The notes under the pieces were generated by a model, which made no database searches, was not told the origin of the DNA, and saw only the letters and a list, made by a program, of their open reading frames with translations. A DNA stretch of 64,000 nt from Planctomycetota bacterium (GTDB taxonomy: Bacteria > Planctomycetota > Brocadiia > Brocadiales > Brocadiaceae). Position 1 is the first letter of the stretch, and every line of letters begins with the position of its first letter. The stretch is from the NCBI GenBank assembly GCA_016188675.1, contig JACPHJ010000092.1, positions 1-64,000 of the forward strand. Direction: 5' to 3'. Positions 1 through 64,000 of the stretch are shown here, in pieces. The position numbers and the translations under genes were made by a program.

Positions 1-136
1 CGTCACAAAATGATTGATTACAATCGAAGGTTTAGAAATATCGCCGCCCTTGTCAACTTCAGGCTGGCATCTCCTGCTATTTAGAATAGGCAACAACCTT
101 AAGGATGTTTTCAAACTGTATAATTACGCAGTATAT

Positions 137-961
137 CTATTCTTTGACATCGGAGAAAACGCCTTCGCCATCAACTAACCTATCCAAAGTGTCGCCGATG
201 TATGGATCCTGAGAATCGTCAAAACCGACTTCTTTTGTTCCAACAATCCGCAGTTCAAGATTGTCGATCTCGCTGTTTATATAGCAAGTATTGGCAAACC
301 CCACCAGATAATTTATCCTGGCGGTCAACTCGTCTTCAGTATACTTATCCTTTACCGATGCGGTGTAAAGAACAAGAATATCTATGACGGAGCCGTCGTC
401 AACTTTAGCGGATGAAGCGATGGCGGACAAAGATGAATCGATGGCGGTCTTTGGGGGCGATATACCCCCATCGTCAATTAGCGCATGCGAAACGGGCTCT
501 TTGAAAATCCTATGAACCCCGTTGCCGTTTTTTACCGGCTCTATTTTGTAAGTAGCGCCGTCAGCAGTCGGCAATTCCAGCCTGCCGAAACAGGCGTTGC
601 CGCAAAAAGACAAAGTAACTGAACCCAGTTTGTCTTCCTCCGGCTTGCCATGCCAGACAAGAGCGCCGCCATATCCGCGCGACAATTTTTTGCGCTCGGC
701 GACAATTTTTTTACCCAAGAAATCAAAACTGACCTTCTTGTTTTTTTGTCTTTTAGTTTTTAACAATCCCCAATCAACAGCCACATACTGATTCTTGCTG
801 TCATCAGAAGAAACCGCCTCCTTATCATTCGCCAATGTCGGCTTTGTTGCCGTAAAAACGGAAGGAATATTCTTACCTCCCGCAAACAAATTCGAATTAA
901 AAGACAACAACAAACTTATCAAAAACATAACAAAAACAACGCCAATCTTTCTATTCTTCAC
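137..961 (-). CDS. Truncated reprolysin-like secreted metalloprotease (N-terminal part)
   Basis: A 274-residue protein starting at GTG, with a strong AAGGAGG ribosome site five bases upstream. It opens with a signal peptide (hydrophobic residues about 6-27, ending near FAGG). Residues about 190-215 contain VIDILVLYTASVKDKY, which resembles the start of the catalytic domain of M12-type (reprolysin-like) bacterial zinc peptidases. Those enzymes continue to a HExxHxxGxxH zinc site. Here a TAG stop comes about 75 residues into the domain, before any such motif, and I could not find the motif in the remaining 136 bases. It is probably a truncated or decayed gene, although the rest could lie outside the window in another frame. 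Function unproven. Confidence 0.55.
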   Translation of the reverse strand: MKNRKIGVVFVMFLISLLLSFNSNLFAGGKNIPSVFTATKPTLANDKEAVSSDDSKNQYVAVDWGLLKTKRQKNKKVSFDFLGKKIVAERKKLSRGYGGALVWHGKPEEDKLGSVTLSFCGNACFGRLELPTADGATYKIEPVKNGNGVHRIFKEPVSHALIDDGGISPPKTAIDSSLSAIASSAKVDDGSVIDILVLYTASVKDKYTEDELTARINYLVGFANTCYINSEIDNLELRIVGTKEVGFDDSQDPYIGDTLDRLVDGEGVFSDVKE

Positions 962-1030
962 GACATCCTCCTTCTCCGCTAAATGAGAATCAGCTAATTC
1001 ATGGATACTTTTAAATCATAAAACCCAACA

Positions 1031-1070
1031 AAAAAACGCCTTTCCCGGATTTCTCCAGAAAAGGCGTTTT
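1031..1070 (-). terminator. Hairpin with T-run, probable intrinsic terminator
   Basis: Eleven-base inverted repeat AAAACGCCTTT (1033-1043) / AAAGGCGTTTT (1060-1070) around a 16-base loop. On the minus strand the stem is followed by seven Ts, so it best fits termination of transcripts coming from the HicAB side. It has a shorter T-run on the plus strand and could act in both directions. Confidence 0.55.
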
Positions 1071-1114
1071 ATGATGTATCAAAATTGTAAAACGAAAATT
1101 ACAGTTAGGTATAT

Positions 1115-1151
1115 TTGGCTTGGCTTGGCTTGGCTTGGCTTGGCTTGGCTT
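1115..1151. repeat. TTGGC pentanucleotide tandem repeat
   Basis: Seven perfect consecutive copies of TTGGC (1115-1149) followed by TT. The unit is five bases, so a change in copy number would shift any reading frame. No convincing gene crosses it. A 108-residue open frame starting here looks like translated repeat and non-coding sequence. Confidence 0.9.
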
Positions 1152-1232
1152 GCAAGAGATGTACCATTTTCTTACCCCTACAATTTATTTGAAATATCCC
1201 AAATCTAATACGATTACCACAGAGAATTTCAG

Positions 1233-1318
1233 GTTTATAGGTTTCTTGAGTTTCTTGAGTTATAAAGTTTGTTGCGTTAACCCGGCAAACCCAACGAACC
1301 CAAGAAACTCAACAAACC
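1233..1318. repeat. Dispersed inverted repeat built from TTTCTTGAG-like units
   Basis: The left side contains two direct copies of TTTCTTGAGT. The right side carries complementary sequence (CAAGAAACTCAACAAACCT), making an imperfect palindrome centred near 1280. A related element lies at 20122-20185. There is no coding potential. It may be a small non-autonomous repeat. Confidence 0.6.
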
Positions 1319-1429
1319 TACATCCCATCGTTTCCGTTTTGCCTTATTTTCCCTGCGTTTTCAGCGTCCCCAGTAGTCAAATATTTCGCAGTCTTTCATC
1401 AAAACCAAATACATTTGTCAAGGCTTTTT

Positions 1430-1560
1430 TCAAAATGGTGTTGTGACTTTTATACCCGGGATTTTCTCAAAATCTTTTGAAATCCTGTGTTTTTCCCCTT
1501 CCGAAGTATCATACGCGTATACAAGAATGTTGGTATTGATTAGCTCGCCTGGCAGATAGG
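1430..1560 (-). pseudogene. Decayed PIN-domain toxin fragment (VapC-like)
   Basis: Reading the minus strand gives a run of about 40 residues including LINTNILVYAYDTSEGEKH. This closely matches the first strand and helix of PIN-domain ribonucleases (normally [VI]DTN-hydrophobic-x-Y). The first catalytic Asp is Asn here, there is no start codon in good context, and the frame stops after about 43 codons. Full PIN proteins are 120-140 residues. It lies just downstream of the HicAB pair, so this is a toxin-antitoxin graveyard as well as a live module. Confidence 0.55.
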
Positions 1561-1586
1561 TCTTCGAGTTTTAAATAGAATAATTA

Positions 1587-1802
1587 TTATGCATACATTA
1601 AACGGCCTTTGGGCTCTGATATTTGAACACCATCTTCTTTTGCCGTTTTTAGCCAAAGCACTACTGCTTTTTCTGCATTTTCAAGCGCCTCTTTTTTTGA
1701 CTTACCATGCGCCATACATCCTGGTAATTCTGGCACATCAACAATATAAATATGGTCTGTTTTGTCCCAATAAATAATCATTTCATATTGTGATTCAGTC
1801 AT
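1587..1802 (-). CDS. hicB: HicB-family antitoxin
   Basis: A 71-residue protein with the HicB N-terminal fold: a beta strand (YEMIIYWDKTDHIYIVDVPELPGC) in which the VDVPELPGC stretch is the family hallmark, then a helix (KEALENAEKAVVLWLKTAKEDG). HicB proteins neutralise HicA mRNA interferases and often repress their own operon. It lacks the C-terminal DNA-binding helix-turn-helix or ribbon-helix-helix of longer HicB proteins, so autoregulation by this protein alone is uncertain. Its start overlaps the last 8 bases of the upstream hicA-like gene, indicating translational coupling. Confidence 0.85.
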   Translation of the reverse strand: MTESQYEMIIYWDKTDHIYIVDVPELPGCMAHGKSKKEALENAEKAVVLWLKTAKEDGVQISEPKGRLMYA

Positions 1803-2058
1803 CGCTTCTCCCTAGATTAAATTTATAAGTTGTCAATATTTCCCTTATTTGCCTTACCTGATAACCCTTTGCCTTTGAACCCTCTGATTGTAAGTTGATC
1901 CTTTCAATTATTCCATCTTTTGTAAATATTCTATGACTTCCCTCTTGTCTCATTTTAAATCCGAGTGAAACCAAAAGATTTACAAGTTCATTAAATGAAA
2001 TGTTGTAATCTGATTGACCTGATAGGATTCGTCTTAATAATTTTTCCCTCTTGCCCAT
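1795..2058 (-). CDS. hicA: HicA-family mRNA interferase toxin
   Basis: An 87-residue YcfA/HicA-type protein. Residues about 23-48 (NELVNLLVSLGFKMRQEGSH) carry the family pattern of a helix, then GF, then a GSH with the conserved histidine expected to be catalytic. HicA toxins are small double-stranded-RNA-binding-fold ribonucleases that cleave mRNA. The middle (INLQSEGSKAKGYQVRQIREIL) matches the usual K-x-Y-Q-V/I-R region before the last helix. Gene order is toxin then antitoxin, as in canonical hicAB operons. Confidence 0.8.
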   Translation of the reverse strand: MGKREKLLRRILSGQSDYNISFNELVNLLVSLGFKMRQEGSHRIFTKDGIIERINLQSEGSKAKGYQVRQIREILTTYKFNLGRSDD

Positions 2059-2260
2059 TAAATTAGTACTGGTATATTCTATATTTTAAGCGAAGGAACA
2101 CCTCACTAAACAAGCCTGTCTGTTAATTCTTTGATGATTGTAAGGGATTATAGTAAAATAAATTTACATAATCAATATGAAAAGGTAAGTACATCAAAGA
2201 GAAAAGACAATCCAATGGATGAAAACGATAGTCGCCATACCATAATATCAGCCATTTCCA

Positions 2261-3220
2261 CTAGAGAATCTCAGATTGCTCTTGGGAACAAGTGCGGATG
2301 GTCTCTGTCAGAGAGATGAGTTGGTCTAAGCTCAATACCTCGCCCCTTATACGTTCATCAAGCTGCAATTGTTCGATGACCCTTTTGATATGTTCCCTCG
2401 AAATGCCCCGCAATTTCAAATGCTCCAGGCTATTGAGCAACGTCTTACGTCGGGATGTAAATATGGCATGAATGATCTTCTTGAAAAAGGAGTAGTCCGT
2501 TATCTTTCCCGCGTATTTCTCTTTGTGGACAGATATCTTAACAAGAGCCGAATAGACATCCGGTCTTGGCCAGAATACATCAGGAGGCAATGTCTTAACA
2601 ACCTCCACGCCTGAAAACAGATGTGTAATAATCGATAAAATGCCATATTCCCTCGTCCCCGGCATTGCGGCCATGCGTTCCGTAATCTCCTTCTGCAGCA
2701 TCAGCGCCATCATTTTAATCGGTAAGTTACCCTCTAAAAGATTAATGATTACCGGCGTGCTGATATTGTAAGGCAGGTTGGAAACTACTTTTACGTGGGA
2801 TTGCCTATGTTCCTTGAGCCAATTGAGCATCATGGCAGGAATGTCAGGGTTTAATTCGTGTTTTGTTTTTAAAATGTCTGCATTAACAAGGGTAATATTT
2901 TTATAGAATTTAAGTATATCAGAGGCCATTTCAAATAATTTTTTGTCCACCTCAACGGTAAACACATGCCGGCTTCTCTCCGCCAGTAACCTCGTCAGTC
3001 CACCTGTACCCGTACCGATCTCCAGGACAACGTCATTTTCATTTAGCTCTGCAATATCGGGAATGCTTAGTAAGGTATTCTGATCAATCAGGAAATTTTG
3101 ACCGAATCGTTTATTGGGTGAAATTCCTCTGCGACCAAAAATCTGCTTCAATACAGCAGGTGTGTGTGGTATAAAGTTCATTTCTTTTTGTGGCATGAGT
3201 TTATAATTAACCTGGTGCAC
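2261..3220 (-). CDS. rsmA: 16S rRNA dimethyladenosine transferase
   Basis: KsgA/RsmA dimethylates two adjacent adenosines in the 3' hairpin of 16S rRNA during small-subunit assembly. The sequence shows the N-terminal GQNFLID block, the SAM-binding motif VLEIGTGTGGLTRLL (residues about 65-79), the catalytic NLPYNIS motif, and the C-terminal FTSRRKTLLNSL region. The first codon of the open frame is GTG. In-frame ATGs at 3196 and 3181 are equally plausible and none has a good ribosome site, so the true N-terminus may be 8-13 residues shorter. It is co-directional with pdxA two genes upstream, echoing the enterobacterial pdxA-rsmA neighbourhood. Confidence 0.93.
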   Translation of the reverse strand: MHQVNYKLMPQKEMNFIPHTPAVLKQIFGRRGISPNKRFGQNFLIDQNTLLSIPDIAELNENDVVLEIGTGTGGLTRLLAERSRHVFTVEVDKKLFEMASDILKFYKNITLVNADILKTKHELNPDIPAMMLNWLKEHRQSHVKVVSNLPYNISTPVIINLLEGNLPIKMMALMLQKEITERMAAMPGTREYGILSIITHLFSGVEVVKTLPPDVFWPRPDVYSALVKISVHKEKYAGKITDYSFFKKIIHAIFTSRRKTLLNSLEHLKLRGISREHIKRVIEQLQLDERIRGEVLSLDQLISLTETIRTCSQEQSEIL

Positions 3221-3240
3221 AGATTACTGGGCATTTTTAC

Positions 3241-3362
3241 CCACCCCAAAATCACCTCCCAAGAGGGGACTTTAATTCCCCCTTAACAAAGGGGGATAAG
3301 GGGGTTGTCATCCCCTCTTTAGAGCTTTTCAAATTCCCCTCTTGAGAGGGGTAGGGGTGTGT
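3241..3362. repeat. CCCCTT/AAGGGG dispersed palindromic repeats
   Basis: Two nested inverted repeats made of C-runs and G-runs (for example TTCCCCCTTAACAAAGGGGGATAAGGGGGTTGT) between the cupin gene and rsmA. They belong to the same family as elements at 3805, 5095, 18610, 37655, 40713 and 49477. There is no coding potential. They can form strong stems and might influence transcript ends. Confidence 0.8.
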
Positions 3363-3435
3363 TTATTAATTGCTTAATTCTGTCAATCCTTTTTATATCC
3401 TGAAAATCTGTGTTTGTCTGTGTCCAAACCGGAAA

Positions 3436-3795
3436 TTATAATATCTCTTCGTCTTCCTTGCGCCAGGCTGGATCAACGATACACAAAAATTTCAAATCGC
3501 CTTGCCCGATGTTTCTAATACATTGCAATGCATTGGGCGGGATGTAAATAGTTTGCCCTGGACGAACATCAGCACACTCATTGTCGATATACATTTGTCC
3601 TTCACCTTCAAGGATATAATACACCTCTGAATTTTTTAATTTGTGTCGGTACGATGTCTCACCCGGTTTTACCACGGCATGCGCCAGGCTGTAGCGAATC
3701 TTTAAATCCTCTTTGTCTGGATGCAAAATTTCCCGTAGGATAGTATTATCTCCGGCTATAAACTCTTCACAATTTTGTAATTCTCTTATAAACAT
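3436..3795 (-). CDS. Small cupin-domain protein
   Basis: A 119-residue single-domain cupin. Residues about 48-66 (SYRHKLKNSEVYYILEGEG) correspond to cupin motif 1, and PGQTIYIPPNALQCIRN (about 83-99) to motif 2. Of the usual metal ligands, one His and the Glu of motif 1 are visible, while the second His and the motif 2 His are not in their canonical places, so metal binding may be altered. Similar small cupins resemble mannose-6-phosphate isomerase domains and often have unknown substrates. It sits between pdxA and rsmA on the same strand. A strong palindrome lies just upstream in its leader. Confidence 0.8.
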   Translation of the reverse strand: MFIRELQNCEEFIAGDNTILREILHPDKEDLKIRYSLAHAVVKPGETSYRHKLKNSEVYYILEGEGQMYIDNECADVRPGQTIYIPPNALQCIRNIGQGDLKFLCIVDPAWRKEDEEIL

Positions 3796-3804
3796 ACAAG
3801 TTAT

Positions 3805-3853
3805 AACCTCCCTTTCATCCCCTCCTTCGCAAGGAGGGGATGAAGGGGAGGTT
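3805..3853. repeat. 23-bp-arm near-perfect palindrome in cupin leader
   Basis: Arms at 3805-3827 and 3831-3853 are complementary with one mismatch and enclose a three-base loop. The sequence is of the CCCCTCC/GGAGGGG repeat family. It ends ten bases upstream of the cupin start codon, so a stem in the mRNA could reduce ribosome access. Confidence 0.85.
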
Positions 3854-3943
3854 CTCCACCAGTTATTTTAGTATGTCGCCTTTAGCTTGAAACCCGCTTA
3901 AATAAAATGCAAAATCCTATACAATTAAAATATTCACCTATTA

Positions 3944-4948
3944 TCACCTTGCCATCTTTACCGCAGTCTTTATAGCCTCCATCATGGAACGCGGATCTGC
4001 AATACCCTTGCCTGCAATGTCGTATGCGGTGCCATGGTCTGGTGACGTGCGAATAAACGGGATGCCCAGTGTAATATTTACCCCGGTTTCAAAGGCGTGT
4101 AGTTTCAGGGGAATCGCACCCTGGTCATGATAGATGGCTATAACTACATCATACGCACCCTTCAGTGCCTTATAAAATACCGTATCAGCAGAGACTGGGC
4201 CATCGCATCGGATACCTTTTTTCTTTGCCTTTTCGACTGCCGGGATAATAAACTTCCTTTCTTCATCACCGAAGATACCTTCCTCCCCCGCATGTGGATT
4301 TAAGCCGCAAACGGCAATTCTTGGATTATTTAATCCAAAATATTGTTTGAGATTGTAATCACAAATTGTTATCGTCCCAAAAATATCTTCTATAGTAATC
4401 GACTGTGGTACATCTTTTAAGGCAATATGGGTGGTTGCAAAGGCAACTCTTAGCTTACCGCCCACCATCAGCATCACTACACGCTCAGCACCGGAAAATG
4501 TGTGGAGCATCTCTGTGTGCCCCGGATAACCATACCCAGCCTTGTGGATGGCCTCCTTGCAAATCGGCGCTGTAACAACAGCGTCAATATGTCCGCTCAT
4601 GGCAAGATTGATTCCCTTAATCACACATAGAACCGATGATTCCCCGCCTTCTGCTGTAGCCCTTTTTTGCTTCATAAGACCCGGCTTAAAATCACCCGTG
4701 GACAAAAGGGAAAGAGATGGTTTTGAGTCATCAATCTCTGACACATGGGATATCGTCGTATATTTTACCGGTATATTCAACGCCTTTGCCGTTTTGTCAA
4801 ACACCTCCTTGTTGCCAATAATAACATAGTTGGCCAAGGTTTTTACGGCTGGAGATTTCAATGACTTTAAAATAATCTCCGGCCCTATCCCGCAGGGATC
4901 GCCCATCGTAATCCCGACTAACAACTTTGACTTTTTATTCTTTTGCAT
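3944..4948 (-). CDS. pdxA: 4-hydroxythreonine-4-phosphate dehydrogenase
   Basis: PdxA oxidises and decarboxylates 4-phosphohydroxy-L-threonine in the DXP-dependent pathway to pyridoxal phosphate. The 334-residue length is normal. Visible family signatures are GITMGDPCGIGPEII at the N-terminus, GYPGHTEML (metal-binding His) near residue 145, the AIYHDQGAIPLK segment near 270, and SPDHGTAYDIAGKGIADP near the C-terminus. It is first in a run with the cupin and rsmA genes. No other B6 gene is nearby. Confidence 0.95.
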   Translation of the reverse strand: MQKNKKSKLLVGITMGDPCGIGPEIILKSLKSPAVKTLANYVIIGNKEVFDKTAKALNIPVKYTTISHVSEIDDSKPSLSLLSTGDFKPGLMKQKRATAEGGESSVLCVIKGINLAMSGHIDAVVTAPICKEAIHKAGYGYPGHTEMLHTFSGAERVVMLMVGGKLRVAFATTHIALKDVPQSITIEDIFGTITICDYNLKQYFGLNNPRIAVCGLNPHAGEEGIFGDEERKFIIPAVEKAKKKGIRCDGPVSADTVFYKALKGAYDVVIAIYHDQGAIPLKLHAFETGVNITLGIPFIRTSPDHGTAYDIAGKGIADPRSMMEAIKTAVKMAR

Positions 4949-5094
4949 AAATATCTTTAAGAATTTCCTGGAAATAATTTTACGTTATTTGCGGTTTAAA
5001 CTTTTATATTGAACCGTCCAGTTAAAATTGAATAGAAAATTAGGCTACCTTCGGTATCAGTCTTTTAGATATACGGCAAACGCCAGTGAAAAAA

Positions 5095-5170
5095 CAACCC
5101 CCCAACCCCCTTTATTAAGGGGGATTTCCTCTCGTCCCCCTTAGAAACTAAGGGGATGAAGGGGGTTGTC
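5095..5170. repeat. CCCCC/GGGGG dispersed palindromic repeat
   Basis: Inverted repeat in the 267-base gap between ribE and pdxA: AACCCCCTTTATTAAGGGGGA followed by a second C-run/G-run pair ending GAAGGGGGTTGT. Same family as the elements near rsmA. Nothing else recognisable was seen in this gap. Confidence 0.8.
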
Positions 5171-5215
5171 TTACTGCTCTGTTTCCAACTTTGAAATTCC
5201 TTAGCTTTAATTATC

Positions 5216-5860
5216 TTACAGAAACCCCTGTTCCATCAATCGTTCTCGTGTAATACTGGCTTTTTCCCCTTGTGTATTTTTCAAGAGTTTTTTAACCCAC
5301 TTGCCCATCATGTCAATCTCAATATTCACCTGGTCACCCACCCTTTTGAACCCTAATGTAGTCGAGGCTAATGTGTATGGGATCAAAGCCACTGAAAAAG
5401 CGCCATCCACGAGATTAACGATCGTAAGACTGATACCGTCTATAGCGACAGAACCCTTCTCAATCATCATGTCCGTAAATTTGCTCTCTACAGAAAACGA
5501 CATGGTGCACTGATCGGCAGACTGTTTCTTTGCTTTTATCGTACCTATACCATCCACATGACCCGTAACGAAGTGTCCTCCCAGCCTATCTCCCACCCTT
5601 AACGCCCTTTCAATATTGACCTTTTCGGCATTCCGCAATTCTTCTAACGTAGTTTTTTTAAGGGTTTCGCTGGAGACATCAAAGCTAATAATCTGGCCAG
5701 AAATACCTTTTACCGTAAGGCATACACCATTAATGGCAATACTTTCGCCAAGCTTAAGGCCTTTGTAGAAATCCGAAAAATCTAAAAACAGTTCTGCCCC
5801 CCCTGCCTTTAAAGACAACTTTTTTACCGTTGCTAAGTGTTCGATAATGCCTGTGAACAT
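5216..5860 (-). CDS. ribE: Riboflavin synthase alpha chain
   Basis: Converts two molecules of 6,7-dimethyl-8-ribityllumazine to riboflavin plus a pyrimidinedione. At 214 residues it shows the internal duplication typical of the enzyme: the first lumazine-binding barrel begins MFTGIIE and contains SIAINGVCLTV; the second begins GHFVTGHVDGIG and contains SVAIDGISLTIV. No other riboflavin genes are adjacent, and no FMN riboswitch is evident in the 119 bases upstream, which instead hold an AT-rich inverted repeat. Confidence 0.95.
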   Translation of the reverse strand: MFTGIIEHLATVKKLSLKAGGAELFLDFSDFYKGLKLGESIAINGVCLTVKGISGQIISFDVSSETLKKTTLEELRNAEKVNIERALRVGDRLGGHFVTGHVDGIGTIKAKKQSADQCTMSFSVESKFTDMMIEKGSVAIDGISLTIVNLVDGAFSVALIPYTLASTTLGFKRVGDQVNIEIDMMGKWVKKLLKNTQGEKASITRERLMEQGFL

Positions 5861-5873
5861 AAATAAAAATACT

Positions 5874-5930
5874 TGAGATTTGCGATTTATGATTTACGAT
5901 TTAATCTGAAATCTAAAATCGTAAATCCCA
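5874..5930. repeat. AT-rich GATTTACGATTT inverted repeat
   Basis: The left arm GATTTACGATTTAA (5891-5904) pairs with TAAAATCGTAAATC (5914-5927) around a short loop, and a degenerate direct copy precedes it. It lies between psd and ribE. It is probably a dispersed intergenic repeat. It has no long T-run for a classic terminator. Confidence 0.65.
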
Positions 5931-5979
5931 ATTCCTTGAAAATAGAATCTGCGAAATCTGTGGTTTCACCTGGATTGTA

Positions 5980-6642
5980 TTAACTACTTTGGTGTATCCT
6001 GCCAAGCACAGTCTTCCCGGCCGTTACTTTTTCACCCACTTTAACGAGCACCTCGAATTTAACCGAATTTGGCACAAAAACCTCTACCCGTGAACCGAAT
6101 TTTATCATGCCGAAACGCTGCCCCTGCTCAAAGACGTCTCCAACCTTACAGGCACAGACAATGCGTTTTGCGATCTTGCCTGCAATCTGCTTTACGGCAA
6201 TCTTTACCTGGCTTCCGATAAGTGACAAACCCATCACATTGTTTTCATTACTGCTAAAACATTCGTCGTCCCGGGCGTCCAGAAACTTACCTTTTGTATG
6301 CCTTATAAATTCCACACTTCCATGGACAGGCACACGGTTCACGTGCACGTTCAGCACCGACATAAAGATACTGACCTTGGTCGTGTCGCATTTTAAATAA
6401 TGCTCTTCAAAGACAGGAACGATGTGAGATACCGTGCCATCCGCGGGGGCAATTATGAGTGAAGCGCCCTGTGGAGTTTCCCTGTTCGGATCCCGAAAAA
6501 AATTAAGCAAAAAAGATAAAAAGAAGATTGGAATGGGCACTACCCAGGGAAAAAGGGCAATAGCCACACCTGCCCCAATAACGCATGGCATGCCAAAGAT
6601 AAGTAACTCTCTTAGCCCATATTTAGCCAATGGAATACGCAT
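5980..6642 (-). CDS. psd: Phosphatidylserine decarboxylase, short form
   Basis: Makes phosphatidylethanolamine from phosphatidylserine using a pyruvoyl group formed by self-cleavage. The 220-residue length fits the short Psd family. An N-terminal hydrophobic hairpin (residues about 12-45) would anchor it to the inner membrane. The APADG block (about 67-71), the FMSVLNVHVNRVPVHG block (about 93-108) and the C-terminal KFGSRVEVFVP site are present; the Ser of the GS pair is the expected cleavage and pyruvoyl residue. It is the first gene of the psd-ribE-pdxA series on this strand, divergent from eno. Confidence 0.93.
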   Translation of the reverse strand: MRIPLAKYGLRELLIFGMPCVIGAGVAIALFPWVVPIPIFFLSFLLNFFRDPNRETPQGASLIIAPADGTVSHIVPVFEEHYLKCDTTKVSIFMSVLNVHVNRVPVHGSVEFIRHTKGKFLDARDDECFSSNENNVMGLSLIGSQVKIAVKQIAGKIAKRIVCACKVGDVFEQGQRFGMIKFGSRVEVFVPNSVKFEVLVKVGEKVTAGKTVLGRIHQSS

Positions 6643-6799
6643 ATAAATTTATCGTTACAAAGACCTCCGGTTTATAAATGTTGGAATCTCAGACTGCTCA
6701 GATTACGCAGATAAAAAACACAAAATTCTTTATGGAATATACCAAAAAAGTCCTGCATTTCCATAAAATATTAAATTCGCCTATTTTTAAAGAATCTGT

Positions 6800-8747
<1,948 letters not shown>

Positions 8748-10113
8748 AAATGCAAAAACGGCGTCACGTATAATCGCTTCTGCAAACACCGCTACAAAAA
8801 ACGCCGCCCTTAATTACATTGCAGAAGGTATCATCTCCGCCGCTGCCACACTCAAGGCAGAAAATGAGAAGGACATTACTGCCGCACAAAAGGCTGGACT
8901 CTCCGAGTCAATTATTGACCGCCTCCGGCTTACCGATAGCCGTATTAAAGGTATGGCAGATGGTGTCAGGCAGATTATCGGTCTTGCAGATCCAGTCGGA
9001 CAACTGATTTCAGGGCATATCAGACCCAACGGCTTGCAAATTCAAAAGGTGCGCGTGCCTATCGGAGTCATTGTCATAATCTATGAATCCAGGCCAAACG
9101 TTACTGCTGATGCGGCTGCATTGTGCCTGAAGGCAGGAAATGCGGTCATCCTGCGCGGCGGGAAGGAATCAATTCACTCAAATATCGCTATAAACAAAAT
9201 CCTTACTTCTGCGCTGGAAAAGGCAGGACTGGACAGCCGGTGTATCCAGCTTATTGAAATTGTCGAACGAGAAGCCATTGACTACTTACTCACAGCGGAT
9301 CAATATGTGGATGTCGTTATTCCGCGCGGCGGTGAGGCGCTTATTCGTGCGGTAGTAGAGAAATCTACCATCCCCGTTATCAAGCATTACAAAGGCGTTT
9401 GTCATACCTACGTTGATGAATTCGCCAACCTTAAGATGGCTGAGGAAATCTGTTTTAACGCCAAGGTACAGCGTCCCGCCACATGCAATGCCATGGAAAC
9501 CATGCTGGTACATGAAAAGGTTGCCCCAATTTTTTTGCCTGAAATAGCAAAAAAATTGGAAGGCGCAGTAGTAGAAATAAGAGGGTGCAAAAATACATGT
9601 AAAATACTAAGTAATATAAAGTCCGCCGCTGATGAAGATTTTTATAACGAATATCTCGACCTCATTTTAAATATAAAGGTTGTAAAATCCCTGGACGATG
9701 CCATTGCCCACATGGCCAAATATAGCTCAAACCATTCCGATGCGATTGTCACGGACAACGTTGCCAACGCCTTGAGATTTACCAAAGAGGTAGATTCGGC
9801 AGCCGTATACGTCAACGCCTCTACCCGCTTCACCGACGGCTATGAATTCGGCATGGGCGCAGAGATCGGCATCAGCACGGACAAACTCCACGCCCGCGGC
9901 CCCATGGGACTTGAAGAACTCACCTCTTACAAATTCGTGGTGTTCGGGAATGGGCAGTTAAGAATTTAAAAGCCCCTTCAATAAAAGAAGTTTACAAGAC
10001 ACATAAATCATTATCAATACCAAATACGTAAGTTAAATAATTGCGTATACAGACATAACTTATTTTGTTACCTGCATCTTTTTTCTAACAAATCAATACC
10101 GGAGGGTGCAAAG

Positions 10114-10980
10114 ATGTCACAAAAAATTGCGGTTGCTATTATTCATGGTGTTGGTAAGGGTGAACAAAATTTTGCTGAGGGCATGATACAGAAGTTGAGG
10201 AAGTTGTTTAAAAAATATTTACTAAGAGAGAGAAATATTGCAAATCCATCCTCAGAATTGGTTATTGAGCCCATCTACTGGGCTCCTATTCTCCAAATAC
10301 CTGAGAATGACCTTTGGAATAGAATTATACAGGGTGGTATGTTAAGTTATACGAATTTGCGCCACCTTATGATTGATTACGGAGCAGACGCCATTGCTTA
10401 CCAAATTACACCTAACGATCAACACTTCTACGATAGCATACATGGAATTTTTGCCGATGCCCTTAAGAAACTTGCCAGTAATAATGGCGCCGGTGAAAAA
10501 GCGCCGCTGTGTGTTATTGCCCACAGCTTAGGCTCTGTAATAGCAAGTAACTATATTTATGATCTCCAAACTAATAATATTCCTAATCCAGTAATAAACA
10601 GAATGGGAAACACCTATCTGGAAAAGGGAGAAACGTTGACACTATTCTATACTCTCGGCAGCCCTATTGCGATTTGGAGTCTACGTTACCCAAATTTTGG
10701 TGTTCCAATATCAATGCCTGCTCCAGCACTTCCAAACCACTATCCCAACCTAGAGGGTGAATGGGTCAATTATTATAGTAAGAATGATGTTATTGGATAT
10801 CCACTTAAAACTATAAACAACGACTACAATAATAACGTAACAGCAGACAGAAATGTTCGGGTTGGTGGGCTTTTTTCCTGGTGGAATCCAGCCTCTCATC
10901 TCAAGTACTGGACTGATAATGACGTTATCAAACCTATTGCACAGTCATTAGTAAAGGCATGGTTGACTGTTAACCCTTGA
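10114..10980 (+). CDS. Alpha/beta-hydrolase, lipase/esterase-like
   Basis: A 288-residue protein with a perfect GGAGG ribosome site. The N-terminal VAIIHGVGKGEQNF resembles the HG oxyanion loop of lipases, and CVIAHSLGSVIASNYIYD (about 131-148) contains the nucleophile elbow GHSxG in the form AHSLGS. A candidate catalytic His lies in the C-terminal NPASHLKYW. There is no signal peptide, so it is likely cytoplasmic. It stands alone between proA and convergent cinA. Substrate unknown. Confidence 0.75.
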   Translation: MSQKIAVAIIHGVGKGEQNFAEGMIQKLRKLFKKYLLRERNIANPSSELVIEPIYWAPILQIPENDLWNRIIQGGMLSYTNLRHLMIDYGADAIAYQITPNDQHFYDSIHGIFADALKKLASNNGAGEKAPLCVIAHSLGSVIASNYIYDLQTNNIPNPVINRMGNTYLEKGETLTLFYTLGSPIAIWSLRYPNFGVPISMPAPALPNHYPNLEGEWVNYYSKNDVIGYPLKTINNDYNNNVTADRNVRVGGLFSWWNPASHLKYWTDNDVIKPIAQSLVKAWLTVNP

Positions 10981-10994
10981 CCAAAATATTTTAT

Positions 10995-12239
10995 TTACGT
11001 TTGAATTAGTTTAAACCGTACCATATTCAATGCCGTATTTGCCGAGAAAGTTTTGATGTCTATCCTTGAGCCTCTAAACCTGCATTCTTTTACCTCCGCT
11101 ACATCGTCCACAACAACGGCAATGTAAACCAAACCAACGGGCTTTTCCTTTGTTGCACCTGTTGGACCTGCAATGCCTGTGATTCCAACGCCAATGTTAG
11201 CTGAAGACCTTTTTTTAACACCTTCCGCCATAGCCTTTGCCACCTGTGAGCTCACGGCGCCATGTATTTTGATAAGTTCCCCAGAAACACCCAATATATC
11301 TTCCTTTGCGTTGTTACTGTATGCAACAACACCTTCCAAAAAATACTCGGAAATTCCAGGGATGTTCGTCAGCTTGTCTGATACCAATCCACCGGTACAT
11401 GATTCGGCAACCGCAATCGTTTTATTATATTTTTTCAGGAGCGCAGCAACGGCGGATTCTAGCGTCTCATCACCCACTCCAAATACTGCATGACCCAGTC
11501 TTTCTCGAATATCATGCTCCGCTATGTCCAGAATTTTTACGGCATCTTCTCTTGTTGCTGCAGTTGCGATGATATTAACGGTTACAATGCCGTCGTGTAC
11601 TAAAGTCATCGCCTTAATCTCTCCTTCCCGACCCGCATATTCCCTTAATTGCGCATCGATGTCAGGCTCTGAAATCCCAAAGGTATGTATGTTTCTTGTT
11701 AATGTACACAATTCCTCCGGTTTGTGTTGTATCGCATACGTTTCCAGATATTTGTTCAACATCGTCTGCATTTCTCCAGGAACACCAGGCAGGCAGACGA
11801 TTTCTATATCATTATGCCGGAACACAAACCCTGCTGCAGTTCCCTTATCGTTGTGAATTGCAAAGGCGCCTGCCGGAATCAAGGCTTGTTTCTTGTGACC
11901 ATTTGTCACTTTAGGATGCCGGCTTTCTAAAAATGTCCGTATTCTGGTATGCGCTTCCTCGTCAGATATCAGAGGAACGCTAAATAAATCCGATATGGTT
12001 TCGCGTGTTATGTCATTTTCTGTTGGCCCTAGCCCACCTGTTGTGATAATCAAATTCACCCGATCCTTAGCAACTCCTAAGGCAGACTTCAACAACTCCT
12101 TATCATCGCCAACAGATGTCTGGAACAACACCTGAATTCCCTTTTCTGTCAATTTTCTGGCAATATACTGGGTGTTTGTATCCGTAATCTGTCCCGATAC
12201 AATTTCAGTTCCTATCGTAATAATTTCTGCCGTTTTCAT
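10995..12239 (-). CDS. cinA: CinA: NMN deamidase / ADP-ribose pyrophosphatase-type protein
   Basis: A 414-residue two-domain protein. The N-terminal MoCF/MogA-like domain (EIITIGTEIVSGQITDTNTQYI, then TTGGLGPTENDITR) is linked to ADP-ribose pyrophosphatase activity in several bacteria. The C-terminal PncC domain (VAVAESCTGGLVSDKLTNIPG, then GVGITGIAGPTGATKEKPVGLVY) deamidates nicotinamide mononucleotide for pyridine-nucleotide recycling. It lies 57 bases downstream of uvrC and is probably co-transcribed with it. Confidence 0.94.
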   Translation of the reverse strand: MKTAEIITIGTEIVSGQITDTNTQYIARKLTEKGIQVLFQTSVGDDKELLKSALGVAKDRVNLIITTGGLGPTENDITRETISDLFSVPLISDEEAHTRIRTFLESRHPKVTNGHKKQALIPAGAFAIHNDKGTAAGFVFRHNDIEIVCLPGVPGEMQTMLNKYLETYAIQHKPEELCTLTRNIHTFGISEPDIDAQLREYAGREGEIKAMTLVHDGIVTVNIIATAATREDAVKILDIAEHDIRERLGHAVFGVGDETLESAVAALLKKYNKTIAVAESCTGGLVSDKLTNIPGISEYFLEGVVAYSNNAKEDILGVSGELIKIHGAVSSQVAKAMAEGVKKRSSANIGVGITGIAGPTGATKEKPVGLVYIAVVVDDVAEVKECRFRGSRIDIKTFSANTALNMVRFKLIQT

Positions 12240-12296
12240 ATAAGCATTTCTAACAAAACCATTTTCCCATTTGAGTCAATTCGTGTTTATTCGTGG

Positions 12297-14135
12297 CTAA
12301 GTAGTCGCTGCTTCTGTCTTATGGAAATAATGATAAATCTCGCTTGCCTGTTTTGGCGGCAATTTACTGATTTCGATTAGTTGTTCGATTGTGGCGTTTC
12401 GGATGCCTTCTATGCTGCCAAAACACTTCATCAACGCCTTTTTACGTGCTTTCCCAATTCCTGGTATTTCATCTAAGGGCGATTGATAATACTCCTTATC
12501 CCGAAGTTTTCGGTGATAAGCAATGGCAAAGCGATGCGCCTCGTCCCTTACTTTATCGAGGAACAGGAGTTCTGGTGAGGACGGGCTGAGTATGATGGGT
12601 TCTGGCATATAAGGCAAAAAGACCTGTTCACCAATCTTTTCGCCTGTTACGCAGCTTTCCGTTCTACCTTTAGCCAGCGCAATCAGGTCAACATTCCCAA
12701 TCGCCAATTCTTCAAACACCCTCAAGGCTACGCCCAACTGACCTTTGCCGCCATCCACCATTATCAAGTCGGGTAAATCACCCTCTTCCACTGCCCTTTT
12801 GTATCTTCTGGTTAACACCTCGTGCATCATGGCATAATCGTCAATTTGACCAACGGTTTTTATCTTAAATTTTTTATATCTGGATTTGTTCGGTTTACCA
12901 TGTTCAAAGGTAACCATAGACCCTACGGCCTGCTTGCCAAATATATTGGATATATCGAAGCACTCAATACGTTCCGAAACCTGTTTGAGTTTTAAGGTTT
13001 CTTTTAAGCTGAGCAACGTCCTTGCATAATCTTCATCGTGAACCCGAGACACCAGATAAGCATTCTCTGCATTCTTTTGCGCCATTTCAACAAGCCTCAC
13101 CTTATCCCCTCGTTGAGGATATATCACATCTACCTTCTTGCCTTTCCTTTCGGTAAGCCATTCTTCGAGCAACTTTGCATCCGCAGATTCTACGGGAATA
13201 ATAACCTCAGACGGTATAAATCTCGTCTGACTGTAAAATTGGTTTAGAAAAGACCGGAACACCTCCTCTATAGTACTATGATTTGTAGAAAAATGATATG
13301 AGGCCACTTCTTCCATATTCCCCGACCGGATAAACATGATCTCAATATACACCTCATTTCCTGCCATATAGTAACCGAAGACATCACGGTCTACAAAGGT
13401 CATGGAGTGAATCCTCTGCTTCTCAACTGTTTCTTGAATAGCCAGGATTCGGTCGCGTATCTTTGCCGCCTTTTCGTACCGCATTGCCTTAGATTCCTCA
13501 TACATCTGCTTTTTCAGAATGTCAATGAGGTCTTTCTGTTTACCTTTTAAAATCAGGATTACCTGTTCTGTCAACTCCCGATAAGTAACCTCATCCACCA
13601 GGTCACAACACGGTCCCAGACATTTATGTATTTGATAATAAAGGCATGGTTTTACCCTGTTTTTAAATACATTATCAGGACATTTGCGTATAGGAATGGT
13701 GTCGTTTATGTATCGTAATGTCTCCCTCATAGCCCTGGAAGAGGCATAAGGGCCAAAATACATCGCACCGTCATTTTCGATCTGCCGCACCACCTTTGGA
13801 TAGGGGAATTTTTTATTCACTTCAAGTTTGATGCTTATAAAGGTCTTATCATCACGGAGGTTGATGTTAAATTTTGGTTTAAATTGCTTGATGAGGTTAT
13901 TTTCAAGAATAAGGGCTTCCTTCTCTGTTTCGGTAAGCACAAAGTCAATATCGGCAACACGCCGTACCAGATATTCCGTGTAAAGCCTGTCGTCCGTGCT
14001 TTTTTTGAAATAACTCTTTACCCGATTTTTCAGATTCTTGGCCTTACCCACGTAGATTACCTTGTGTTTGGCATCCTTCATGAGGTAAACACCGGGTGAA
14101 GTTGGAAGATTTTTCAGTTTATTTTTTAGCTTCAT
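12297..14135 (-). CDS. uvrC: UvrABC excinuclease subunit C
   Basis: Makes the dual incisions in nucleotide-excision repair. From the ATG at 14135 the product is 612 residues. It has a GIY-YIG nuclease (GVYLMKDAKHKVIYVGKA, residues about 15-32), a UVR domain that binds UvrB (MRYEKAAKIRDRILAIQ, near 205-221), the RNase H-like 5' nuclease (ECFDISNIFGKQAVGSMV, then DLIMVDGGKGQL), and tandem helix-hairpin-helix motifs (LDEIPGIGKARKKAL). The open frame runs further upstream to 14621, but that extension overlaps the divergent murQ gene and has no homology to UvrC. An alternative ATG at 14156 adds seven residues. Confidence 0.95.
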   Translation of the reverse strand: MKLKNKLKNLPTSPGVYLMKDAKHKVIYVGKAKNLKNRVKSYFKKSTDDRLYTEYLVRRVADIDFVLTETEKEALILENNLIKQFKPKFNINLRDDKTFISIKLEVNKKFPYPKVVRQIENDGAMYFGPYASSRAMRETLRYINDTIPIRKCPDNVFKNRVKPCLYYQIHKCLGPCCDLVDEVTYRELTEQVILILKGKQKDLIDILKKQMYEESKAMRYEKAAKIRDRILAIQETVEKQRIHSMTFVDRDVFGYYMAGNEVYIEIMFIRSGNMEEVASYHFSTNHSTIEEVFRSFLNQFYSQTRFIPSEVIIPVESADAKLLEEWLTERKGKKVDVIYPQRGDKVRLVEMAQKNAENAYLVSRVHDEDYARTLLSLKETLKLKQVSERIECFDISNIFGKQAVGSMVTFEHGKPNKSRYKKFKIKTVGQIDDYAMMHEVLTRRYKRAVEEGDLPDLIMVDGGKGQLGVALRVFEELAIGNVDLIALAKGRTESCVTGEKIGEQVFLPYMPEPIILSPSSPELLFLDKVRDEAHRFAIAYHRKLRDKEYYQSPLDEIPGIGKARKKALMKCFGSIEGIRNATIEQLIEISKLPPKQASEIYHYFHKTEAATT

Positions 14136-14216
14136 AAGGTAATTTATAACACGCATACCTGCTTTTGTAAATATTCTTTGACAATCATCATCGACATTGT
14201 TAATATACGCATCAAC

Positions 14217-15122
14217 ATGGAGATCAAAGACCGTTCCAAACTGCTTACCGAGCAACGCAATCCCCGCACCATTAACATTGACTCCAAAGCCACCCTGGAG
14301 ATCGTTGACATCATCAATGCCGAGGACGCAATGGTCTTTTCTGCTATACATAAAGAACGACAAAATATTGCAAAGGCGGTTGATCTGATCGTTGATGCTA
14401 TCTCCAAAGAAGGCGGACGTCTCATTTATGTTGGCGCAGGAACCAGCGGCAGACTGGGCATACTTGACGCAGCAGAATGCCCCCCTACTTTCAGCACAGA
14501 CCCCAATATGGTTATTGGAATCATCGCAGGCGGTGAGAAGGCCGTATTTCAATCGGTTGAAGGCGCCGAGGATCTGCCAGAAAATGGTGCAAAGGATATT
14601 CAGCAAAAGGAGGTAAACCACCGGGACGTCGTTGTCGGTATCACTACCGGCGGCACGACTCCTTATGTAATGGGCGCTTTATTCGAGGCAAAAAAACGCA
14701 ATGCAAAGACCGTCTTTTTGTGTTGCAACCTGGAAACCACGCCAAATTTTGAAGTTGACGCCATCATCCGGCCAATTGTGGGAGCCGAAGTTATTACAGG
14801 TTCTACCCGCATGAAGGCAGGCACGGCCACCAAACTCATACTGAACATGCTGACCACTGCAACGATGATCAAATTAGGCAAGGTCTATGAGAACCTAATG
14901 ATAGACCTGAAGGCCAGCAATGTTAAGCTCACCGATCGTGCAGAACGCATCATAATGACCGTTACCGGCACTAGCCGTGAAAATGCGAAGAAATTGTTGA
15001 CAGATGCCTATGGTAATGCAAAAGTCGCCATTGTCATGCAGAAACTGGGTCTTGATTATGCAGAAGCAAAAAAAAGACTCGATGCAAACGGCGGATTCGT
15101 CAGAAAAGTTTTGCAACAATAA
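14217..15122 (+). CDS. murQ: N-acetylmuramic acid 6-phosphate etherase
   Basis: Cleaves the lactyl ether of MurNAc-6-phosphate to give GlcNAc-6-phosphate in peptidoglycan recycling. From the ATG at 14217 it is 301 residues, near the family norm, and begins MEIKDRSKLLTEQRNP. The SIS sugar-isomerase domain is clear (LIYVGAGTSGRLGILDAAECPPT, then GGEKAVFQSVEGAED and ITTGGTTPYVMGA), as is the C-terminal CUE/UBA-like helical end. An upstream in-frame TTG at 14178 is less likely. Divergent from uvrC with 81 bases between starts. No murP or nagA lies nearby, but its presence implies a peptidoglycan wall. Confidence 0.94.
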   Translation: MEIKDRSKLLTEQRNPRTINIDSKATLEIVDIINAEDAMVFSAIHKERQNIAKAVDLIVDAISKEGGRLIYVGAGTSGRLGILDAAECPPTFSTDPNMVIGIIAGGEKAVFQSVEGAEDLPENGAKDIQQKEVNHRDVVVGITTGGTTPYVMGALFEAKKRNAKTVFLCCNLETTPNFEVDAIIRPIVGAEVITGSTRMKAGTATKLILNMLTTATMIKLGKVYENLMIDLKASNVKLTDRAERIIMTVTGTSRENAKKLLTDAYGNAKVAIVMQKLGLDYAEAKKRLDANGGFVRKVLQQ

Positions 15123-15492
15123 TCAAGGCAGATAAAAATAACCTGGTTAAATCAGCAAACTAAAACTGCATCTCCCTTACAAAAATGGATTCAAAATACT
15201 TTCTAATGAAATGTCCACAGTTTGAGCAGTACTTGCAATGTGGATTGCCTCCTACAACTAATAGTTTCTCAAAATGGACTATTGGCAAAAATTATTCTGC
15301 AAAATAAATAAATTCGCGTTATGCTGCAAATCTAACATATAATAAGAAAACTACCTTGATTATATTTCCAAAATCAAATAATATGTGAGCGACTTCAAGC
15401 CATAGACGGAGACAATAGTTTTCACAAATGATGTAAAATAACATAATAAATGGGAAGTCTAATATAAAGTTTTGCTGAAGGAGAAATGACAA
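15123..15492. other. AT-rich intergenic gap, no gene seen
   Basis: About 370 bases between murQ and the restriction protein. Short open frames here have poor starts and no family resemblance. An AAGGAG ribosome site for the next gene lies at its right end. The change in base composition on entering the next gene suggests this gap contains the border of an acquired segment. Confidence 0.5.
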
Positions 15493-17445
15493 ATGGACAC
15501 GCAACTTCTGACGCTATCCAAGATCTTCACCGAAAGACTTTTTCGTATTCCCGATTACCAACGGGGGTATGCGTGGACCGACAAACAGTTGAAGGACTTC
15601 TGGAACGACATTCAACAACTCGAATCTGATCGCAATCACTACACCGGCGTTCTAACGCTGGAGAGCGTGTCCGCAGACGTTTACCGCAAATGGGATGATG
15701 ATTACTGGATTATAGACGCGAAGGGCTTTCAGCCTTTCTTTGTTGTAGATGGTCAGCAGAGACTAACAACTGCAATTATTCTGATTCACGTCATACTGGA
15801 GCACCTTCCCTCTGGCGAGATGCTCAACTACACTGAGAGGGCCGACATTCAACGTAAGTTCATTTTCGATTCAAAGGACAACGGAATATCACGATCCTAC
15901 GTCTTTGGTTACGAGAAGGACAATCCGAGTTATGAGTTTCTAAAGACGAGAGTGTTCTGCGAGAGGTCTTCGACTGCCATCTCCCAAGAAACCGTCTACA
16001 CCCACAATCTCACTCAGGCCAAGCAGTTTTTTTCTGATCGTGTTAAAGCCCTTTCGCGCAGCCATCTTGAAACTCTTTATCGCAAGATCACACAGCACCT
16101 CTTGTTCAATATCTTTACGATTTCGGAGGATGTCGATGTCTGCGTCGCGTTTGAGACAATGAACAACCGCGGTAAACCACTCTCCTATCTTGAACTTCTT
16201 AAAAACAGGCTTATCTACTTGTCAGTGAAGTTTGACGCGCTCGATTATGAGCGGGAAAAACTTCGCCGAGCCATCAATGACTGCTGGAAAGCCATATACC
16301 ACAACTTAGGCAGAAATAAAGAACGCCCCCTAGATGACGACCGGTTCTTGCTTACGCACTACGTCGTCTACTTTGAGAAAGCGATTGCGGATGAATCGCA
16401 AACCGACGAACCCATGCGATACCGGAGACGTTACCAAGCAGATTATGCAAGCGACCTACTTGAGAAGCGGTTTATTCCAAAGAATGTGGCAGCCGATGCC
16501 ACACCGGATGTTCGCATAAGTCTCGAGGATATGTATCAGTATGTGAGTTCGCTGCAGGAAGCGGTTGAAATGTGGTACAAGATGTGCAATCCTTTAGCCT
16601 CGGACCTCTCGCCGGATACACAGATGTGGCTCGACAAACTGAACCGGATAGGCATGGACCAGTTCCAACCCTTAGTGTTGGTGTTCTTGCAGTGTGTGTC
16701 AGCGGAAAGCAAGCGCATCGCATTCCTGCAAGCCGTAGAACGGTACCTGTTCATCTACTCTTTGTACTATTATGGATATAGATACCCTTACTTCCTTGAT
16801 GGCTCCAAAACATTGCAACTTGCTATTGACCTGGATAACAACAAGCTTACCGGAGAGAAGGTAACTCGCGCAATCAGTGACATCACTAGCGCTTCCCTCA
16901 AGCATCCGCATTTCATCAAAGAGCTCCGAGACCGTTTCAAATCAGAGAGCTTCTATGATTGGACAGGAATTAGGTACTTCCTGTTTGAGTACAATCTGGA
17001 TCTGCAAAGTCGGTCCAAGACCGAACGTCGCAAGATTTTTTGGCCAGAATTCACCGAGCAAAAAATAGACTTTGTTTCCGTTGAGCACATCTACCCTCAA
17101 CAAGCAAGACATCCGTACTGGAAGACACACTTTGATGGTTTAGCGCAGAAACAACGGACGGCTCTGAGGAACTCTCTCGGGAACTTGTTACCACTCTCAA
17201 AACCAAAGAACTCCAGTCTGTCAAATAAACCGTTTCCCGAGAAGGTTGGCAAGGGAGACTCGGTAGTGGGGTACCGGTACGGTTGCTACGCTGAAAACGA
17301 GGTTGCCAAAGTGACGGACTGGACTCCCGAGGAGATACTTAAACGCGGTTTGAAAGTGCTAAGCTTTATGGAGAAGCGGTGGGAATTGGAACTTGGCGAT
17401 GATAAATCGAAGAAAATCATGCTCGGCCTCGATTTCTTGACGTGA
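15493..17445 (+). CDS. GmrSD-like type IV restriction protein (DUF262 + DUF1524)
   Basis: A 650-residue fused protein. The N-terminal DUF262 (GmrS-like, ParB-related) domain has RIPDYQRGYAW (residues about 17-28) and VVDGQQRLTT (about 78-87), the nucleotide-binding and hydrolysing motifs. The C-terminal DUF1524 (GmrD-like) HNH nuclease has SVEHIYPQQ (about 535) and NSLGNLLPLSKPKNSSLSN. Such fusions use NTP hydrolysis to cut modified phage DNA, for example glucosylated hydroxymethylcytosine, and relatives occur as SspE and BrxU. Good AAGGAG ribosome site. Its codons are richer in G and C than its neighbours, consistent with transfer. No BREX or phosphorothioation genes are adjacent, so it appears to be stand-alone. 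The target modification is unknown. Confidence 0.85.
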   Translation: MDTQLLTLSKIFTERLFRIPDYQRGYAWTDKQLKDFWNDIQQLESDRNHYTGVLTLESVSADVYRKWDDDYWIIDAKGFQPFFVVDGQQRLTTAIILIHVILEHLPSGEMLNYTERADIQRKFIFDSKDNGISRSYVFGYEKDNPSYEFLKTRVFCERSSTAISQETVYTHNLTQAKQFFSDRVKALSRSHLETLYRKITQHLLFNIFTISEDVDVCVAFETMNNRGKPLSYLELLKNRLIYLSVKFDALDYEREKLRRAINDCWKAIYHNLGRNKERPLDDDRFLLTHYVVYFEKAIADESQTDEPMRYRRRYQADYASDLLEKRFIPKNVAADATPDVRISLEDMYQYVSSLQEAVEMWYKMCNPLASDLSPDTQMWLDKLNRIGMDQFQPLVLVFLQCVSAESKRIAFLQAVERYLFIYSLYYYGYRYPYFLDGSKTLQLAIDLDNNKLTGEKVTRAISDITSASLKHPHFIKELRDRFKSESFYDWTGIRYFLFEYNLDLQSRSKTERRKIFWPEFTEQKIDFVSVEHIYPQQARHPYWKTHFDGLAQKQRTALRNSLGNLLPLSKPKNSSLSNKPFPEKVGKGDSVVGYRYGCYAENEVAKVTDWTPEEILKRGLKVLSFMEKRWELELGDDKSKKIMLGLDFLT

Positions 17446-17581
17446 TGCCAGAGGCACAAGGTGTAGGATGAATGCGATGATCGATCTCAGAGCCGAATTA
17501 CCGCGGTTTTACCCAAAGCCGTCGATTGGGCTAACAATAAACAGGGACAGACACCAGTTAAATTAAAAAAGAGATGAAAAT

Positions 17582-17878
17582 ATGCTTTTGTTTGAATGTG
17601 ATCCAAGCAAGGCAAAAAAGAATATAAAAATTCACGGCGTATCTTTTGATGAGGCAAGCACTGCTTTCAAAGATACCCTATCATTAGCGATTTATGACCC
17701 TTTGCACTCTGACGAAGAGGACAGGTTCATTTTAATCGGAAACTCTTATAAAAATCGTCTTTTGGTAATTGTTCATACAGAAAGAGGAGATAAAATCAGA
17801 ATAATCAGCGCAAGAAAGGCAACAAAAAATGAAAGGAAACAATATGAAGAGAATGCAAAAAGATTTAGACATGCTTGA
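17582..17878 (+). CDS. brnT: BrnT-family ribonuclease toxin
   Basis: A 98-residue DUF497 protein. The pattern FECDPSKAKKNIKIHGVSFDEASTAF (residues about 4-29) is the family start (W/FDxxKxxxNxxKHG). LAIYDPLHSDEEDRFILIGNS and GDKIRIISARKATKNERKQYE complete the RelE-like fold, with the conserved ISARKA-x(4)-R-x-x-Y near the end. BrnT cleaves RNA under stress and is neutralised by BrnA. It overlaps the next gene, which fits an operon. Confidence 0.88.
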   Translation: MLLFECDPSKAKKNIKIHGVSFDEASTAFKDTLSLAIYDPLHSDEEDRFILIGNSYKNRLLVIVHTERGDKIRIISARKATKNERKQYEENAKRFRHA

Positions 17879-18086
17879 AGAATATGATTTCAGCAAAGGT
17901 ATTCAGGGAAAATATGCGAAAAAATACAACGAAGGGACAAATGTTGTAGTTATAGATCCGGATGTTGCAAAGTTTTTCCCTGACCATGACTCTGTAAACG
18001 AGGCATTGAGATCATTAAGTGAAATTATTAAAAAGCAAAAAGGGGCACCTAACAAATCACTTCTTCGGACGGCTGATGGTAAATGA
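17844..18086 (+). CDS. brnA: BrnA-type antitoxin
   Basis: An 80-residue protein from the ATG at 17844, which has AGGA seven bases upstream. The open frame also allows an ATG at 17829. DVAKFFPDHDSVNEALRSLSEIIKK matches the ribbon-helix-helix C-terminal DNA-binding segment of BrnA and similar antitoxins, including the pattern in which VNEALR precedes the last helix. It follows and overlaps brnT by 35 bases. It probably represses the operon together with BrnT. Confidence 0.8.
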   Translation: MKRMQKDLDMLEEYDFSKGIQGKYAKKYNEGTNVVVIDPDVAKFFPDHDSVNEALRSLSEIIKKQKGAPNKSLLRTADGK

Positions 18087-18180
18087 TGAGTTTAACCGTT
18101 ATACATCGCAAAGAAATATTCTAAGCCGATTTCAAATTGCTTTTCTTAAAAAGAACTCCCCGCTTATAAACGATTATAGT

Positions 18181-18564
18181 TTACTCTTCGATCAGGGGTT
18201 TTACGGTCTGAGAAATGATGTACCTGTTGTTGGCAACCCACCGATAAATAACATACAGAAACACCCTGATTACAGGTGTTTTGAACAGGTAGGACAACCA
18301 CCTGAAACCTCTCAATCGATTCAATATCTCTGGTAATGCTTTTTCACCCGCAAGGATTTGATTATGAGAAAGCACCAATTGGAAGGATTTTAAGCAGCTC
18401 TCGTCAGTCATTTCAGGGAATCGTTTTCTGCGTTCTTCTGATTGGCATGGGATGAACTCAAAGGCATCCTTTCCTACGGCATGCAATTCAATCCATTTCA
18501 TGCAGCCACGGCACAAACTGCACCTGGCATCATAAATAAGGACAGCGGGCGTCCTGGTTTGCAT
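18181..18564 (-). CDS. DCC-family (DUF393) thiol-disulfide oxidoreductase-like protein
   Basis: A 127-residue protein starting VLIYDARCSLCRGCMKWI, the D-x-x-C-x-x-C (DCC) signature of DUF393. The C-terminal pattern VFLYVIYRWVANNRYIIS matches the family's Y-x-x-[FW]-A-x-N-R-Y block. The fold is thioredoxin-like and the cellular role is not established. It stands alone, convergent with brnTA. A palindromic repeat lies just upstream. Confidence 0.85.
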   Translation of the reverse strand: MQTRTPAVLIYDARCSLCRGCMKWIELHAVGKDAFEFIPCQSEERRKRFPEMTDESCLKSFQLVLSHNQILAGEKALPEILNRLRGFRWLSYLFKTPVIRVFLYVIYRWVANNRYIISQTVKPLIEE

Positions 18565-18609
18565 AATAAAAGTAATCCAGACAGGATTAACAGGATTTAT
18601 TCTTTTTTC

Positions 18610-18676
18610 CCACCCCTTGATCCCCTCACTGAAGGGGACTTTCTTTTATTCTCCTCTCGAGAGGAGCAAGGGGTAT
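18610..18676. repeat. CCCCTT/AAGGGG dispersed palindromic repeat
   Basis: Contains CACCCCTTGATCCCCTCACTGAAGGGGA followed by CTCCTCTCGAGAGGAGCAAGGGGT, two nested inverted repeats of the family seen at 3241 and elsewhere. It lies between the DCC-family gene and the small exported protein gene. Confidence 0.75.
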
Positions 18677-18738
18677 GTTTTCACATGGTTACTTCTGCAA
18701 CTATGAAAATCCCAAATTTCGCGTCCGACACCAGAATT

Positions 18739-19413
18739 TTACCAATCGTGAATCTCAATTTCACAGAGTTCTATGCCGGATAAATTAGAGATGTCTACAA
18801 CCGGCTTGCTGCCGTCATAGGTGCTTTCCAGAACGGCATTCCCGTTATTGTAAATGGTAATCGGTTCGTTATTAATATTTCTTTGAAGCAGAAATTTATA
18901 GTGAAATTGCGTGCGATTCCCGGAATTTCTTGTAATCACGGATACGACCCTGTTTTTGCCTTGTAAGAGTTTATCCTCTGCTTTACAAAAACCTTGCCGT
19001 TTCATTTTTTCAGATTTCCGAGTGTCTATAAAAACCAGGGCAACCTCGTCTCCTTCGGTTAAATCTGCAAGGTTGAATCCCAATCCCTCCAGTCCACCGG
19101 CAATAATGATTTTTGTTGGCTCCTTGTGAATCAATCTCTTTGTTTTATCCCAGGCTTCAGGGCTTTTCAGGAAATAGTCTACGATATTACCCTGGGCGAA
19201 ACTTACCGAAGTCAGCGTAAATAAAAATAATATTATGAGTAAACATCGAACCTTAATACAACGATATTTTAATTTAGACTGTCTTTGGTAGTTACTTTGA
19301 AAATTAGATTCTTCACTTCGTTCAGAATGACACTTGTGCTTTGTCCTGTCATTCTGAGGAGCAGAGCGACGAAGAATCTTATATCGTGAATTTCCCAAAC
19401 ATAAACTTATCAT
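18739..19413 (-). CDS. Uncharacterised exported protein with repeat-derived N-terminus
   Basis: A 224-residue open frame that I do not recognise as a known family. Residues about 55-74 form a signal peptide (CLLIILFLFTLTSVSFAQG), followed by a roughly 150-residue periplasmic domain with predicted beta content. Oddly, the signal peptide is preceded by about 50 residues, including APQNDRTKHKCHSERSEES, that are translated from a dispersed palindrome at 19306-19379. No in-frame ATG, GTG or TTG lies between the repeat and the signal peptide. The repeat therefore seems to have displaced the original start, leaving the gene either extended or silenced. It follows nadD on the same strand. Confidence 0.5.
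   Translation of the reverse strand: MISLCLGNSRYKILRRSAPQNDRTKHKCHSERSEESNFQSNYQRQSKLKYRCIKVRCLLIILFLFTLTSVSFAQGNIVDYFLKSPEAWDKTKRLIHKEPTKIIIAGGLEGLGFNLADLTEGDEVALVFIDTRKSEKMKRQGFCKAEDKLLQGKNRVVSVITRNSGNRTQFHYKFLLQRNINNEPITIYNNGNAVLESTYDGSKPVVDISNLSGIELCEIEIHDW
19306..19379. repeat. Dispersed palindrome AGATTCTTC...GAAGAATCT
   Basis: Arms AGATTCTTCACTTCGTTCAG and a longer complementary arm ending GCGACGAAGAATCT enclose GAATGACA/TGTCATTC. It matches the type of extragenic palindrome, seen in many genomes, whose translation reads SERSEES. It lies inside the open frame of the exported protein at 18739-19413 and ends about 40 bases from nadD. Confidence 0.8.
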
Positions 19414-19419
19414 GAAATA

Positions 19420-20070
19420 TTACCTTTTAGCTTTTGCGTATAAATTATGGACTTTGATGTAATCTTCCACGCATTGTGGAACCAGATATCGTATGCTCCG
19501 TCCATCGCTTAATCTCTCCCGGATATCGGTAGAAGATATACCAATAGGTGGTATTGTGACTTTTAGTCTTTCGATCTCTGCTATTTTTTCATCGGAAAAT
19601 ATCTTGTTCGTCCTGAGTCCACATTGGGAAAATGTCGATTTAGAAAGAACTCCATTTATAGAATACGTCGGGCGATTGACCACGATAAAATGACACATCC
19701 CGGAAAGTATGTTAATGTCTTTCCAGGTACTTATCTCACTTATCATATCCGTTCCCATAATCAGATATAAATTATGCTCTTCTCCATACATATCCCGTAA
19801 AATCCTGATTGTATCAATGGTATAGGATTTTCCAGACCGTTTGATTTCTATATCATAAACCTCGAAATGCTCGTTGTCGCTTATTGCATTTTTTACCATG
19901 TGATAGCGATGCAACGAATCCACCAAATCACCTGTCTCTTTATGAGGAGATATCCCTGTAGGCATAAAAATCACTTTTGATAGTTTGCGCTGCAGAAATA
20001 CCTCTTCCGCCGCAATCAGATGACCGATATGAATCGGGTTAAATGACCCGCCAAATATGCCAATATTCAT
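19420..20070 (-). CDS. nadD: Nicotinate-nucleotide adenylyltransferase
   Basis: Adenylylates nicotinate mononucleotide in NAD synthesis. It has 216 residues with the nucleotidyltransferase N-terminus MNIGIFGGSFNPIHIGHL (containing the HxGH-type IGH motif), the middle LIMGTDMISEISTWKD, and the C-terminal ISSTDIRERLSDGRSIRYLVP (ISST-x-IR motif). No proB, obg or rsfS neighbour is present, unlike many bacteria. Confidence 0.95.
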   Translation of the reverse strand: MNIGIFGGSFNPIHIGHLIAAEEVFLQRKLSKVIFMPTGISPHKETGDLVDSLHRYHMVKNAISDNEHFEVYDIEIKRSGKSYTIDTIRILRDMYGEEHNLYLIMGTDMISEISTWKDINILSGMCHFIVVNRPTYSINGVLSKSTFSQCGLRTNKIFSDEKIAEIERLKVTIPPIGISSTDIRERLSDGRSIRYLVPQCVEDYIKVHNLYAKAKR

Positions 20071-20121
20071 TATAGTTATTCAACAAGTTAGGTGAAGCGG
20101 AGCGCACCTACAGAGTTTTTT

Positions 20122-20185
20122 GGGTCTGTTGAGTTCGTTGAGTTAACCCAAGAAACACAAGAAACTCTATAAACTCAATAAACCA
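20122..20185. repeat. Second copy of TTGAGTT-type inverted repeat
   Basis: Contains GTCTGTTGAGTTCGTTGAGTT and, after AACCCAAGAAACACAAG, the complementary AAACTCAATAAACC. It is related in unit and arrangement to the element at 1233-1318. It lies in the 318-base gap between nadD and larC. Apart from this repeat and a promoter-like site, nothing else was seen there. Confidence 0.55.
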
Positions 20186-20309
20186 GGAAATGTGTCCGCT
20201 TGTGCTTAACACATACCAACTGATGACCAGTAAATGGAAAATACTCTCTAAAGAAATTGCATTATATAAACGAACATGGATAAGTCAATAAAAATGGATT
20301 TGTTTTTCA

Positions 20310-20338
20310 TTGACTCACTACATAACGTGTGCTAGCAT
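20310..20338 (+). promoter_or_regulatory. Probable sigma-70-type promoter of larC
   Basis: TTGACT (20310-20315), a 17-base spacer, then TAGCAT (20333-20338), about 50 bases before the larC start. Confidence 0.4.
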
Positions 20339-20388
20339 CTGTGGTAATTCGTAAATATTTGTGACTACTTACAAATTGAGGAGTTTTG

Positions 20389-21597
20389 GTGAAGATTGTA
20401 TATTTTGACTGTTTTTCAGGCATTAGCGGGGATATGATCCTTGGAGCTTTTGTCGACGCAGGACTGGACATTACCCTTTTAAAAGAACAACTGGCGATGC
20501 TCCATCTTCATGGCTATGAAATATCGGCGGAAAAGGTAAAACGTGCGGGGGTAACCGGCACAAAGGTTCATGTAGTGATAACGCAAAAGGAAACGCATTC
20601 ACACACGACTCATCATCACCATCATTCACATTTGAATCTTCCAAGCATAAAAGCAATTATCGAAAAAAGCAGCCTTCACTCTGACATCAAGAATGACAGC
20701 ATCCGCATATTCCAAAGGCTGGCAGAGGTTGAGGCGAAAGTACACAATACGACACCAGATAAAGTCCATTTTCATGAAGTGGGCGCATTAGATTCAATCA
20801 TTGATATCGTCGGCTCTGTGATAGCAATTAAGCAGCTTGGAGTAGAAAAAATATATTTTTCCCCCATTCCAACAGGACATGGTTATACAAAATGCGAGCA
20901 TGGGACATTCCCGGTTCCTGCCCCGGCAACGGCTGAACTCCTGAAGACACAACTACTGAGATCCGTCGATATAGAAAAGGAATTAACAACGCCCACAGGC
21001 GCAGCAATAATAACGACACTGGGAGAGGGACTTCGTACTAATCCAGACATGCGAATCCTTCAGACAGGCTATGGCGCAGGCAGCAACGACAACCCTGTCG
21101 TGCCTAATTTGTTACGCATACTGATTGGAGAGGCAATGCCAAATATGACGTCTGATGAAATGTGGGTTGTCGAAACAAACATCGATAATATGTCCGGAGA
21201 AGTATTAGGATACGTCATGGAAAAATTATTTGAGGCAGGCGCTGCGGATGCCTATTTTACACCGGTTCAGATGAAAAAAGGACGTCCAGGAGTAATCATC
21301 AGTTCTATTGTATCGGAATTAAATCTCTCTGCGGTTGAGTTGGTTTTACTCAATCAAACAACCACCTTCGGTATAAGAAAACACAAAGTGGCTCGCACAA
21401 TACTCAGCCGGGAGTTTAAAGAAGTAGACAGCCCATTTGGTAAGATAAAGGTTAAGATCGGAAAATATAACGGCAATATCAAAAGCTATTCGCCCGAATA
21501 TGAAGATTGTAAGAGAATTGCGGAGGAAAGAGGTATCCCTTTAAAACAAGTCTACTCTATCATTTCAAAAGAATTGGATATTATTGTGAATTCTTGA
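20389..21597 (+). CDS. larC: LarC-like nickel-insertion protein (DUF111)
   Basis: LarC inserts Ni(II) into the pyridinium dithiocarboxylate precursor of the nickel-pincer cofactor used by lactate racemase-type enzymes. The protein is 402 residues from the GTG at 20389, which has GAGGAG five bases upstream; the preceding TTG is less likely. Seen: IVYFDCFSGISGDMILGA at the N-terminus, a His-rich loop near residues 65-78 (HSHTTHHHHHSH), VHFHEVGALDSIIDIVG, and the C-terminal EYEDCKRIAEERGIPLKQVY. It is a single uninterrupted frame, whereas some bacteria need a programmed frameshift. No larA, larB or larE is in the window. Confidence 0.9.
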   Translation: MKIVYFDCFSGISGDMILGAFVDAGLDITLLKEQLAMLHLHGYEISAEKVKRAGVTGTKVHVVITQKETHSHTTHHHHHSHLNLPSIKAIIEKSSLHSDIKNDSIRIFQRLAEVEAKVHNTTPDKVHFHEVGALDSIIDIVGSVIAIKQLGVEKIYFSPIPTGHGYTKCEHGTFPVPAPATAELLKTQLLRSVDIEKELTTPTGAAIITTLGEGLRTNPDMRILQTGYGAGSNDNPVVPNLLRILIGEAMPNMTSDEMWVVETNIDNMSGEVLGYVMEKLFEAGAADAYFTPVQMKKGRPGVIISSIVSELNLSAVELVLLNQTTTFGIRKHKVARTILSREFKEVDSPFGKIKVKIGKYNGNIKSYSPEYEDCKRIAEERGIPLKQVYSIISKELDIIVNS

Positions 21598-21674
21598 AAT
21601 AACTTCATGCCTTTCTCTCTATCTGATATTTCTTAATAATCACAATCTCATAACAAGGCATTATCTTTCTATAA

Positions 21675-22331
21675 ATGGCGCTCAGAGAATCAAAAATATC
21701 CTGGAATCTGTCTCTCCCTATTCTCGTTTTAGTCATCGTATGTTTGTCACAATTCGTTTATCTAAATTCCCTTTCACATAAATTCGTTTACGATGATGAA
21801 TTTACTATCGTTAATAATTATTTTATAAAAACATGGCACAATCTGCCGCTCCTTTTTCATAAAGATTATTTCTCGCTTTCTGCTGAACTCAGTTACCGTC
21901 CGGTAGTAACTTTATCATATTTTATTGATTTTACCTTTTGGAAACTGAATCCTTTCGGATTCCACCTTACCAACAGCCTTTTACACACCCTCAATGCTGT
22001 TTTGCTTTTTTTTCTGCTAACACGGATTTTCAACTGCAGAACCACTTCTTTTATAGCTGCCCTTATATTTTCATGTCATCCTGTCCTTTCAGAAGCGGTT
22101 AATGCCGTCAGTTACAGGGAAGACCTGCTTGCAGCCACCTTTTTTATAGCGGCTTTTCTACTGTACATTAAAACAATTAAACCGAAACAACCGTTCTCCC
22201 CAGCTTATACTTACCCGCTATTACATAGGCTATATTCTTGCGACGGCCTTTTATCTCCTGATGAGATTCGTGGTTCTGCACAATCCGGTAGAATCACATG
22301 TATCATACCCGGAAGGCAGTATCCTTGTTAA
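21675..22331 (+). pseudogene. TMTC/DUF1736-like membrane TPR protein, N-terminal fragment
   Basis: Residues 1-175 match the start of TMTC-type polytopic proteins: a TM segment, then FVYDDEFTIVNNYFIKTW with the acidic luminal/periplasmic DDE, then FSLSAELSYRPVVTLSYFID and further TM helices. After PKQPFSP (about nucleotide 22200) the frame leaves homology and ends in unrelated residues. The correct continuation (YYIGYILATAFYLLMRF) lies in another frame from about 22201. A stretch of roughly 60 or more residues usually present between these parts is missing, so this looks like an internal deletion plus frameshift. Such proteins are glycosyltransferases of the GT-C type. It may be a pseudogene. 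Confidence 0.65.
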
Positions 22332-23388
22332 CTTTCTCACCATGTCAAAAGTACTCGCCTGTTATATCAAACTCTTCATCCTTCCGGTAACTCTTTGTGC
22401 AGATTACGTCATACCCTATTCAACATCTCCATTTGATATATCGTTCATATTGTCGTTTCTTCTTCTTGCCGCTGTGGTTGTCATTGCCTATAGATTGTTT
22501 TTCTCCTCCAAAATCCTGTTCTTTCCAGTTGTATGGTTTTTTGTCAGCTTGCTGCCCGTATTGAATATCGTACCTATCGAGAACCTTATGGCAGAACGAT
22601 ACCTGTGTCTGCCGGTAATCGGGTTCTGCATGTTAACCGGCAGCTTACTCGCACATCATCAGAGTAAAATCTTCTCCTCTAAATACCGCCTCATAACAGC
22701 CGTTTTATTCATTGTCATACTTGCGGGATTCTCGTTCAGGACAATAACCCGGAACACGACATGGAGAGATCAAACTGTATTGTGGACAAACACGGCAAAA
22801 CTATCTCACGATAGTTTCAGGGCGCACAACAACCTGGGAAATATTTACAGGAACGCGGGGAGATTTGACGAAGCCATCCAGGAATTAAAACAGGCAATAT
22901 CGCTTTATAATGATTATATCGATGCACACAATAATCTCGGCGTTACGTATAGAAAAAAAGGGATGCTCAAAGAGGCCCTTTCTGAATATCAAAAGGCATT
23001 ACAGATAAACCCGCGATATCCTTACGCCCATAACAATCTGGGCGTCCTGCTGGCTAAATCCAATTATCTGGATCTGGCGATAACCGAGTTCAGCAATGCC
23101 GTTGCGTGCAAGCCTGATTATGCCGACGCCTATAATAATCTCGGGGCAACTTACATAAGAAAAGGGTTGTACGAAAAGGCAATAACCGAATGCTTAAATG
23201 CTATCAAATACAACAATAACTATATTGATGCATATTACAACCTGAGCACTGCCTACTTTAACAATAAACAACTGGATCAGGCGCTCGAAACAATAAAACT
23301 GGTTTTGACTATGGATCAAAATCATCATGATGCGCGTGAATTGATTAGTATGATTATGAAACAAAAAGGATTGCCGGATAAAAGATAA
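22261..23388 (+). pseudogene. TMTC-like membrane TPR protein, C-terminal fragment
   Basis: This is the continuation of the broken gene above. It has TM helices from about residues 24-150, including NIVPIENLMAERYLCLPVIGF, which is typical of the TMTC membrane core. From about residue 185 to 370 there are five tetratricopeptide repeats (for example NNLGNIYRNAGRFDEAIQEL and NNLGVTYRKKGMLKEALSEY). The frame is open upstream to about 22200. The TPR half is intact, but a working start codon of its own is doubtful. It ends at a hairpin shared with convergent yajQ. Confidence 0.65.
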
Positions 23389-23424
23389 TGAAATCCCACA
23401 GGCAAAGGCATGTGGAATTTCATT
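23387..23424. terminator. Hairpin between convergent genes
   Basis: AATGAAATCCCACA pairs with TGTGGAATTTCATT (one mismatch) around a ten-base loop, exactly between the ends of the TPR gene and yajQ. T-rich sequence on the plus side (TTTGTAGTTT) and A-rich sequence upstream fit a bidirectional terminator. Confidence 0.5.
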
Positions 23425-23914
23425 TGTAGTTTACAAATTGAATGGCAAAGTCGTAATTTTGGTCTTTAACTGCCTTCATAATTGACTGGAGGTCGTCTAT
23501 CTTTTGCCCCGATACCCGCACCTTATCTTCCTGAATCTGTGCCTGTACCTTAAGTTTTAAGCCCTTTATAAATTTGACAAGTTCTTTGGCCTTTTCCATA
23601 GGAATGCCCGATTGAAATGTTATAACCTGCCGTATGGTACCCCCCAGTGCGCTTTCGGCCTTTCCGAAACTAAGCGCCTTTATGGGAATCTCCCTTTTTG
23701 CGAGTTTTTCTTTTAATATTTCTGTTAAACTCCCCATTTTATACTCGTCGTCGGCAATCAGTGTTATAGAATTGTCGCTATTTAATGTGATAGACGACTT
23801 GCTTCCTTTGAAGTCATATCTTACCGCAAGTTGCTTTTTTGCCTGGTCAACCGCATTATGAACCTCATGCATCTCTACCTTACAAACAATGTCAAATGAA
23901 TGCGTTTCTGCCAT
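23420..23914 (-). CDS. yajQ: YajQ-family nucleotide-binding protein
   Basis: A 164-residue protein with the family hallmark AVRYDFKGSKSSITL (residues about 30-44) and the C-terminal KVRVSGQKIDDLQSIMKAVKD and DFAIQFVNYK. It forms two RNP-like folds. Members bind RNA or nucleotides, and some bind c-di-GMP and act with transcription factors. Cytoplasmic. A c-di-GMP synthase is encoded at 41.7 kb, but any link is speculative. Confidence 0.93.
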   Translation of the reverse strand: MAETHSFDIVCKVEMHEVHNAVDQAKKQLAVRYDFKGSKSSITLNSDNSITLIADDEYKMGSLTEILKEKLAKREIPIKALSFGKAESALGGTIRQVITFQSGIPMEKAKELVKFIKGLKLKVQAQIQEDKVRVSGQKIDDLQSIMKAVKDQNYDFAIQFVNYK

Positions 23915-23971
23915 ATAAATATCTCCTTTTCCGTCTTTTATCTTTCCACTTTTATCTTTAATTTTTTTTAT

Positions 23972-24703
23972 TTAATACCCCATCCTCTTTATCTCTTCCT
24001 CTGTAAACCCAACAAAATGCGCTACCTCATGACGCACCACCTTTTTTATCCTCCGTTTCATCTCTTCTTCTGAACGACAAATGGATTCGATATTTTTTTG
24101 AAATATCGTAATCCTCTCCGGCATTGTGCCAGAATGCCATACACTCTTCTTGTTCAGCGGCACACCTTGAAATAAACCCATTAACATCATATTCGGCATT
24201 AACCGCAATTTCCCTAATACAGAACTGCTTGGCTTGTCCTCCACAACGACAGATAGATTTGACAAGCGGTCTTTCAAATTCAGGGGCAATTCATTAATCG
24301 CATCAATCACCAAACGTTCAAAATTAGTTACACACTCTTTGTTCGGATGTTCCGGAACTACTTCAACCGGTAAATACTCACCAAATTCACTGATTTTATA
24401 TTTGCCCATAAATATTTTACCAACAAAATATATGATTCCACCTATAATCGCAAATGTAACCCAGAAGTTCCAGCCATGCACCATCATAATGCCGCCCAAC
24501 GCTCCCAGAAGTGCAACAATCACAAAATACCCCAACAATATGCAAAATCCTTTTGCATCCCTTTCCCTTATTTTCTCCTCTATTAATGGAACCACCTCCA
24601 TACCACAGCCAGGACACGTCATATTATTTTTCTGACTGTATTCATCGAGGCTGTATGGCTGACCACAATGATAGCATTTTAATAACTCTAAATCTTTGAC
24701 CAT
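23972..24703 (-). CDS. Membrane-anchored zincin-like metallopeptidase with N-terminal zinc ribbon
   Basis: A 243-residue protein. The N-terminus carries a zinc ribbon with two CxxC pairs (CYHCGQ...CPGCGM, residues about 10-34). Two TM helices follow (about 53-72 and 77-97). The C-terminal half matches the small bacterial zincin family (DUF1025): FERLVIDAINELP, LMGLFQGVPL, MPERITIFQKNIE, and HEVAHFVGFTEEEIKRMGY with the HExxH zinc site and the downstream Glu-rich motif. The peptidase is usually soluble and about 120 residues long, so the ribbon-TM extension is unusual. Substrate unknown. Confidence 0.75.
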   Translation of the reverse strand: MVKDLELLKCYHCGQPYSLDEYSQKNNMTCPGCGMEVVPLIEEKIRERDAKGFCILLGYFVIVALLGALGGIMMVHGWNFWVTFAIIGGIIYFVGKIFMGKYKISEFGEYLPVEVVPEHPNKECVTNFERLVIDAINELPLNLKDRLSNLSVVVEDKPSSSVLGKLRLMPNMMLMGLFQGVPLNKKSVWHSGTMPERITIFQKNIESICRSEEEMKRRIKKVVRHEVAHFVGFTEEEIKRMGY

Positions 24704-24907
24704 ATATTGTGGTAATTATATCAGTATTTTTCACTATGTCTAAATAAATTCAGGTATCCCATTAACCGTGACAGAAAGCACTGAAGACAAAATAATACGC
24801 CAAGAGGTATGCTTTTTTCTTTAATTTTCCACTATTATGTGTAAACTTATACAAATTACTATTATCATAATAGTAGTTAAGTTCAAATAAATTTCCTTAA
24901 ATAAAAT

Positions 24908-25312
24908 ATGTTGAAATCATATTTAAAAGGAATATCCGAGGTTTCCAGTCGTGGAGATGCCAGGGAGGAAAGTTTCTATTCCATCCTTGAAGGTTTTTTG
25001 CAGAAATACGCTGAATCGGCTGACAGAAAGAATATCCACATAACCACCCTGCCCAAAAAGACGGATGCAGGCAATCCTGATTTCAGAATATGGGACGGCA
25101 ATCAGCATATCGTTGGTTACATAGAAGCAAAAGCGCCAACAACCGAATATTTGGATCAGACAGAGACCACAGATCAGCTAAAACGTTATTTAAAGACGTT
25201 CCCCAATCTGATACTTACCAACTTCCTTGAATTCAGGCTTTATCGTAACGGGGAATTAATAGATACAGTCCTTACCGGCAGGCCATTTGTTTTGCATAAA
25301 CTCAAAACATGA
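24908..25312 (+). pseudogene. Type ISP/IIG-like restriction-modification enzyme, fragment 1 (nuclease)
   Basis: A 134-residue N-terminal piece of a large restriction-methylase. It contains a PD-(D/E)xK nuclease pattern: an early Glu, then GNPDFRIWDGNQHIVGYIEAK, with Asp and the ExK pair in the expected spacing. The frame ends at 25312, and the natural continuation (KFFSFSLPKFYDAETLARVL) is in the next frame from about 25305. A one-base change near 25300-25310, in an A-rich tract, explains the break. With the two following pieces it would encode a protein of about 1020 residues. Confidence 0.75.
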
Positions 25313-26714
25313 AAAATTCTTTTCCTTCTCACTTCCTAAATTCTATGATGCAGAAACCCTTGCAAGAGTGCTGGCAGACAAGACACGCTTTCTAAGAGAC
25401 GAAGTGGTTGCCCAGGAATTAATTGTAGAGACCGGTTTAAAGCCTGTCTCTACCCTTGAGGGTTTTTATGAGGCTTTTAAAACATATCTCATAAACGACC
25501 TTTCAAAAGAAGACTTCGCAGACCTCTATTCACAAACCATCACTTACGGACTTTTTGCCTCCAGAACCCGCTCAAAGAATGGGTTTAACAGGAAACTTGC
25601 CTACGATAACATTCCACATACAATCGGAATTTTAAGGGACGTATTTCGTTTTATTTCACTTGAAAAATTACCAAAGCAGATGGAATGGATTGTTGACGAC
25701 ATCTCGGAGGTGCTGGCAGTTACAGATGTAAAAAATATCCTTCATCAATACTTCCATAAAGGCAAGGGAGAAGACCCAATTATTCATTTTTACGAAACGT
25801 TTCTGGCCGAATATGATCCAAAGACAAGAGAACGCAGGGGAGTTTATTACACCCCTGAGCCTGTGGTTTCTTATATCGTGCATTCTCTGCATACTATTCT
25901 GAAGGAACGCTTTGACAGAAAAGACGGGTTTGTAAACGAATCGGTTACGGTACTCGACCCGGCGGCAGGCACACTAACCTTTTTAGCCGAAACTTCAAAA
26001 ATCGCACTGGGAGAGTTTACGAGAAAATATGGTGAAGGTGGCAAGGAACGTTTAATCAAGGAACACATCCTCAAGAACCTCTACGCATTTGAACTGATGA
26101 TGGCGCCATATGCCATAGGCCACTTGAAGATGTCTTTTCTCCTGGAAGAACTCGGATATAAACTTCAAGAGGACGACCGGTTTAAGCTCTATCTCACGAA
26201 TACCCTGGAGATGGAAGAACTTGCTCAAACCAAACTTCCCGGCATGGCTTCTCTCTCAGAAGAGTCCCATCTGGCAGGCAAAATCAAAAAAGAACAGCCT
26301 ATATTGGTTATCCTTGGAAATCCGCCATATTCCGTAAATTCAGCCAATAAATCCGATTTTATTGAAAGAGAGATGGAACTTTACAAGGAAGACGTTCGTG
26401 ATGAAAAGAACATCCAACCTCTTTCTGACGACTACATTAAATTTATCCGATTTGCCCACTGGAAGATTGATCAGGCAGGCAAGGGTGTAATCGGGATGAT
26501 TACCAACAATTCCTATCTTTCCGGGTTGATTCATCGTGGGATGAGAAAGAAATTACTAGAAAGTTTTAATGAAATTTATATCTTGAATCTGCACGGAAAC
26601 AGCCGTATTGGTGAAAAGTGCCCCGATGGCTCGAAGGATGAAAATGTCTTTGATATCCAACAGGGAGTTTCCATCGCTCTCTTTATCAAAAACAAAATAC
26701 AAAAGGGTCTGTGA
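25287..26714 (+). pseudogene. Restriction-modification enzyme, fragment 2 (adenine methyltransferase)
   Basis: Encodes the helical connector and gamma-class DNA adenine methyltransferase. RRGVYYTPEPVVSYIV, then VLDPAAGTLTFLAET (SAM-binding motif I; usually DPACGSGTFL, here with a changed GS), and ILGNPPYSVNS (catalytic NPPY). The frame ends at an in-frame TGA (26712-26714), after which homology resumes at once with KIFYQDVYGLREKKYEYL. This is therefore a nonsense mutation rather than a natural end. The residues before about Lys 8 belong to the wrong frame. Confidence 0.75.
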
Positions 26715-26732
26715 AAGATTTTCTACCAAGAT

Positions 26733-27983
26733 GTGTATGGTCTGAGGGAAAAGAAATACGAATACCTGAACAAAATAAATATTACATCAACAAAATGGGA
26801 AAGGTTGAAACCGTCAGAACCGTACTGTTTCTTTGTCCCCAAAGATTTTGCTTTACAGGCGGAATATGAGAAGTTCTGGAAAGTTAACGATATTTTTCAT
26901 AAATCTTCATTTGGTGTAACAACCTCAAGGGATCACTTTGTAGTAGGGTTTACAAAAGAAGAAGTCATTCACCGTACAAGCATTTTTACAGGTAATTTAA
27001 CGGATGAGCTAGTAAAAAGGGCACTCAATCTGGAAGATACGGAAACATGGGAATTATCTAGTACAAGACAAATGATTAAGGGTCAACAATTAGAAGAAAA
27101 TATTCATCCTTATGCTTACCGACCTTTCGATAATAGGTGGATTTGCTACAATCCACTTTTAATTGAAAGAGATAGAAAGGATGTAATGCAACATATCCAG
27201 AGTAAAGAAAATTTTGGATTAAATTTAACAAGGAGGTTAAGGGATCAAAACTGGGATCACGTATATGTAACTGATTCTATAACCGATAAGACCCTGCTTT
27301 CTTCAAGAGATAATTGCTACTTTTTCCCTCTTTACCTGTATCCAGAAACAAATAATTCTGAAAAGAAATCTTCAGTTCGTAATTTAATGCTCTTTGAGCC
27401 ACAGGCAGATTATGGGGCAAGGAAAGCAAACCTATCTCCTATAATAATCGAACAATTAACAAAATCTTTTAAGAAAACGCCTTCTCCTGAGCAAATCTTC
27501 TTTTATATCTACGCCATCCTCTATTCAAATATCTATCGCACAAAATACTCAGAATTCCTGAAGATTGACTTCCCAAGAATACCTTTTACGAATGACTACA
27601 AATTGTTCCTCAAAATGGCCGATTACGGGAAAAGGCTTGTTGATTTACACCTGCTGAAATCGCCAGAGATTAACCCACCCATAGCCAAATTTCAGGGCAA
27701 AGGTGACAACAAGGTCGAGAAACTGAGATATGAACCTACAAGATTATTTATCAATGAAAACCAATATTTCGAAGGCATAGAACCACAAGTTTTTGAGTAC
27801 CAAATCGGCGGTTATCAGGTGTGCGAAAAATGGCTGAAGGACAGAAAGGACAGGAAATTAGCACTTGACGAAATAAAACATTACTGCAATATCGCCACAG
27901 CCGTTAAAAAGACTATCGAAATCCAAAAATTAATCGATGTCATTTATCCGAAAATTGAGGAAGAAACAATAAGAAGCGTATGA
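26733..27983 (+). pseudogene. Restriction-modification enzyme, fragment 3 (target recognition)
   Basis: A 416-residue piece in the same frame as fragment 2, separated from it only by the TGA at 26712. It carries the C-terminal region of type ISP-like enzymes: GVTTSRDHFVVGF near residue 68, HPYAYRPFDNRWICYNPLLIERDR near 127-150, and EQIFFYIYAILYSNIYRTKYSEFLKIDFPRIPF near 250-282, the hallmark before the DNA recognition domain. If translation restarted at the ATG at 26733, a methylase lacking its motif half would result, which is unlikely to work. Confidence 0.72.
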
Positions 27984-28056
27984 TCGTGAAAATAAAAAAT
28001 ATTATGGATCCATTGCCAAAGCACATTCGCACTTCGGATACCTTTAATCACAGAAT

Positions 28057-28632
28057 TCACCAATTCCTTGATTCAAATTCATATGAACGATGAGAGGCAT
28101 CCTTGGACATCCCATGCTCGATCAGCTTCCATTTATCCTGTTCTTTTTCATACGTAATCTTGTAAGAATAATCTACCATCCTCCACCGCCAGAAAAAGAA
28201 ATGCAATATACCCGTCACAAATATATCGAGGCGTTTGGCCTTGAGGTCAACATCCTCAAACATAGATACACAATGCTTTGTCGTCTTGGGGGCAAGCTCA
28301 CCTTTTGCGATAGTTGCGTACTGATATTTTTTGCCTTCCTTATAATCTTCATCTAATTTTGCTACCCGCTCCATAATCTCAGGATAATATGTGTCCGTAT
28401 ATTTTTCCCCCGTGTCAGTCATTAAAAATACTTCGATGGGAACTAATATTGGCTGGTCAATGGTATTCCCAAGGTTGTAAAACCAAATGATATATCCTGT
28501 CTCTCCGCCTGTGCCTTTGTTATGCACATAGGTTTTCGGGGCGCTCCATGAGAAATCAAGCTGTGAGGCGCTGGATACCTGTGACACACCCAACAAAAGC
28601 AGGAACCCACATACTAACATTTTCAATTTCAC
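28057..28632 (-). CDS. Uncharacterised secreted protein, cassette member B (intact copy)
   Basis: A 191-residue protein from a GTG start with GGAG six bases upstream. Signal peptide (residues about 4-22, ending VSSA). The mature part has no family I recognise. It is rich in Tyr, Trp and Lys, and its segment DFSWSAPKTYVHNKGTGGE suggests a beta-sandwich. A decayed copy of the same gene lies at 35376-35495. In both places it follows a Reeler-like gene (member A), which implies a functional pair. The partner gene upstream of this copy is only a remnant. Confidence 0.65.
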   Translation of the reverse strand: MKLKMLVCGFLLLLGVSQVSSASQLDFSWSAPKTYVHNKGTGGETGYIIWFYNLGNTIDQPILVPIEVFLMTDTGEKYTDTYYPEIMERVAKLDEDYKEGKKYQYATIAKGELAPKTTKHCVSMFEDVDLKAKRLDIFVTGILHFFFWRWRMVDYSYKITYEKEQDKWKLIEHGMSKDASHRSYEFESRNW

Positions 28633-28635
28633 CCT

Positions 28636-28800
28636 TTACTCCTTCTTTTTTATTAAACGAATTTGCTCTTTTTTTTTCTTTGGCTCTACAACGATCAGCC
28701 TTGTTGCCTTGTAAATATAATCACCCATTGGCGTATCGTCATTATTTGCTTCGATACCCATTGCATAAAACCTTACCGGATTGGCCACAAAAAAACCGGG
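28636..28800 (-). pseudogene. C-terminal remnant of Reeler-like protein (cassette member A)
   Basis: The minus strand reads NPVRFYAMGIEANNDDTPMG, then DYIYKATRLIVVEPKKKK and EQIRLIKKKE before a TAA stop, close to the last 53 residues of the intact protein at 35500-36138. The rest of the gene is gone: the ClC gene ends immediately upstream. No start codon or signal peptide remains. Confidence 0.85.
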
Positions 28801-28806
28801 AGTACG

Positions 28807-30189
28807 TCACGTCTTTTTCTTGTTAAGTTTTTCCTTAATTACCTTACCAATCCAAAGACCTATTCCTATCAAACTTTTACTTCTCGGTTTAAAATGTGCC
28901 TTTACGTCTTCAACCTCTTCACCGCCTTCTATGTGGATAGATGAAGATTTTTTAAAATCCATTATCTGGGATGGATAGACACTCCGGTGTCCAGTCATAA
29001 GGAAACTGATAATACATGACACGGCAGCATACGGTCCTAACTTCGGACCAAATAACTCCACAGCCATAATACTCGCTGCAATAGGTGTGTTGGCTGCGCC
29101 TGCCAGAAGGCTTACCAAACCAATTGCAGAAAATGTCGCCCTGTCTAATCCAAAAATATCTGCAAACAGAATCCCGGAAGTTACCCCGATAAAGAATATC
29201 GGCGTTACGATTCCGCCACTCCCTCCGAAGTTTAAGGTTATACTGGTAAAGATAGTTTTTAGTATGAAGGCGTACCAGGGAACCTTTCCCCCTCGTAGAG
29301 AAGATTTAATCGTATCCATGCCAAGCCCAAGATATTTATTCGAAAACAGAAGGGTAAAAATTATAAGAACCGTACCTCCGATAATGCCTTTTAACGGCGT
29401 CCATATCTGTATTTTTTTCGACAGTTTTCCACCTATCTTTAATACCTCTATAAGAAAAAAAGAACACATACCAAAGAAAATTCCCGCAAGAATTATTTTC
29501 AAAAAGAGCGACTCGTTGAAAACGGGCACAAAATTCATAGTGTAATGAAAATGTCTCCCCCCAAGTACCCATGCAACCCGATAGCCTGTAATTCCGGCAA
29601 CAAAAGATGGCAAAAGTACATCGTACAAAACGTTTCCTACAAAAAGCACCTCCAGTCCAAAAATAGCGCCGGCTATTGGGGTGCCAAACACTGAAGCAAA
29701 CCCCGCACTGATACCGCATATTACCAACTTTTTACGGTCCTGGTCATCGACCCTGAGCACATCAGCAAAAACAGATGCAAGCCCGGCTCCAATTTGAGCA
29801 CACGGCCCTTCTTTTCCTGCAGAACCACCTGTAACCAAGGTTACAATAGTAGCAACGAGCTTTACAGGTACAACCAACGCCTTTATCTTGCCGGAACGTT
29901 TATGAACCGCTTCGATAATCTTATCAGTTCCATGTCCTTCGGCATCTGGTGCTAAATATTTTGTCATTAAAGTGCTTAAAAATAGCGCCACAGGCAACAA
30001 AAGGAAATAATACGAATTATTACCGAAGAAATAGTATGAATATCTACTACTAAATGCCGAACCCCAGCTTAATGCCTTTAAAAATGCCGTTGTTGATAAA
30101 CCAACCATTGCCCCAACAGCCACGGACAGAGCAACCCACTTAAGAACACTGATAAAAATAACTGTCTCTTCTGCTAATCGTCTCTTCAT
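28807..30189 (-). CDS. ClC-family chloride channel / H+-coupled antiporter
   Basis: A 460-residue polytopic membrane protein with about ten or more TM helices. Anion-pathway signatures are present: GGSAGKEGPCAQIGAG (residues about 117-132, the GKEGP motif, whose Glu corresponds to the gating glutamate) and GGSGGIVTPIFFIGVTSG (about 322-339, replacing GxFxP). No CBS domains. The C-terminal 40 residues are hydrophilic and charged. It ends exactly where the member-A remnant begins, so its 3' end may have been redefined by that deletion. Confidence 0.88.
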   Translation of the reverse strand: MKRRLAEETVIFISVLKWVALSVAVGAMVGLSTTAFLKALSWGSAFSSRYSYYFFGNNSYYFLLLPVALFLSTLMTKYLAPDAEGHGTDKIIEAVHKRSGKIKALVVPVKLVATIVTLVTGGSAGKEGPCAQIGAGLASVFADVLRVDDQDRKKLVICGISAGFASVFGTPIAGAIFGLEVLFVGNVLYDVLLPSFVAGITGYRVAWVLGGRHFHYTMNFVPVFNESLFLKIILAGIFFGMCSFFLIEVLKIGGKLSKKIQIWTPLKGIIGGTVLIIFTLLFSNKYLGLGMDTIKSSLRGGKVPWYAFILKTIFTSITLNFGGSGGIVTPIFFIGVTSGILFADIFGLDRATFSAIGLVSLLAGAANTPIAASIMAVELFGPKLGPYAAVSCIISFLMTGHRSVYPSQIMDFKKSSSIHIEGGEEVEDVKAHFKPRSKSLIGIGLWIGKVIKEKLNKKKT

Positions 30190-30247
30190 AAAATAAGTTT
30201 CACTCCATTTTTATATATAATTCTTTACTATAATAATATTATGGTGA

Positions 30248-31426
30248 TTATAAAATAGTTTTTTTAATTGTAAACTTAATTATGGGCGGTGCAACCAACG
30301 CTGTGGCTATGATTGTTACGACAAGAGCAGAGAATGTCTTTTGTGTCAGTACCGATGAAGACAAACCCACCTGCGCGCAAACTAACGCCACTTCCCCCCT
30401 TGGTATCATCCCCACACCTACCATAGCTTTATTTATCCCTTTCTTCCATACAGAAAAACCGCTAACAAATTTACCTACAATGGCAATAGGAATGAGAAAG
30501 GCACATAAGACTAATGTGTCTCTGTTTTCTGGGTTGAAAGGGTTTAGTATTCTTAAGTTGACACTGGCGCCAACTACAACAAAAAATATAGGCGTTAATA
30601 TCTCGACTAATGGTTTTGTCTTTTCATCGATCAATTCTAATTGTTTTGTCCTCGTAAGTAACATGCCAGCCAAAAATGCTCCACTAATTGTGGCCATGCC
30701 AATGTAGTTTGCGTAATAAGCCATAATCAATAAGAAACAGAAGGAAATGGTTATTACGACGCCTCTTGTTTTCGCCTTGTCAAGGAGATTAAATAATGGT
30801 TTTACAAATCCACTCAACAAAAAAGAAAAGATAAAGAAACCTGTAATAAAGAGTATTGTTTTCTCAATTGCTATGAAGGAAATTGAACCAGAGACGCTGA
30901 TACCGCTAACAACAGATAAGACAATCAGGCCAATCACATCATCAATAATAGCAGCACCAAGTATAATTTGTGATTCTTTGGTGTCGAGCCTTTTTAGATC
31001 AGAGAAAACCCTAGCGGTGAGACCAACGCTTGTCGCTGTTAAAGTGGTTCCAATGAAGAGTGTTGTGCTGAGCGTCAATCCAAATAACTGACAAAATACG
31101 AAGGAAAGCATAAAGGGGCATATTACACCAACAGTGGCAGTTACAATAGAGATTAAACCAACTTTCGCCATCTTTGCAAAACTGGTCTCTAAGCCTATCC
31201 GAAAGAGCAAGACACAAATACCTAAACGAGCAACATCTCGAATCATGTAAAAACCAGTCTCGTTCTCATGGTATGGAATACAATTAAACAGAGACGGCCC
31301 TAACATTATCCCAGCACATAATTCACCAAGAACAGCCGGTAACCCAAGCCTTTCCGCCAGTTCAGCAAGGACTTTACCAGAGATTAGGATCAGAAAAAGC
31401 AGGAAATAAAAATTAGATTCTGACAT
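30248..31426 (-). CDS. CPA2-family cation:proton antiporter
   Basis: A 392-residue protein with about 12 TM helices. It begins with GKVLAELAERLGLPAVLGELCAGIMLGPS, the N-terminal hallmark of Na+(K+)/H+ exchangers of the KefB/NapA type. The ion-site region AAIIDDVIGLIVLSVVSG (residues about 152-169) has the paired Asp residues of electrogenic exchangers, and GMIPRGEVALVCAQVG lies near the C-terminus. There is no RCK/TrkA domain. It lies 58 bases upstream of the ClC gene and is probably co-transcribed with it. Confidence 0.9.
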   Translation of the reverse strand: MSESNFYFLLFLILISGKVLAELAERLGLPAVLGELCAGIMLGPSLFNCIPYHENETGFYMIRDVARLGICVLLFRIGLETSFAKMAKVGLISIVTATVGVICPFMLSFVFCQLFGLTLSTTLFIGTTLTATSVGLTARVFSDLKRLDTKESQIILGAAIIDDVIGLIVLSVVSGISVSGSISFIAIEKTILFITGFFIFSFLLSGFVKPLFNLLDKAKTRGVVITISFCFLLIMAYYANYIGMATISGAFLAGMLLTRTKQLELIDEKTKPLVEILTPIFFVVVGASVNLRILNPFNPENRDTLVLCAFLIPIAIVGKFVSGFSVWKKGINKAMVGVGMIPRGEVALVCAQVGLSSSVLTQKTFSALVVTIIATALVAPPIIKFTIKKTIL

Positions 31427-31690
31427 TATATATATCTGAAGTCCAAAGTAGAAAAGGTATATCTGCTAATATGTTCAAATACTTACTAAGGAGAGCATGA
31501 AGTAGTTTGCATCTGTAGAGAACTACAAATATACTACATTTTGTTTATTTTGTGTTCCTAATAAGAGTAATAACATGCTTCTAAAATGCAAACAATTAAC
31601 CGCTCTTGGTAATATATAAGCACGATTGATAACTTTTCTCTGTTTGAGAGCAACACTATGAGGTCGCTAACTACGAGAAAAACGTATGGT

Positions 31691-31777
31691 TTAAAAGGAT
31701 ATTTTGTTGCGTTGTCCAAAATATCTGGTGACAATATCAAGTTTTTCCGGCCTGATGATGGCTTCTATCAATTTCAT
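31691..31777 (-). pseudogene. 5' remnant of a P-II signalling protein gene (glnB/glnK)
   Basis: Starts at an ATG with GGGAGG upstream and reads MKLIEAIIRPEKLDIV, the near-universal start of P-II nitrogen-regulatory proteins, then diverges and stops after 28 codons. Full P-II proteins are about 112 residues. There is no T-loop region. The rest of the 403-base gap from 31427 to 31829 holds only weak open frames. Confidence 0.8.
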
Positions 31778-31829
31778 GGTAAACCTCCCTCATTATAATT
31801 TTTGTTAATTGAGCAAATCAACAGGATTA

Positions 31830-32249
31830 CTAAAATACCTTTGACATGAAAAAAAACATCATAAATACAACCGTTAGCAATATAAGCATGTCAGGTGTTC
31901 TGATTGCTAATGGAGCGTCAGGTGAACCGGTCTTATTAATTTCACTTATATTTTCAGCAGTATATGTGACAGTAGAACCATAAACGTTATAAGAAGTTTT
32001 TTGCAATAGTATTGATTTAAGAAAAGTGCCAAGCGCAGGTTTCCCCGTTCTTTCATAATCTGCAGCCACAAAATTTTGTATACAAGGTTCTTCGGATTTA
32101 TGTGCATCCCGGGTAACCGCCGACCTTGGCTGTGTGTTTACATCTTTATTCTTAACAAGAAGATTTCTGGTAAAAAATATTATTGCTATAAGAATTGAGA
32201 GACAGACAAATACCATGACTTTTCTTTGTATAAATTTCTTCTCTTCCAT
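31830..32249 (-). CDS. Hypothetical two-TM membrane protein
   Basis: A 139-residue protein with TM segments at both ends (residues about 12-29 and 117-137) and an intervening domain of about 85 polar residues containing one Cys. No family recognised. It begins 115 bases from the divergent tetR-like gene. It could be that regulator's target, since TetR-type repressors commonly control a divergent membrane-protein gene, but nothing in the sequence proves this. Confidence 0.5.
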   Translation of the reverse strand: MEEKKFIQRKVMVFVCLSILIAIIFFTRNLLVKNKDVNTQPRSAVTRDAHKSEEPCIQNFVAADYERTGKPALGTFLKSILLQKTSYNVYGSTVTYTAENISEINKTGSPDAPLAIRTPDMLILLTVVFMMFFFMSKVF

Positions 32250-32295
32250 AGCTTTTGCAGATTAATAAGGTATGTTAACATTCGTAAACATATCA

Positions 32296-32324
32296 TTGAA
32301 ATATTATAATCAGTAGTGTATAAT
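32296..32324 (+). promoter_or_regulatory. Sigma-70-type promoter of the TetR-family gene
   Basis: TTGAAA (32296-32301), a 17-base spacer, then a perfect TATAAT (32319-32324), 41 bases before the start codon. It lies in the 115-base divergent intergenic region, so the regulator may autoregulate here. Confidence 0.65.
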
Positions 32325-32364
32325 TTGTTCAAGTAAATTATTTTATTTCGACAAAGGAGTTCCT

Positions 32365-32958
32365 ATGCAAATCAGAAAGCGCACAAAGATAAGAAGGCAA
32401 CAAATTATAGATATTATCCGGAATATCATTTCTTCCAAAGGTATTGAACATGTCACCATAAGCGAAATAGCAGCACGAATAGGCACTTCCAAAACGGCTA
32501 TCTATCGCCATTTTAAAAACAAGCGGGATATATTGAGTTTGTTGATTGATAATATTGAAGAGACCCTCATGAAGGCTTTAAATGAGGCAATGACTAGTGA
32601 AGATCCTATTCAAAATCTAAAGAATGTATTACTAGCTCACCTTACCTATGCACGGGAACGCCGTGAGACATCTTTTATCGTAATCTTGGGAGTTATGCAG
32701 TTCAGCGACCCTTTTATACGTCAAAAAATATCTAAGCTCATCCGTAAATATTTACAGAAGATACAAAAGATACTTTTGGTTGCTATAAAATCAGGACTTG
32801 TAAAAAACGATGATATCGATCCCAAAATATCAGCCATAGCCTTTTTGGGACTAATCCAATCAACGGTAACTGTGTGGTCTTACAAAAATTTTAACTTTGT
32901 ACCCCAAAAAATACATGCGCCTTTATGGAATATCTATAAACGAGGAATAGGAGTTTAA
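32365..32958 (+). CDS. TetR/AcrR-family transcriptional regulator
   Basis: A 197-residue regulator. The N-terminal helix-turn-helix is classic: IEHVTISEIAARIGTSKTAIYRHFKNKRDIL (residues about 28-58). The C-terminal ligand-binding domain is all-helical and similar in length to TetR_C-type domains. Excellent AAAGGAG ribosome site. Ligand unknown. The downstream genes (an exported beta-propeller remnant and a membrane protein) and the divergent two-TM gene are possible targets. Confidence 0.9.
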   Translation: MQIRKRTKIRRQQIIDIIRNIISSKGIEHVTISEIAARIGTSKTAIYRHFKNKRDILSLLIDNIEETLMKALNEAMTSEDPIQNLKNVLLAHLTYARERRETSFIVILGVMQFSDPFIRQKISKLIRKYLQKIQKILLVAIKSGLVKNDDIDPKISAIAFLGLIQSTVTVWSYKNFNFVPQKIHAPLWNIYKRGIGV

Positions 32959-33025
32959 CCTGCAATATTTGCCGTTTTATATCCAGTATTTTATTTAATA
33001 CTTTATATCTATGGAGAATAAAACC

Positions 33026-33583
33026 ATGAAATACTTTAAAACTGTTCCAGGCATTATCATAAGCCTTGCGTTAATCGCATTCATCACAAATACATCATCG
33101 GGAAGCTCTGACAAAAAACTTATAACCACGTTTGGAATCATTTCCTCTCAAAAAATGATGAAAAATTTTGCTCTAGAAAAGAAAGTGTCTGTAAATCCCC
33201 TGGTCTTAAAAAAACCACAAGCTTTATCGGGATTGCAGGTCATGAACAATAATCAAATAATCGATGAACAGCGATTTAGCGTATTTCACATGATCATCCC
33301 ATGCTGGTACGAAGAAGCACAAGATATGTCTATCTTTCCAGTAGGCACTTACCCTTGTGGAGTGGCTTTTGATGGTTACCATATTTGGGTAACGAATTCT
33401 GGAAGCAACAATGTAACGGAATTGAGGGCAAGCGATGGGGCATTACTTGGTATTTATAATGTGGGCTTTAATCCAAGAGGGATTGCTTATGACGGAGCCA
33501 ACATTTGGGTAGCGAATTATGACAGCAATAGCGTTACAGAGATAGCGTCACAAAACAATACTCTCCCCTTCACGAGAAGATAA
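33026..33583 (+). CDS. Exported protein with two NHL/Vgb-type beta-propeller repeats
   Basis: A 185-residue product from the ATG at 33026, with GGAG nine bases upstream. Signal peptide (residues about 6-25). The last 80 residues contain two propeller repeats: CGVAFDGYHIWVTNSGSNNV and RGIAYDGANIWVANYDSNSV, each the typical strand pair with xVxNxxSNxVT. Full propellers have five to seven such blades, so this looks truncated at its 3' end, or it must oligomerise to close a ring. Function unknown. Confidence 0.6.
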   Translation: MKYFKTVPGIIISLALIAFITNTSSGSSDKKLITTFGIISSQKMMKNFALEKKVSVNPLVLKKPQALSGLQVMNNNQIIDEQRFSVFHMIIPCWYEEAQDMSIFPVGTYPCGVAFDGYHIWVTNSGSNNVTELRASDGALLGIYNVGFNPRGIAYDGANIWVANYDSNSVTEIASQNNTLPFTRR

Positions 33584-33618
33584 CTCAGAAACAACTATAT
33601 TCCAAACTACACAATGAA

Positions 33619-34329
33619 ATGAGTATTTCTATGGATACGACAATCAAATCTGCTGAAAAGAATTTAAAACTAAGTGCATTATTATCGTTCGTTGGAATCA
33701 ACCTGAGGTTTATCTCTGTGAATATAATTAAACCCCTTATCCTTTTCGACATAATAAGGCCTGAAAATCATGAGTACTATGAGTTACATGTACCTAATAT
33801 GCCAGACATGTGTGGTGATATCGTAGCGGTTGCAGTCCTTTTCTTCGCATATTTCTTTATAATGTCTGCTTCTGTAAAAAAATCAATAAATGGCAAATCT
33901 GCCAATTCTTATGAGACAAGCGGTCAATATCCAGAGTCAATCAGAAACCTTGTGCATTGGTCAAGAGGTATCTTTTCAGTAACTATTATCGGTTTCAGTT
34001 TATATTTTTTATCAAAGTATTTTTTGTCTACGGGCTTGGAGGCATTTGCCGAAGAGGCCGAGGAATCTACCCTTTCATCTGCTTTGGTTTATTTGAACTA
34101 TGTAATTAAAGAATTTTCTGCCCTTGTCTTTGTCTATGCCTATTGCAAATATTTATCCCCGAATAAATCCGTTAAGATACTGCTTTATACATTTTTTTTT
34201 GTAAGAAATCTTTTTGCAACCAATTTGCTGGGATTAATCACACAGTACGATCTATACCCATGTGCGCCCTTGTTAGATGTTTTATCACCAATTATCATTA
34301 TTTATTCCATAATTGGCATAATCATATAA
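33619..34329 (+). CDS. Hypothetical multi-span membrane protein
   Basis: A 236-residue protein with about five TM helices (residues about 21-45, 67-85, 116-137, 165-181 and 212-235) and an acidic loop (EAFAEEAEESTL). No family recognised. It is downstream of the tetR-like gene and the propeller gene on the same strand and may share their transcript. Confidence 0.45.
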   Translation: MSISMDTTIKSAEKNLKLSALLSFVGINLRFISVNIIKPLILFDIIRPENHEYYELHVPNMPDMCGDIVAVAVLFFAYFFIMSASVKKSINGKSANSYETSGQYPESIRNLVHWSRGIFSVTIIGFSLYFLSKYFLSTGLEAFAEEAEESTLSSALVYLNYVIKEFSALVFVYAYCKYLSPNKSVKILLYTFFFVRNLFATNLLGLITQYDLYPCAPLLDVLSPIIIIYSIIGIII

Positions 34330-34430
34330 TTTAGAAGATAAAAACCATAACTTTCGCTCATAACCAATTCATCGTAACAGACATTATTCTATAAATGTAT
34401 TCATAGAGAATATCAACAGTTGTATAATAC

Positions 34431-35345
34431 CTACTTGTGCGAAAAATCCTGTTTTACACTCAATGATAGATTAATATGCGGCCGTAGGTAAACAAACCAG
34501 AAAATTATACCAACCAGAATAACTCCGCCTACAATATTTCCTAGGGTAACGGGTATAAGATTGTGTATAAAAAATCCCTTCCAGGTAAGCTGAGAGAGGT
34601 CTAATGTTTTTTCAGTCATCTTTTCCGCTGCTGCAACTACGGCTTTATTTTTCCTTAATACTATTCCAATCGGAATAAAATACATGTTGGAAACACATTG
34701 TTCGAATCCACTGGCAACGAAACCACCTATGGGAAATATGATAGAAATAATCTTGTCTGCCACGCTCCTACCGCTAAAGCATAACCAGACCGCAAGGCAT
34801 ATCAACGCATTGCAAAGAACCCCTCTGGCAAAGGCAGCCATAAAAGACAGGTTGACCTTTTTATGAGCGATAAGCAAGGCCTTTGCACCAACCATATGGT
34901 GAAAAAATTCCCATTGATGTGTTTTATACAACCAGCAGACCATCGTGAGGCTGCCGATGAAATTACCCGTGTATGAGATGGTCCAGTTATTGAGCAATTC
35001 ACGCGTTGTAATCCTTTTACTCACATAGCCAATTATTATTAAGCAGTTCCCCGTAAAAACTTCCGCGCCACCGATGACAGCCAATATGAATCCTAAAGAA
35101 TACACAATACCTTCAATGAGAGACGTAAGCCCCAAATGCAGTGTGGAATCACTTATTACCAAGGTGGCAAATTGTGCTCCCAGAGCAAGATAAACGCCTG
35201 CCAAAATGCTGAGCATAAATGTCTGGGAAAGACTTAATCTCGCCTTTACTAATGCCACGCTGTCAATTCGGAAGGCGATTTGTGGTGGTAAATAGGCATC
35301 TGCAACTACAGGCCCCGCGGGTTTTGGAGCGTTATTTTCTGCCAT
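34431..35345 (-). CDS. Formate/nitrite transporter family channel
   Basis: A 304-residue FNT protein from the ATG at 35345; an upstream TTG is also in frame. Six TM helices, with the family motifs EVFTGNCLIIIGYV (first half), NWTISYTGNFIGSLTMV, and the second-half helix break GGFVASGFEQCVSNMYFIPIGI. FNT channels pass formate, nitrite or hydrosulfide with a proton. In anammox bacteria such proteins are thought to import nitrite. Which substrate applies here cannot be read from the sequence. Its start lies 30 bases from the decayed member-B gene, so it may have lost or changed its upstream promoter. Confidence 0.9.
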   Translation of the reverse strand: MAENNAPKPAGPVVADAYLPPQIAFRIDSVALVKARLSLSQTFMLSILAGVYLALGAQFATLVISDSTLHLGLTSLIEGIVYSLGFILAVIGGAEVFTGNCLIIIGYVSKRITTRELLNNWTISYTGNFIGSLTMVCWLYKTHQWEFFHHMVGAKALLIAHKKVNLSFMAAFARGVLCNALICLAVWLCFSGRSVADKIISIIFPIGGFVASGFEQCVSNMYFIPIGIVLRKNKAVVAAAEKMTEKTLDLSQLTWKGFFIHNLIPVTLGNIVGGVILVGIIFWFVYLRPHINLSLSVKQDFSHK

Positions 35346-35375
35346 CTTTGTGACTATCAAAATTTATCAAATTAA

Positions 35376-35495
35376 TCACCAACCTCTTGTTTCAAATTCA
35401 TATGAACGATGCGATATGCATCTTTTGTTATGCACATACGTCCTGGGAACACCCCCACGAAAAATCAAGCTGGGAAGCGCTCGTTATCTTGGATA
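35376..35495 (-). pseudogene. Internally deleted remnant of cassette member B
   Basis: The first part matches the beginning of the intact gene at 28057-28632 (SASQLDFSW, then the TYVHNK region with a frameshift). The last part matches its end (HRSYEFE and the final stop). The roughly 400 bases between are missing. Retention of the start-side and stop-side sequence shows an internal deletion of a once complete copy. Confidence 0.85.
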
Positions 35496-35499
35496 TACA

Positions 35500-36138
35500 T
35501 CAATCCTTCTTTAGGAGACGGATTTGTTGTTTTTGCATCTTCTTGGGTCCTACTTCAATAAGCCTTGTCGCCTTGTAGATATAATCACCCATTGGTGTAT
35601 CGTCGTTATCCCCTTCGACTCCCATAGCATAAAATCTTACAGGATTCTGTACCAGGAAATCAGCCGAAGGCGCCTGCCATTTGATATGCCAGGACTTCTG
35701 GATGGTTCCCTTTTTCGTATGGGTCACAAAAAGTCCACTGCCTATTATCTGTACGTCATCCGCATCTTCAATAATGAAGTCACCCACTATTCGATTATCA
35801 TATCTATCCTGCGCTGTAATTTCAAACCCGTGGGATTCAGTATTCGACTTCTCAAAAGATATCAGTATATCCACGATTTGCCCCGGTGCGCATTTGTCAA
35901 CCACAAACAGCTTAAATTTAGCCTTACCAGAATCAATGGGATACTGGTAATGACATCCTAAAACACCGCAGGTATCCCAACTTCTTGGAGCATAAAATCT
36001 ATGACTATATCTATTATCGCCGCTACCTAAACAGGCAATGGGCGCGCCATCTGAATGTGCATACAAAGGGTTGTAAAACACACCCGATACCAGTACAAAC
36101 AAGACTATACAACAAATCCCCCTTAACCAGGTTTTCAT
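35500..36138 (-). CDS. Secreted Reeler-domain-like protein (cassette member A)
   Basis: A 212-residue product from the ATG at 36138, chosen because a signal peptide (residues about 5-27, ending LYAHS) starts there; the open frame extends 20 codons further. The mature part resembles Reeler / choice-of-anchor V domains: GFEITAQDRYDNRIVGDFII, LFVTHTKKG, SWHIKWQAPSADF, and FYAMGVEGDNDDTPMGDYIY. The N-terminal WDTCGVLGCHYQYP has two Cys that may form a disulfide. Such domains are often attached to cytochrome or DOMON proteins. The partner gene downstream is decayed. Confidence 0.75.
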   Translation of the reverse strand: MKTWLRGICCIVLFVLVSGVFYNPLYAHSDGAPIACLGSGDNRYSHRFYAPRSWDTCGVLGCHYQYPIDSGKAKFKLFVVDKCAPGQIVDILISFEKSNTESHGFEITAQDRYDNRIVGDFIIEDADDVQIIGSGLFVTHTKKGTIQKSWHIKWQAPSADFLVQNPVRFYAMGVEGDNDDTPMGDYIYKATRLIEVGPKKMQKQQIRLLKKD

Positions 36139-36200
36139 AAACTTTTCATTGTATGTATCCTTAAACACAAAAAACCGAAACCGACAGGCAATTCCCATTT

Positions 36201-37562
36201 TTAGTCCTTTTTACTTGATAATGATGATTTAATCAACTCTATACCGTAACTTACCGGCACACCAAAATTAGATCCACGAAATCCCGGAAATACACCATAA
36301 TTAACCCCGATTACCTTCCCCTTATTATTAAAAATAGGACCGCCACTGCCCCCGGCAGTGGTTTGAGCATCGTAAACAATCCTATTTTGCATAATGTCAC
36401 TTAAATGACCTTGCGTTGAAAGCGGCCTGATCAGACCCCAATTTGAAAGTTCCTGTACGAGCGGAACAAACGGCATGTTAAAAAGCTGCTTCACAATGTC
36501 AGGGTCTGTCTTTGCAAAAATGGCATTTACCCCTGCCGGATAACCCAACAATATTATTGGTTCACCTACCACCGCGCCGCGTCCCGTTAAGTCTAATTCG
36601 AGAGGGGGGATTTTTGCGCCTCGCTTGTCTATGCGAAGCAGTGCAACGTCTACCTCATCAGAAATTTTCTCTACCTTCAAAGGAAACGGTTCTTTAATGC
36701 CGGGGAAAAATGCCCTGAATATTTCAAATCTCGGCTTAATCGTGGGCTCTAAATGAATATACGGAGACATTTCCATCTCCCACCATGGTTCGGCAATATG
36801 GCGATTGGTCATGATTAATCCATCATCACTGACCAGGAAGCCAGTACCTGTGTACTCATTGATACCCCGTTGCCCCCTGCCCATCATCATTAGCGGTTCA
36901 CCAGTCGTTTCGTCAAGGAAATAAAACGTTCCCTGTATCAGGCATATCCCGCCGCTATAAGTCTTAATTATATTCTCAGCAACAGACCTTTCTACCTCGA
37001 GGGTACGCACTATCTCCACTGTCTTCGATAATCTGGCGTACTGGGTATAAAAATATAACACCAAACTACCGGCAATGATAACCATGATAGTTACAATACC
37101 TATCTTAAATGAGTGAGAGGATTGGGTAAAGGCTTCCCACAGAAGTTGCTTGAAAAAAGCAGTTGCCGTATTAAGCCTTCCCATGCGGGAGGAACGTGCT
37201 ATACCCAGTGAATCTTCCAGCATCTCAGACAAAGGTTTACATACATCCGCTTCATCCGTTTTAATTCGGAATCGCACCCTGGGACCGCCAGCGCCAAACT
37301 CAATCAAATCGCCGTCTTTCAGTACAATTTCATTAATTGATCTGTTGTTTACCAGTGTTCCATGCAGGCTTCCCTTATCCCGTAATACAAAATCACATTC
37401 ATTTAATTGTATTTCGGCATGCTGATTTGATGTGTTACTGTCTATATCGGGATCAAAACGAAGGTCATTTGAAGCGTCTGTTCCAATAGATATCTTTTCA
37501 GAAGCAAAAACTTCTGTATTTCCCCGGTGACTGCCTACTAAATGGACAAAGACGGCCTTCAA
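36201..37562 (-). CDS. FHA-domain transmembrane trypsin-like serine protease
   Basis: A 453-residue product from the TTG at 37562, which has GGAAG seven bases upstream; the open frame reaches 37637. The N-terminal FHA domain (residues about 1-100; ISIGTDASNDLRF, then SNQHAEI and GTLVNN) would bind phosphothreonine in the cytoplasm. One TM helix (about 160-180) follows. The periplasmic trypsin-like domain shows the catalytic triad: His in IMTNRHIAEP, Asp in VDVALLRID, and Ser in TTAGGSGGPIFN. This is an HtrA-like layout without PDZ domains. It could convert a phosphorylation signal into proteolysis across the membrane. Substrate unknown. Confidence 0.82.
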   Translation of the reverse strand: MKAVFVHLVGSHRGNTEVFASEKISIGTDASNDLRFDPDIDSNTSNQHAEIQLNECDFVLRDKGSLHGTLVNNRSINEIVLKDGDLIEFGAGGPRVRFRIKTDEADVCKPLSEMLEDSLGIARSSRMGRLNTATAFFKQLLWEAFTQSSHSFKIGIVTIMVIIAGSLVLYFYTQYARLSKTVEIVRTLEVERSVAENIIKTYSGGICLIQGTFYFLDETTGEPLMMMGRGQRGINEYTGTGFLVSDDGLIMTNRHIAEPWWEMEMSPYIHLEPTIKPRFEIFRAFFPGIKEPFPLKVEKISDEVDVALLRIDKRGAKIPPLELDLTGRGAVVGEPIILLGYPAGVNAIFAKTDPDIVKQLFNMPFVPLVQELSNWGLIRPLSTQGHLSDIMQNRIVYDAQTTAGGSGGPIFNNKGKVIGVNYGVFPGFRGSNFGVPVSYGIELIKSSLSSKKD

Positions 37563-37654
37563 AATATGGCTTCCTTCTTTTTGCAAACTTAGGACGGACA
37601 AACAAGTTAGTCCGTGCCTGAGACTTAAGAAGTTCAAAATGAAGGGGTAGTAGT

Positions 37655-37688
37655 GACAACCCCCTTACCCCCTTTTCTAAGGGGGATT
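37655..37688. repeat. CCCCC/GGGGG dispersed palindromic repeat
   Basis: GACAACCCCCTTACCCCCTTTTCTAAGGGGGA, same family as the elements at 3241 and 49477, between hpt and the FHA-protease gene on their common strand. Confidence 0.75.
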
Positions 37689-37708
37689 AATTTGATTTAT
37701 TACTTTTG

Positions 37709-38260
37709 TTATATGATTCCCTTGCGGCTGTAACATTCATCCTTCAGCACTGCTATAAAAGGCAAATTTCTGTATTTGTTATTGTAATCTAATCCGTACC
37801 CAACAACAAAATCATCGCCGATGTCAAAACAGCAATATTCGGGCTGGATATTAAAACGTCTCCTGCCCGATCTGTTCAAAAGGACACAACTCTTGAGCGT
37901 TCTGGGCTTGTATTTTTTAATATCACCCAATACCCTTTTCAAAGTACTTCCCGTATCGGCGATATCATCAATCACCAATACATGTTTACCCTCTATGTCA
38001 ATCTTAAATTGACGATTGATCTTGGTGTCCGCCGTTGGAAAAGTAGACTCGCCGTACGTAGCGGCATCAATGGTATCCAGTCTGATAGGATAAGGAATCA
38101 GCCTAATCAGGTCAGCAAGAAACACCAGGCTTCCGTTAAGGATCGCAATAATTGTCCACTCTTTACCCGTATAATCACTGATTAATGTCTTCGACAATTC
38201 AAGGAGTTTATTACGAATCTGCCCTTCGTCGATCACTATCTTTGCAATATCCTTTTCCAC
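37709..38260 (-). CDS. hpt: Hypoxanthine phosphoribosyltransferase
   Basis: Purine salvage: converts hypoxanthine (and guanine) plus PRPP to IMP or GMP. It has 183 residues, with the PRPP-binding motif VLVIDDIADTGSTLKRVL (residues about 95-112), an N-terminal region WTIIAILNGSLVFLADLIR, and the C-terminal DDFVVGYGLDYNNKYRNLPFI, where the Asp and Tyr bind the base. tilS and ftsH are adjacent to hpt in many genomes but not here. Confidence 0.95.
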   Translation of the reverse strand: MEKDIAKIVIDEGQIRNKLLELSKTLISDYTGKEWTIIAILNGSLVFLADLIRLIPYPIRLDTIDAATYGESTFPTADTKINRQFKIDIEGKHVLVIDDIADTGSTLKRVLGDIKKYKPRTLKSCVLLNRSGRRRFNIQPEYCCFDIGDDFVVGYGLDYNNKYRNLPFIAVLKDECYSRKGII

Positions 38261-38297
38261 TTCTCAAATCCTCCATTCTGGTTCTATTTTGCTGATA

Positions 38298-40244
38298 TTA
38301 CTTCGGTTTATGGGTAGTATGGGTTTTAATCACCTTCTTTGCGCGAAAGGTAAGATACCAACTTATCGCTATTGCTATTGGCACAAAAACGGCTTTTGCA
38401 GTAGTTAAGGAGACATTAATAATATGACTCGCTTCTAAACTTTCAAAAACAAAGCCAAACAAATGGATGGTATAGTACGAAAGAACAATCACAGATAAAC
38501 CTTCCACCGTATGCTGCATCATCATCTGGGTCTTTGTTGTTTCATCCATACTGCGTTGAAGTTCCAAACTTTGTTCCTGTAAAATGAGGTCTATTTTCGT
38601 GCGTAACATGGTAATCAAATCCGCCATTTCTCTCCGTATGCCATCTATGCGAATAAATAATCGCTGGTACTGCTCACCAAGGGTATCCACCCTTTCCAGG
38701 AAGAATCTGGAGAGCGCCGGATAATTAAATCCACCTTCGCTTTCTCCCCAATCCTTAATGACTCTCCGCATCACATCCCTTTTCAAAAGGGTGTCGTTCA
38801 TGTGATGCCGTGATTCCTCTGCAATTCCGGAAATCTCACCGAAATTATTGCTTAATCCATGCAACCACACTTTTAACGCTTCAGGAAGGGCGTTTGGCAA
38901 ATTCATGCTGATAATACGCATCTTGGATACAATGGTAGATTCCAAAACATCCAGTTTGTCTATAGCTAAAATATATCGCTGCCTTTCCACACTCAATAGT
39001 TGATAATTAGTCTCCAATGTAACAATCTCTTCGACAATTTTATCGAGCATCTGATCCTCCGGCGATATAACAAATGTATCTTTCCCGGTTCCCTCCGCTT
39101 CAAAACCTGCAGCAACTTTATACTTATCATAAATATGACTCATATATCCTTGTTTGGGTAAAAGAAGTTGCAAATCTTCTTTGGCGCAGGCAACACCTGG
39201 GACAATCAGGCAACACTCAAAGAGTTTATTTTTATGTTCAGGGACGTCTATCCTCTGGAAAAGTTTATCCACATTCGTTAATTTTCCGTCAACTGCCGTA
39301 CAAATAATTTGATAAGTGTATACCTCGGGATCCTGTCTCAGTTTTATTGTAACCTTCGTATCGTTAATAATATTACTTGCATAAGCGGTATCTTCGTTCC
39401 ACTGAACAGTAGCAGACTGGATATCCGGGCTGTCAGCCATTCTTACAAATCCCTCTCTGGCTTTATTTTTATCAACTATATCCTGCATAAAGCCGATTAC
39501 TTTTATACGAGTCTTAAGCGGGATTGCAGGCGCTCCAACCACTGCTTCGGGCACTTCTTCTGTTATAAATACTGCACTCTTTCCTCCTGTTTCCGTCCTT
39601 TCCCTCGAGTCAGGCACATATTCAGGCAAAGAGGGATCACTAGCAATAAAACGGTCCGATACGAATAACGAGCAATAACACCTTCCGTTCTTTTCGACAT
39701 CCAGAAAACAATAGGAACACGGGCAAATGATATCGCAGTCCAACTGGTACTTCCCGGTAGCCAAACGGCAGGGACAAGCCTTATACCCATAGCGTTTCTC
39801 GTTTTTAGCCAGTCCCACAAGAATTTCTTCAACTACATTTTCATCCGGATTAATTGTGTAGCCATGGCTCTTTGCCTCACGCAGCAACCATTCGCGCATT
39901 TTTTCGATAGTTTCCCGGAGGTCTTCATCCTCTCTATATAAGCCTGACTTGACTCCACTATCTTCTGATTTAGTCCTTTCATGTTCGTCTTTTTGAGGCG
40001 GTAACTTTAACAAATGACGCAGCCTGGACTCGTGAAATCCGATTACACAGGTACCATCAATATAGGTTACGGGAAATGAACGTTGTTTACTGAGATGATA
40101 GGACTCTGCGATAGCCTTTTCCTGCTCGTTTCCAGCCAGCAAATCGATCACAATGGATTTGTAATTTACGCCATGTTTTTTAAAAAATGTCTCAACCTTA
40201 TCACACCAATGACAGGTTGATATTCTATACACTCTCACATCCAT
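38298..40244 (-). CDS. Glutaredoxin / ferredoxin-thioredoxin reductase beta / DUF3422 fusion
   Basis: A 648-residue protein with three parts. Residues 1-80 form a glutaredoxin-like domain with active site CHWC (11-14) and a TYIDG cis-Pro-like region. Residues about 110-195 match the catalytic beta chain of ferredoxin:thioredoxin reductase: CPCR (157-160), CPC (174-176) and CYC (189-191) in KACPCRLATG, DIICPCSYC and NGRCYCSLF, which would hold a 4Fe-4S cluster next to a redox disulfide. Residues about 235-640 resemble membrane protein DUF3422, with a long coiled-coil stretch, the VEGLSVIVLSYY helix and a second C-terminal TM helix. FTR normally pairs with a small alpha chain, which is not present here. 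Function inferred as membrane-tethered thiol reduction. Confidence 0.78.
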   Translation of the reverse strand: MDVRVYRISTCHWCDKVETFFKKHGVNYKSIVIDLLAGNEQEKAIAESYHLSKQRSFPVTYIDGTCVIGFHESRLRHLLKLPPQKDEHERTKSEDSGVKSGLYREDEDLRETIEKMREWLLREAKSHGYTINPDENVVEEILVGLAKNEKRYGYKACPCRLATGKYQLDCDIICPCSYCFLDVEKNGRCYCSLFVSDRFIASDPSLPEYVPDSRERTETGGKSAVFITEEVPEAVVGAPAIPLKTRIKVIGFMQDIVDKNKAREGFVRMADSPDIQSATVQWNEDTAYASNIINDTKVTIKLRQDPEVYTYQIICTAVDGKLTNVDKLFQRIDVPEHKNKLFECCLIVPGVACAKEDLQLLLPKQGYMSHIYDKYKVAAGFEAEGTGKDTFVISPEDQMLDKIVEEIVTLETNYQLLSVERQRYILAIDKLDVLESTIVSKMRIISMNLPNALPEALKVWLHGLSNNFGEISGIAEESRHHMNDTLLKRDVMRRVIKDWGESEGGFNYPALSRFFLERVDTLGEQYQRLFIRIDGIRREMADLITMLRTKIDLILQEQSLELQRSMDETTKTQMMMQHTVEGLSVIVLSYYTIHLFGFVFESLEASHIINVSLTTAKAVFVPIAIAISWYLTFRAKKVIKTHTTHKPK

Positions 40245-40280
40245 ATTTTTTATATCAGCCGTGTTAAAACTGTCCTTAAT

Positions 40281-40631
40281 TTATAACCTTCTGATGTCGT
40301 AATCACCGCCTATTTCGATCAATTCAAATATAACGCCACACATCCGGCATCTCGCCTGGTCCCCGACGCCGGGCTTTTTCCCAAAATTAACCTCCCACCC
40401 ACACACAGGACAATAAAACTTCGCCTCATGTTCCCCGTCCCGAATAAATTGTATTAGTCTTTGAAGGCCGTTCACGTGTCCTGTTTCTGCCTTAGCAAAT
40501 TCTATAAACATCTCCTTTAATTGCGGATCGGAAACTTTTTCTGCAAATTCATTATATATCCGCACGGCATCCTTCTCAAACGCAAGGTCGGCCTCAATCA
40601 TTTTGATTATCGACAAATATCCATGATGCAT
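40281..40631 (-). CDS. Rubrerythrin-like half-ferritin with zinc ribbon
   Basis: A 116-residue protein. Residues about 5-65 form only two ferritin-type helices (EADLAFEKDAVRIYNEFAEKV and EMFIEFAKAETGHVNGLQRL) with a Glu and an E-x-x-H pair rather than a four-helix bundle, so dimerisation would be needed to build a di-iron site. Residues about 73-105 have a rubredoxin/zinc-ribbon pattern (CPVCGWEVNF, then CRMCGVIF). Full rubrerythrins are about 190 residues and reduce peroxide. It lies 36 bases upstream of the glutaredoxin-FTR fusion and probably belongs with it. Confidence 0.75.
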   Translation of the reverse strand: MHHGYLSIIKMIEADLAFEKDAVRIYNEFAEKVSDPQLKEMFIEFAKAETGHVNGLQRLIQFIRDGEHEAKFYCPVCGWEVNFGKKPGVGDQARCRMCGVIFELIEIGGDYDIRRL

Positions 40632-40712
40632 TCCCGTTTTTCCCCTATTAAATTAGATTGAGGTTTAAAAGACAGAACCCAACGACTCCCAGTTTGCACG
40701 TGAACAAATTTT

Positions 40713-40756
40713 ACCCACCCCTTACTCCCCTCCCCGGAGGGGATTGAGGAGTGGGT
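40713..40756. repeat. GGAGGGG palindromic repeat overlapping a gene end
   Basis: ACCCACCCCTTACTCCCCTCC pairs with GGAGGGGATTGAGGAGTGGGT, nearly perfect arms. It includes the last codons and stop of the half-ferritin gene at 40722-40973, so the protein's C-terminal NPLLNPLRGGE is encoded by the repeat. Confidence 0.8.
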
Positions 40757-40973
40757 TTGCTATCTTATCGCTGCCGCTTCCAATCAATCGTAGAATATGC
40801 CCCCGAATAATCTTTTCGTGATCAACTTCGTTTCTATGAAGTCCTTCCAACAGGGTGTGGATTTCCGGGTCCTTCACAATATCATGCTGCTCCTGATACC
40901 GTTTCGTCGCCTCAATTTCCAAGGCAAGCGCTTGTTCGAGTATTTTTAGGTCGTTTTCCCTGGTATTATTCAT
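40722..40973 (-). CDS. Two-helix ferritin-like protein
   Basis: An 83-residue protein with two amphipathic helices (residues about 8-31 and 36-65) bearing EIEATKRYQEQ and NEVDHEKII, the Glu and E-x-x-H arrangement of half-ferritins that dimerise around iron. No targeting tail or encapsulin gene is seen. The last 12 residues come from a palindromic repeat. Its start overlaps the end of the TPR lipoprotein gene by 4 bases (ATGA), indicating translational coupling. Confidence 0.65.
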   Translation of the reverse strand: MNNTRENDLKILEQALALEIEATKRYQEQHDIVKDPEIHTLLEGLHRNEVDHEKIIRGHILRLIGSGSDKIANPLLNPLRGGE

Positions 40974-41692
40974 CGTTCCCGCCTTTCCATTTCAAGCTGT
41001 TTCAGTATTCGATTTTCCTCAAATGCCTCTTCAGCTTTTCCCAGTTTGTCGTAAACAGCAAGCAGAATGCTGTGTGCCTTTTCAGATTTCGGATTCAACT
41101 GAATTGCCTTTTTAAACTCTGCAATAGCTTCATCAAACATATTCTTTTTATAGTAACAAACACCGAAAAAATAATGTCCATCTTCCAATTCTGGATTAAT
41201 TTCTACTGCCTTTTTACACGCATTAAATGCGTCTTCCTGTTTTTCGATCAGACTATAAGCAACCGCCAGATAAAGATACCCATCGGCTTCTTTTTTGTCT
41301 TTATTTGCAGCATACAATTCTATCGCTTTTTCATATTCAGAAATTGCCTCAGCAACTTTTTCCTTAGCTACATAGGCAAAGGCAATGTTATAATATGCCT
41401 TAGGTTCGTCGGGGTTCACTTCAATAGCCTTTTTCAGTTCCGCTATTGATTCGTCATGCATATTTTTTGCATAATAAGCAATGCCCAGATTGAAATGCGC
41501 GTCGTAATGCTTCTGGTTCAGTTCCAGCGCCTTTTTAAATTCCACAATTGCCTCGTCGAACTTCCTTTTATTATAGAGATAAAGCCCCTCTTTATTATGG
41601 TAATCTGCCTTGTTCCCACATCCTGCCATTATGCAAAATACTAATAACAATATCCATTTAAGGTCTGCAAAGATTCTATTCTTTATCAGCAT
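40970..41692 (-). CDS. TPR-repeat lipoprotein
   Basis: A 240-residue protein with a lipoprotein signal (residues 11-25, ending IMAGC, with Cys 25 the expected lipidation site) followed by six tetratricopeptide repeats (for example YNKRKFDEAIVEFKKALEL and YYKKNMFDEAIAEFKKAIQL). TPR lipoproteins scaffold envelope complexes. It lies 4 bases downstream of the response regulator-diguanylate cyclase gene and overlaps the half-ferritin gene, so it is in the centre of a long operon. Confidence 0.85.
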   Translation of the reverse strand: MLIKNRIFADLKWILLLVFCIMAGCGNKADYHNKEGLYLYNKRKFDEAIVEFKKALELNQKHYDAHFNLGIAYYAKNMHDESIAELKKAIEVNPDEPKAYYNIAFAYVAKEKVAEAISEYEKAIELYAANKDKKEADGYLYLAVAYSLIEKQEDAFNACKKAVEINPELEDGHYFFGVCYYKKNMFDEAIAEFKKAIQLNPKSEKAHSILLAVYDKLGKAEEAFEENRILKQLEMERRER

Positions 41693-41696
41693 CGGT

Positions 41697-42665
41697 CTAT
41701 CCTATTCCTTCTTCTTTGTAATCAACTATCTGTTTCCCATCATAATAACATACCTTGTTCTTTCCCGACTTCTTTGCGTGATACATAGCATCGTCGGCCT
41801 TCCTGATTAATCCCTCCTTAGAGAGCGCGTCTTCAGGATAAGTTGCTAAACCAATACTCATGGTAATTGTTTTGCATGGAAGCACATCGGCATACATCCA
41901 TTTTTTAGAGCGAATTGCCTGAATTAAGTGGCAGGCCACGCGCAAGCTGCCATCAATCACCGTGTCGGGCAGTATTGCCGCAAATTCTTCACCGCCATAT
42001 CTTGACACGAAGTCTGTCTTTCTCGTTGTATTTAGAAATATTATGGCTAATTCACGAAGCACCTCATCTCCTGCCAGATGACCATTCACATCGTTGTATT
42101 GTTTAAAATTATCCACATCCGCAAACAATAGCGTAAATGCGCTGGAATTTCTCCTCGTCCTTTGCAACTCACGGTCTAAAAATTCATGAAAATATCTATG
42201 ATTATAAACCTTGGTCAGACCATCCGTAATAGAAAGGTGCTTGTAATGCTTTACCATGCGCGATTCCCGCAATAACCGCTGCCGTTCCACAGCTTTTTCT
42301 ACAACGACCTTCATTTCCTCAAGCTCAAACGGTTTGCAAATGTAGTCGTATGCGCCGAGCTTCATAGCGCTAACAGCGGATTCAACGGTACTATAGGCGG
42401 TTATAATCAATACACATATATCAGGGTTTATCTTTAATATGTGATGTAATAATTCCATGCCGCTTATACCGGGCATTTTAAGATCGGTAATGACAATTTC
42501 AAATGGTTCGGTTTCAATTTGTGAGATCGCTTGCTGCCCGTCCTTTGCTGTTCTTACTTTGTATCCCGTATTGGAAAGTGTATCGTGAAGCAAATTGCGA
42601 ACTATTTCTTCATCGTCAACAACAAGTATTCGCACCTGCTCAACTGCTTCCATCATTGCGTTCAT
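41697..42665 (-). CDS. Response regulator with GGDEF diguanylate cyclase
   Basis: A 322-residue PleD-like protein. Receiver domain residues about 9-125: VDDEEIVRNLL (acidic pocket), phosphorylated Asp in VITDLKMPGISGMELL, and Lys in DYICKPFEL. The cyclase domain begins near 150 (SITDGLTKVYNHRYFHEFLD) and has an intact active site RYGGEEFAAILP, making c-di-GMP from GTP. An inhibitory RxxD site is not obvious. It is likely phosphorylated by the upstream histidine kinase and so converts the signal to c-di-GMP. Confidence 0.93.
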   Translation of the reverse strand: MNAMMEAVEQVRILVVDDEEIVRNLLHDTLSNTGYKVRTAKDGQQAISQIETEPFEIVITDLKMPGISGMELLHHILKINPDICVLIITAYSTVESAVSAMKLGAYDYICKPFELEEMKVVVEKAVERQRLLRESRMVKHYKHLSITDGLTKVYNHRYFHEFLDRELQRTRRNSSAFTLLFADVDNFKQYNDVNGHLAGDEVLRELAIIFLNTTRKTDFVSRYGGEEFAAILPDTVIDGSLRVACHLIQAIRSKKWMYADVLPCKTITMSIGLATYPEDALSKEGLIRKADDAMYHAKKSGKNKVCYYDGKQIVDYKEEGIG

Positions 42666-42728
42666 CGTTATATTCCTTGATTAAACCTCTGTAATATAAG
42701 GTACTTTAAAAATCCGTCATTCATAACA

Positions 42729-43139
42729 CTACAATTGTCGTTGCCGTTTTGCTGCTTTATCCACAATATTTTTCATTTCACTAAGCTCAAACGGTTTACA
42801 AATGTAATCATATGCGCCCAGTTTAATCGCATTAATTGCAGATTTTATATTACCATATGCCGTCATAAGTAATATGCACAAGTTCGGATTCTCCTTTTGC
42901 AATCGTATTAATAATTCCATCCCGCTAATATCAGGCATTTTAATGTCGGTAATCACGATATCAAAAGATTCACGTTCAATTTGTGCAATCGCATCGTTGC
43001 CGTCTTTTGCCGTTTTCACCGTGTAACCGGCCTGTGACAGCGTGTCGAAAAGCATATCACGAATTATTTGTTCGTCATCAACTACCAGTATCCGTACCGG
43101 CTTCTTTTCTGCTTCCGTCAGGGTGTTCATTCTTATCAC
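42729..43139 (-). CDS. Single-domain response regulator
   Basis: A 136-residue receiver domain with VDDEQIIRDML, phosphorylatable Asp in VITDIKMPDISGMELL, and DYICKPFELSEMK. It has no output domain. It overlaps the histidine kinase gene by about 60 bases at its start (a second in-frame ATG at 43130 gives a slightly shorter protein). It closely resembles the receiver of the next gene, so the pair probably arose by duplication. It may act as a phosphate sink or protein-interaction regulator. Confidence 0.9.
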   Translation of the reverse strand: MIRMNTLTEAEKKPVRILVVDDEQIIRDMLFDTLSQAGYTVKTAKDGNDAIAQIERESFDIVITDIKMPDISGMELLIRLQKENPNLCILLMTAYGNIKSAINAIKLGAYDYICKPFELSEMKNIVDKAAKRQRQL

Positions 43140-45015
43140 TCTTTACAGGTAAAATTATTGTAAAAACCGCCCCTTTACCCAACTGACTGTTCACCACAAT
43201 ATTTCCATTATGATTTTTTATAATATCATAACATATAGATAAACCAAGTCCAGTCCCTTTCCAATTCATCTTTGTTGTAAAAAACGGTTCAAATATTCTA
43301 TCTTTATACTCTTCGGGAATACCACATCCGGTATCCTTAAATTCTATGATCACAGTTTCATTTTCATTTCTTGTCGAGATGAATAACTGACCACCTTCGG
43401 GCATCGCTTGCTGGGCATTAACAATTATGTTGGTAAACACCTGCTGTAACTGTATTGGATTTCCAAGGATCAGGTTTACGCATTCATCTAAATTTTTAAT
43501 CACCACGATCTTATTCACTAAAAGCTGATGTTCTATGAGAGCTAATGTATCCTCCATAACACCATTCACATCCAATGATATAAAATCTTCAGGTGCTTTC
43601 CTTGCAAACTGAAGCAGATTCTGTATTATTTCTTTACAACGACGAGAACCATTCTCTATGTGTTGTAAATATTTCTTAAATGTACGAACATCTTCTATTT
43701 TTAAGTTTTCTTTTGATATGGTATCCAGCATAAATTGCGCGTAACCAAGGATACCTGCTATAGGGTTATTCAATTCGTGTGCAACACCAGCCCCCAATTG
43801 ACCAATGGCTGCCAATTTACCTGTCTGTACCAATTGATGTTGTTTCTCCCGCAATTCTTTAGTTCTTTCTTCCACCTTCTTTTCTAATGTAACGTTTAGT
43901 AAACTGATCTTATTGAACGCATCGTGTAATGCCTCGGTTTTACTTTGTATTTCCTGACGCGCCTTATCCAGTCGAACTATCATATCGTTAAAAGATGCCA
44001 CTAATAAGCCAATTTCATCTTTACTCTTTATACTTGCTTTGTAACTCAAATCACCATCAGACACCCTGGACATTCCATGTATTAAAGCCAGTATAGGGCT
44101 TACGATACGCCTTGACACGAATATGCTTGTTAATATTACCAGGGCCAGGCTTATAATTAAAGTATATATGACTTTGTATTTTAACCTCGACAAATTTGAT
44201 AAGGCATCTCTTTTTTCCTGCGCAACTACTATTTGCCATTTTGGCGACTCATAATCCATTTTATTTATATACTTCTCTGTATTGTAAATGAATCTTTCTG
44301 AATCAGTACCGATGGCTTCAACAATTCCAGATTGTTTATCCGTATCAAAAGGAGCCTGCTGGAACAGCTTTTCTTTGCTTGGATGAGCGACAAAGCAACG
44401 CTGGTCATTTACAATAGTAACAAAACCCGTTTTCCCAATTGTTATATGATCAGTAATCTCCCACAGGCGCTCCATATTAAGTTGTCCAACGAGGGCTGCT
44501 TGTATTTTCCCATTTCCATCCGTTAAAGGAACAGCAATGGCAATAACGACCTTATACGGATCGAGAATGACATGGGCATCTGAAACATACACATTCCCTT
44601 TTATCGCTTCAAGAAACCACTTTTTGGATCTCCATTCGCCGCGATAATTATATGTGGTAGAAGTTATTACACGACCCTTTGTATCGATCATGGTAATGTC
44701 TTCAAAACGTTTGTAATAATCCTGAATTTTTCTCATGGCTAATAACTTCTTATCTGCATGAATTTCGGTATTCTCCATGTCTTCACTTTCCGCCAGTATC
44801 TTCATGTCAGCCACACAGCTATACATAAAGCGACTTACTTCTTCCTCGGTATTTTTAGCCAGCAACCCAAGATTATTACAGGCGTCGTCTCTTATAAGAC
44901 CCTCGGTATATTTAAACAAAAAGAATATCCCAGTAAATAAGGGTAAAAGACCTACTAGCGTAAAAGGAAGGGCTATTTTAAAACCTAATTTTCTGAAAAA
45001 ACTTATATTCCCCAA
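43078..45015 (-). CDS. Sensor histidine kinase with periplasmic Cache-type domain
   Basis: A 645-residue inner-membrane kinase. TM1 (residues about 13-32), a long periplasmic sensor (about 33-280) of double-Cache style (TMIDTKGRVITSTTYNYRGEW; VLDPYKVVIAIAVPLTDGNG), TM2 (about 283-305), a HAMP linker, a coiled coil, the H-box HELNNPIAGILGYAQF, and a catalytic ATPase domain (NIIVNAQQAMPEGG, DTGCGIPEEYKDRIFEPFF, GTGLGLSICYDI). Cache domains typically bind amino acids, amines or organic acids. The upstream binding-protein gene (9 bases away) suggests that it senses through that protein. Confidence 0.92.
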   Translation of the reverse strand: MGNISFFRKLGFKIALPFTLVGLLPLFTGIFFLFKYTEGLIRDDACNNLGLLAKNTEEEVSRFMYSCVADMKILAESEDMENTEIHADKKLLAMRKIQDYYKRFEDITMIDTKGRVITSTTYNYRGEWRSKKWFLEAIKGNVYVSDAHVILDPYKVVIAIAVPLTDGNGKIQAALVGQLNMERLWEITDHITIGKTGFVTIVNDQRCFVAHPSKEKLFQQAPFDTDKQSGIVEAIGTDSERFIYNTEKYINKMDYESPKWQIVVAQEKRDALSNLSRLKYKVIYTLIISLALVILTSIFVSRRIVSPILALIHGMSRVSDGDLSYKASIKSKDEIGLLVASFNDMIVRLDKARQEIQSKTEALHDAFNKISLLNVTLEKKVEERTKELREKQHQLVQTGKLAAIGQLGAGVAHELNNPIAGILGYAQFMLDTISKENLKIEDVRTFKKYLQHIENGSRRCKEIIQNLLQFARKAPEDFISLDVNGVMEDTLALIEHQLLVNKIVVIKNLDECVNLILGNPIQLQQVFTNIIVNAQQAMPEGGQLFISTRNENETVIIEFKDTGCGIPEEYKDRIFEPFFTTKMNWKGTGLGLSICYDIIKNHNGNIVVNSQLGKGAVFTIILPVKSDKNEHPDGSRKEAGTDTGS

Positions 45016-45024
45016 TTTTGTCCT

Positions 45025-46131
45025 TTAATTTGAAAGTAGTGATGCCCAGCATTCATTATACTTTTTCTGAACGTCGGGATTTAAGATTTCAAATACCTCG
45101 AATTTATCCATTGTTTTCCTGTTTATATAAACATACGGATTTCTGAGCAGTTCCTTATTGACAAATGGCCATGCCTTTTTGTTACAATTTGCGTAATTAG
45201 AGTAATTGGTATGCCGGGCGCTGTTTTCAGGCCGAAGCATAAAATTAATAAATTCCTCCGCGAGACGCTTTTTTCTTGCACCAACAGGAACTGCTATTGT
45301 TTCTACCCAATAACCAGTCCCTTCTTTTGGTATAGCAAATTTTACGGCATTATTTTTCTGATTAACAAAGGCAGCATCCGCGTTATAGCACTGCGCAAGC
45401 CATAACTCCTCGCTTAACAGCCTGTTTCTGATTTTGTCATACGACATGAATCCTTCATCCTGAAGTAATGGCTTTAGATTCTTTAACAGTAATAATGCAT
45501 CATCCATATCCTTTGGATTCTTTGGATTTAGCGGGCAACCCAGCAATTTCTGCCCTGCCGACATTACTTCGTAACCGTTGCTGACCATAGCCATCCGCCC
45601 CTTGTATTTCGTATCCCAAAAAATACCCCAACTATCCACATTGCACTTTACATATTTTGTATTATATGCAATACCCACGCCGCCCCAGTCTATCGTGGCG
45701 CAATATCCTTTCCACTTTTTATTTATTAAAGTCCTGAACTTCGCTTTAATATTTTTTTGATTCGGGATATGCCGCATATCAAGTTTTGACAATAAATTGC
45801 TTCTCATCATTAAATCAACCATATAATCAGTGGGAAAAACAACATCATATCGTTCAGGCCTAGACTGCACGAGAGAAAACATTATGTCTTCATCGTCATA
45901 ATAATCTACATGAACCTTCACATGGAATTCTTTTTCAAAATCCGAAACAATCTCAGGATCAAGATAATCCATCCACGTGTACACACTAATTGTGGATGAG
46001 TTGTCAATGATGTTTTTTGATGTGTCCGATTGGAGAACTCCGAGTTCAAGCTCAAATATATTCTGAGCTATGAATCCCAGCATTACAATAAATAATACGT
46101 ATGCAATTCTTTTTGTTTTCACAATTATCAA
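45025..46131 (-). CDS. Extracellular polyamine/iron-type solute-binding protein (PotD/PotF-like)
   Basis: A 368-residue binding protein. The N-terminal hydrophobic segment (residues about 9-27) is a signal peptide or anchor. The mature part matches spermidine/putrescine-binding proteins: ISVYTWMDYLDPEIVSDFEKEF, DVVFPTDYMVDLMM, WKGYCATIDWGGVGIAYNT, and PVGARKKRLAEEFINFMLRPENSA. No ABC permease or ATPase gene lies nearby. It is followed by the kinase gene, so it more likely feeds the sensor than a transporter. Confidence 0.85.
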   Translation of the reverse strand: MIIVKTKRIAYVLFIVMLGFIAQNIFELELGVLQSDTSKNIIDNSSTISVYTWMDYLDPEIVSDFEKEFHVKVHVDYYDDEDIMFSLVQSRPERYDVVFPTDYMVDLMMRSNLLSKLDMRHIPNQKNIKAKFRTLINKKWKGYCATIDWGGVGIAYNTKYVKCNVDSWGIFWDTKYKGRMAMVSNGYEVMSAGQKLLGCPLNPKNPKDMDDALLLLKNLKPLLQDEGFMSYDKIRNRLLSEELWLAQCYNADAAFVNQKNNAVKFAIPKEGTGYWVETIAVPVGARKKRLAEEFINFMLRPENSARHTNYSNYANCNKKAWPFVNKELLRNPYVYINRKTMDKFEVFEILNPDVQKKYNECWASLLSN

Positions 46132-46230
46132 ATTCTTAGTTCCCTACGTTAGCGGCTCCATCAATAATTTTGAAAAAATCTTTTTCTGCAATTTGTTTAC
46201 TATAGGACAGATTGTCATTCACTTCATGAT

Positions 46231-46250
46231 AAAAACCGGCCTCAAGGCCG
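46231..46250 (-). terminator. Intrinsic terminator after YkgJ-like genes
   Basis: CGGCC-TTGA-GGCCG hairpin (46237-46250), followed on the minus strand by GTTTTT. It lies just downstream of the YkgJ-like gene ending at 46262 and so separates it from the binding-protein operon. Confidence 0.6.
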
Positions 46251-46261
46251 ATTTCTATACA

Positions 46262-46726
46262 TTAAAGCAAAGATGATTTTGGTTTTAACTCAGCAAGTTG
46301 TCTGAGAAAAGGCAGGTATTCCCATTGATAATCATATTTTTTACTCAACTCTTTAATCATGAAATGATACTTTTCGTACAGTTCGCACATAATTTCCTTG
46401 TAATGAGGATTACAATAGAAAATACGGCATCCCAGTGTTCGAAAGCCCCGGATACTGCATTGATTGTCTTTCAGAAAAGGGCAAACATTGTCCGCAATAT
46501 TAAAGTCGGGTACTTCCACGTACTGCGTAATATAGCCAACCTCAATACTACTTGCATACAGGACATGATCAAATGCGCTAAAATTACAACACGTCCCACA
46601 CTTATTACAACCGGGACTTAACTGTGTTAACTCATTTTCCAAACGCTGGTATAATATTGATAATTCAGCATAGAGACTTTCTTGCAATACCTCTGTTGTC
46701 GCCATATTAGCCAAAGCGTCCTTCAT
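46262..46726 (-). CDS. YkgJ-family cysteine-cluster protein
   Basis: A 154-residue protein with clustered Cys: CNKCGTCCNFSAFDH (residues about 40-54), CPFLKDNQCSIRGFRTLGCR (about 82-101) and IFYCNPHY. This pattern (C-x2-C-x2-CC ... C ... C-x-I/V-x-x-x-R/P-x-x-C-R) is the YkgJ signature, proposed to bind Zn or Fe-S. Role unknown. It overlaps the preceding YkgJ-like gene by 20 bases. Confidence 0.85.
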   Translation of the reverse strand: MKDALANMATTEVLQESLYAELSILYQRLENELTQLSPGCNKCGTCCNFSAFDHVLYASSIEVGYITQYVEVPDFNIADNVCPFLKDNQCSIRGFRTLGCRIFYCNPHYKEIMCELYEKYHFMIKELSKKYDYQWEYLPFLRQLAELKPKSSLL

Positions 46727-47162
46727 ATATTTTTAAATTGTCCTGAATATCCTTTAGTGTATGTAACTTTCCTTTATCAATACCCGGACATGTCCTTTTT
46801 AACTTTTCCCACTCTGCCCTGTTCTCCAGATTCGGTCCCCAAAATGGAAACGTCCTGCACTGACAGGGCCTGACATCGTATATCTTGCAGCCATTGTCGT
46901 ACATAATACAGTCCCCGCCGCCGTATTCCACCAGGCTAAATCGTCCATTAAAACTCCTCAGGTAGTTTTTGGCAAATGCATCCTGACTGATGCCCAGGAA
47001 TGATGATATTTTTTCTATTTCTTTCTTATTGATCCATACCACACCCGGTTCACCACGGCAGCATCTGCCGCTTCGCTGACATTCGAATTTTAACCCATCT
47101 TTGAACCATGGCAGTGTATCACTATAAACACCCTTATTTATGTCCGATTTTACGTTATCCAT
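46707..47162 (-). CDS. YkgJ-family cysteine-cluster protein
   Basis: A 151-residue paralogue in type of its downstream neighbour: FECQRSGRCCRGEPG (residues about 27-41) and GDCIMYDNGCKIYDVRPCQCRTFPFWG (about 83-109). The two are encoded in tandem with overlapping ends, which suggests a heterodimer or a two-step function. Reaction unknown. Confidence 0.85.
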   Translation of the reverse strand: MDNVKSDINKGVYSDTLPWFKDGLKFECQRSGRCCRGEPGVVWINKKEIEKISSFLGISQDAFAKNYLRSFNGRFSLVEYGGGDCIMYDNGCKIYDVRPCQCRTFPFWGPNLENRAEWEKLKRTCPGIDKGKLHTLKDIQDNLKIYEGRFG

Positions 47163-47178
47163 ATTCCAAATCTATCAG

Positions 47179-48131
47179 TTAAAAATCTTTAATAATACTA
47201 AACCAAACCCGTTTATCAAAGTCGTCAGCGCCATTTAAAGGAATCCCTATACCCTGCATTACATAAAGCTAGTGAGATAAGTCCCAACGAACTCCAGGCA
47301 GAATATCTACCCGATATTGTTCGTCTTTGTCCAGCCCAAATTCCTTTTGACCATTCAATTCTATAAAGGGCGTAATACCCTCCAAAACAGGCGTCTCTTT
47401 TATCGTAAATGTTTAAGATAGCGCCGTACCGTAAAGGAAGTCTACCTCGGCGTCTTCTCTGTGTTTCCCGCCAGTGGGAACATCGGCGCCTAAAAAGGTA
47501 TGCAGACTGATGCGATGTCCCAAATCCATCCAGAAAGCGAGTTGCTGTCCCACCATCGTTACGCCTTCACCCAACTTGCGTTCTTCATCGCCTGTCGGAA
47601 TACTTATAACAGAACCTGTAGACAAGGAGAAATTATGGGATTCCAGAAGCATGGTTCTGAGTGCGACCTTTGTATCTCCAAATCCACTGTGCTGGTCGTG
47701 CTCCTCGGTGTTTACGTACAATATTTTGGTTCTATATCAACCTTGAAACGGAGTGTTAACGGAAGCTCTAAGGCCATCCCCCACTCATTAACGTCTGCTT
47801 CTCCTTTGTGCTCGTCGTCGACGTATATGTAATTAAAACGAACCTCTCTCTTAAAGAAAGCCGGTGTGATACGCAAAAGAGGCACTCTTGGCGCCTGGCT
47901 TTCATTTTCTTCGTATGCAGCCCAGGGGGTAAGCCATCCCTCAAGGAAATTTGAGAACCCAAGATTTCTTTGCAAACCATGATGTTCTTCCCGTGTTTTC
48001 ATTATTTCATTTGTGGCGGAATCTTCTTTGATATCCTGTACTACCTTTTCCTCGTCTGCAAAAGCGCTGATTGTTTGTATGAACATCCACGAGCTTAATA
48101 GAAATATCACCATTGGTATACGTTTCTGCAT
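47179..48131 (-). pseudogene. Outer-membrane beta-barrel protein gene with three disabling lesions
   Basis: Begins at ATG 48131 with a signal peptide (PMVIFLLSSWMFIQTISAFA). About 310 codons can be stitched together: first frame to about 47715 (LTLRFKVDIEPKY), then a frameshift into TEEHDQHSGFGDTKVALRT and FSLSTGSVISIPTGDEERKLG. In-frame TAA at 47413-47415 interrupts GTALS/TFTIKETPVLEG, and TAG at 47269-47271 interrupts VRWDLSH/LYVMQGIGIPLNG. The final residues KRVWFSIIKDF end in Phe, as barrel proteins do. It was probably a transporter-like barrel of unknown substrate. Open pieces of 102 and 167 residues remain. Confidence 0.8.
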
Positions 48132-48242
48132 ATTTTTTTTATCCCCTTTAACATTGGTAGCAAGAACGCCCGGGAAACTAATTGTATTTTCCTGAAAAGT
48201 ACCCGAAAATACCATATATCCAAGGAAAAGGCAAATGTCATT

Positions 48243-49409
48243 TTATTCAATAGAATTTCCGGCAAGGTATCCCGTGGAGAACGCTGCCTGGAGATTAAAA
48301 CCACCAGTCGGGCCATCTATATTAAGTACTTCTCCCGCAAAATATAACCCTTTCATCAGTTTTGATTCCATTGTCTTTGCATCAACCTCACCCAGACTTA
48401 CTCCGCCTGCCGTAACAATGGCCTCCTCAATAGGACGGTGACGAACGAGTGTAAGATGTAATCCCTTGATTTGTTTTAATATCTTTCTTCTTTCCGGTGT
48501 TGTTATTTGAGATGACTTTTTATGAGGTTCGATGTTACACATTATCAATAGAACAGGGGCTAATTTCTCCGGAACAAAAATAGTAAGGCATGATTTAACG
48601 GCCTTGCTACCCTGCCGTTTAATCTGGTTTAAAAGAATGCTATCGAGTTCTTCTGTTGAACGATTGGGTTTAAAGTCTATGTGGATTTGTATAGAACCAT
48701 TTGGCAGGCATTCGACAAGCCGTTTGCTGATATCTAAAATGGCCGGGCCGGAGATGCCTTTTATGGGTGTTCCCTGTAAGGATTTTACCCATGTCTCTTC
48801 CGTCTCAAAGGCTATAATGGCGGGATATGTTGGACAAATTGAGTGGCCTGTGCCGGAGGCTAGTTTGTACCCGTCTCCCGTACTTCCTGTAGACGGGTAA
48901 CTCAAACCCCCTGTCGCAATTACAACATTTTGTCCAAAAATATTGCCGTGATTTGTCTCTACCCCTCTGACATGATTGTTTTCAGATATTAATCGTAAAA
49001 CATGCATATTTGTCAGTATTTCAACTTGACCGTCACGCATATAAGTTTCAAGCGCCTTCAAAACAGAATCGGCCCTCTGGCTCTTCGGGAAGACGCGCCC
49101 CTTATGCTCTACAATTGTTTCCACGTCATAAGACAAAAGAAGCGAGCGTAATTTTTCATTGTCAAACGTTTCTAATGCCGTACGTAGAAAATGCCCTCCC
49201 TTTCCGTATGCCGAAATAAGTCCCTGTAATGGGGCGGTGTTGGTTACATTGCAACGACCCGTAGCACACATGAGAAGTTTTTTGCCTAAGCGGTCATTCC
49301 TTTCAAGAAGAGCGACTTTCTTTCCCCTCTCCGCAGCACGGCCAGCAGCCATCATTCCCGCCGGTCCTCCGCCAATAACGATTAAATCATAACTATCAAT
49401 CATAATCAT
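48243..49409 (-). CDS. BaiN/HI0933-family FAD-dependent oxidoreductase
   Basis: A 388-residue flavoprotein. FAD-binding Rossmann motif YDLIVIGGGPAGMMAAGRAAE (residues about 7-27), then LGKKLLMCATGRCNVTN, the signature of the HI0933/YhiN family (COG2081). ATGGLSYPSTGSTGDGY near the middle and VTAGGVSLGEVDAKTMESK, then GLYFAGEVLNIDGPTGGFN at the C-terminus. Related proteins reduce flavins or bile-acid intermediates, but most have no known substrate. Cytoplasmic. Start may be Met 1 or Met 3. Confidence 0.9.
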   Translation of the reverse strand: MIMIDSYDLIVIGGGPAGMMAAGRAAERGKKVALLERNDRLGKKLLMCATGRCNVTNTAPLQGLISAYGKGGHFLRTALETFDNEKLRSLLLSYDVETIVEHKGRVFPKSQRADSVLKALETYMRDGQVEILTNMHVLRLISENNHVRGVETNHGNIFGQNVVIATGGLSYPSTGSTGDGYKLASGTGHSICPTYPAIIAFETEETWVKSLQGTPIKGISGPAILDISKRLVECLPNGSIQIHIDFKPNRSTEELDSILLNQIKRQGSKAVKSCLTIFVPEKLAPVLLIMCNIEPHKKSSQITTPERRKILKQIKGLHLTLVRHRPIEEAIVTAGGVSLGEVDAKTMESKLMKGLYFAGEVLNIDGPTGGFNLQAAFSTGYLAGNSIE

Positions 49410-49476
49410 AATTAGGCGAATTAACTTGATCGTATAGAAATTTTCATTTTATTTAAGCGGCTTTCAGGGTAGTATA

Positions 49477-49566
49477 AAATCCCCCTTAAAAAAGGGGGCG
49501 TGGGGGTTGTAAATAACTCCCGTACAAAGAAAAAAAACAACCCCCTCTCCCCCTAGTTTAGGGGGA
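49477..49566. repeat. CCCCCTT/AAGGGGG dispersed palindromic repeats
   Basis: Two adjoining inverted repeats (AATCCCCCTTAAAAAAGGGGG and CAACCCCCTCTCCCCCTAG...AGGGGG) between the radical SAM gene and the HI0933-like gene, same family as elsewhere in the window. They reach the last codons of the radical SAM gene. Confidence 0.8.
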
Positions 49567-49567
49567 C

Positions 49568-50491
49568 TCAAACGGAATAACTTGTTTCTGAGTCTAATCT
49601 GTATATACCTTCTTCTCTGGCTATTTGAAGGGCATTCTCAAATTCCTCACAGCTGATACGGCGATTAATCTCAGGATATTCATGGGCAAGGCCACAGGGG
49701 CGATATTGATCCATGATATTAACATACGTATTTGATGAAATCTCCTGGGTAAGAAATTGCATAACTTTCCGTGTCCCACCTAAACCATTGGGCATTACAA
49801 GATGGCGAACGATTAATCCCCTCTTTGCAATTCCATGCTCATCTTCCACAAGGTCGCCTACCTGTCTGTGCATTTCCTTGATAGCCTTCATGGCTACTTG
49901 CGGATAATCCCTGGCCTTGCACAGTTTTGCAGCAACTTCACTATCGGAGAACTTGAAATCGGGCATATAAATATCAAAGACACCTTCTAAAAGCCGCAGG
50001 GTTTCAACGAGGTCATAACCACCGGTATTATAGACCAAAGGTATTTTTAAACCCTCTCTCACGGCAATAAGAAGTGCTTCCAGTATTTGGGGTACAATAT
50101 GGGTTGGCGTCACAAAATTAATGTTGTGGCAGCCCATGTTTTGAAGCTCAATCATCATCTGTGCAAAACGTTCCGAAGATACTTCAAACCCCTCTCCCAG
50201 ATGGCTAATCTCATAATTTTGGCAAAACACACACCCCAAATTGCATGATGTAATAAAGATGGTGCCTGAACCATGCATGCCAACCAAAGGCGCTTCTTCG
50301 CCGAAGTGAGGATTATAACTTGAAACTTTCGGCAATCTACCCACCTTGCAAATACCCACTTTATTTTCAAGCCTGTCAACCTTGCATCGTCTTGGACATA
50401 TCTGGCACTCCTTTAAAAGATTTTGGGCCTTTTCAATCCTTTCCATGAGTTTACCGGTCTTGTACAAATTTATATAGCCAGGTTGAAACAT
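49568..50491 (-). CDS. Radical SAM protein of the PflA-like COG1313 type
   Basis: A 307-residue enzyme with the radical SAM cluster motif SCNLGCVFCQNYEISH (C-x3-C-x2-C, residues about 76-92) and an N-terminal extra Cys set CQICPRRCKVDRLENKVGICK (about 30-50) that probably binds a second cluster or Zn. QNMGCHNINFVTPTHIVPQ and VYNTGGYDLVETLRLLEGVFDIYMPDFKF follow the fold. Homologues are called pyruvate formate-lyase activating-like, but their targets are often unknown. No glycyl-radical enzyme gene is visible here. Confidence 0.88.
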   Translation of the reverse strand: MFQPGYINLYKTGKLMERIEKAQNLLKECQICPRRCKVDRLENKVGICKVGRLPKVSSYNPHFGEEAPLVGMHGSGTIFITSCNLGCVFCQNYEISHLGEGFEVSSERFAQMMIELQNMGCHNINFVTPTHIVPQILEALLIAVREGLKIPLVYNTGGYDLVETLRLLEGVFDIYMPDFKFSDSEVAAKLCKARDYPQVAMKAIKEMHRQVGDLVEDEHGIAKRGLIVRHLVMPNGLGGTRKVMQFLTQEISSNTYVNIMDQYRPCGLAHEYPEINRRISCEEFENALQIAREEGIYRLDSETSYSV

Positions 50492-50623
50492 AAATATTTT
50501 TCCCTATCGATAATTTTAATTAGAGATTAATTTTATGGCCTCTTATACTACGAGTCAACGACAAATAAATGCTTAATAAAATACCTTTGTAAATTTAAAT
50601 TATACAAATTATAAGTTGCGAAG

Positions 50624-50652
50624 TTGACCTCTAATTTGATATATTTTGTATT
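50624..50652 (+). promoter_or_regulatory. Possible promoter of ftsH
   Basis: TTGACC at 50624-50629, a 17-base spacer, then TGTATT at 50647-50652 (four of six matches), about 95 bases upstream of the ftsH start in the 255-base divergent region. No clear ribosome site precedes the ftsH start codon. Confidence 0.3.
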
Positions 50653-50746
50653 AACAATCAGGAAGTGGTTATACACTTCACATCCTTTAAGTACACAATA
50701 TTTCCCTGGGTGCTTACTCCCATAATTAAGATTATAGATATTTCAA

Positions 50747-52582
50747 ATGAACAAAAAATACTTCTATAACTTATCAATCCTTTTTCTAATCTTCGTGTTT
50801 GCTTTGGCAATCCACCGTAGTGCATATGCTGCATTCCCCGTAACGGAAAGGATCCCTTACAGTGATTTTAAGAAGCTGATTCAGGAGGACAAGCTGGAAG
50901 AGGTGATTCTTGATACAACGACGATCAAAGGAGTTTTAAAAGCCGAAGAGGGACAAACCTTCAAAAGAAATGTAACAACGGTGAAGGTAGATGACCCGGA
51001 CCTGATTAAAGAACTCGTTGAACACAGTGTAAAATTTTCAGCAACTGCACAGAACGGCACAAGTCAATATCTGTATTTAATATGGTTTATTCCCATGATA
51101 ATATTTTTAATCATGATGACAAGGGCTAGGCGCGGAGCGACTGGCGCCGGACTTATGTCCATTGGAAAAAGCCGTGCCAACCTTTATATCGATAAAGATA
51201 CGGGTGTTACTTTTGATGATGTAGCCGGCGTAGATGAGGCTAAGGAAGAGCTGAAAGAGGTCATAGATTACCTGAAAAAAAAAAAAAAATACCAAAGGCT
51301 GGGCGGTAAAATTCCGAAAGGGGTGTTGCTTGTCGGGCCAACCGGCACTGGCAAGACGCTGCTTGCCAAGGCGGTGGCAGGAGAGGCAAAGGTGCCATTT
51401 TTCTCAATCAGTGGATCGGGGTTCGTAGAGATGTTTGTGGGAGTCGGCGCTGCACGAGTACGTGACTTATTCGCACAAGGGCAGGAAAAAGCCCCTTGTA
51501 TCATATTTATTGATGAAATCGATGCACTTGGAAAGGTTCGGGCAGCAGCCCCCATTTCAGGCGGCCACGAAGAACGTGAGAACACTTTGAATCAACTGCT
51601 TGTTGAAATGGATGGATTTGACACCCGGAAAGGTGTGATCCTTATGGCAGCAACCAACAGACCAGAAATCCTGGATCCGGCGCTGCTCAGGCCAGGAAGG
51701 TTCGACAGACATATCTTGGTAGACAGACCCGATATCAAAGGGCGCGAAGAGATACTAAAAGTTCATTGTAAAAATGTAAAGCTTGGTAATAATGTCGATA
51801 TAAAAATTATTGCTGCAAGGACGCCTGGCTTTGTTGGGGCCGATCTGGCTAACGTTGTTAATGAGGCGGCACTTCTTGCCGCACGTGTTGGTAATGAGGC
51901 TGTGGGCATGGACAATTTTGAAGAGGCTATTAATCGTGTAATTGCAGGATTAGAAAAGAAAAAGAGGGTCATGAGCAAGAAAGAGCAGGAAATTATTGCT
52001 TATCACGAGTCAGGTCATGCCCTCGTGGCGGAATCTGTACCCGGCGCTGACAAGGTTCATAGAATTTCCATTATTCCACGTGGAATTGCCGCACTTGGGT
52101 ATACGCTCCAATTGCCTACAGAAGATCGGTATTTGCTGACGCGGTCTGAATTGTTGGACCGGCTTGCCGTACTTTTGGGTGGTCGCGTGGCTGAAGAAAT
52201 TCACTTTAATGAAATTTCTACGGGAGCACAGAATGATCTGGAACGAGCAACTGACATAGCAATGAGTATGGTAAGAGAATATGGGATGAGTGAAAAAATG
52301 GGTCCCATGACGTTTCAAAATGGCAAGAAACCACAATTTATGGATATCGGATTCCGCACTGGCCGCGAATTGAGCGAGGAAGTTTCAAAAGAAATTGATA
52401 GTGAAGTTAAGAAGATTATCTTCGATATCCACGCAAGAGTGAAAGATATTCTCGCGAAAAATAAGGATCGTTTGCAGATTCTCGCAAAACTTCTTATGGA
52501 AAAAGAGGTCGTCGAGGGTGATGAACTAAGAAAGATTATTTCTGAGAACATCCCCCCTCCCAAGAAAGAATCCTCTGTTTAA
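50747..52582 (+). CDS. ftsH: ATP-dependent zinc metalloprotease FtsH
   Basis: A 611-residue membrane-bound AAA+ protease for membrane-protein quality control. TM1 (residues about 8-28), a periplasmic domain, TM2 (about 107-125). AAA domain: Walker A GPTGTGKT (about 197-204; usually GPPGTGKT), Walker B IIFIDEID (about 252-259), and the second region of homology RPGRFDRH. Protease site HESGH (about 420-424) with the third ligand Asp in the [11 protein letters not shown] segment. Codons 176-180 are five AAA lysine codons, a 15-base A-run (51275-51289) where polymerase could slip. The C-terminal ends overlap the convergent gene by 4 bases. Confidence 0.95.
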
Positions 52583-53304
52583 GAAGATATTTCGAAATAG
52601 AATCCAAATCCAATCTTCGATCTTATAGTAATTTCTCCGGTACAATAAAAATACCTGCCCGGCGGTAAATATATCTTTCTCATACCTACATTATCTGCAA
52701 TCTTGGTATAGGTATCTTCCTCTTTATTCAAAACGTATTTTTGTGAAGGATATAGTATAATACTACCTAACGAACCCTTTGAATCAACGCTGTAAAGAGT
52801 TTTTCCGATCACCAAAGGATTATCTGTTTGAAAATCGATGATTTTGACGTCCTGTCCCTTAATTACAGTGGGTGAACCTTTCACAAGAAAACGCCTTTCT
52901 TTACTACTGGTTTCAGAATAATATTCAGAACTGTTAATTTCTATATAATCACCATCACCCACAACAAAAAGCCCCCCTTTTGGCGGTATCTTCCACAAGA
53001 CAATATCACCTACCGAAAGATCGGTCGTTTCGTCCAGTGATAACGGCACGTATAGTGGAACATAACCTTCTTTGTCGAAGGTAAGCTTTAGGTTGCCTGG
53101 ATTATAACTGATAGAAAAGACGCCTGTTGGATCGGAAGCAGTCTTTGCTTTTGAACCATTGGATGTGACGGTAATATTTGCAAAATTGATGGGTTTGCCA
53201 AAACCATCAATGACCTTACCTCGAAGAGTCCCTGTTTCAAAGGCGTATACAGCTTTTGAGGCAAGAACAACAACAATCGCAGAAACTAATATTTTCCTAA
53301 ACAT
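52579..53304 (-). CDS. Exported carboxypeptidase-regulatory-like domain protein
   Basis: A 241-residue product from the ATG at 53304 (the open frame reaches 53340). Signal peptide residues about 3-20 (LVSAIVVVLASKAVYA). Residues about 23-92 match the carboxypeptidase regulatory-like (CarboxypepD_reg) beta-sandwich: TLRGKVIDGFGKPINFANITV, TASDPTGVFSISYNPG and LTFDKEGYVPLYVPL. The rest, rich in beta strands, is unrecognised. Such domains bind or tether carbohydrates or proteins in the envelope. It is convergent with ftsH. Confidence 0.7.
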   Translation of the reverse strand: MFRKILVSAIVVVLASKAVYAFETGTLRGKVIDGFGKPINFANITVTSNGSKAKTASDPTGVFSISYNPGNLKLTFDKEGYVPLYVPLSLDETTDLSVGDIVLWKIPPKGGLFVVGDGDYIEINSSEYYSETSSKERRFLVKGSPTVIKGQDVKIIDFQTDNPLVIGKTLYSVDSKGSLGSIILYPSQKYVLNKEEDTYTKIADNVGMRKIYLPPGRYFYCTGEITIRSKIGFGFYFEISS

Positions 53305-53515
53305 TCTATGGATATTCCTTTTATTAATTATTTCATACATGTTAGATAATAAAACACAGGTGATATTATTAACACATCATTGGTCTAATTGTCAAATTTA
53401 TTTAATTGACAAATACTGCGCTAATTTATATACTTCTAAACTGTTTTGTAATAGTTTAGGTATAGTCCTAAAAAGTATATAGACAAAGTATAATGAATGG
53501 GAAGGAATAAGAATT

Positions 53516-54244
53516 ATGAGAGGTAAATTGAGTTTTGCTCTGCTCTTTTCTGGTTTGTTGAGCATGTCTCTTTTTCAAGACAATAGCTTATATGCAAAAG
53601 AAACCCTAGAGGATGGTATTATCGGCTTTACCAAGGAAGAAGTTCGCGAAAAGTTTGGCAAACCACCCTATTTGTATTGCGAAGAAGAACCATACAGACG
53701 CTATGTAATAGTAAAACCGGAAAATGAAAGCATTTTAAGGGCAACTTTTTTATACGATGTTATAATTCACGATTTGTATTCCATCAAAAGAGACAGTAAC
53801 AACCTTGAGTTCAGAATTTATTACGGCGAAGACGTTTCTGATGGAAAAATTATGCACCGTGTAAAGGAGTATTCGGTAAATCTTTCGGATAACCCTATGC
53901 CTCTTGGAAAAATTGCCGAAATTGTCCCGGAATTCAAGCCGGCTTATAAAAGTGCAAAGGTTTATCAGGAACGCATACTCAACACTAATACCATCCGGCT
54001 CATATTTGTAACTCCGGAAATCAATGAACTATCTAAACACTTGGGAAGTCTGTTTGTCGATTCAGATAAAGACATAAAAGATTGGTCATTAGCCTATGAT
54101 GTCATGCTTTGCGCCGGAGAACCTGAAAATGTATCAATCAATAGTATGGTGAAGGAAGTTATTGTTTCTGTAGACGGTGAATATCGTATTGGAAAAACAT
54201 CACACGCATTTGGGACAAAATTGATAAAAAATCCTTTGCAATAA
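53516..54244 (+). CDS. Uncharacterised exported protein
   Basis: A 242-residue protein with a signal peptide (residues about 4-27, LLFSGLLSMSLFQDNSLYAKE). The mature sequence is Lys/Glu-rich with no family I recognise. GFTKEEVREKFGKPPYLYCEEEPYRRYV resembles the start of SmpA/OmlA-type lipoprotein domains (FTKEEVxxxFGxP), but there is no lipobox, so this is only a hint. It is followed by a clear terminator. Confidence 0.55.
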   Translation: MRGKLSFALLFSGLLSMSLFQDNSLYAKETLEDGIIGFTKEEVREKFGKPPYLYCEEEPYRRYVIVKPENESILRATFLYDVIIHDLYSIKRDSNNLEFRIYYGEDVSDGKIMHRVKEYSVNLSDNPMPLGKIAEIVPEFKPAYKSAKVYQERILNTNTIRLIFVTPEINELSKHLGSLFVDSDKDIKDWSLAYDVMLCAGEPENVSINSMVKEVIVSVDGEYRIGKTSHAFGTKLIKNPLQ

Positions 54245-54266
54245 TAATACTTATTTTTGAAAATTT

Positions 54267-54320
54267 TAAAAAGCAGTAATGATTAATGTACAACTCATTT
54301 TTCTTACTGCTTTTTTTGTT
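54267..54320 (+). terminator. Intrinsic terminator after exported-protein gene
   Basis: AAAAGCAGTAA (54269-54279) pairs perfectly with TTACTGCTTTT (54304-54314), with a 24-base loop, followed by a T-rich run. It ends the transcript from the 53.5-kb gene and separates it from ugd. Confidence 0.75.
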
Positions 54321-54358
54321 TTATACTAATAGCCATAGATTAAGACAGGGAGAAACAG

Positions 54359-55663
54359 GTGAAAATTTGCTGCATAGGTTGTGGCTACGTGGGACTTGTT
54401 GCTGCTACATGTTTGGCAGACATGGGCAATGATGTCTTCAGTGTAGACATTGACAAAAACAAGATAAATAATCTTAAAAAAGGAGTTATACCCATATATG
54501 AACCTGGACTAAAAGACATTTTGGATAGGAATGCCAGAGAAGACAGAATTATATTTTTAACAAATATAAAAGAAGGCATTCAAAAATCAGAAGTTATTTT
54601 TATTGCCGTAGGAACGCCTCCTGACAGCAATAATTGTGCAGATGTTTCTGCCATTACATCCGTTGCTGAAAGTATCGGGCGGTACATGAACGGATACAAG
54701 GTTATAGTAAACAAGAGTACTGCGCCAGTAGGAACTTTAGAAAAAATTGGAAAGGTGATAGCATCCACACAGAACAAACCTATTAAATACGATCTGGTCT
54801 CTAATCCCGAATTTATGAGAGAAGGTGAAGCCATTAAGGATTCCACAAATCCCGACAGAATTGTAATTGGTGTGCAGAGTGAACGGGCAAAACGCATAAT
54901 GGCATCCATCTACAGTGGCATTTCCAGAACAGACAAGCCAATTATGTTCACAGACATTCGTAGCGCAGAGCTAATTAAATATGCCAGTAATGCTATGCTT
55001 GCCACAAGAATATCTTTTATGAATGAATTGGCACAATTATGTGAAAAGGTAGGAGGCGACATTAAAGCCATCGCAAAGGGAATGGGTTTGGATTCAAGGA
55101 TCGGGCCCAGATTTCTCCATGCTGGCATAGGGTACGGGGGATCTTGTTTCCCAAAAGATGTTAAAGCCCTTGCTCAAATTATGAAATTAAATAGCGTAGA
55201 ACCCAGAATATTAACCGCAGTAGATGAAGTAAATGAACAACAAAAGAGTTCTCTCATTCACAAAATTAAGAAGCTGGTCCCTGATTTAAAAGGGAAGAGC
55301 ATCGCCATTTGGGGATTGGCTTTCAAACCAAAAACAGATGATATGAGAGAAGCGCCATCCATTACAATTATTCGTCAATTGCAGGAATTAGGGGCAAAAA
55401 TTAAGGCATTTGATCCTGAGGCTCAGCAAAATGCAAGGAAGATTTTTAAAAACATTACATACCGCAAAGACCCATATTCTACATTGAAAGGATGCGATGC
55501 GCTAGTTATTGTGACAGAGTGGAATGAGTTTAGAGACCTTGAACTTAAAAAAGTCAGGCAATTATTAAAACATCCAAACGTAATAGACGGCAGGAATATA
55601 TACGAACCGCAAGAGATGAAAAAACTGGGTTTTAACTACCTGTGTGTAGGTCGAAAATATTAA
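54359..55663 (+). CDS. ugd: UDP-glucose 6-dehydrogenase
   Basis: Oxidises UDP-glucose to UDP-glucuronate, a precursor for capsule, exopolysaccharide or lipid A modification. It has 434 residues, beginning with GTG preceded by a GGGAGA site. NAD-binding CIGCGYVGLVAATCLADMG (residues about 5-23), STAPVGTLEKI near 119, SNPEFMREGEAIKD near 141, and the catalytic Cys in GIGYGGSCFPKDVKAL (near 260). The C-terminal UDP-binding domain contains WGLAFKPKTDDMREAPS. No other sugar-nucleotide genes are adjacent. Confidence 0.94.
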   Translation: MKICCIGCGYVGLVAATCLADMGNDVFSVDIDKNKINNLKKGVIPIYEPGLKDILDRNAREDRIIFLTNIKEGIQKSEVIFIAVGTPPDSNNCADVSAITSVAESIGRYMNGYKVIVNKSTAPVGTLEKIGKVIASTQNKPIKYDLVSNPEFMREGEAIKDSTNPDRIVIGVQSERAKRIMASIYSGISRTDKPIMFTDIRSAELIKYASNAMLATRISFMNELAQLCEKVGGDIKAIAKGMGLDSRIGPRFLHAGIGYGGSCFPKDVKALAQIMKLNSVEPRILTAVDEVNEQQKSSLIHKIKKLVPDLKGKSIAIWGLAFKPKTDDMREAPSITIIRQLQELGAKIKAFDPEAQQNARKIFKNITYRKDPYSTLKGCDALVIVTEWNEFRDLELKKVRQLLKHPNVIDGRNIYEPQEMKKLGFNYLCVGRKY

Positions 55664-55669
55664 TTCCGT

Positions 55670-56293
55670 TTATGTAAAAACTGAATTATTTTTACATTTT
55701 ACTAATCGACACATATCCAGGAAGTTGACTCGTCGTTCATGTACTATCGAAAGATGGGCTTTTTTTAATAACTCGTCCAGATCGAAGTGTTTCCCTAAAC
55801 CCATCTTGTCTCTAACCGGAGAAATAAATTCCTCAAAACGGGAGATAACCTTGTTGTTGCAACCCGTATAATTTAATATGAATATCTCCCCATCCTTTTT
55901 ACATACCCTTTTTATTTCGTTTAAAGTTTTTAGTGGATCCGGAACCACCGTGATAACATGCGATGCAATAACCTTATCAAAGGTATTGTTTGCAAAGGTC
56001 ATGGATGATGCGTCCATATTATATAAAGTTACATTGGATAATCCATAATATCGTTTTTTGTTCTCAGCCTTATCTAACAGTTCCTGACTTATGTCTATTC
56101 CCATTACCTGAGACTCGCTGGGATACAAAGACAATGACAATCCGGTTCCCACGCCAACCTCAAGTATTGTCTCGTTAGGTTTTACATTCATCATGTTGAA
56201 AGCGACATATCTGCCATGCTCAAATATTTTTCCAAAAAAAGCATCGTAAATCCATGCGTAAAGTGAATATACTTTTTTTATATGCTCGCTCAT
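55670..56293 (-). CDS. Class I SAM-dependent methyltransferase
   Basis: A 207-residue enzyme with the SAM motif ETILEVGVGTGLSLSLYP (residues about 39-56), the acidic residue GIDISQELLDKAE and the NMDASSMTFANNTFDKVIASH segment. The N-terminal VYSLYAWIYDAFFGKIFEHGR resembles UbiE/PmtA-type enzymes that act on quinone or phosphatidylethanolamine headgroups. The real substrate is not settled. It is convergent with ugd and upstream of nothing on this strand within the window, but lies 9 bases downstream of the dacB-like gene, so it is likely co-transcribed with it. Confidence 0.75.
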   Translation of the reverse strand: MSEHIKKVYSLYAWIYDAFFGKIFEHGRYVAFNMMNVKPNETILEVGVGTGLSLSLYPSESQVMGIDISQELLDKAENKKRYYGLSNVTLYNMDASSMTFANNTFDKVIASHVITVVPDPLKTLNEIKRVCKKDGEIFILNYTGCNNKVISRFEEFISPVRDKMGLGKHFDLDELLKKAHLSIVHERRVNFLDMCRLVKCKNNSVFT

Positions 56294-56302
56294 AAAGAAG
56301 TT

Positions 56303-57793
56303 TTAATTATAACAATCAACCAAGATTTGACAAATATTATCCTGTATTTTTCTGACGGCGCCGAGGTCTTTAAAATTATTCATTAAAATTGAAAAAGCAA
56401 GTGTATCTCCATTTAAGGTATCGATATAACCGGAAAGTGCGGATGTTTTTGCAATATACCCGGTCTTAGCATGTATTTTATTCTTGTACCGTGAAGAAAC
56501 CATTCGGCGACGCAATCCCCCGTCTATCCCAGAAACGGGCAAAGAGCCATACAGTACACTGCTGTATGGGTGCTTGCTCATATACGTAAGGAGAGTTGTT
56601 ATTATTCTGGGTGATAGTTTGTTACCTTTTGATAAACCGGAGCCATCCTCAATCTGATATTCATCAGGAGAAAAGCCCAATTTACTCATAAACGCATGCA
56701 AGACCTCTATGCCGGCACTTGAACTGCCTTTACCTTTAATCTGTGACCCCAATGTTTTTAATATTTGCTCAGCATAAAAGTTCTGGCTGTTTTTATTTGT
56801 CACAAGAATACTTTGTTTCATCGTAGAAACAGTCTCAGTTATCTTTTCCAAATCTGAGTTGAAAGAATCAGTTTCGTCAATTACTCTGGCATTACCCTGC
56901 ACTGTAATACCATTCTTTCCCAAGATTTCTTTAAAAACCGTTGCAAGGTATAATGCAGGATTTTGCACATTTACCCAACTCTTTCCGGGAGACGCATTGA
57001 TCCAAAACTTGCCTTTGATGAATATTTGGTTCGTACCGGGTTTCCTATATATTGAATACGCGTGCTCCTTTTTGTTGGATGTACTAATGCAGTTATTAAA
57101 GATTGTAAAATAGGATGTGTTTGGGTCTACTGACAGCATTACAGCATTTCCGGGTTTTTTGTCGGAAACGAGTGTAATATCAACACAATTGTCATTGAAG
57201 GACAAGCCGCAGCTTGGAGCACAATACCATTCAGATAATTGATTTTCTGGCCAATTAGGATTAGTATAAATACGATCAAAGACACGGTCATCCGCTATAA
57301 TATCTCCCGTGATCATATGAATGCCTCGATTTTTGACAGCACTTGCCCAAGACTCTGGAACGGCTGTAATGTTGCCTTTATAAAATCTGCCAGAAAGGTT
57401 GGGATCACCACTTCCCCTAACAATTATATCCCCGTCAAGTTCACCTGTGGTTTTTATTATACCATGTGCTTCAACGCTCGTTTTATATTCGAAATCCTGA
57501 CCCAAATATTCTAATGCTGCGGCTGTAGTAAGAAGTTTCATATTCGAAGCAATACAGAACAAGTCATTATCCCTGTAACTGAATAAGGGTGTATTTTTCT
57601 TGATGGATACAACACTAATGCCATACGAGACGTTCTTTAGGGAAGGATTATTTAATAAGAGTTGGATACGACCATCGAGATTATTAGGGGAAGTTACATT
57701 TGCTTCTAGAAATTGAGTAAAAAATACACCACATATAAAAGCAAGAATAAAAATATTAAAATGTACTTTTAACGTAAACTTGCAACAATCCAT
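56303..57793 (-). CDS. dacB: D-alanyl-D-alanine carboxypeptidase/endopeptidase (PBP4-type)
   Basis: A 496-residue peptidase S13 enzyme that trims peptidoglycan cross-links in the periplasm. Signal peptide (residues about 13-30). Catalytic SxxK in CIASNMKLLTTAAALEYLG (near residue 83), SxN in TNKNSQNFYAEQILKTLG (near 345), and KTG in HAKTGYIAKTSALSGYI (near 445). The large insert between SxxK and SxN is typical of PBP4. With murQ it indicates a real peptidoglycan wall in this organism. Confidence 0.92.
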   Translation of the reverse strand: MDCCKFTLKVHFNIFILAFICGVFFTQFLEANVTSPNNLDGRIQLLLNNPSLKNVSYGISVVSIKKNTPLFSYRDNDLFCIASNMKLLTTAAALEYLGQDFEYKTSVEAHGIIKTTGELDGDIIVRGSGDPNLSGRFYKGNITAVPESWASAVKNRGIHMITGDIIADDRVFDRIYTNPNWPENQLSEWYCAPSCGLSFNDNCVDITLVSDKKPGNAVMLSVDPNTSYFTIFNNCISTSNKKEHAYSIYRKPGTNQIFIKGKFWINASPGKSWVNVQNPALYLATVFKEILGKNGITVQGNARVIDETDSFNSDLEKITETVSTMKQSILVTNKNSQNFYAEQILKTLGSQIKGKGSSSAGIEVLHAFMSKLGFSPDEYQIEDGSGLSKGNKLSPRIITTLLTYMSKHPYSSVLYGSLPVSGIDGGLRRRMVSSRYKNKIHAKTGYIAKTSALSGYIDTLNGDTLAFSILMNNFKDLGAVRKIQDNICQILVDCYN

Positions 57794-57819
57794 AATCTTG
57801 CCAATAACGAGAATGATAT

Positions 57820-58239
57820 TTATTTCTTATTTTTTGAATATGCCTTAGTTTTTTTTGGCGCAGCAACGGCGAATCGTGCTTCTAATAAATTCTCGATTGT
57901 TTGCAAGACAAACATATGATCTAAAGGTTTTAAAAGGAATATCTTTGCGCCCGCTTTAATAGAAGAAGATTCTATACGCTTTGATTTTTGATCACTGATC
58001 ATTATTATAGGCATATTTGCATGTAACTTTCTAATTTCATGCAAGACATCAGGTCCAGAAGGCTCTTGAACCGATGTGCTTACGATAGCAATGTCCATGC
58101 TTCTCTCCTGTAATATGGTCAAGGCCACCTGCTTATTAAGGGCAACTTCTGTTTCGTAGCCATGCTGTTCAAACAAATCCCTTAATGTATCAACTGTTTG
58201 CCGTTCATCCTCTATGATCAATATCCTTGCAGAAGGCAT
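57820..58239 (-). CDS. Response regulator receiver protein
   Basis: A 139-residue receiver domain: IIEDERQTVDTLRDLFEQHG for the acidic pocket and the C-terminal ILLKPLD-type segment (IFLLKPLDHMFV) with Lys. The usual phosphorylated Asp position falls in MDIAIVSTSVQEPSGPDVL, where Asp is replaced (IAIVSTS), so this may be a phosphorylation-independent pseudo-receiver. The C-terminus is Lys-rich (KKTKAYSKNKK) without a DNA-binding domain. No kinase gene is adjacent. Confidence 0.8.
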   Translation of the reverse strand: MPSARILIIEDERQTVDTLRDLFEQHGYETEVALNKQVALTILQERSMDIAIVSTSVQEPSGPDVLHEIRKLHANMPIIMISDQKSKRIESSSIKAGAKIFLLKPLDHMFVLQTIENLLEARFAVAAPKKTKAYSKNKK

Positions 58240-58432
58240 ATTCCCCCTTTCATTTTCTTTAGCAGTTTAGTTGCAAGGTAGACAGTATACAAACGAAACT
58301 TTTACTGCTTTCGGCTATATTAGAGAATGAAAACACATCCACATCTCCATTCTTTAAAACATCAAAACAGGATATGTTTATGTATAACTATAACGTCTTG
58401 TTTTATTTTTATGCTTTATAATAATTCTTAAA

Positions 58433-58798
58433 TTATCTCATGTCTCGTTGGATTTCCCTGTCAATGTCACGTTTTTTGATGTCTTCACGCTTGTCAACTT
58501 TCGATTTTCCTCTAACAAGGGCAAGTTCCACTTTGACAATGCCATCCTTAAAATATATTGATAAAGGAATCATCGTATATCCTTCGTGGTTTTGTCTGTT
58601 TCCTTGTTTATATTGTCCAATGTGCATTTCATAGATAAATATTTCACCGTTATTAAGATGGGCAAAACTTTCGTTAATACTTACATCTCTATTCCGTATT
58701 GACTTAACTTCTGTTCCTGTTAGTGCAATACCAGCCTCAATCTTTTCGAGAATTTCATATTGGAAATACGCTTTCCTATTCTTAGCAATAATTTCCAT
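58433..58798 (-). CDS. smpB: SsrA-binding protein SmpB with missing central segment
   Basis: SmpB binds tmRNA and delivers it to stalled ribosomes. The 121-residue product has the conserved start (AYFQYEILEKIEAGIALTGTEVKSIR, residues about 10-35; MHIGQYKQGNRQNH near 57-70) and end (EGYTMIPLSIYFKDGIVKVELALVRGKSKVDKREDIKKRD). Between the last H and EGYT it lacks about 25-30 residues, normally DP-x-R-x-RKLLL-x-x-x-E-x-x-x-L-x-G-x-V. The join is in frame. The gene is therefore deleted, or the organism's SmpB is naturally reduced. Family length is about 150-160 residues. Confidence 0.85.
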   Translation of the reverse strand: MEIIAKNRKAYFQYEILEKIEAGIALTGTEVKSIRNRDVSINESFAHLNNGEIFIYEMHIGQYKQGNRQNHEGYTMIPLSIYFKDGIVKVELALVRGKSKVDKREDIKKRDIDREIQRDMR

Positions 58799-59048
58799 TT
58801 ATAGTAACCATGTGAATATGTGATACATAAAGACTCCCCTACCCCCGGATATTTTTTACTTAGCGGCAAACTTGCTCCCCATTTGAGGATTATAAATTAC
58901 ATATAAATTTGTGCATATTTAAGTCTTTATCTTAATTCTATTTATTATAATTGCACTAATCAAAGAATTATTGTCAAATAACCTAAAAATATTCGCAAAT
59001 CGTAACAGATTATTTGCATTAATGCAAGGTCAATTTATTAAAATTCCA
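58799..59048. other. AT-rich intergenic region upstream of tRNA-Leu
   Basis: About 250 bases with no gene seen. It lies between the smpB start and the tRNA promoter and contains no tmRNA-like sequence that I can identify. Confidence 0.5.
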
Positions 59049-59077
59049 TTGACTTGGTCATTTATATTCTTTAGAAT
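59049..59077 (+). promoter_or_regulatory. Strong sigma-70-type promoter of tRNA-Leu
   Basis: TTGACT (59049-59054), a 17-base spacer, then TAGAAT (59072-59077), only 8 bases before the first base of the mature tRNA, so the primary transcript would have almost no leader. Confidence 0.65.
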
Positions 59078-59085
59078 TTGTACGA

Positions 59086-59169
59086 GCCGAAGTGGCGGAA
59101 TTGGCAGACGCGCTAGATTCAGGGTCTAGTCCCGGCAACGGGGTCAGGGTTCAACTCCCTGCTTCGGCA
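59086..59169 (+). tRNA. tRNA-Leu (anticodon CAG)
   Basis: An 84-base class II tRNA. Acceptor GCCGAAG (59086-59092) pairs with CTTCGGC (59162-59168), discriminator A. Anticodon stem CTAGA/TCTAG with loop TTCAGGG, anticodon CAG (59120-59122), reading CUG. A long variable arm (TCCCGGCAACGGGG) and T-loop GGTTCAACTCC are present. CCA is not encoded. Its 3' end abuts the stop codon of the convergent octahaem cytochrome gene. Confidence 0.96.
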
Positions 59170-59170
59170 T

Positions 59171-60487
59171 TTATCTTAATTTAATACCCATTTTTCTCCT
59201 GAGTTCAGCCTCTTCCCGCAATTTTCTTGCTTCTTCTTTAATATCACTCAAATCATTTTGGAGTTCTGCCCATCCATATAAATGCGTATAATTAGGATTT
59301 GCGTGATATGCCCCTTTCCAGGTAATTTTTGCACTGTATGTTAATTTGAAAAACATACGCTCAATCCTGGATTTGTTACTATAGAACCGTTGATTCCCAA
59401 GGATAATGGTATGACCGAGTGATTTAATATTTGCCTTTTTATTAATCGGAGGAGTTATCAGGTTGTCTCTTTCCAGTCCGTTGATGATTTCTTCGGCCTC
59501 TTTTACAATCGTCTCCACATTTTCATGAATGGTATCCGCCGTGTTTAATTTTTCCTTTGCAAAACGTGGTGAATGGCATGTATTACATTCCGACAGCATG
59601 GCATCACGCCTTTCAGCCAATCTGGATTCATCCACAGAAATACCGTTTCTATCAATATACGACAATTCCCCCCCTACAGGTCCGTAGGCAATTCCAAAAC
59701 TAATATCGTGAGTACCCTGAGGCATATGACAAGTAACACATATTGGCGACCGTAATGATCTGATGGATTCAGATTCTTTTAATATACTGGACTGGCTAGC
59801 CGTGTATACAGCACCATGCTTGGAAGAGATGTATATCTCATAATGTGGTTGGTCTGACCCCATGTGACACGTCATACAAGCCTCAGGAGTTTTTGCTTCA
59901 AGAGTATCAAAGGTATGCCTTGTGTGACATGAATCGCACTTAAACTGTATGTTATGGCACTGCTCACAATTTGCCGAACGGGTCTCTTTGGAAATCTCTA
60001 TATATTGACCGCAGTCCACCATTCTCTGCCAACCGATTGAATGGCGACTCTTCATAAACTCATTGTACTGCCTCGAATGGCATTTTCCACAGCTACCCGC
60101 AATAACCTGGCGGCTGACCCTTTTATCGTCACAATTACTTCCACTGGCGTAAAGATAACCTTGTTCAGATGCTTCATTAACAGCGGGTTCCAAGGCAGAG
60201 CTTATATGACAGGCCTCACACCCCACACCTTTTCTTGCGTGCTTACTACCCTCCCAATCGGCAATCCAACCGTGAGTTATACCGCGCTCTTCGTGACACG
60301 TAATACATTTTAAAGATTCTGCCGTAATACCGCTCTCCTTTTTGACAGATACCGTCTTTTCTTCATGAGGAACATTCGCTGTTTTCGTTTGTGTAGTGCA
60401 GCCCGTAAACCAAATCAACTCGACAAAAAAAGATGTAAAAATAATGAGTTTTACTAACTTAGTGAGATGCCCTGAAGAATTCGACAT
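59171..60487 (-). CDS. Octahaem c-type cytochrome, hydroxylamine oxidoreductase-like
   Basis: A 438-residue product from the ATG at 60487, which has GGGGGAAAG upstream; the open frame extends to 60544. The signal region (residues about 10-31, ending WFTGC) resembles a lipoprotein box. Eight CxxCH motifs in order: CITCH, CEACH, CGKCH, CEQCH, CDSCH, CMTCH, CVTCH and CNTCH, the number and spacing class of HAO-like octahaem proteins. After the last haem comes KITWKGAYHANPNYTHLYGW, an aromatic segment in the part of HAO that carries the catalytic cross-linked Tyr. Whether this Tyr serves that role needs alignment. Reaction inferred as hydroxylamine, nitrite or nitric-oxide chemistry in the periplasm or anammoxosome. 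Confidence 0.85.
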   Translation of the reverse strand: MSNSSGHLTKLVKLIIFTSFFVELIWFTGCTTQTKTANVPHEEKTVSVKKESGITAESLKCITCHEERGITHGWIADWEGSKHARKGVGCEACHISSALEPAVNEASEQGYLYASGSNCDDKRVSRQVIAGSCGKCHSRQYNEFMKSRHSIGWQRMVDCGQYIEISKETRSANCEQCHNIQFKCDSCHTRHTFDTLEAKTPEACMTCHMGSDQPHYEIYISSKHGAVYTASQSSILKESESIRSLRSPICVTCHMPQGTHDISFGIAYGPVGGELSYIDRNGISVDESRLAERRDAMLSECNTCHSPRFAKEKLNTADTIHENVETIVKEAEEIINGLERDNLITPPINKKANIKSLGHTIILGNQRFYSNKSRIERMFFKLTYSAKITWKGAYHANPNYTHLYGWAELQNDLSDIKEEARKLREEAELRRKMGIKLR

Positions 60488-60621
60488 GACTTTCCCCCTT
60501 TGATGGATATTGGATGTATTACCGCTGGTTGGTATTATACACACATAATTTTAAAATAAAAGGGGTTATTCTGCGAAATGCCTGCTAATAGGCAAGCAGC
60601 TAATTCGATATTTTTCGGCAC

Positions 60622-61629
60622 TCAATCTTCATTCTCATCTTCGTCTTCCTCTTTATCATTGAAAGCTTCGGCTTGGGGATTACCATAACTTTTTCCGTTA
60701 ATCGACATTTGATGGCATCTCAGACAGTCTCCGTAATCGTATATACCGTGTTCTTCGTGCTCGTGTCGTAAATGGGGTGTGTTATGTTCGTGACAGTTCA
60801 AGCACGTATACTGCTTATAATTACCATTTTGATGACAGGTATTACATGACACATAATGATCTCCGTCAAGCGGGAAATATTTATCATGATCAAAGATAGC
60901 AGGTTTCCATTTCTTGGTTGAGTGACACGTTTTACAGCCTTCCGAGACGGTTTTGTGAAGGTTGTCTTCAGGTTTTTCATGACATTCTACGCAAGTCTGT
61001 GTAGAACTAAGTGCATCGTGGTTAAAATGGGTTTTCAGCCAGTCATCCGTTGTATGACAGGTTTCGCAAGTTTCCGAATATTGTTGGTGTTTATTATCCT
61101 TTGGTAATGGATGGCAGCTTATACAACTCATCTTTCCAAATATCGTGTCATGGTTAAATGAAATAATCTTCCACCCTGTAGTAGAAACATGACACGACTT
61201 GCAATCTGTGTTATATCTATTTGTATGAAACTTTTGATAATCTGCAATATGACATGCTCCACACTCGTCTAATATTCTTAAGGCAAGTATTTTATGGTCA
61301 AAGGATTTCGTTATCTTTCCTGTCATTCCTTGATGTTCGGTATGACAATCCAGACAGTCTTTGTCAATGTAGGAAATATGCAGGTCTGCTAATGGTTTGT
61401 TGGCAAGCTGTGACAATCTGTCAAATGTATGACAGTCACTTGTCATACATAAACTAGAATTTGCACCTTTAAAAGGAATGTGACATTGTCTGCAATTTTT
61501 AATACCCTGGTGGTCTTTACGCAGATCGCCTGTGGAATAAAGATGCGTAGGAAACCTTAAGCCTATAACCCAAATAATAATTAGTACTGCAATCGTTATA
61601 AGTAAGGTAATAGTGACCGGTTTTTTCAT
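60622..61629 (-). CDS. Membrane-anchored dodecahaem c-type cytochrome
   Basis: A 335-residue product from the ATG at 61629, which follows a GGAGG site; the open frame reaches 61680. An N-terminal TM anchor (residues about 5-25) is followed by twelve haem sites: eleven CxxCH (CRQCH, CLDCH, CGACH, CKSCH, CISCH, CETCH, CVECH, CKTCH, CNTCH, CLNCH and CLRCH) and one CX4CH (CMTSDCH, second in order). Many FNHD/FDHD motifs supply distal His ligands, as in cytochrome c7/class III proteins. The C-terminus is very acidic (KEEDEDENED). It would carry electrons between the membrane cytochrome b and a soluble partner. Confidence 0.85.
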   Translation of the reverse strand: MKKPVTITLLITIAVLIIIWVIGLRFPTHLYSTGDLRKDHQGIKNCRQCHIPFKGANSSLCMTSDCHTFDRLSQLANKPLADLHISYIDKDCLDCHTEHQGMTGKITKSFDHKILALRILDECGACHIADYQKFHTNRYNTDCKSCHVSTTGWKIISFNHDTIFGKMSCISCHPLPKDNKHQQYSETCETCHTTDDWLKTHFNHDALSSTQTCVECHEKPEDNLHKTVSEGCKTCHSTKKWKPAIFDHDKYFPLDGDHYVSCNTCHQNGNYKQYTCLNCHEHNTPHLRHEHEEHGIYDYGDCLRCHQMSINGKSYGNPQAEAFNDKEEDEDENED

Positions 61630-61639
61630 AGTCGAAAAA

Positions 61640-62218
61640 CTACCTCCAGAATCCTTCATAATACAATGCCGATAAGACATGATATGTCACTGTCATCGCC
61701 AGGGCAAAAACAATAGGGATATGAACTGTGCGCCAATGTTTCATGACCCCATGGGTCACAACGAGTGAGGAAAGAGTGTTTTCTATTTCATTTTTAGCCC
61801 GTCCTTTTTCTTCCATTTCTTTTTTCTGTGACATTAATTCTTTACTTACATGTAAATAAAGATACCTTCCAGTTAGTCCACTTACAACAGTTACAAACAT
61901 AACACCTGTTGTAATAAGCGGAACCACGGCGTGTCCATAAAACCCACCATGAATGAATACCAACCCAGTCCCAACAATTGCAAGCCATTCATGAGCAGTC
62001 AGCCAAAGTTTTAAGTTGCCGGATTTTAAAACAATTTTTCGTTTTCTTAAGGAATACACAATCGAGATCAATATAAGGCTAGTGCCTATAGTTCCGATAA
62101 GGTGGTGTAAGCGTTCAAACCCAGTATAATCCAATATTGTTCCCAAAAATATTGAACCAATAATTGTAGCGACAATGCATGCTATGAATGCAACCAATCG
62201 AACTAAAATTATTTTCAT
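61640..62218 (-). CDS. Membrane cytochrome b-like protein
   Basis: A 192-residue product from the ATG at 62218, with AAGGAAGGT upstream; the open frame extends to 62380 but overlaps the next gene. Five probable TM helices. Histidines on helices could bind haem b: RLHHLIGTIGT, WLTAHEWLAIVGTGLVFIHGG, VTHGVMKHWRTVHIPIV and TVTYHVLSALYY. A cytosolic charged loop (KELMSQKKEMEEKGRAKNEIE) separates helices 4 and 5. This fits a quinone-reactive cytochrome b561-like subunit. It lies 10 bases before the dodecahaem gene, consistent with one complex. Confidence 0.65.
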   Translation of the reverse strand: MKIILVRLVAFIACIVATIIGSIFLGTILDYTGFERLHHLIGTIGTSLILISIVYSLRKRKIVLKSGNLKLWLTAHEWLAIVGTGLVFIHGGFYGHAVVPLITTGVMFVTVVSGLTGRYLYLHVSKELMSQKKEMEEKGRAKNEIENTLSSLVVTHGVMKHWRTVHIPIVFALAMTVTYHVLSALYYEGFWR

Positions 62219-62234
62219 TTCAGGTACCTTCCTT

Positions 62235-62567
62235 TTAACTATGATGGATGAGATTATCCTCTCTATGTTCAGTGTGACAATCCAGACAATCTTTGTTCTT
62301 ATTGACATAAGAAATATGTAAATCGGATAGTGCTTTAATGGAGAGGCGAGATAGTCTATCGATTGAATGACAGCCGTCACTCATACACATACTTGAAGAT
62401 ACTCCTTTGAAAGGAATATGACATTGTCCACAATTTTTAATAGCTTGATGAGCTTTACAAATATTACCAGGGCAATAAAAACAGGTTGGAAATCCATAAC
62501 TCATGGCGCATACAATAACGAGTCCGACAAATGACGTAATTAAAGTAATAACGATTGGTTTTCTCAT
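62235..62567 (-). CDS. Small triheme c-type cytochrome, truncated paralogue
   Basis: A 110-residue protein with a good GGAG site. TM anchor (residues about 5-24). Three haem sites: CGQCH, the unusual CX4CH CMSDGCH, and CLDCH. Aligned by eye it is a copy of the first 100 or so residues of the dodecahaem protein (shared NCxQCHIPFKGxxSS and LHISY...KDCLDCHTEH), then it stops at HREDNLIHHS. It is first in the cluster. Either a real small electron carrier or a truncated duplicate. Confidence 0.75.
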   Translation of the reverse strand: MRKPIVITLITSFVGLVIVCAMSYGFPTCFYCPGNICKAHQAIKNCGQCHIPFKGVSSSMCMSDGCHSIDRLSRLSIKALSDLHISYVNKNKDCLDCHTEHREDNLIHHS

Positions 62568-62821
62568 ATTATTATCTCCAAATTAATCAAATCATTAATG
62601 CTAATTAACCATAATTGAGATAAATGTGGTTCATTCTGTTCTTTAATTTCGCAACACAAATGCCGAGCTTATATGATTTGACTATAAGACATTATAAGTT
62701 CCACTATAAAAAAGGTTAAAAATACAAAAATATTTCATTGTATTTAACGCTACAATCTTGTAGATATTAAAAATGATTTTGTAGGATTTATTTGCTTTGA
62801 TTCAAAAATGGAAGACACCCA

Positions 62822-63673
62822 ATGGAAAATAAAGGCAGCAAAGCAACTATTATTTTAATAATTTGCAATGCCTTTTTATTCGCCATAAAGATCACGGCGG
62901 GTCTTACATCGAATAGCCTGGCCATTATCTCGGACGCTGTGAATTCGCTCACAGACATTGTCTCTTCTGTAATTATTTTCTTTGCCGTGAAAACCTCTTC
63001 AAAACAAGCGGATGAAGGACACCCATTTGGTCACCATCGTGCAGAACCGATAGCAGGCTTAATCGTAGCTATTTTTGCCGGCATTTTGGGATTCGAAATA
63101 CTCCACACTTCTATTTTCAAATTAATGGAAACACATGTGCACAAGATAGGAATTTACACAATCGCAGTACTCCTGGTATCTATTGGTTTGAAATTTATCA
63201 TGTCTACCTATTTTAAAAGTGTTAGCCGTAAAATAAACAGTCCTGCTTTATTGGCAAGCTCCATCGACAGCAGGAACGATGTATATATATCCACCACCGC
63301 CCTGGTCGGTGTTGTTTGCGGACTTTATGGTTATCCGCAAATGGATGATATTGCTGCAATCCTTATCAGCTTTTGGGTTATTTACTCAGGTTATAAAATT
63401 GGCGTCCAAAACATTGACTACCTCATGGGCAGGCAACCCAATTCCAGTATCATGAAAGAAATTAAAAAGAAGGCATGCGCTGTTTTTGGTGTTATTGGAA
63501 TTCACGATGTCCGCGCACACTACGTAGGCAATTATATCCATGTTGAAGTACACATATCTATAGATCAAAATTTGACGATGATACAAGCTCACGATATTGG
63601 GAAAAATGTCCAAAGAGAGATAGAGTCTATCGAAGGTATTCATAAGACATTTGTGCATATTGATCCTATTTAG
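62822..63673 (+). CDS. Cation diffusion facilitator family transporter
   Basis: A 283-residue six-TM CDF protein that exports divalent metals (Zn, Fe, Mn) for protons. TM2 metal site region SLAIISDAVNSLTDIVSS (residues about 32-49; D and D), the loop GHPFGHHRAEPIAG (about 66-79) typical of the FieF type, and TM5 SIDSRNDVYISTTALVG with the second half-site. The C-terminal cytosolic domain (HVEVHISIDQNLTMIQAHDIG) is the CDF dimerisation fold. It is divergent from the cytochrome cluster. Confidence 0.93.
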   Translation: MENKGSKATIILIICNAFLFAIKITAGLTSNSLAIISDAVNSLTDIVSSVIIFFAVKTSSKQADEGHPFGHHRAEPIAGLIVAIFAGILGFEILHTSIFKLMETHVHKIGIYTIAVLLVSIGLKFIMSTYFKSVSRKINSPALLASSIDSRNDVYISTTALVGVVCGLYGYPQMDDIAAILISFWVIYSGYKIGVQNIDYLMGRQPNSSIMKEIKKKACAVFGVIGIHDVRAHYVGNYIHVEVHISIDQNLTMIQAHDIGKNVQREIESIEGIHKTFVHIDPI

Positions 63674-63729
63674 GAGGAATACAACTACTTACTATAAATG
63701 CTATCGTGCTGTTGAAACGGAGAAAGGAG

Positions 63730-63757
63730 GGAGTCTCATCACCTTGGATGAGACTCC
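63730..63757. terminator. Perfect 11-bp hairpin between convergent genes
   Basis: GGAGTCTCATC (63730-63740) pairs with GATGAGACTCC (63747-63757), six-base loop, between the end of the CDF gene and the end of the minus-strand gene at the window edge. No T-run on either side, so it is terminator-like but not canonical. Confidence 0.5.
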
Positions 63758-63777
63758 GTGTTTAGCAAGACATATTT

Positions 63778-64000
63778 TCATTTTTGAAGTCTTTGTGCCG
63801 TTTGAATATATTTTTTGCCGATTGCCGCTGCGTTGTCATACTCATATTTTTTAAAACACAACTGGCATTCGATATAATTATCGTTTTGCCTTAAACTGGG
63901 TAAGACATCGCTTTCAACTACACGTTTCCCAAGTTCAGGAGATTGCCTGATGACTTGGAAACTGCTTGTAAAAATCTTAAATTCCTTATCGTTACCGCAA
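63778..64000 (-). CDS. Partial gene at window edge, Cys-containing small protein
   Basis: The minus-strand frame ends at a TGA (63778-63780) and is open to the window edge (at least 73 codons): it contains VIRQSPELGKRVVESDVLPS, then IECQLCFKKYEYDNAAAIGK. A single CxxC and a Cys at the edge (CGND) suggest a small zinc-ribbon protein. The start lies outside the window. Family not recognised. Confidence 0.5.
   Translation of the reverse strand, partial: CGNDKEFKIFTSSFQVIRQSPELGKRVVESDVLPSLRQNDNYIECQLCFKKYEYDNAAAIGKKYIQTAQRLQK

Follow-up and report, generated by a model that had tools for sequence, protein, structure and literature searches.

A conserved three-module fusion of glutaredoxin, ferredoxin:disulfide reductase and DUF3422 domains in Brocadiaceae

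The locus and its operon

The window (the whole 64,000-nucleotide stretch of contig JACPHJ010000092.1 that was analysed, from a planctomycetote of the Brocadiaceae) carries a long minus-strand open reading frame whose product combines a glutaredoxin (Grx) domain, the catalytic domain of ferredoxin:thioredoxin reductase (FTR), here of the ferredoxin:disulfide reductase (FDR) kind, and a DUF3422 region (Table 1). All three Pfam domains score above their curated cut-offs: Glutaredoxin (PF00462) at residues 3-67 (E 5.5e-9, 36.5 bits against 22.9), FeThRed_B (PF02943) at residues 113-198 (E 9.7e-21, 74.3 bits against 22) and DUF3422 (PF11902) at residues 508-637 (E 6.9e-25, 88.5 bits against 25), the last match spanning only profile positions 288-416 of 418, that is, the final ~130. 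The matches are far beyond chance, and the orthologs are full length. The three-part fusion that the first-pass annotation had read at this position is therefore borne out, as are its glutaredoxin with a CHWC site within residues 1-80 and the resemblance of the C-terminal two-thirds to DUF3422 with transmembrane (TM) helices, for which the Pfam match is joined by a profile alignment over residues ~232-647 and by two C-terminal helices.

Table 1. Features of the fusion gene and its operon in the window.
Feature	Position	Strand	Evidence and remarks
Three-module protein, Grx - FTR/FDR catalytic - DUF3422, 648 aa	38298..40244	minus	ORF and orthologous frames
Glutaredoxin domain, residues 1-80, C11-H-W-C14 dithiol site	40005..40244	minus	Pfam PF00462; PDB 3nzn/3ic4/5cax
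FTR catalytic/ferredoxin:disulfide reductase domain, residues 113-198	39651..39908	minus	Pfam PF02943; PDB 7pwe/4tpu; cysteine comparison
DUF3422 region, residues 236-648	38301..39539	minus	Pfam PF11902 (508-637); hhalign; AF2 domain model
TM1 ~580-603 (VEGLSVIVLSYY), short loop, TM2 ~608-634, then basic tail	38343..38507	minus	Predicted from hydropathy and secondary structure
Rubrerythrin/ferritin-like protein, 116 aa, C-terminal CxxC...CxxC zinc ribbon	40281..40631	minus	Pfam; operon partner
Ferritin-like protein, 83 aa	40722..40973	minus	Pfam; kept beside fusion; operon partner
TPR protein, lipoprotein-like N-terminus	40970..41692	minus	Pfam TPR; operon partner; 4-base overlap with next gene
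Hypoxanthine phosphoribosyltransferase (hpt)	37709..38260	minus	TIGR01203 1.2e-47, over cut-off; directly downstream of fusion
FHA + trypsin-like peptidase protein	36201..37637	minus	Pfam; downstream; kept in most loci with enough flank
Choice-of-anchor V domain protein	35500..36198	minus	NF041895 4.2e-18; downstream; conserved

The gene order TPR, 83-aa ferritin-like, 116-aa rubrerythrin-like, fusion, hpt is kept in all full-length loci with flanks (7/7), with intergenic gaps of -4 to 90 bases in the window, and the loci usually continue beyond hpt into the FHA/trypsin and then the choice-of-anchor V proteins. In the FHA/trypsin-like protein, which is conserved in the operon, a hydrophobic stretch separates the two domains. 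Elsewhere in the window, two adjacent response regulators (42729-43139 and 41697-42665) have similar receiver domains, one of them with a GGDEF output domain, and a Cache/HAMP histidine kinase (43078-45015) lies beside them.

The two half-ferritins that had been noticed next to the fusion are confirmed by Pfam, both upstream genes being ferritin- or rubrerythrin-like. An ortholog of the 116-aa partner with 82-91% identity is present in nine of the ten fusion-bearing genomes, the contig of the tenth ending at the fusion, and no close ortholog was found in fusion-less Brocadiaceae, where at most a ~40% paralog occurs at another place in the genome. This paralog adjoins a longer protein that, read by eye, looks ferritin- or rubrerythrin-like in two genomes (G004 and G022). 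An encapsulin cargo link for the ferritin-like neighbours was considered and dropped, as the shell gene (PF04454) is absent from their own genome.

Distribution of the fusion

The fusion was sought in 59 related genomes and in one genome per species across 84,980 species, the latter scan using exact peptide patterns that detect close relatives only. The same fusion frame, with no internal stops and 60-85% identity to the window protein, is found in nine genomes from five genera of Brocadiaceae (the window's included), among them Candidatus Loosdrechtia aerotolerans. One of the nine orthologs (L006), lying at a contig end, begins with residue 12. A tenth genome (G012) has a fragment of the fusion at a contig edge. 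Since the same stop-free frame recurs in nine genomes of five genera, a sequencing or assembly error joining two genes, raised in the first-pass annotation, is ruled out. In 392 sampled genomes of the phylum, DUF3422 is seen in the fusions and as a stand-alone copy in one genome, and nowhere else. The fusion is thus real, conserved and, as far as sampled, limited to part of the Brocadiaceae.

The glutaredoxin and FTR modules

The glutaredoxin domain carries both the CxxC motif (C11-HW-C14) and the cis-Pro motif (F57-P58-V59), and its nearest solved chains are the Grx-like proteins of A. fulgidus and Methanosarcina, of the methanoredoxin type (3nzn, 3ic4 and 5cax). The FTR domain suspected at residues ~110-195 from a seven-cysteine signature is there, although the count was one short: it holds eight cysteines, six in the CPC/CPC/CxC motifs (C157, C159, C174, C176, C189 and C191) plus C170 and C179. 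The six motif cysteines, C11 and C14 are invariant in the full-length proteins aligned (8/8). By motif order, with the known plant FTR structures as guide, C157, C174, C176 and C189 would be the ligands of a [4Fe-4S] cluster, and C159-C191 would be the redox disulfide.

C170 and C179 are likewise invariant in the aligned fusions, and equivalents are absent from structures 7PWE and 4TPU and from the stand-alone FtrB proteins of relatives, in which the position of C179 is held by the histidine of CPCxYH. On this comparison, the two cysteines appear as a new, fusion-specific feature of the FTR domain.

Glutaredoxin and FTR are not paired here for the first time: a Desulfotalea psychrophila glutaredoxin/ferredoxin disulfide reductase fusion has been solved by crystallography (7PWE). 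It has both modules in the same order as the window protein, and the alignment is collinear for both Grx (7-82) and FTR (80-173). However, the 7PWE protein is only 196 aa long and lacks DUF3422 and any TM part as well as the two extra cysteines. Structure 4TPU, deposited as 'Rubredoxin', is an FTR-like ferredoxin:disulfide reductase of Methanosarcina acetivorans. Its FTR catalytic domain has the CPC/CPC/CYC motif and matches residues 111-216 of the window protein with 85 bits, but it comes with neither glutaredoxin nor membrane part. The plant-type FTR is partnered by the variable chain FtrA; FDRs function without FtrA. In the literature, FDRs are described as [4Fe-4S] enzymes that occur in both archaea and bacteria and act as reductants of thioredoxin-like proteins, with known examples in Methanosarcina (PMC6262447, PMC7278568). 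Of the arrangement with DUF3422 that was unfamiliar at the first-pass annotation, the Grx-FTR fusion was thus known beforehand, and the novelty is confined to the added DUF3422 module.

The DUF3422 region

When a profile of the eight fused proteins (from residue 214) was aligned with one of eight stand-alone DUF3422 proteins using hhalign, residues ~232-647 were matched over 390 columns (probability 99.2%, E 3e-19). From this match, the entire C-terminal two-thirds is most likely one DUF3422 domain with a diverged first half. Canonical DUF3422 proteins stand alone and are ~430 aa long, and in the eight homologs compared NE-x-HARP and H-x-E-F are invariant in the N-terminal half. Neither motif occurs in the aligned stretch of any fused protein, and the fused part is therefore named a divergent DUF3422 domain. 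The stalk and TM signature of the family are shared, with VEGLSV, SYY and the final P and W retained in the fusions, and the TM1 signature VEGLSVIVLSYY is also found in DUF3422 homologs. Judged from these alignments, the DUF3422 membrane module appears as the new component of the protein, having lost the N-terminal invariants and kept the stalk and TM signature.

In the AlphaFold2 (AF2) model of residues 236-648 (pLDDT 71.5, pTM 0.64), the divergent N-terminal part is predicted as an alpha/beta domain, followed by a long helical stalk and two C-terminal TM helices. The full-length model (pLDDT 51) is too poor for judging the distance between the glutaredoxin site and the FTR cluster. Relatives of DUF3422 sought in viral contigs for a deeper alignment were not found, and DUF155/RMND1, tried as a relative, gave no match, the controls being likewise silent.

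Two cysteines of this region, C344 (9/9 fused proteins) and C315 (8/9), are retained where few residues are invariant, while other cysteines there are sporadic, and C315 and C344 both lie on predicted beta strands of the alpha/beta subdomain. The Grx-FDR part might accordingly control DUF3422 through this pair, so that the membrane module would change its conformation or its activity with the state of ferredoxin. As C315 is a glycine in ortholog L006 and the pair has no counterpart in canonical DUF3422 proteins, we consider such an internal redox switch unlikely.

A fold comparison by Foldseek with the domain model ranks CorA and MRS2 chains first (E between 1e-4 and 5e-3, probabilities reaching 0.95), a weak hint that DUF3422 is laid out like CorA/MRS2: these magnesium channels likewise have an alpha/beta domain, a long stalk and two C-terminal TM helices. 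DUF3422 could then be a remote member or analogue of that architecture and the fusion a redox-gated ion transporter. In keeping with this, 11 of 14 Brocadiaceae genomes without the fusion have CorA (Pfam), as against 1-2 of 10 that carry it (Fisher p 0.003-0.011, uncorrected for kinship), although this contrast is confounded by shared ancestry. TM-scores to CorA/MRS2 are only 0.13-0.34, however, the GMN motif that lies between TM1 and TM2 in those channels is absent from the fusion, and the DUF3422 profile matches no solved chain. In a profile comparison by hhalign, DUF3422 and twelve CorA sequences gave no signal of homology (probability 0.2-0.5%). The transporter reading is thus very unlikely, and its fuller form, in which a remote CorA/MRS2-type membrane oligomer is gated by the built-in ferredoxin-driven thiol relay as a redox-gated transporter or sensor, is highly improbable.

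A proposed membrane-tethered thiol-reducing path

Neither family of glutamate-cysteine ligase (PF04262 or PF04107) was found in the 99.4%-complete genome, so that glutathione synthesis is undetectable in the host. The genome does encode one NADPH thioredoxin reductase over the cut-off and two further FtrB proteins, and therefore the fusion is not the sole thiol route.

The domains, the solved 7PWE fusion, the TM helices and the conserved cysteines together favour a membrane-tethered ferredoxin:disulfide reductase that feeds its own glutaredoxin arm and acts on target disulfides at the membrane. This agrees with the self-contained path from ferredoxin to thiols suggested in the first-pass annotation, and we regard it as the best reading and a reasonably probable one. 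Reduced ferredoxin would donate electrons one at a time to the FTR domain, whose [4Fe-4S] cluster would use them to reduce the C159-C191 disulfide; the resulting dithiol would reduce C11-C14 of the glutaredoxin, perhaps aided by C170 and C179, and the reduced glutaredoxin would then act on its targets. Because the host has no detectable glutathione synthesis, the glutaredoxin would depend on direct supply from FTR. With its stalk and the pair of TM helices at the C-terminus, the DUF3422 part may serve as anchor, and probably as oligomeriser, whereas its original activity has probably been lost. From these helices and the basic tail, a cytoplasmic orientation is suggested.

The physiological setting may be peroxide or iron stress, as the fusion is co-inherited with two ferritin/rubrerythrin-like proteins. 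The oxidative-stress role first proposed from adjacency now goes further, in that the operon is conserved and the genes co-occur, but, like the electron path and the anchoring role of DUF3422, it is put forward here as a proposal. That the operon also includes hpt, for which no connection with thiol redox is evident, counts against the membrane-tethered reductase as best explanation. If that reductase operates as outlined, bacteria of the anammox family, seemingly without glutathione synthesis, would possess a ferredoxin-wired, membrane-bound thiol-reducing system.

DUF3422 in formaldehyde clusters

No paper naming DUF3422 or COG4949 was found in the literature searched. The fusion had been expected to give a clue to this family, and it does hint at a link to thiol chemistry; the clue is nevertheless weaker than it seemed, because the fused copy lacks the family's invariant N-terminal residues.

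A second hint comes from plasmids, where 14 DUF3422 loci were examined, 12 of them with gene annotation. Half of the annotated loci (6/12) place DUF3422 in a glutathione-dependent formaldehyde cluster, in which a class III alcohol dehydrogenase is accompanied by fghA, by a VOC or gfa gene, or by both. DUF3422 adjoins such frmA/fghA-type genes in Klebsiella, E. coli, Acinetobacter, Sphingobium, Phaeobacter and Stutzerimonas. The clusters of the first two are near-identical and are counted as one event. These neighbourhoods could mean that the fused DUF3422 part keeps a thiol- or aldehyde-related family activity, with Grx-FDR substituting for the glutathione chemistry of the formaldehyde-cluster proteins. 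That reading is a long shot, as the other six annotated plasmid loci have no formaldehyde-cluster context and the fused copies are without the NE-x-HARP and H-x-E-F invariants.

The fusion and the formaldehyde clusters are nonetheless independent pointers that hint at a thiol-linked chemistry of DUF3422, and this double connection makes the function of the widespread family directly testable. Several of the mobile formaldehyde clusters with DUF3422 also have uvrA or uvrB close by.

What the first reader, a model, noticed from the sequence alone, without database searches (positions are those of the whole stretch)
59171..62567. Compact cytochrome module: triheme, cytochrome b, dodecahaem and HAO-like octahaem in one strand run
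Four co-directional genes within 3.4 kb with gaps of 16, 10 and about 130 bases encode a membrane cytochrome b, two membrane-anchored c-type cytochromes (12 and 3 haems) and an HAO-like octahaem protein. This reads as a dedicated quinone-to-nitrogen-compound electron route. The octahaem protein may be a lipoprotein, which is unusual for the HAO family. The combination could be an undescribed reductase or dehydrogenase complex.
Basis: partly seen in the sequence, partly recalled or inferred. Interest (0 to 1): 0.72.

Follow-up and report, generated by a model that had tools for sequence, protein, structure and literature searches.

The report
Octahaem gene beside unrelated cytochrome pair
Four neighbouring haem-protein genes in an anammox bacterium look like one new nitrogen enzyme complex, but comparison with relatives shows a known octahaem protein with its own promoter-like sequence standing beside a separate, widespread and unnamed membrane electron-transfer gene pair plus a decaying gene fragment.

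Summary
The four genes are real, where stated, on the minus strand. They are not one conserved module. (1) The octahaem protein (59171-60487) is the Brocadiaceae orthologue of Kuenenia kuste2457. It belongs to a single HAO-like clade that best fits 'HAO6'. Its lipobox is widely conserved. The cross-linking Tyr is replaced by His, and the Asp-His pair by Asp-Gln. 28 of 33 family genomes carry it; 24 of those lack the cytochrome b/dodecahaem pair. About 110 bp just upstream, with an invariant TGTATAATA, is kept in relatives with and without the pair, so it probably has its own promoter. (2) Cytochrome b plus dodecahaem is a separate two-gene cassette under purifying selection. The same pairing occurs in Bacteroidota, Gammaproteobacteria and other phyla, with no HAO-like neighbour found outside anammox. 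The cytochrome b has two invariant HX13H pairs on TM3 and TM5, suggesting two stacked b haems; no Pfam or NCBIfam model covers it. In anammox it sits beside the octahaem gene in two genera, 67 kb away in a third, and decays in one sister genome. (3) The 'trihaem' gene is a truncated duplicate of the dodecahaem N-terminus, broken in both sister genomes. A dedicated quinone-to-nitrogen complex is therefore unlikely.

The parts
59171..60487 (-). HAO-like octahaem c-type cytochrome, predicted lipoprotein (lipobox WFTG-C, Cys30), orthologue of Kuenenia kuste2457, best fit HAO6 clade
   Evidence: 8 CxxCH; PF13447 106 bits; PDB HAO matches; 26-member clade, SH-aLRT 99; 433-aa Kuenenia orthologue
60531..60572 (-). 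conserved promoter-like block (TGTATAATACC) upstream of the octahaem gene, kept in genomes with and without the cytochrome pair
   Evidence: proximal 110 bp 65-84% identical to cassette-free G012, G013, G038, G039, G040 against shuffled maximum 0.55-0.56; no similarity above shuffled further upstream
60622..61629 (-). dodecahaem c3/c7-type cytochrome (11 CxxCH + 1 CX4CH) with N-terminal membrane anchor and acidic tail; second gene of the cassette
   Evidence: omega 0.20 G000 against G041
61640..62218 (-). five-helix di-haem b-type cytochrome, invariant H76/H90 (TM3) and H166/H180 (TM5); first gene of the cassette
   Evidence: omega 0.11; no Pfam or NCBIfam family over cut-off
62235..62567 (-). 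'trihaem' ORF: truncated duplicate of the dodecahaem N-terminus, degenerating in sister genomes
   Evidence: 57% identity to dodecahaem residues 1-100; frameshift or deletion in G041 and G043
62822..63673 (+). cation diffusion facilitator, divergent neighbour that marks the ancestral place of the cassette; not part of a shown system
   Evidence: adjacent to the cassette in G000, G041, G043, G022, G027
59086..59169 (+). tRNA-Leu(CAG), convergent, 1 nt from the octahaem stop codon; marks the conserved 3' border of the octahaem gene

Best explanation
The run is two functional units of separate history plus a fragment. Unit 1 is a lipid-anchored HAO-like octahaem cytochrome (kuste2457 / HAO6 type). 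Its non-cross-linked active site (His in place of the cross-linking Tyr, Gln in place of the catalytic His268) suggests it works in the reductive sense on a nitrogen oxide or hydroxylamine, or has drifted towards an electron-transfer role; it is probably transcribed from its own promoter. Unit 2 is a two-gene transmembrane electron conduit: a five-helix cytochrome b with two b haems stacked between TM3 and TM5 passes electrons between a membrane or cytoplasmic donor (quinol, or NADH via a flavin/2Fe-2S reductase as the gammaproteobacterial versions suggest) and a membrane-anchored dodecahaem cytochrome on the outer (P) face, which hands them on to soluble or extracellular partners. The trihaem ORF is a decaying duplicate. 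Shown: gene content, haem motifs, conserved His, clade membership, independent distribution, conserved upstream block, purifying selection. Inferred: haem stacking, electron direction, substrates, promoter activity, lipidation.
For: Octahaem orthologues in 28 of 33 family genomes, most without the pair. Kuenenia orthologue exactly 433 aa, between a kuste2435-like gene and an 852-aa kuste2479-like gene, matching lengths in PMC3482989 and PMC4913261. Single clade. Tyr467 column: His in the window; H/Y/N/F in the clade, at least 4 changes on the tree. His268 column: Gln in the window's genus, H/N/I/S elsewhere, at least 5 changes. Upstream 110 bp conserved irrespective of the cassette. Cytochrome b + polyhaem adjacent in 59 of 62 analysed loci over several phyla (55 of 62 fetched loci by direct scan, which also counts the remnant L160, where the gene found is the octahaem one), with no HAO-like neighbour found outside anammox. 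Four His invariant in 36 sequences. Cassette omega 0.11 and 0.20. Cassette remnant in G043, intact pair 67 kb from the octahaem gene in G022. Gamma versions preceded by an NAD/FAD/2Fe-2S reductase in 29 loci.
Against: In G000, G041 and G027 the pair lies directly upstream of the octahaem gene on the same strand, and that arrangement is probably ancestral for at least part of the family, so read-through or functional coupling is possible there. No terminator-like site was found between the dodecahaem and octahaem genes. The promoter-like block has a weak -35 and did not pass the consensus scan. The Foldseek/VIA comparison of the cytochrome b does not stand above unrelated helical bundles. The HAO6 label was assigned from published descriptions, not from the original reference sequences. 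Several genomes are incomplete, so some absences of the pair may be gaps in assembly.
Confidence: 0.72

Rival explanations
1. The four genes form a dedicated membrane complex: cytochrome b takes electrons from quinol, the dodecahaem (and trihaem) wire them to the lipid-anchored octahaem enzyme, which reduces (or oxidises) a nitrogen compound.
For: Same strand, short gaps, all membrane-attached; adjacency recurs in genera g1 and g6 (G000, G041, G027). A precedent exists in Kuenenia, where the HAO-like kuste4574 belongs to a Rieske/cytochrome b complex (PMC8862662).
Against: 24 of 28 octahaem-bearing genomes lack the pair; the pair lives without HAO-like genes in many phyla; separate conserved promoter-like block; the pair is 67 kb away in G022; trihaem broken in relatives.
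Confidence: 0.12
2. The cytochrome b/dodecahaem pair serves metal redox chemistry (for example Fe or Mn reduction or oxidation linked to metal transport) or extracellular electron transfer, and is unrelated to nitrogen.
For: VIT-family (Fe/Mn) genes beside 7 Bacteroidota cassettes; CDF genes beside the anammox cassettes and 5 gammaproteobacterial ones. Weak profile matches of two members to Ferric_reduct (PF01794, best 0.0011). Anammox extracellular electron transfer is reported (PMC7188810), although that paper does not name such genes in its main text.
Against: Association is partial, partly from related genomes, and was not tested against a background rate; in anammox the CDF gene stays when the cassette is lost; no outer-membrane porin-cytochrome gene in the run.
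Confidence: 0.3
3. The octahaem protein no longer catalyses nitrogen chemistry and acts as an electron-transfer cytochrome.
For: Both catalytic positions (Tyr467, His268 of N. europaea HAO) vary within the clade: H/Y/N/F and H/Q/N/I/S.
Against: HAO-like enzymes without the cross-link, such as kustc0458 (HAOr), reduce nitrite (stated in PMC12485887); the Asp of the pair is kept; omega 0.11 shows strong constraint.
Confidence: 0.3

Closest known systems
Kuenenia stuttgartiensis kuste2457 (best fit: HAO6 clade of Okubo et al. 2021 as used in PMC12758564)
   Same: Orthologous clade; eight c haems; predicted lipoprotein; clade outside the major anammox HAO clade; His/Tyr switching at the key site
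   Different: The window protein has His at the Tyr467 column and Gln at the His268 column; the Kuenenia protein has Tyr and His there
HAOr (kustc0458; PDB 6h5l), nitrite-reducing octahaem lacking the Tyr cross-link
   Same: HAO-like by sequence (2e-35), no cross-linking Tyr
   Different: Different clade; Trp rather than His at the site; keeps Asp-His; partnered by the dihaem kustc0457
Kuenenia Rieske/cytochrome b complex kuste4569-4574 containing the HAO-like kuste4574
   Same: HAO-like protein encoded near a cytochrome b and a polyhaem cytochrome
   Different: No Rieske gene in the window run; the small cytochrome b is not PF00033; the octahaem protein is of another clade
Ferric-reductase / NOX-type and cytochrome b561-type membrane cytochromes
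   Same: Two b haems expected; His pairs on two helices (HX13H on TM3 and TM5; comparison with NOX from general knowledge); gamma versions sit beside an NAD/FAD/2Fe-2S reductase
   Different: Five helices; no family over curated cut-off; partner is a polyhaem c cytochrome
Geobacter Cbc-type cytochrome b/multihaem inner-membrane conduits (from general knowledge)
   Same: Membrane cytochrome b paired with a polyhaem c cytochrome
   Different: Sequence relation not tested here

Membership tests
HAO-like octahaem family (PF13447) | Eight CxxCH motifs and profile match over cut-off | tested here: met
   8 CxxCH; 106.3 bits against cut-off 21.9
Oxidative HAO / HDH / HOX | Cross-linking Tyr (Tyr467 of N. 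europaea HAO) | tested here: not met
   His in the aligned column (NYTHLYGW against GWTYTEGW)
Oxidative HAO / HDH / HOX | Catalytic Asp-His pair (Asp267-His268) | tested here: not met
   Asp-Gln (MGSDQPH)
kuste2457 orthologue group | Monophyly with the Kuenenia 433-aa protein lying between kuste2435 and kuste2479 | tested here: met
   clade of 26, SH-aLRT 99; position and length (PMC3482989, PMC4913261)
HAO6 clade (Okubo et al. 2021) | Grouping with the published HAO6 reference sequences | tested here: inconclusive
   Absence from Scalindua, place outside the major clade and His-to-Tyr changes in some Brocadiaceae all match PMC12758564; reference sequences not available
Bacterial lipoproteins | Lipobox with Cys after a hydrophobic stretch | tested here: met
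   WFTGC in the window, pattern in 21 of 26 clade members; one Glu lies in the hydrophobic stretch
Cytochrome b/b6 (PF00033) and Rieske/bc complexes | Profile match of the b subunit and a Rieske gene nearby | tested here: not met
   No PF00033 match and no Rieske gene in the run
Prokaryotic cytochrome b561 / Ni-hydrogenase cytochrome b (PF01292) | Score over the curated cut-off of 30.1 bits | tested here: not met
   19.9 bits
Ferric reductase / NOX transmembrane superfamily (PF01794) | Profile match or clear structural match | tested here: inconclusive
   2 of 36 family members match weakly, best E 0.0011; Foldseek and VIA matches at helical-bundle background
One operon of four cytochrome genes | Single transcript | not testable with these tools
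   Needs RNA data; conserved separate promoter-like block argues against

The most novel reading that the evidence does not exclude
In this Brocadiaceae genus and in one g6 genome, the cytochrome b/dodecahaem conduit and the lipid-anchored, Tyr-less octahaem protein have become a membrane-bound electron route to a nitrogen compound, a wiring of an HAO-like enzyme not described before.
Probability: 0.1. Interest if true: 0.68.

Novelty: new variant of a known kind. Interest (0 to 1): 0.36.

Why it matters
It removes a tempting but poorly supported 'new anammox complex' and replaces it with two testable items: an anammox lipoprotein octahaem clade whose active-site residues have switched repeatedly, and a widespread cytochrome b/polyhaem gene pair that current family libraries do not name and that may be a general transmembrane electron conduit.

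Tried and rejected
VIA lists cytochrome b561 (Z 8.7), Dcytb (8.3) and FdnI (7.2) among unrelated helical bundles, so it is not decisive. PDB sequence search with the cytochrome b profile found nothing relevant, and the dodecahaem found no PDB relative. The gamma NADH reductase was sought in anammox genomes: only generic paralogues. PADLOC: nothing. Literature searches found no description of the pair; these cover open-licence papers only. The idea that the octahaem protein is a new HAO type was rejected by the tree and by the kuste2457 synteny. A trihaem function independent of the dodecahaem was judged unlikely because of disruption in both sister genomes, although the window copy keeps its three motifs and omega against the dodecahaem is 0.14.
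Full report
OBSERVATION. The four reading frames are present on the minus strand with gaps of 16, 10 and 134 nt, each with a sensible start. Haem motif counts are 8 CxxCH for the octahaem protein, 11 CxxCH plus one CX4CH for the dodecahaem, and 2 CxxCH plus one CX4CH for the trihaem. The window belongs to a genome of 3.6 Mb (G000) of an anammox family (f1, Brocadiaceae by its relatives: the contig of G043 is a 'Candidatus Brocadiaceae bacterium' record). The contig of G041 is from the New Zealand aquifer MAG nzgw514.

OCTAHAEM PROTEIN: IDENTITY. Pfam PF13447 scores 106 bits, and the nearest solved structures are the HAO-like proteins 6t5e, 4n4j (kustc1061), 6h5l (kustc0458) and N. europaea HAO (locus names of the PDB entries from general knowledge). 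Orthologues at 38-92% identity occur in 27 of the 33 f1 genomes, plus a C-terminal fragment in G023; genomes of the other four families of the order gave only the weaker matches typical of other HAO-like proteins. In a tree of 91 HAO-like proteins they form one clade (26 full-length rows, SH-aLRT 99), outside the clades of HDH, HOX and HAOr. In Kuenenia (G032) the orthologue is exactly 433 aa and lies at 3.688 Mb, between a kuste2435-like octahaem gene (3.667 Mb) and an 852-aa gene (3.715 Mb). [quoted passage not shown] So this is kuste2457. PMC12758564 describes a clade HAO6 outside the major clade, absent from Scalindua, with His-to-Tyr changes in some Brocadiaceae; this clade fits, although the reference sequences could not be compared.

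OCTAHAEM PROTEIN: ACTIVE SITE AND ANCHOR. The alignment to N. europaea HAO puts His (NYTHLYGW) at Tyr467 and Gln at His268 (MGSDQPH), with Asp267 kept. Across the clade the Tyr column is H, Y, N or F (at least 4 changes on the tree) and the His268 column is H, Q, N, I or S (at least 5 changes). An oxidative, cross-linked P460 chemistry is therefore not expected in the window protein; a reductive role or an electron-transfer role is (inference). A lipobox is found in 21 of 26 clade members by pattern, and in 10 of 65 other HAO-like proteins.

CYTOCHROME b AND DODECAHAEM. In 62 genomes of the order, intact pairs occur only in G000, G041, G022 and G027 of f1, in G050 (with a shorter polyhaem), at a contig end in G061, and in G001. 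A scan of 84,980 species' genomes with the cytochrome b alignment returned 62 loci from Bacteroidota, Gammaproteobacteria, Chlorobiota, Fidelibacterota and others. A polyhaem gene follows directly in 55 of 62 by scan and in 59 of 62 analysed loci by clustering. Searching these loci with the octahaem protein found clear matches only in the two anammox contigs of G041 and G043, and one marginal haem-motif match (L183, E 8e-4) that lies on the cassette's own polyhaem. H76, H90, H166 and H180 are invariant in 36 sequences. In a confident model (pLDDT 87.6) they fall on helices 69-91 and 162-187, the HX13H-twice pattern of di-haem b cytochromes. No Pfam or NCBIfam model exceeds its cut-off. In 29 gammaproteobacterial-type loci the pair is preceded by an NAD/FAD/2Fe-2S reductase; anammox genomes gave only generic paralogues of it. 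The tree separates the Brocadiaceae/Scalindua versions from that of Candidatus Anammoxibacter (G001), which groups with the gammaproteobacterial and Fidelibacterota ones. Omega between G000 and G041 is 0.11 (cytochrome b) and 0.20 (dodecahaem), so the pair is under constraint in this lineage.

ARE THEY ONE SYSTEM? Of 28 octahaem-bearing family genomes, 24 lack an intact pair. In G022 the pair stands beside the same CDF gene as in the window, but the octahaem gene is 67 kb away; there the pair follows a cytochrome b6-like piece, a decahaem and a pentahaem gene. In G043 the cytochrome b is truncated, the dodecahaem gone and the trihaem frameshifted. The 110 bp in front of the octahaem ATG are 65-84% identical between the window and genomes without the pair (shuffled maximum 0.55-0.56), and similarity stops further upstream. 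The block contains TGTATAATA in all eight genomes of g1 and g2 compared. At its other end the octahaem gene abuts a convergent tRNA-Leu in several relatives. The octahaem gene thus behaves as a single-gene unit, and the pair as an insert or an ancestral neighbour that most lineages lost.

TRIHAEM. It is 57% identical to residues 1-100 of the dodecahaem, carries an internal deletion in G041 and frameshifts in G043, and has no counterpart in other cassettes examined. It is most likely a decaying duplicate.

MECHANISM. Most likely, the pair moves electrons across the membrane through two b haems to a P-side polyhaem; the donor may be quinol or a cytoplasmic reductase, and the acceptor is unknown (inference). 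The octahaem protein is a lipid-anchored HAO-like protein of the non-cross-linked type. Electron flow from the pair to the octahaem protein is possible in the genomes where they adjoin, but nothing requires it.

VERDICT. Real genes, wrong grouping. The octahaem protein is a known anammox clade; the cytochrome b/polyhaem pair is a widespread unnamed variant of a known kind of redox conduit.

Noticed in passing
window 58433-58798 (-): The only smpB gene of G000 has an in-frame deletion of 24 codons (PKRVRKLLLHKREIAKIAGKIKQK) that all compared relatives, also of the same genus, keep; either a real lesion of the trans-translation partner or an assembly fault.
   Followed up: partly
window 59086-59169 (+): tRNA-Leu(CAG) ends 1 nt from the octahaem stop codon, convergent; the same junction is kept in several relatives, and in G027 (L055 from 8335) the tRNA is interrupted after the anticodon arm with unrelated, possibly mobile genes downstream.
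   Followed up: partly
window 62822-63673; L164, L185, L204, L213, L217; L161-L163, L165-L167, L170: CDF metal transporters lie near anammox and some gammaproteobacterial cytochrome b/polyhaem cassettes, and VIT-family (Fe/Mn) transporters near seven Bacteroidota ones; a possible metal link, not tested against background.
   Followed up: partly
L137 5395-10006 (G022): A five-gene cluster: cytochrome b6-like piece (PF00033), decahaem, pentahaem, then the cytochrome b/dodecahaem pair, beside the same CDF gene.
   Followed up: partly
L046 6798-8450, L050 2155-3798: In genomes without the cassette the same place between CDF and octahaem gene can hold a large tetratricopeptide-repeat protein gene.
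   Followed up: no
L007, L101, L103, L107, L112, L125, L131: Another anammox HAO-like clade shows Glu-Gln at the catalytic Asp-His position while keeping the Tyr.
   Followed up: no
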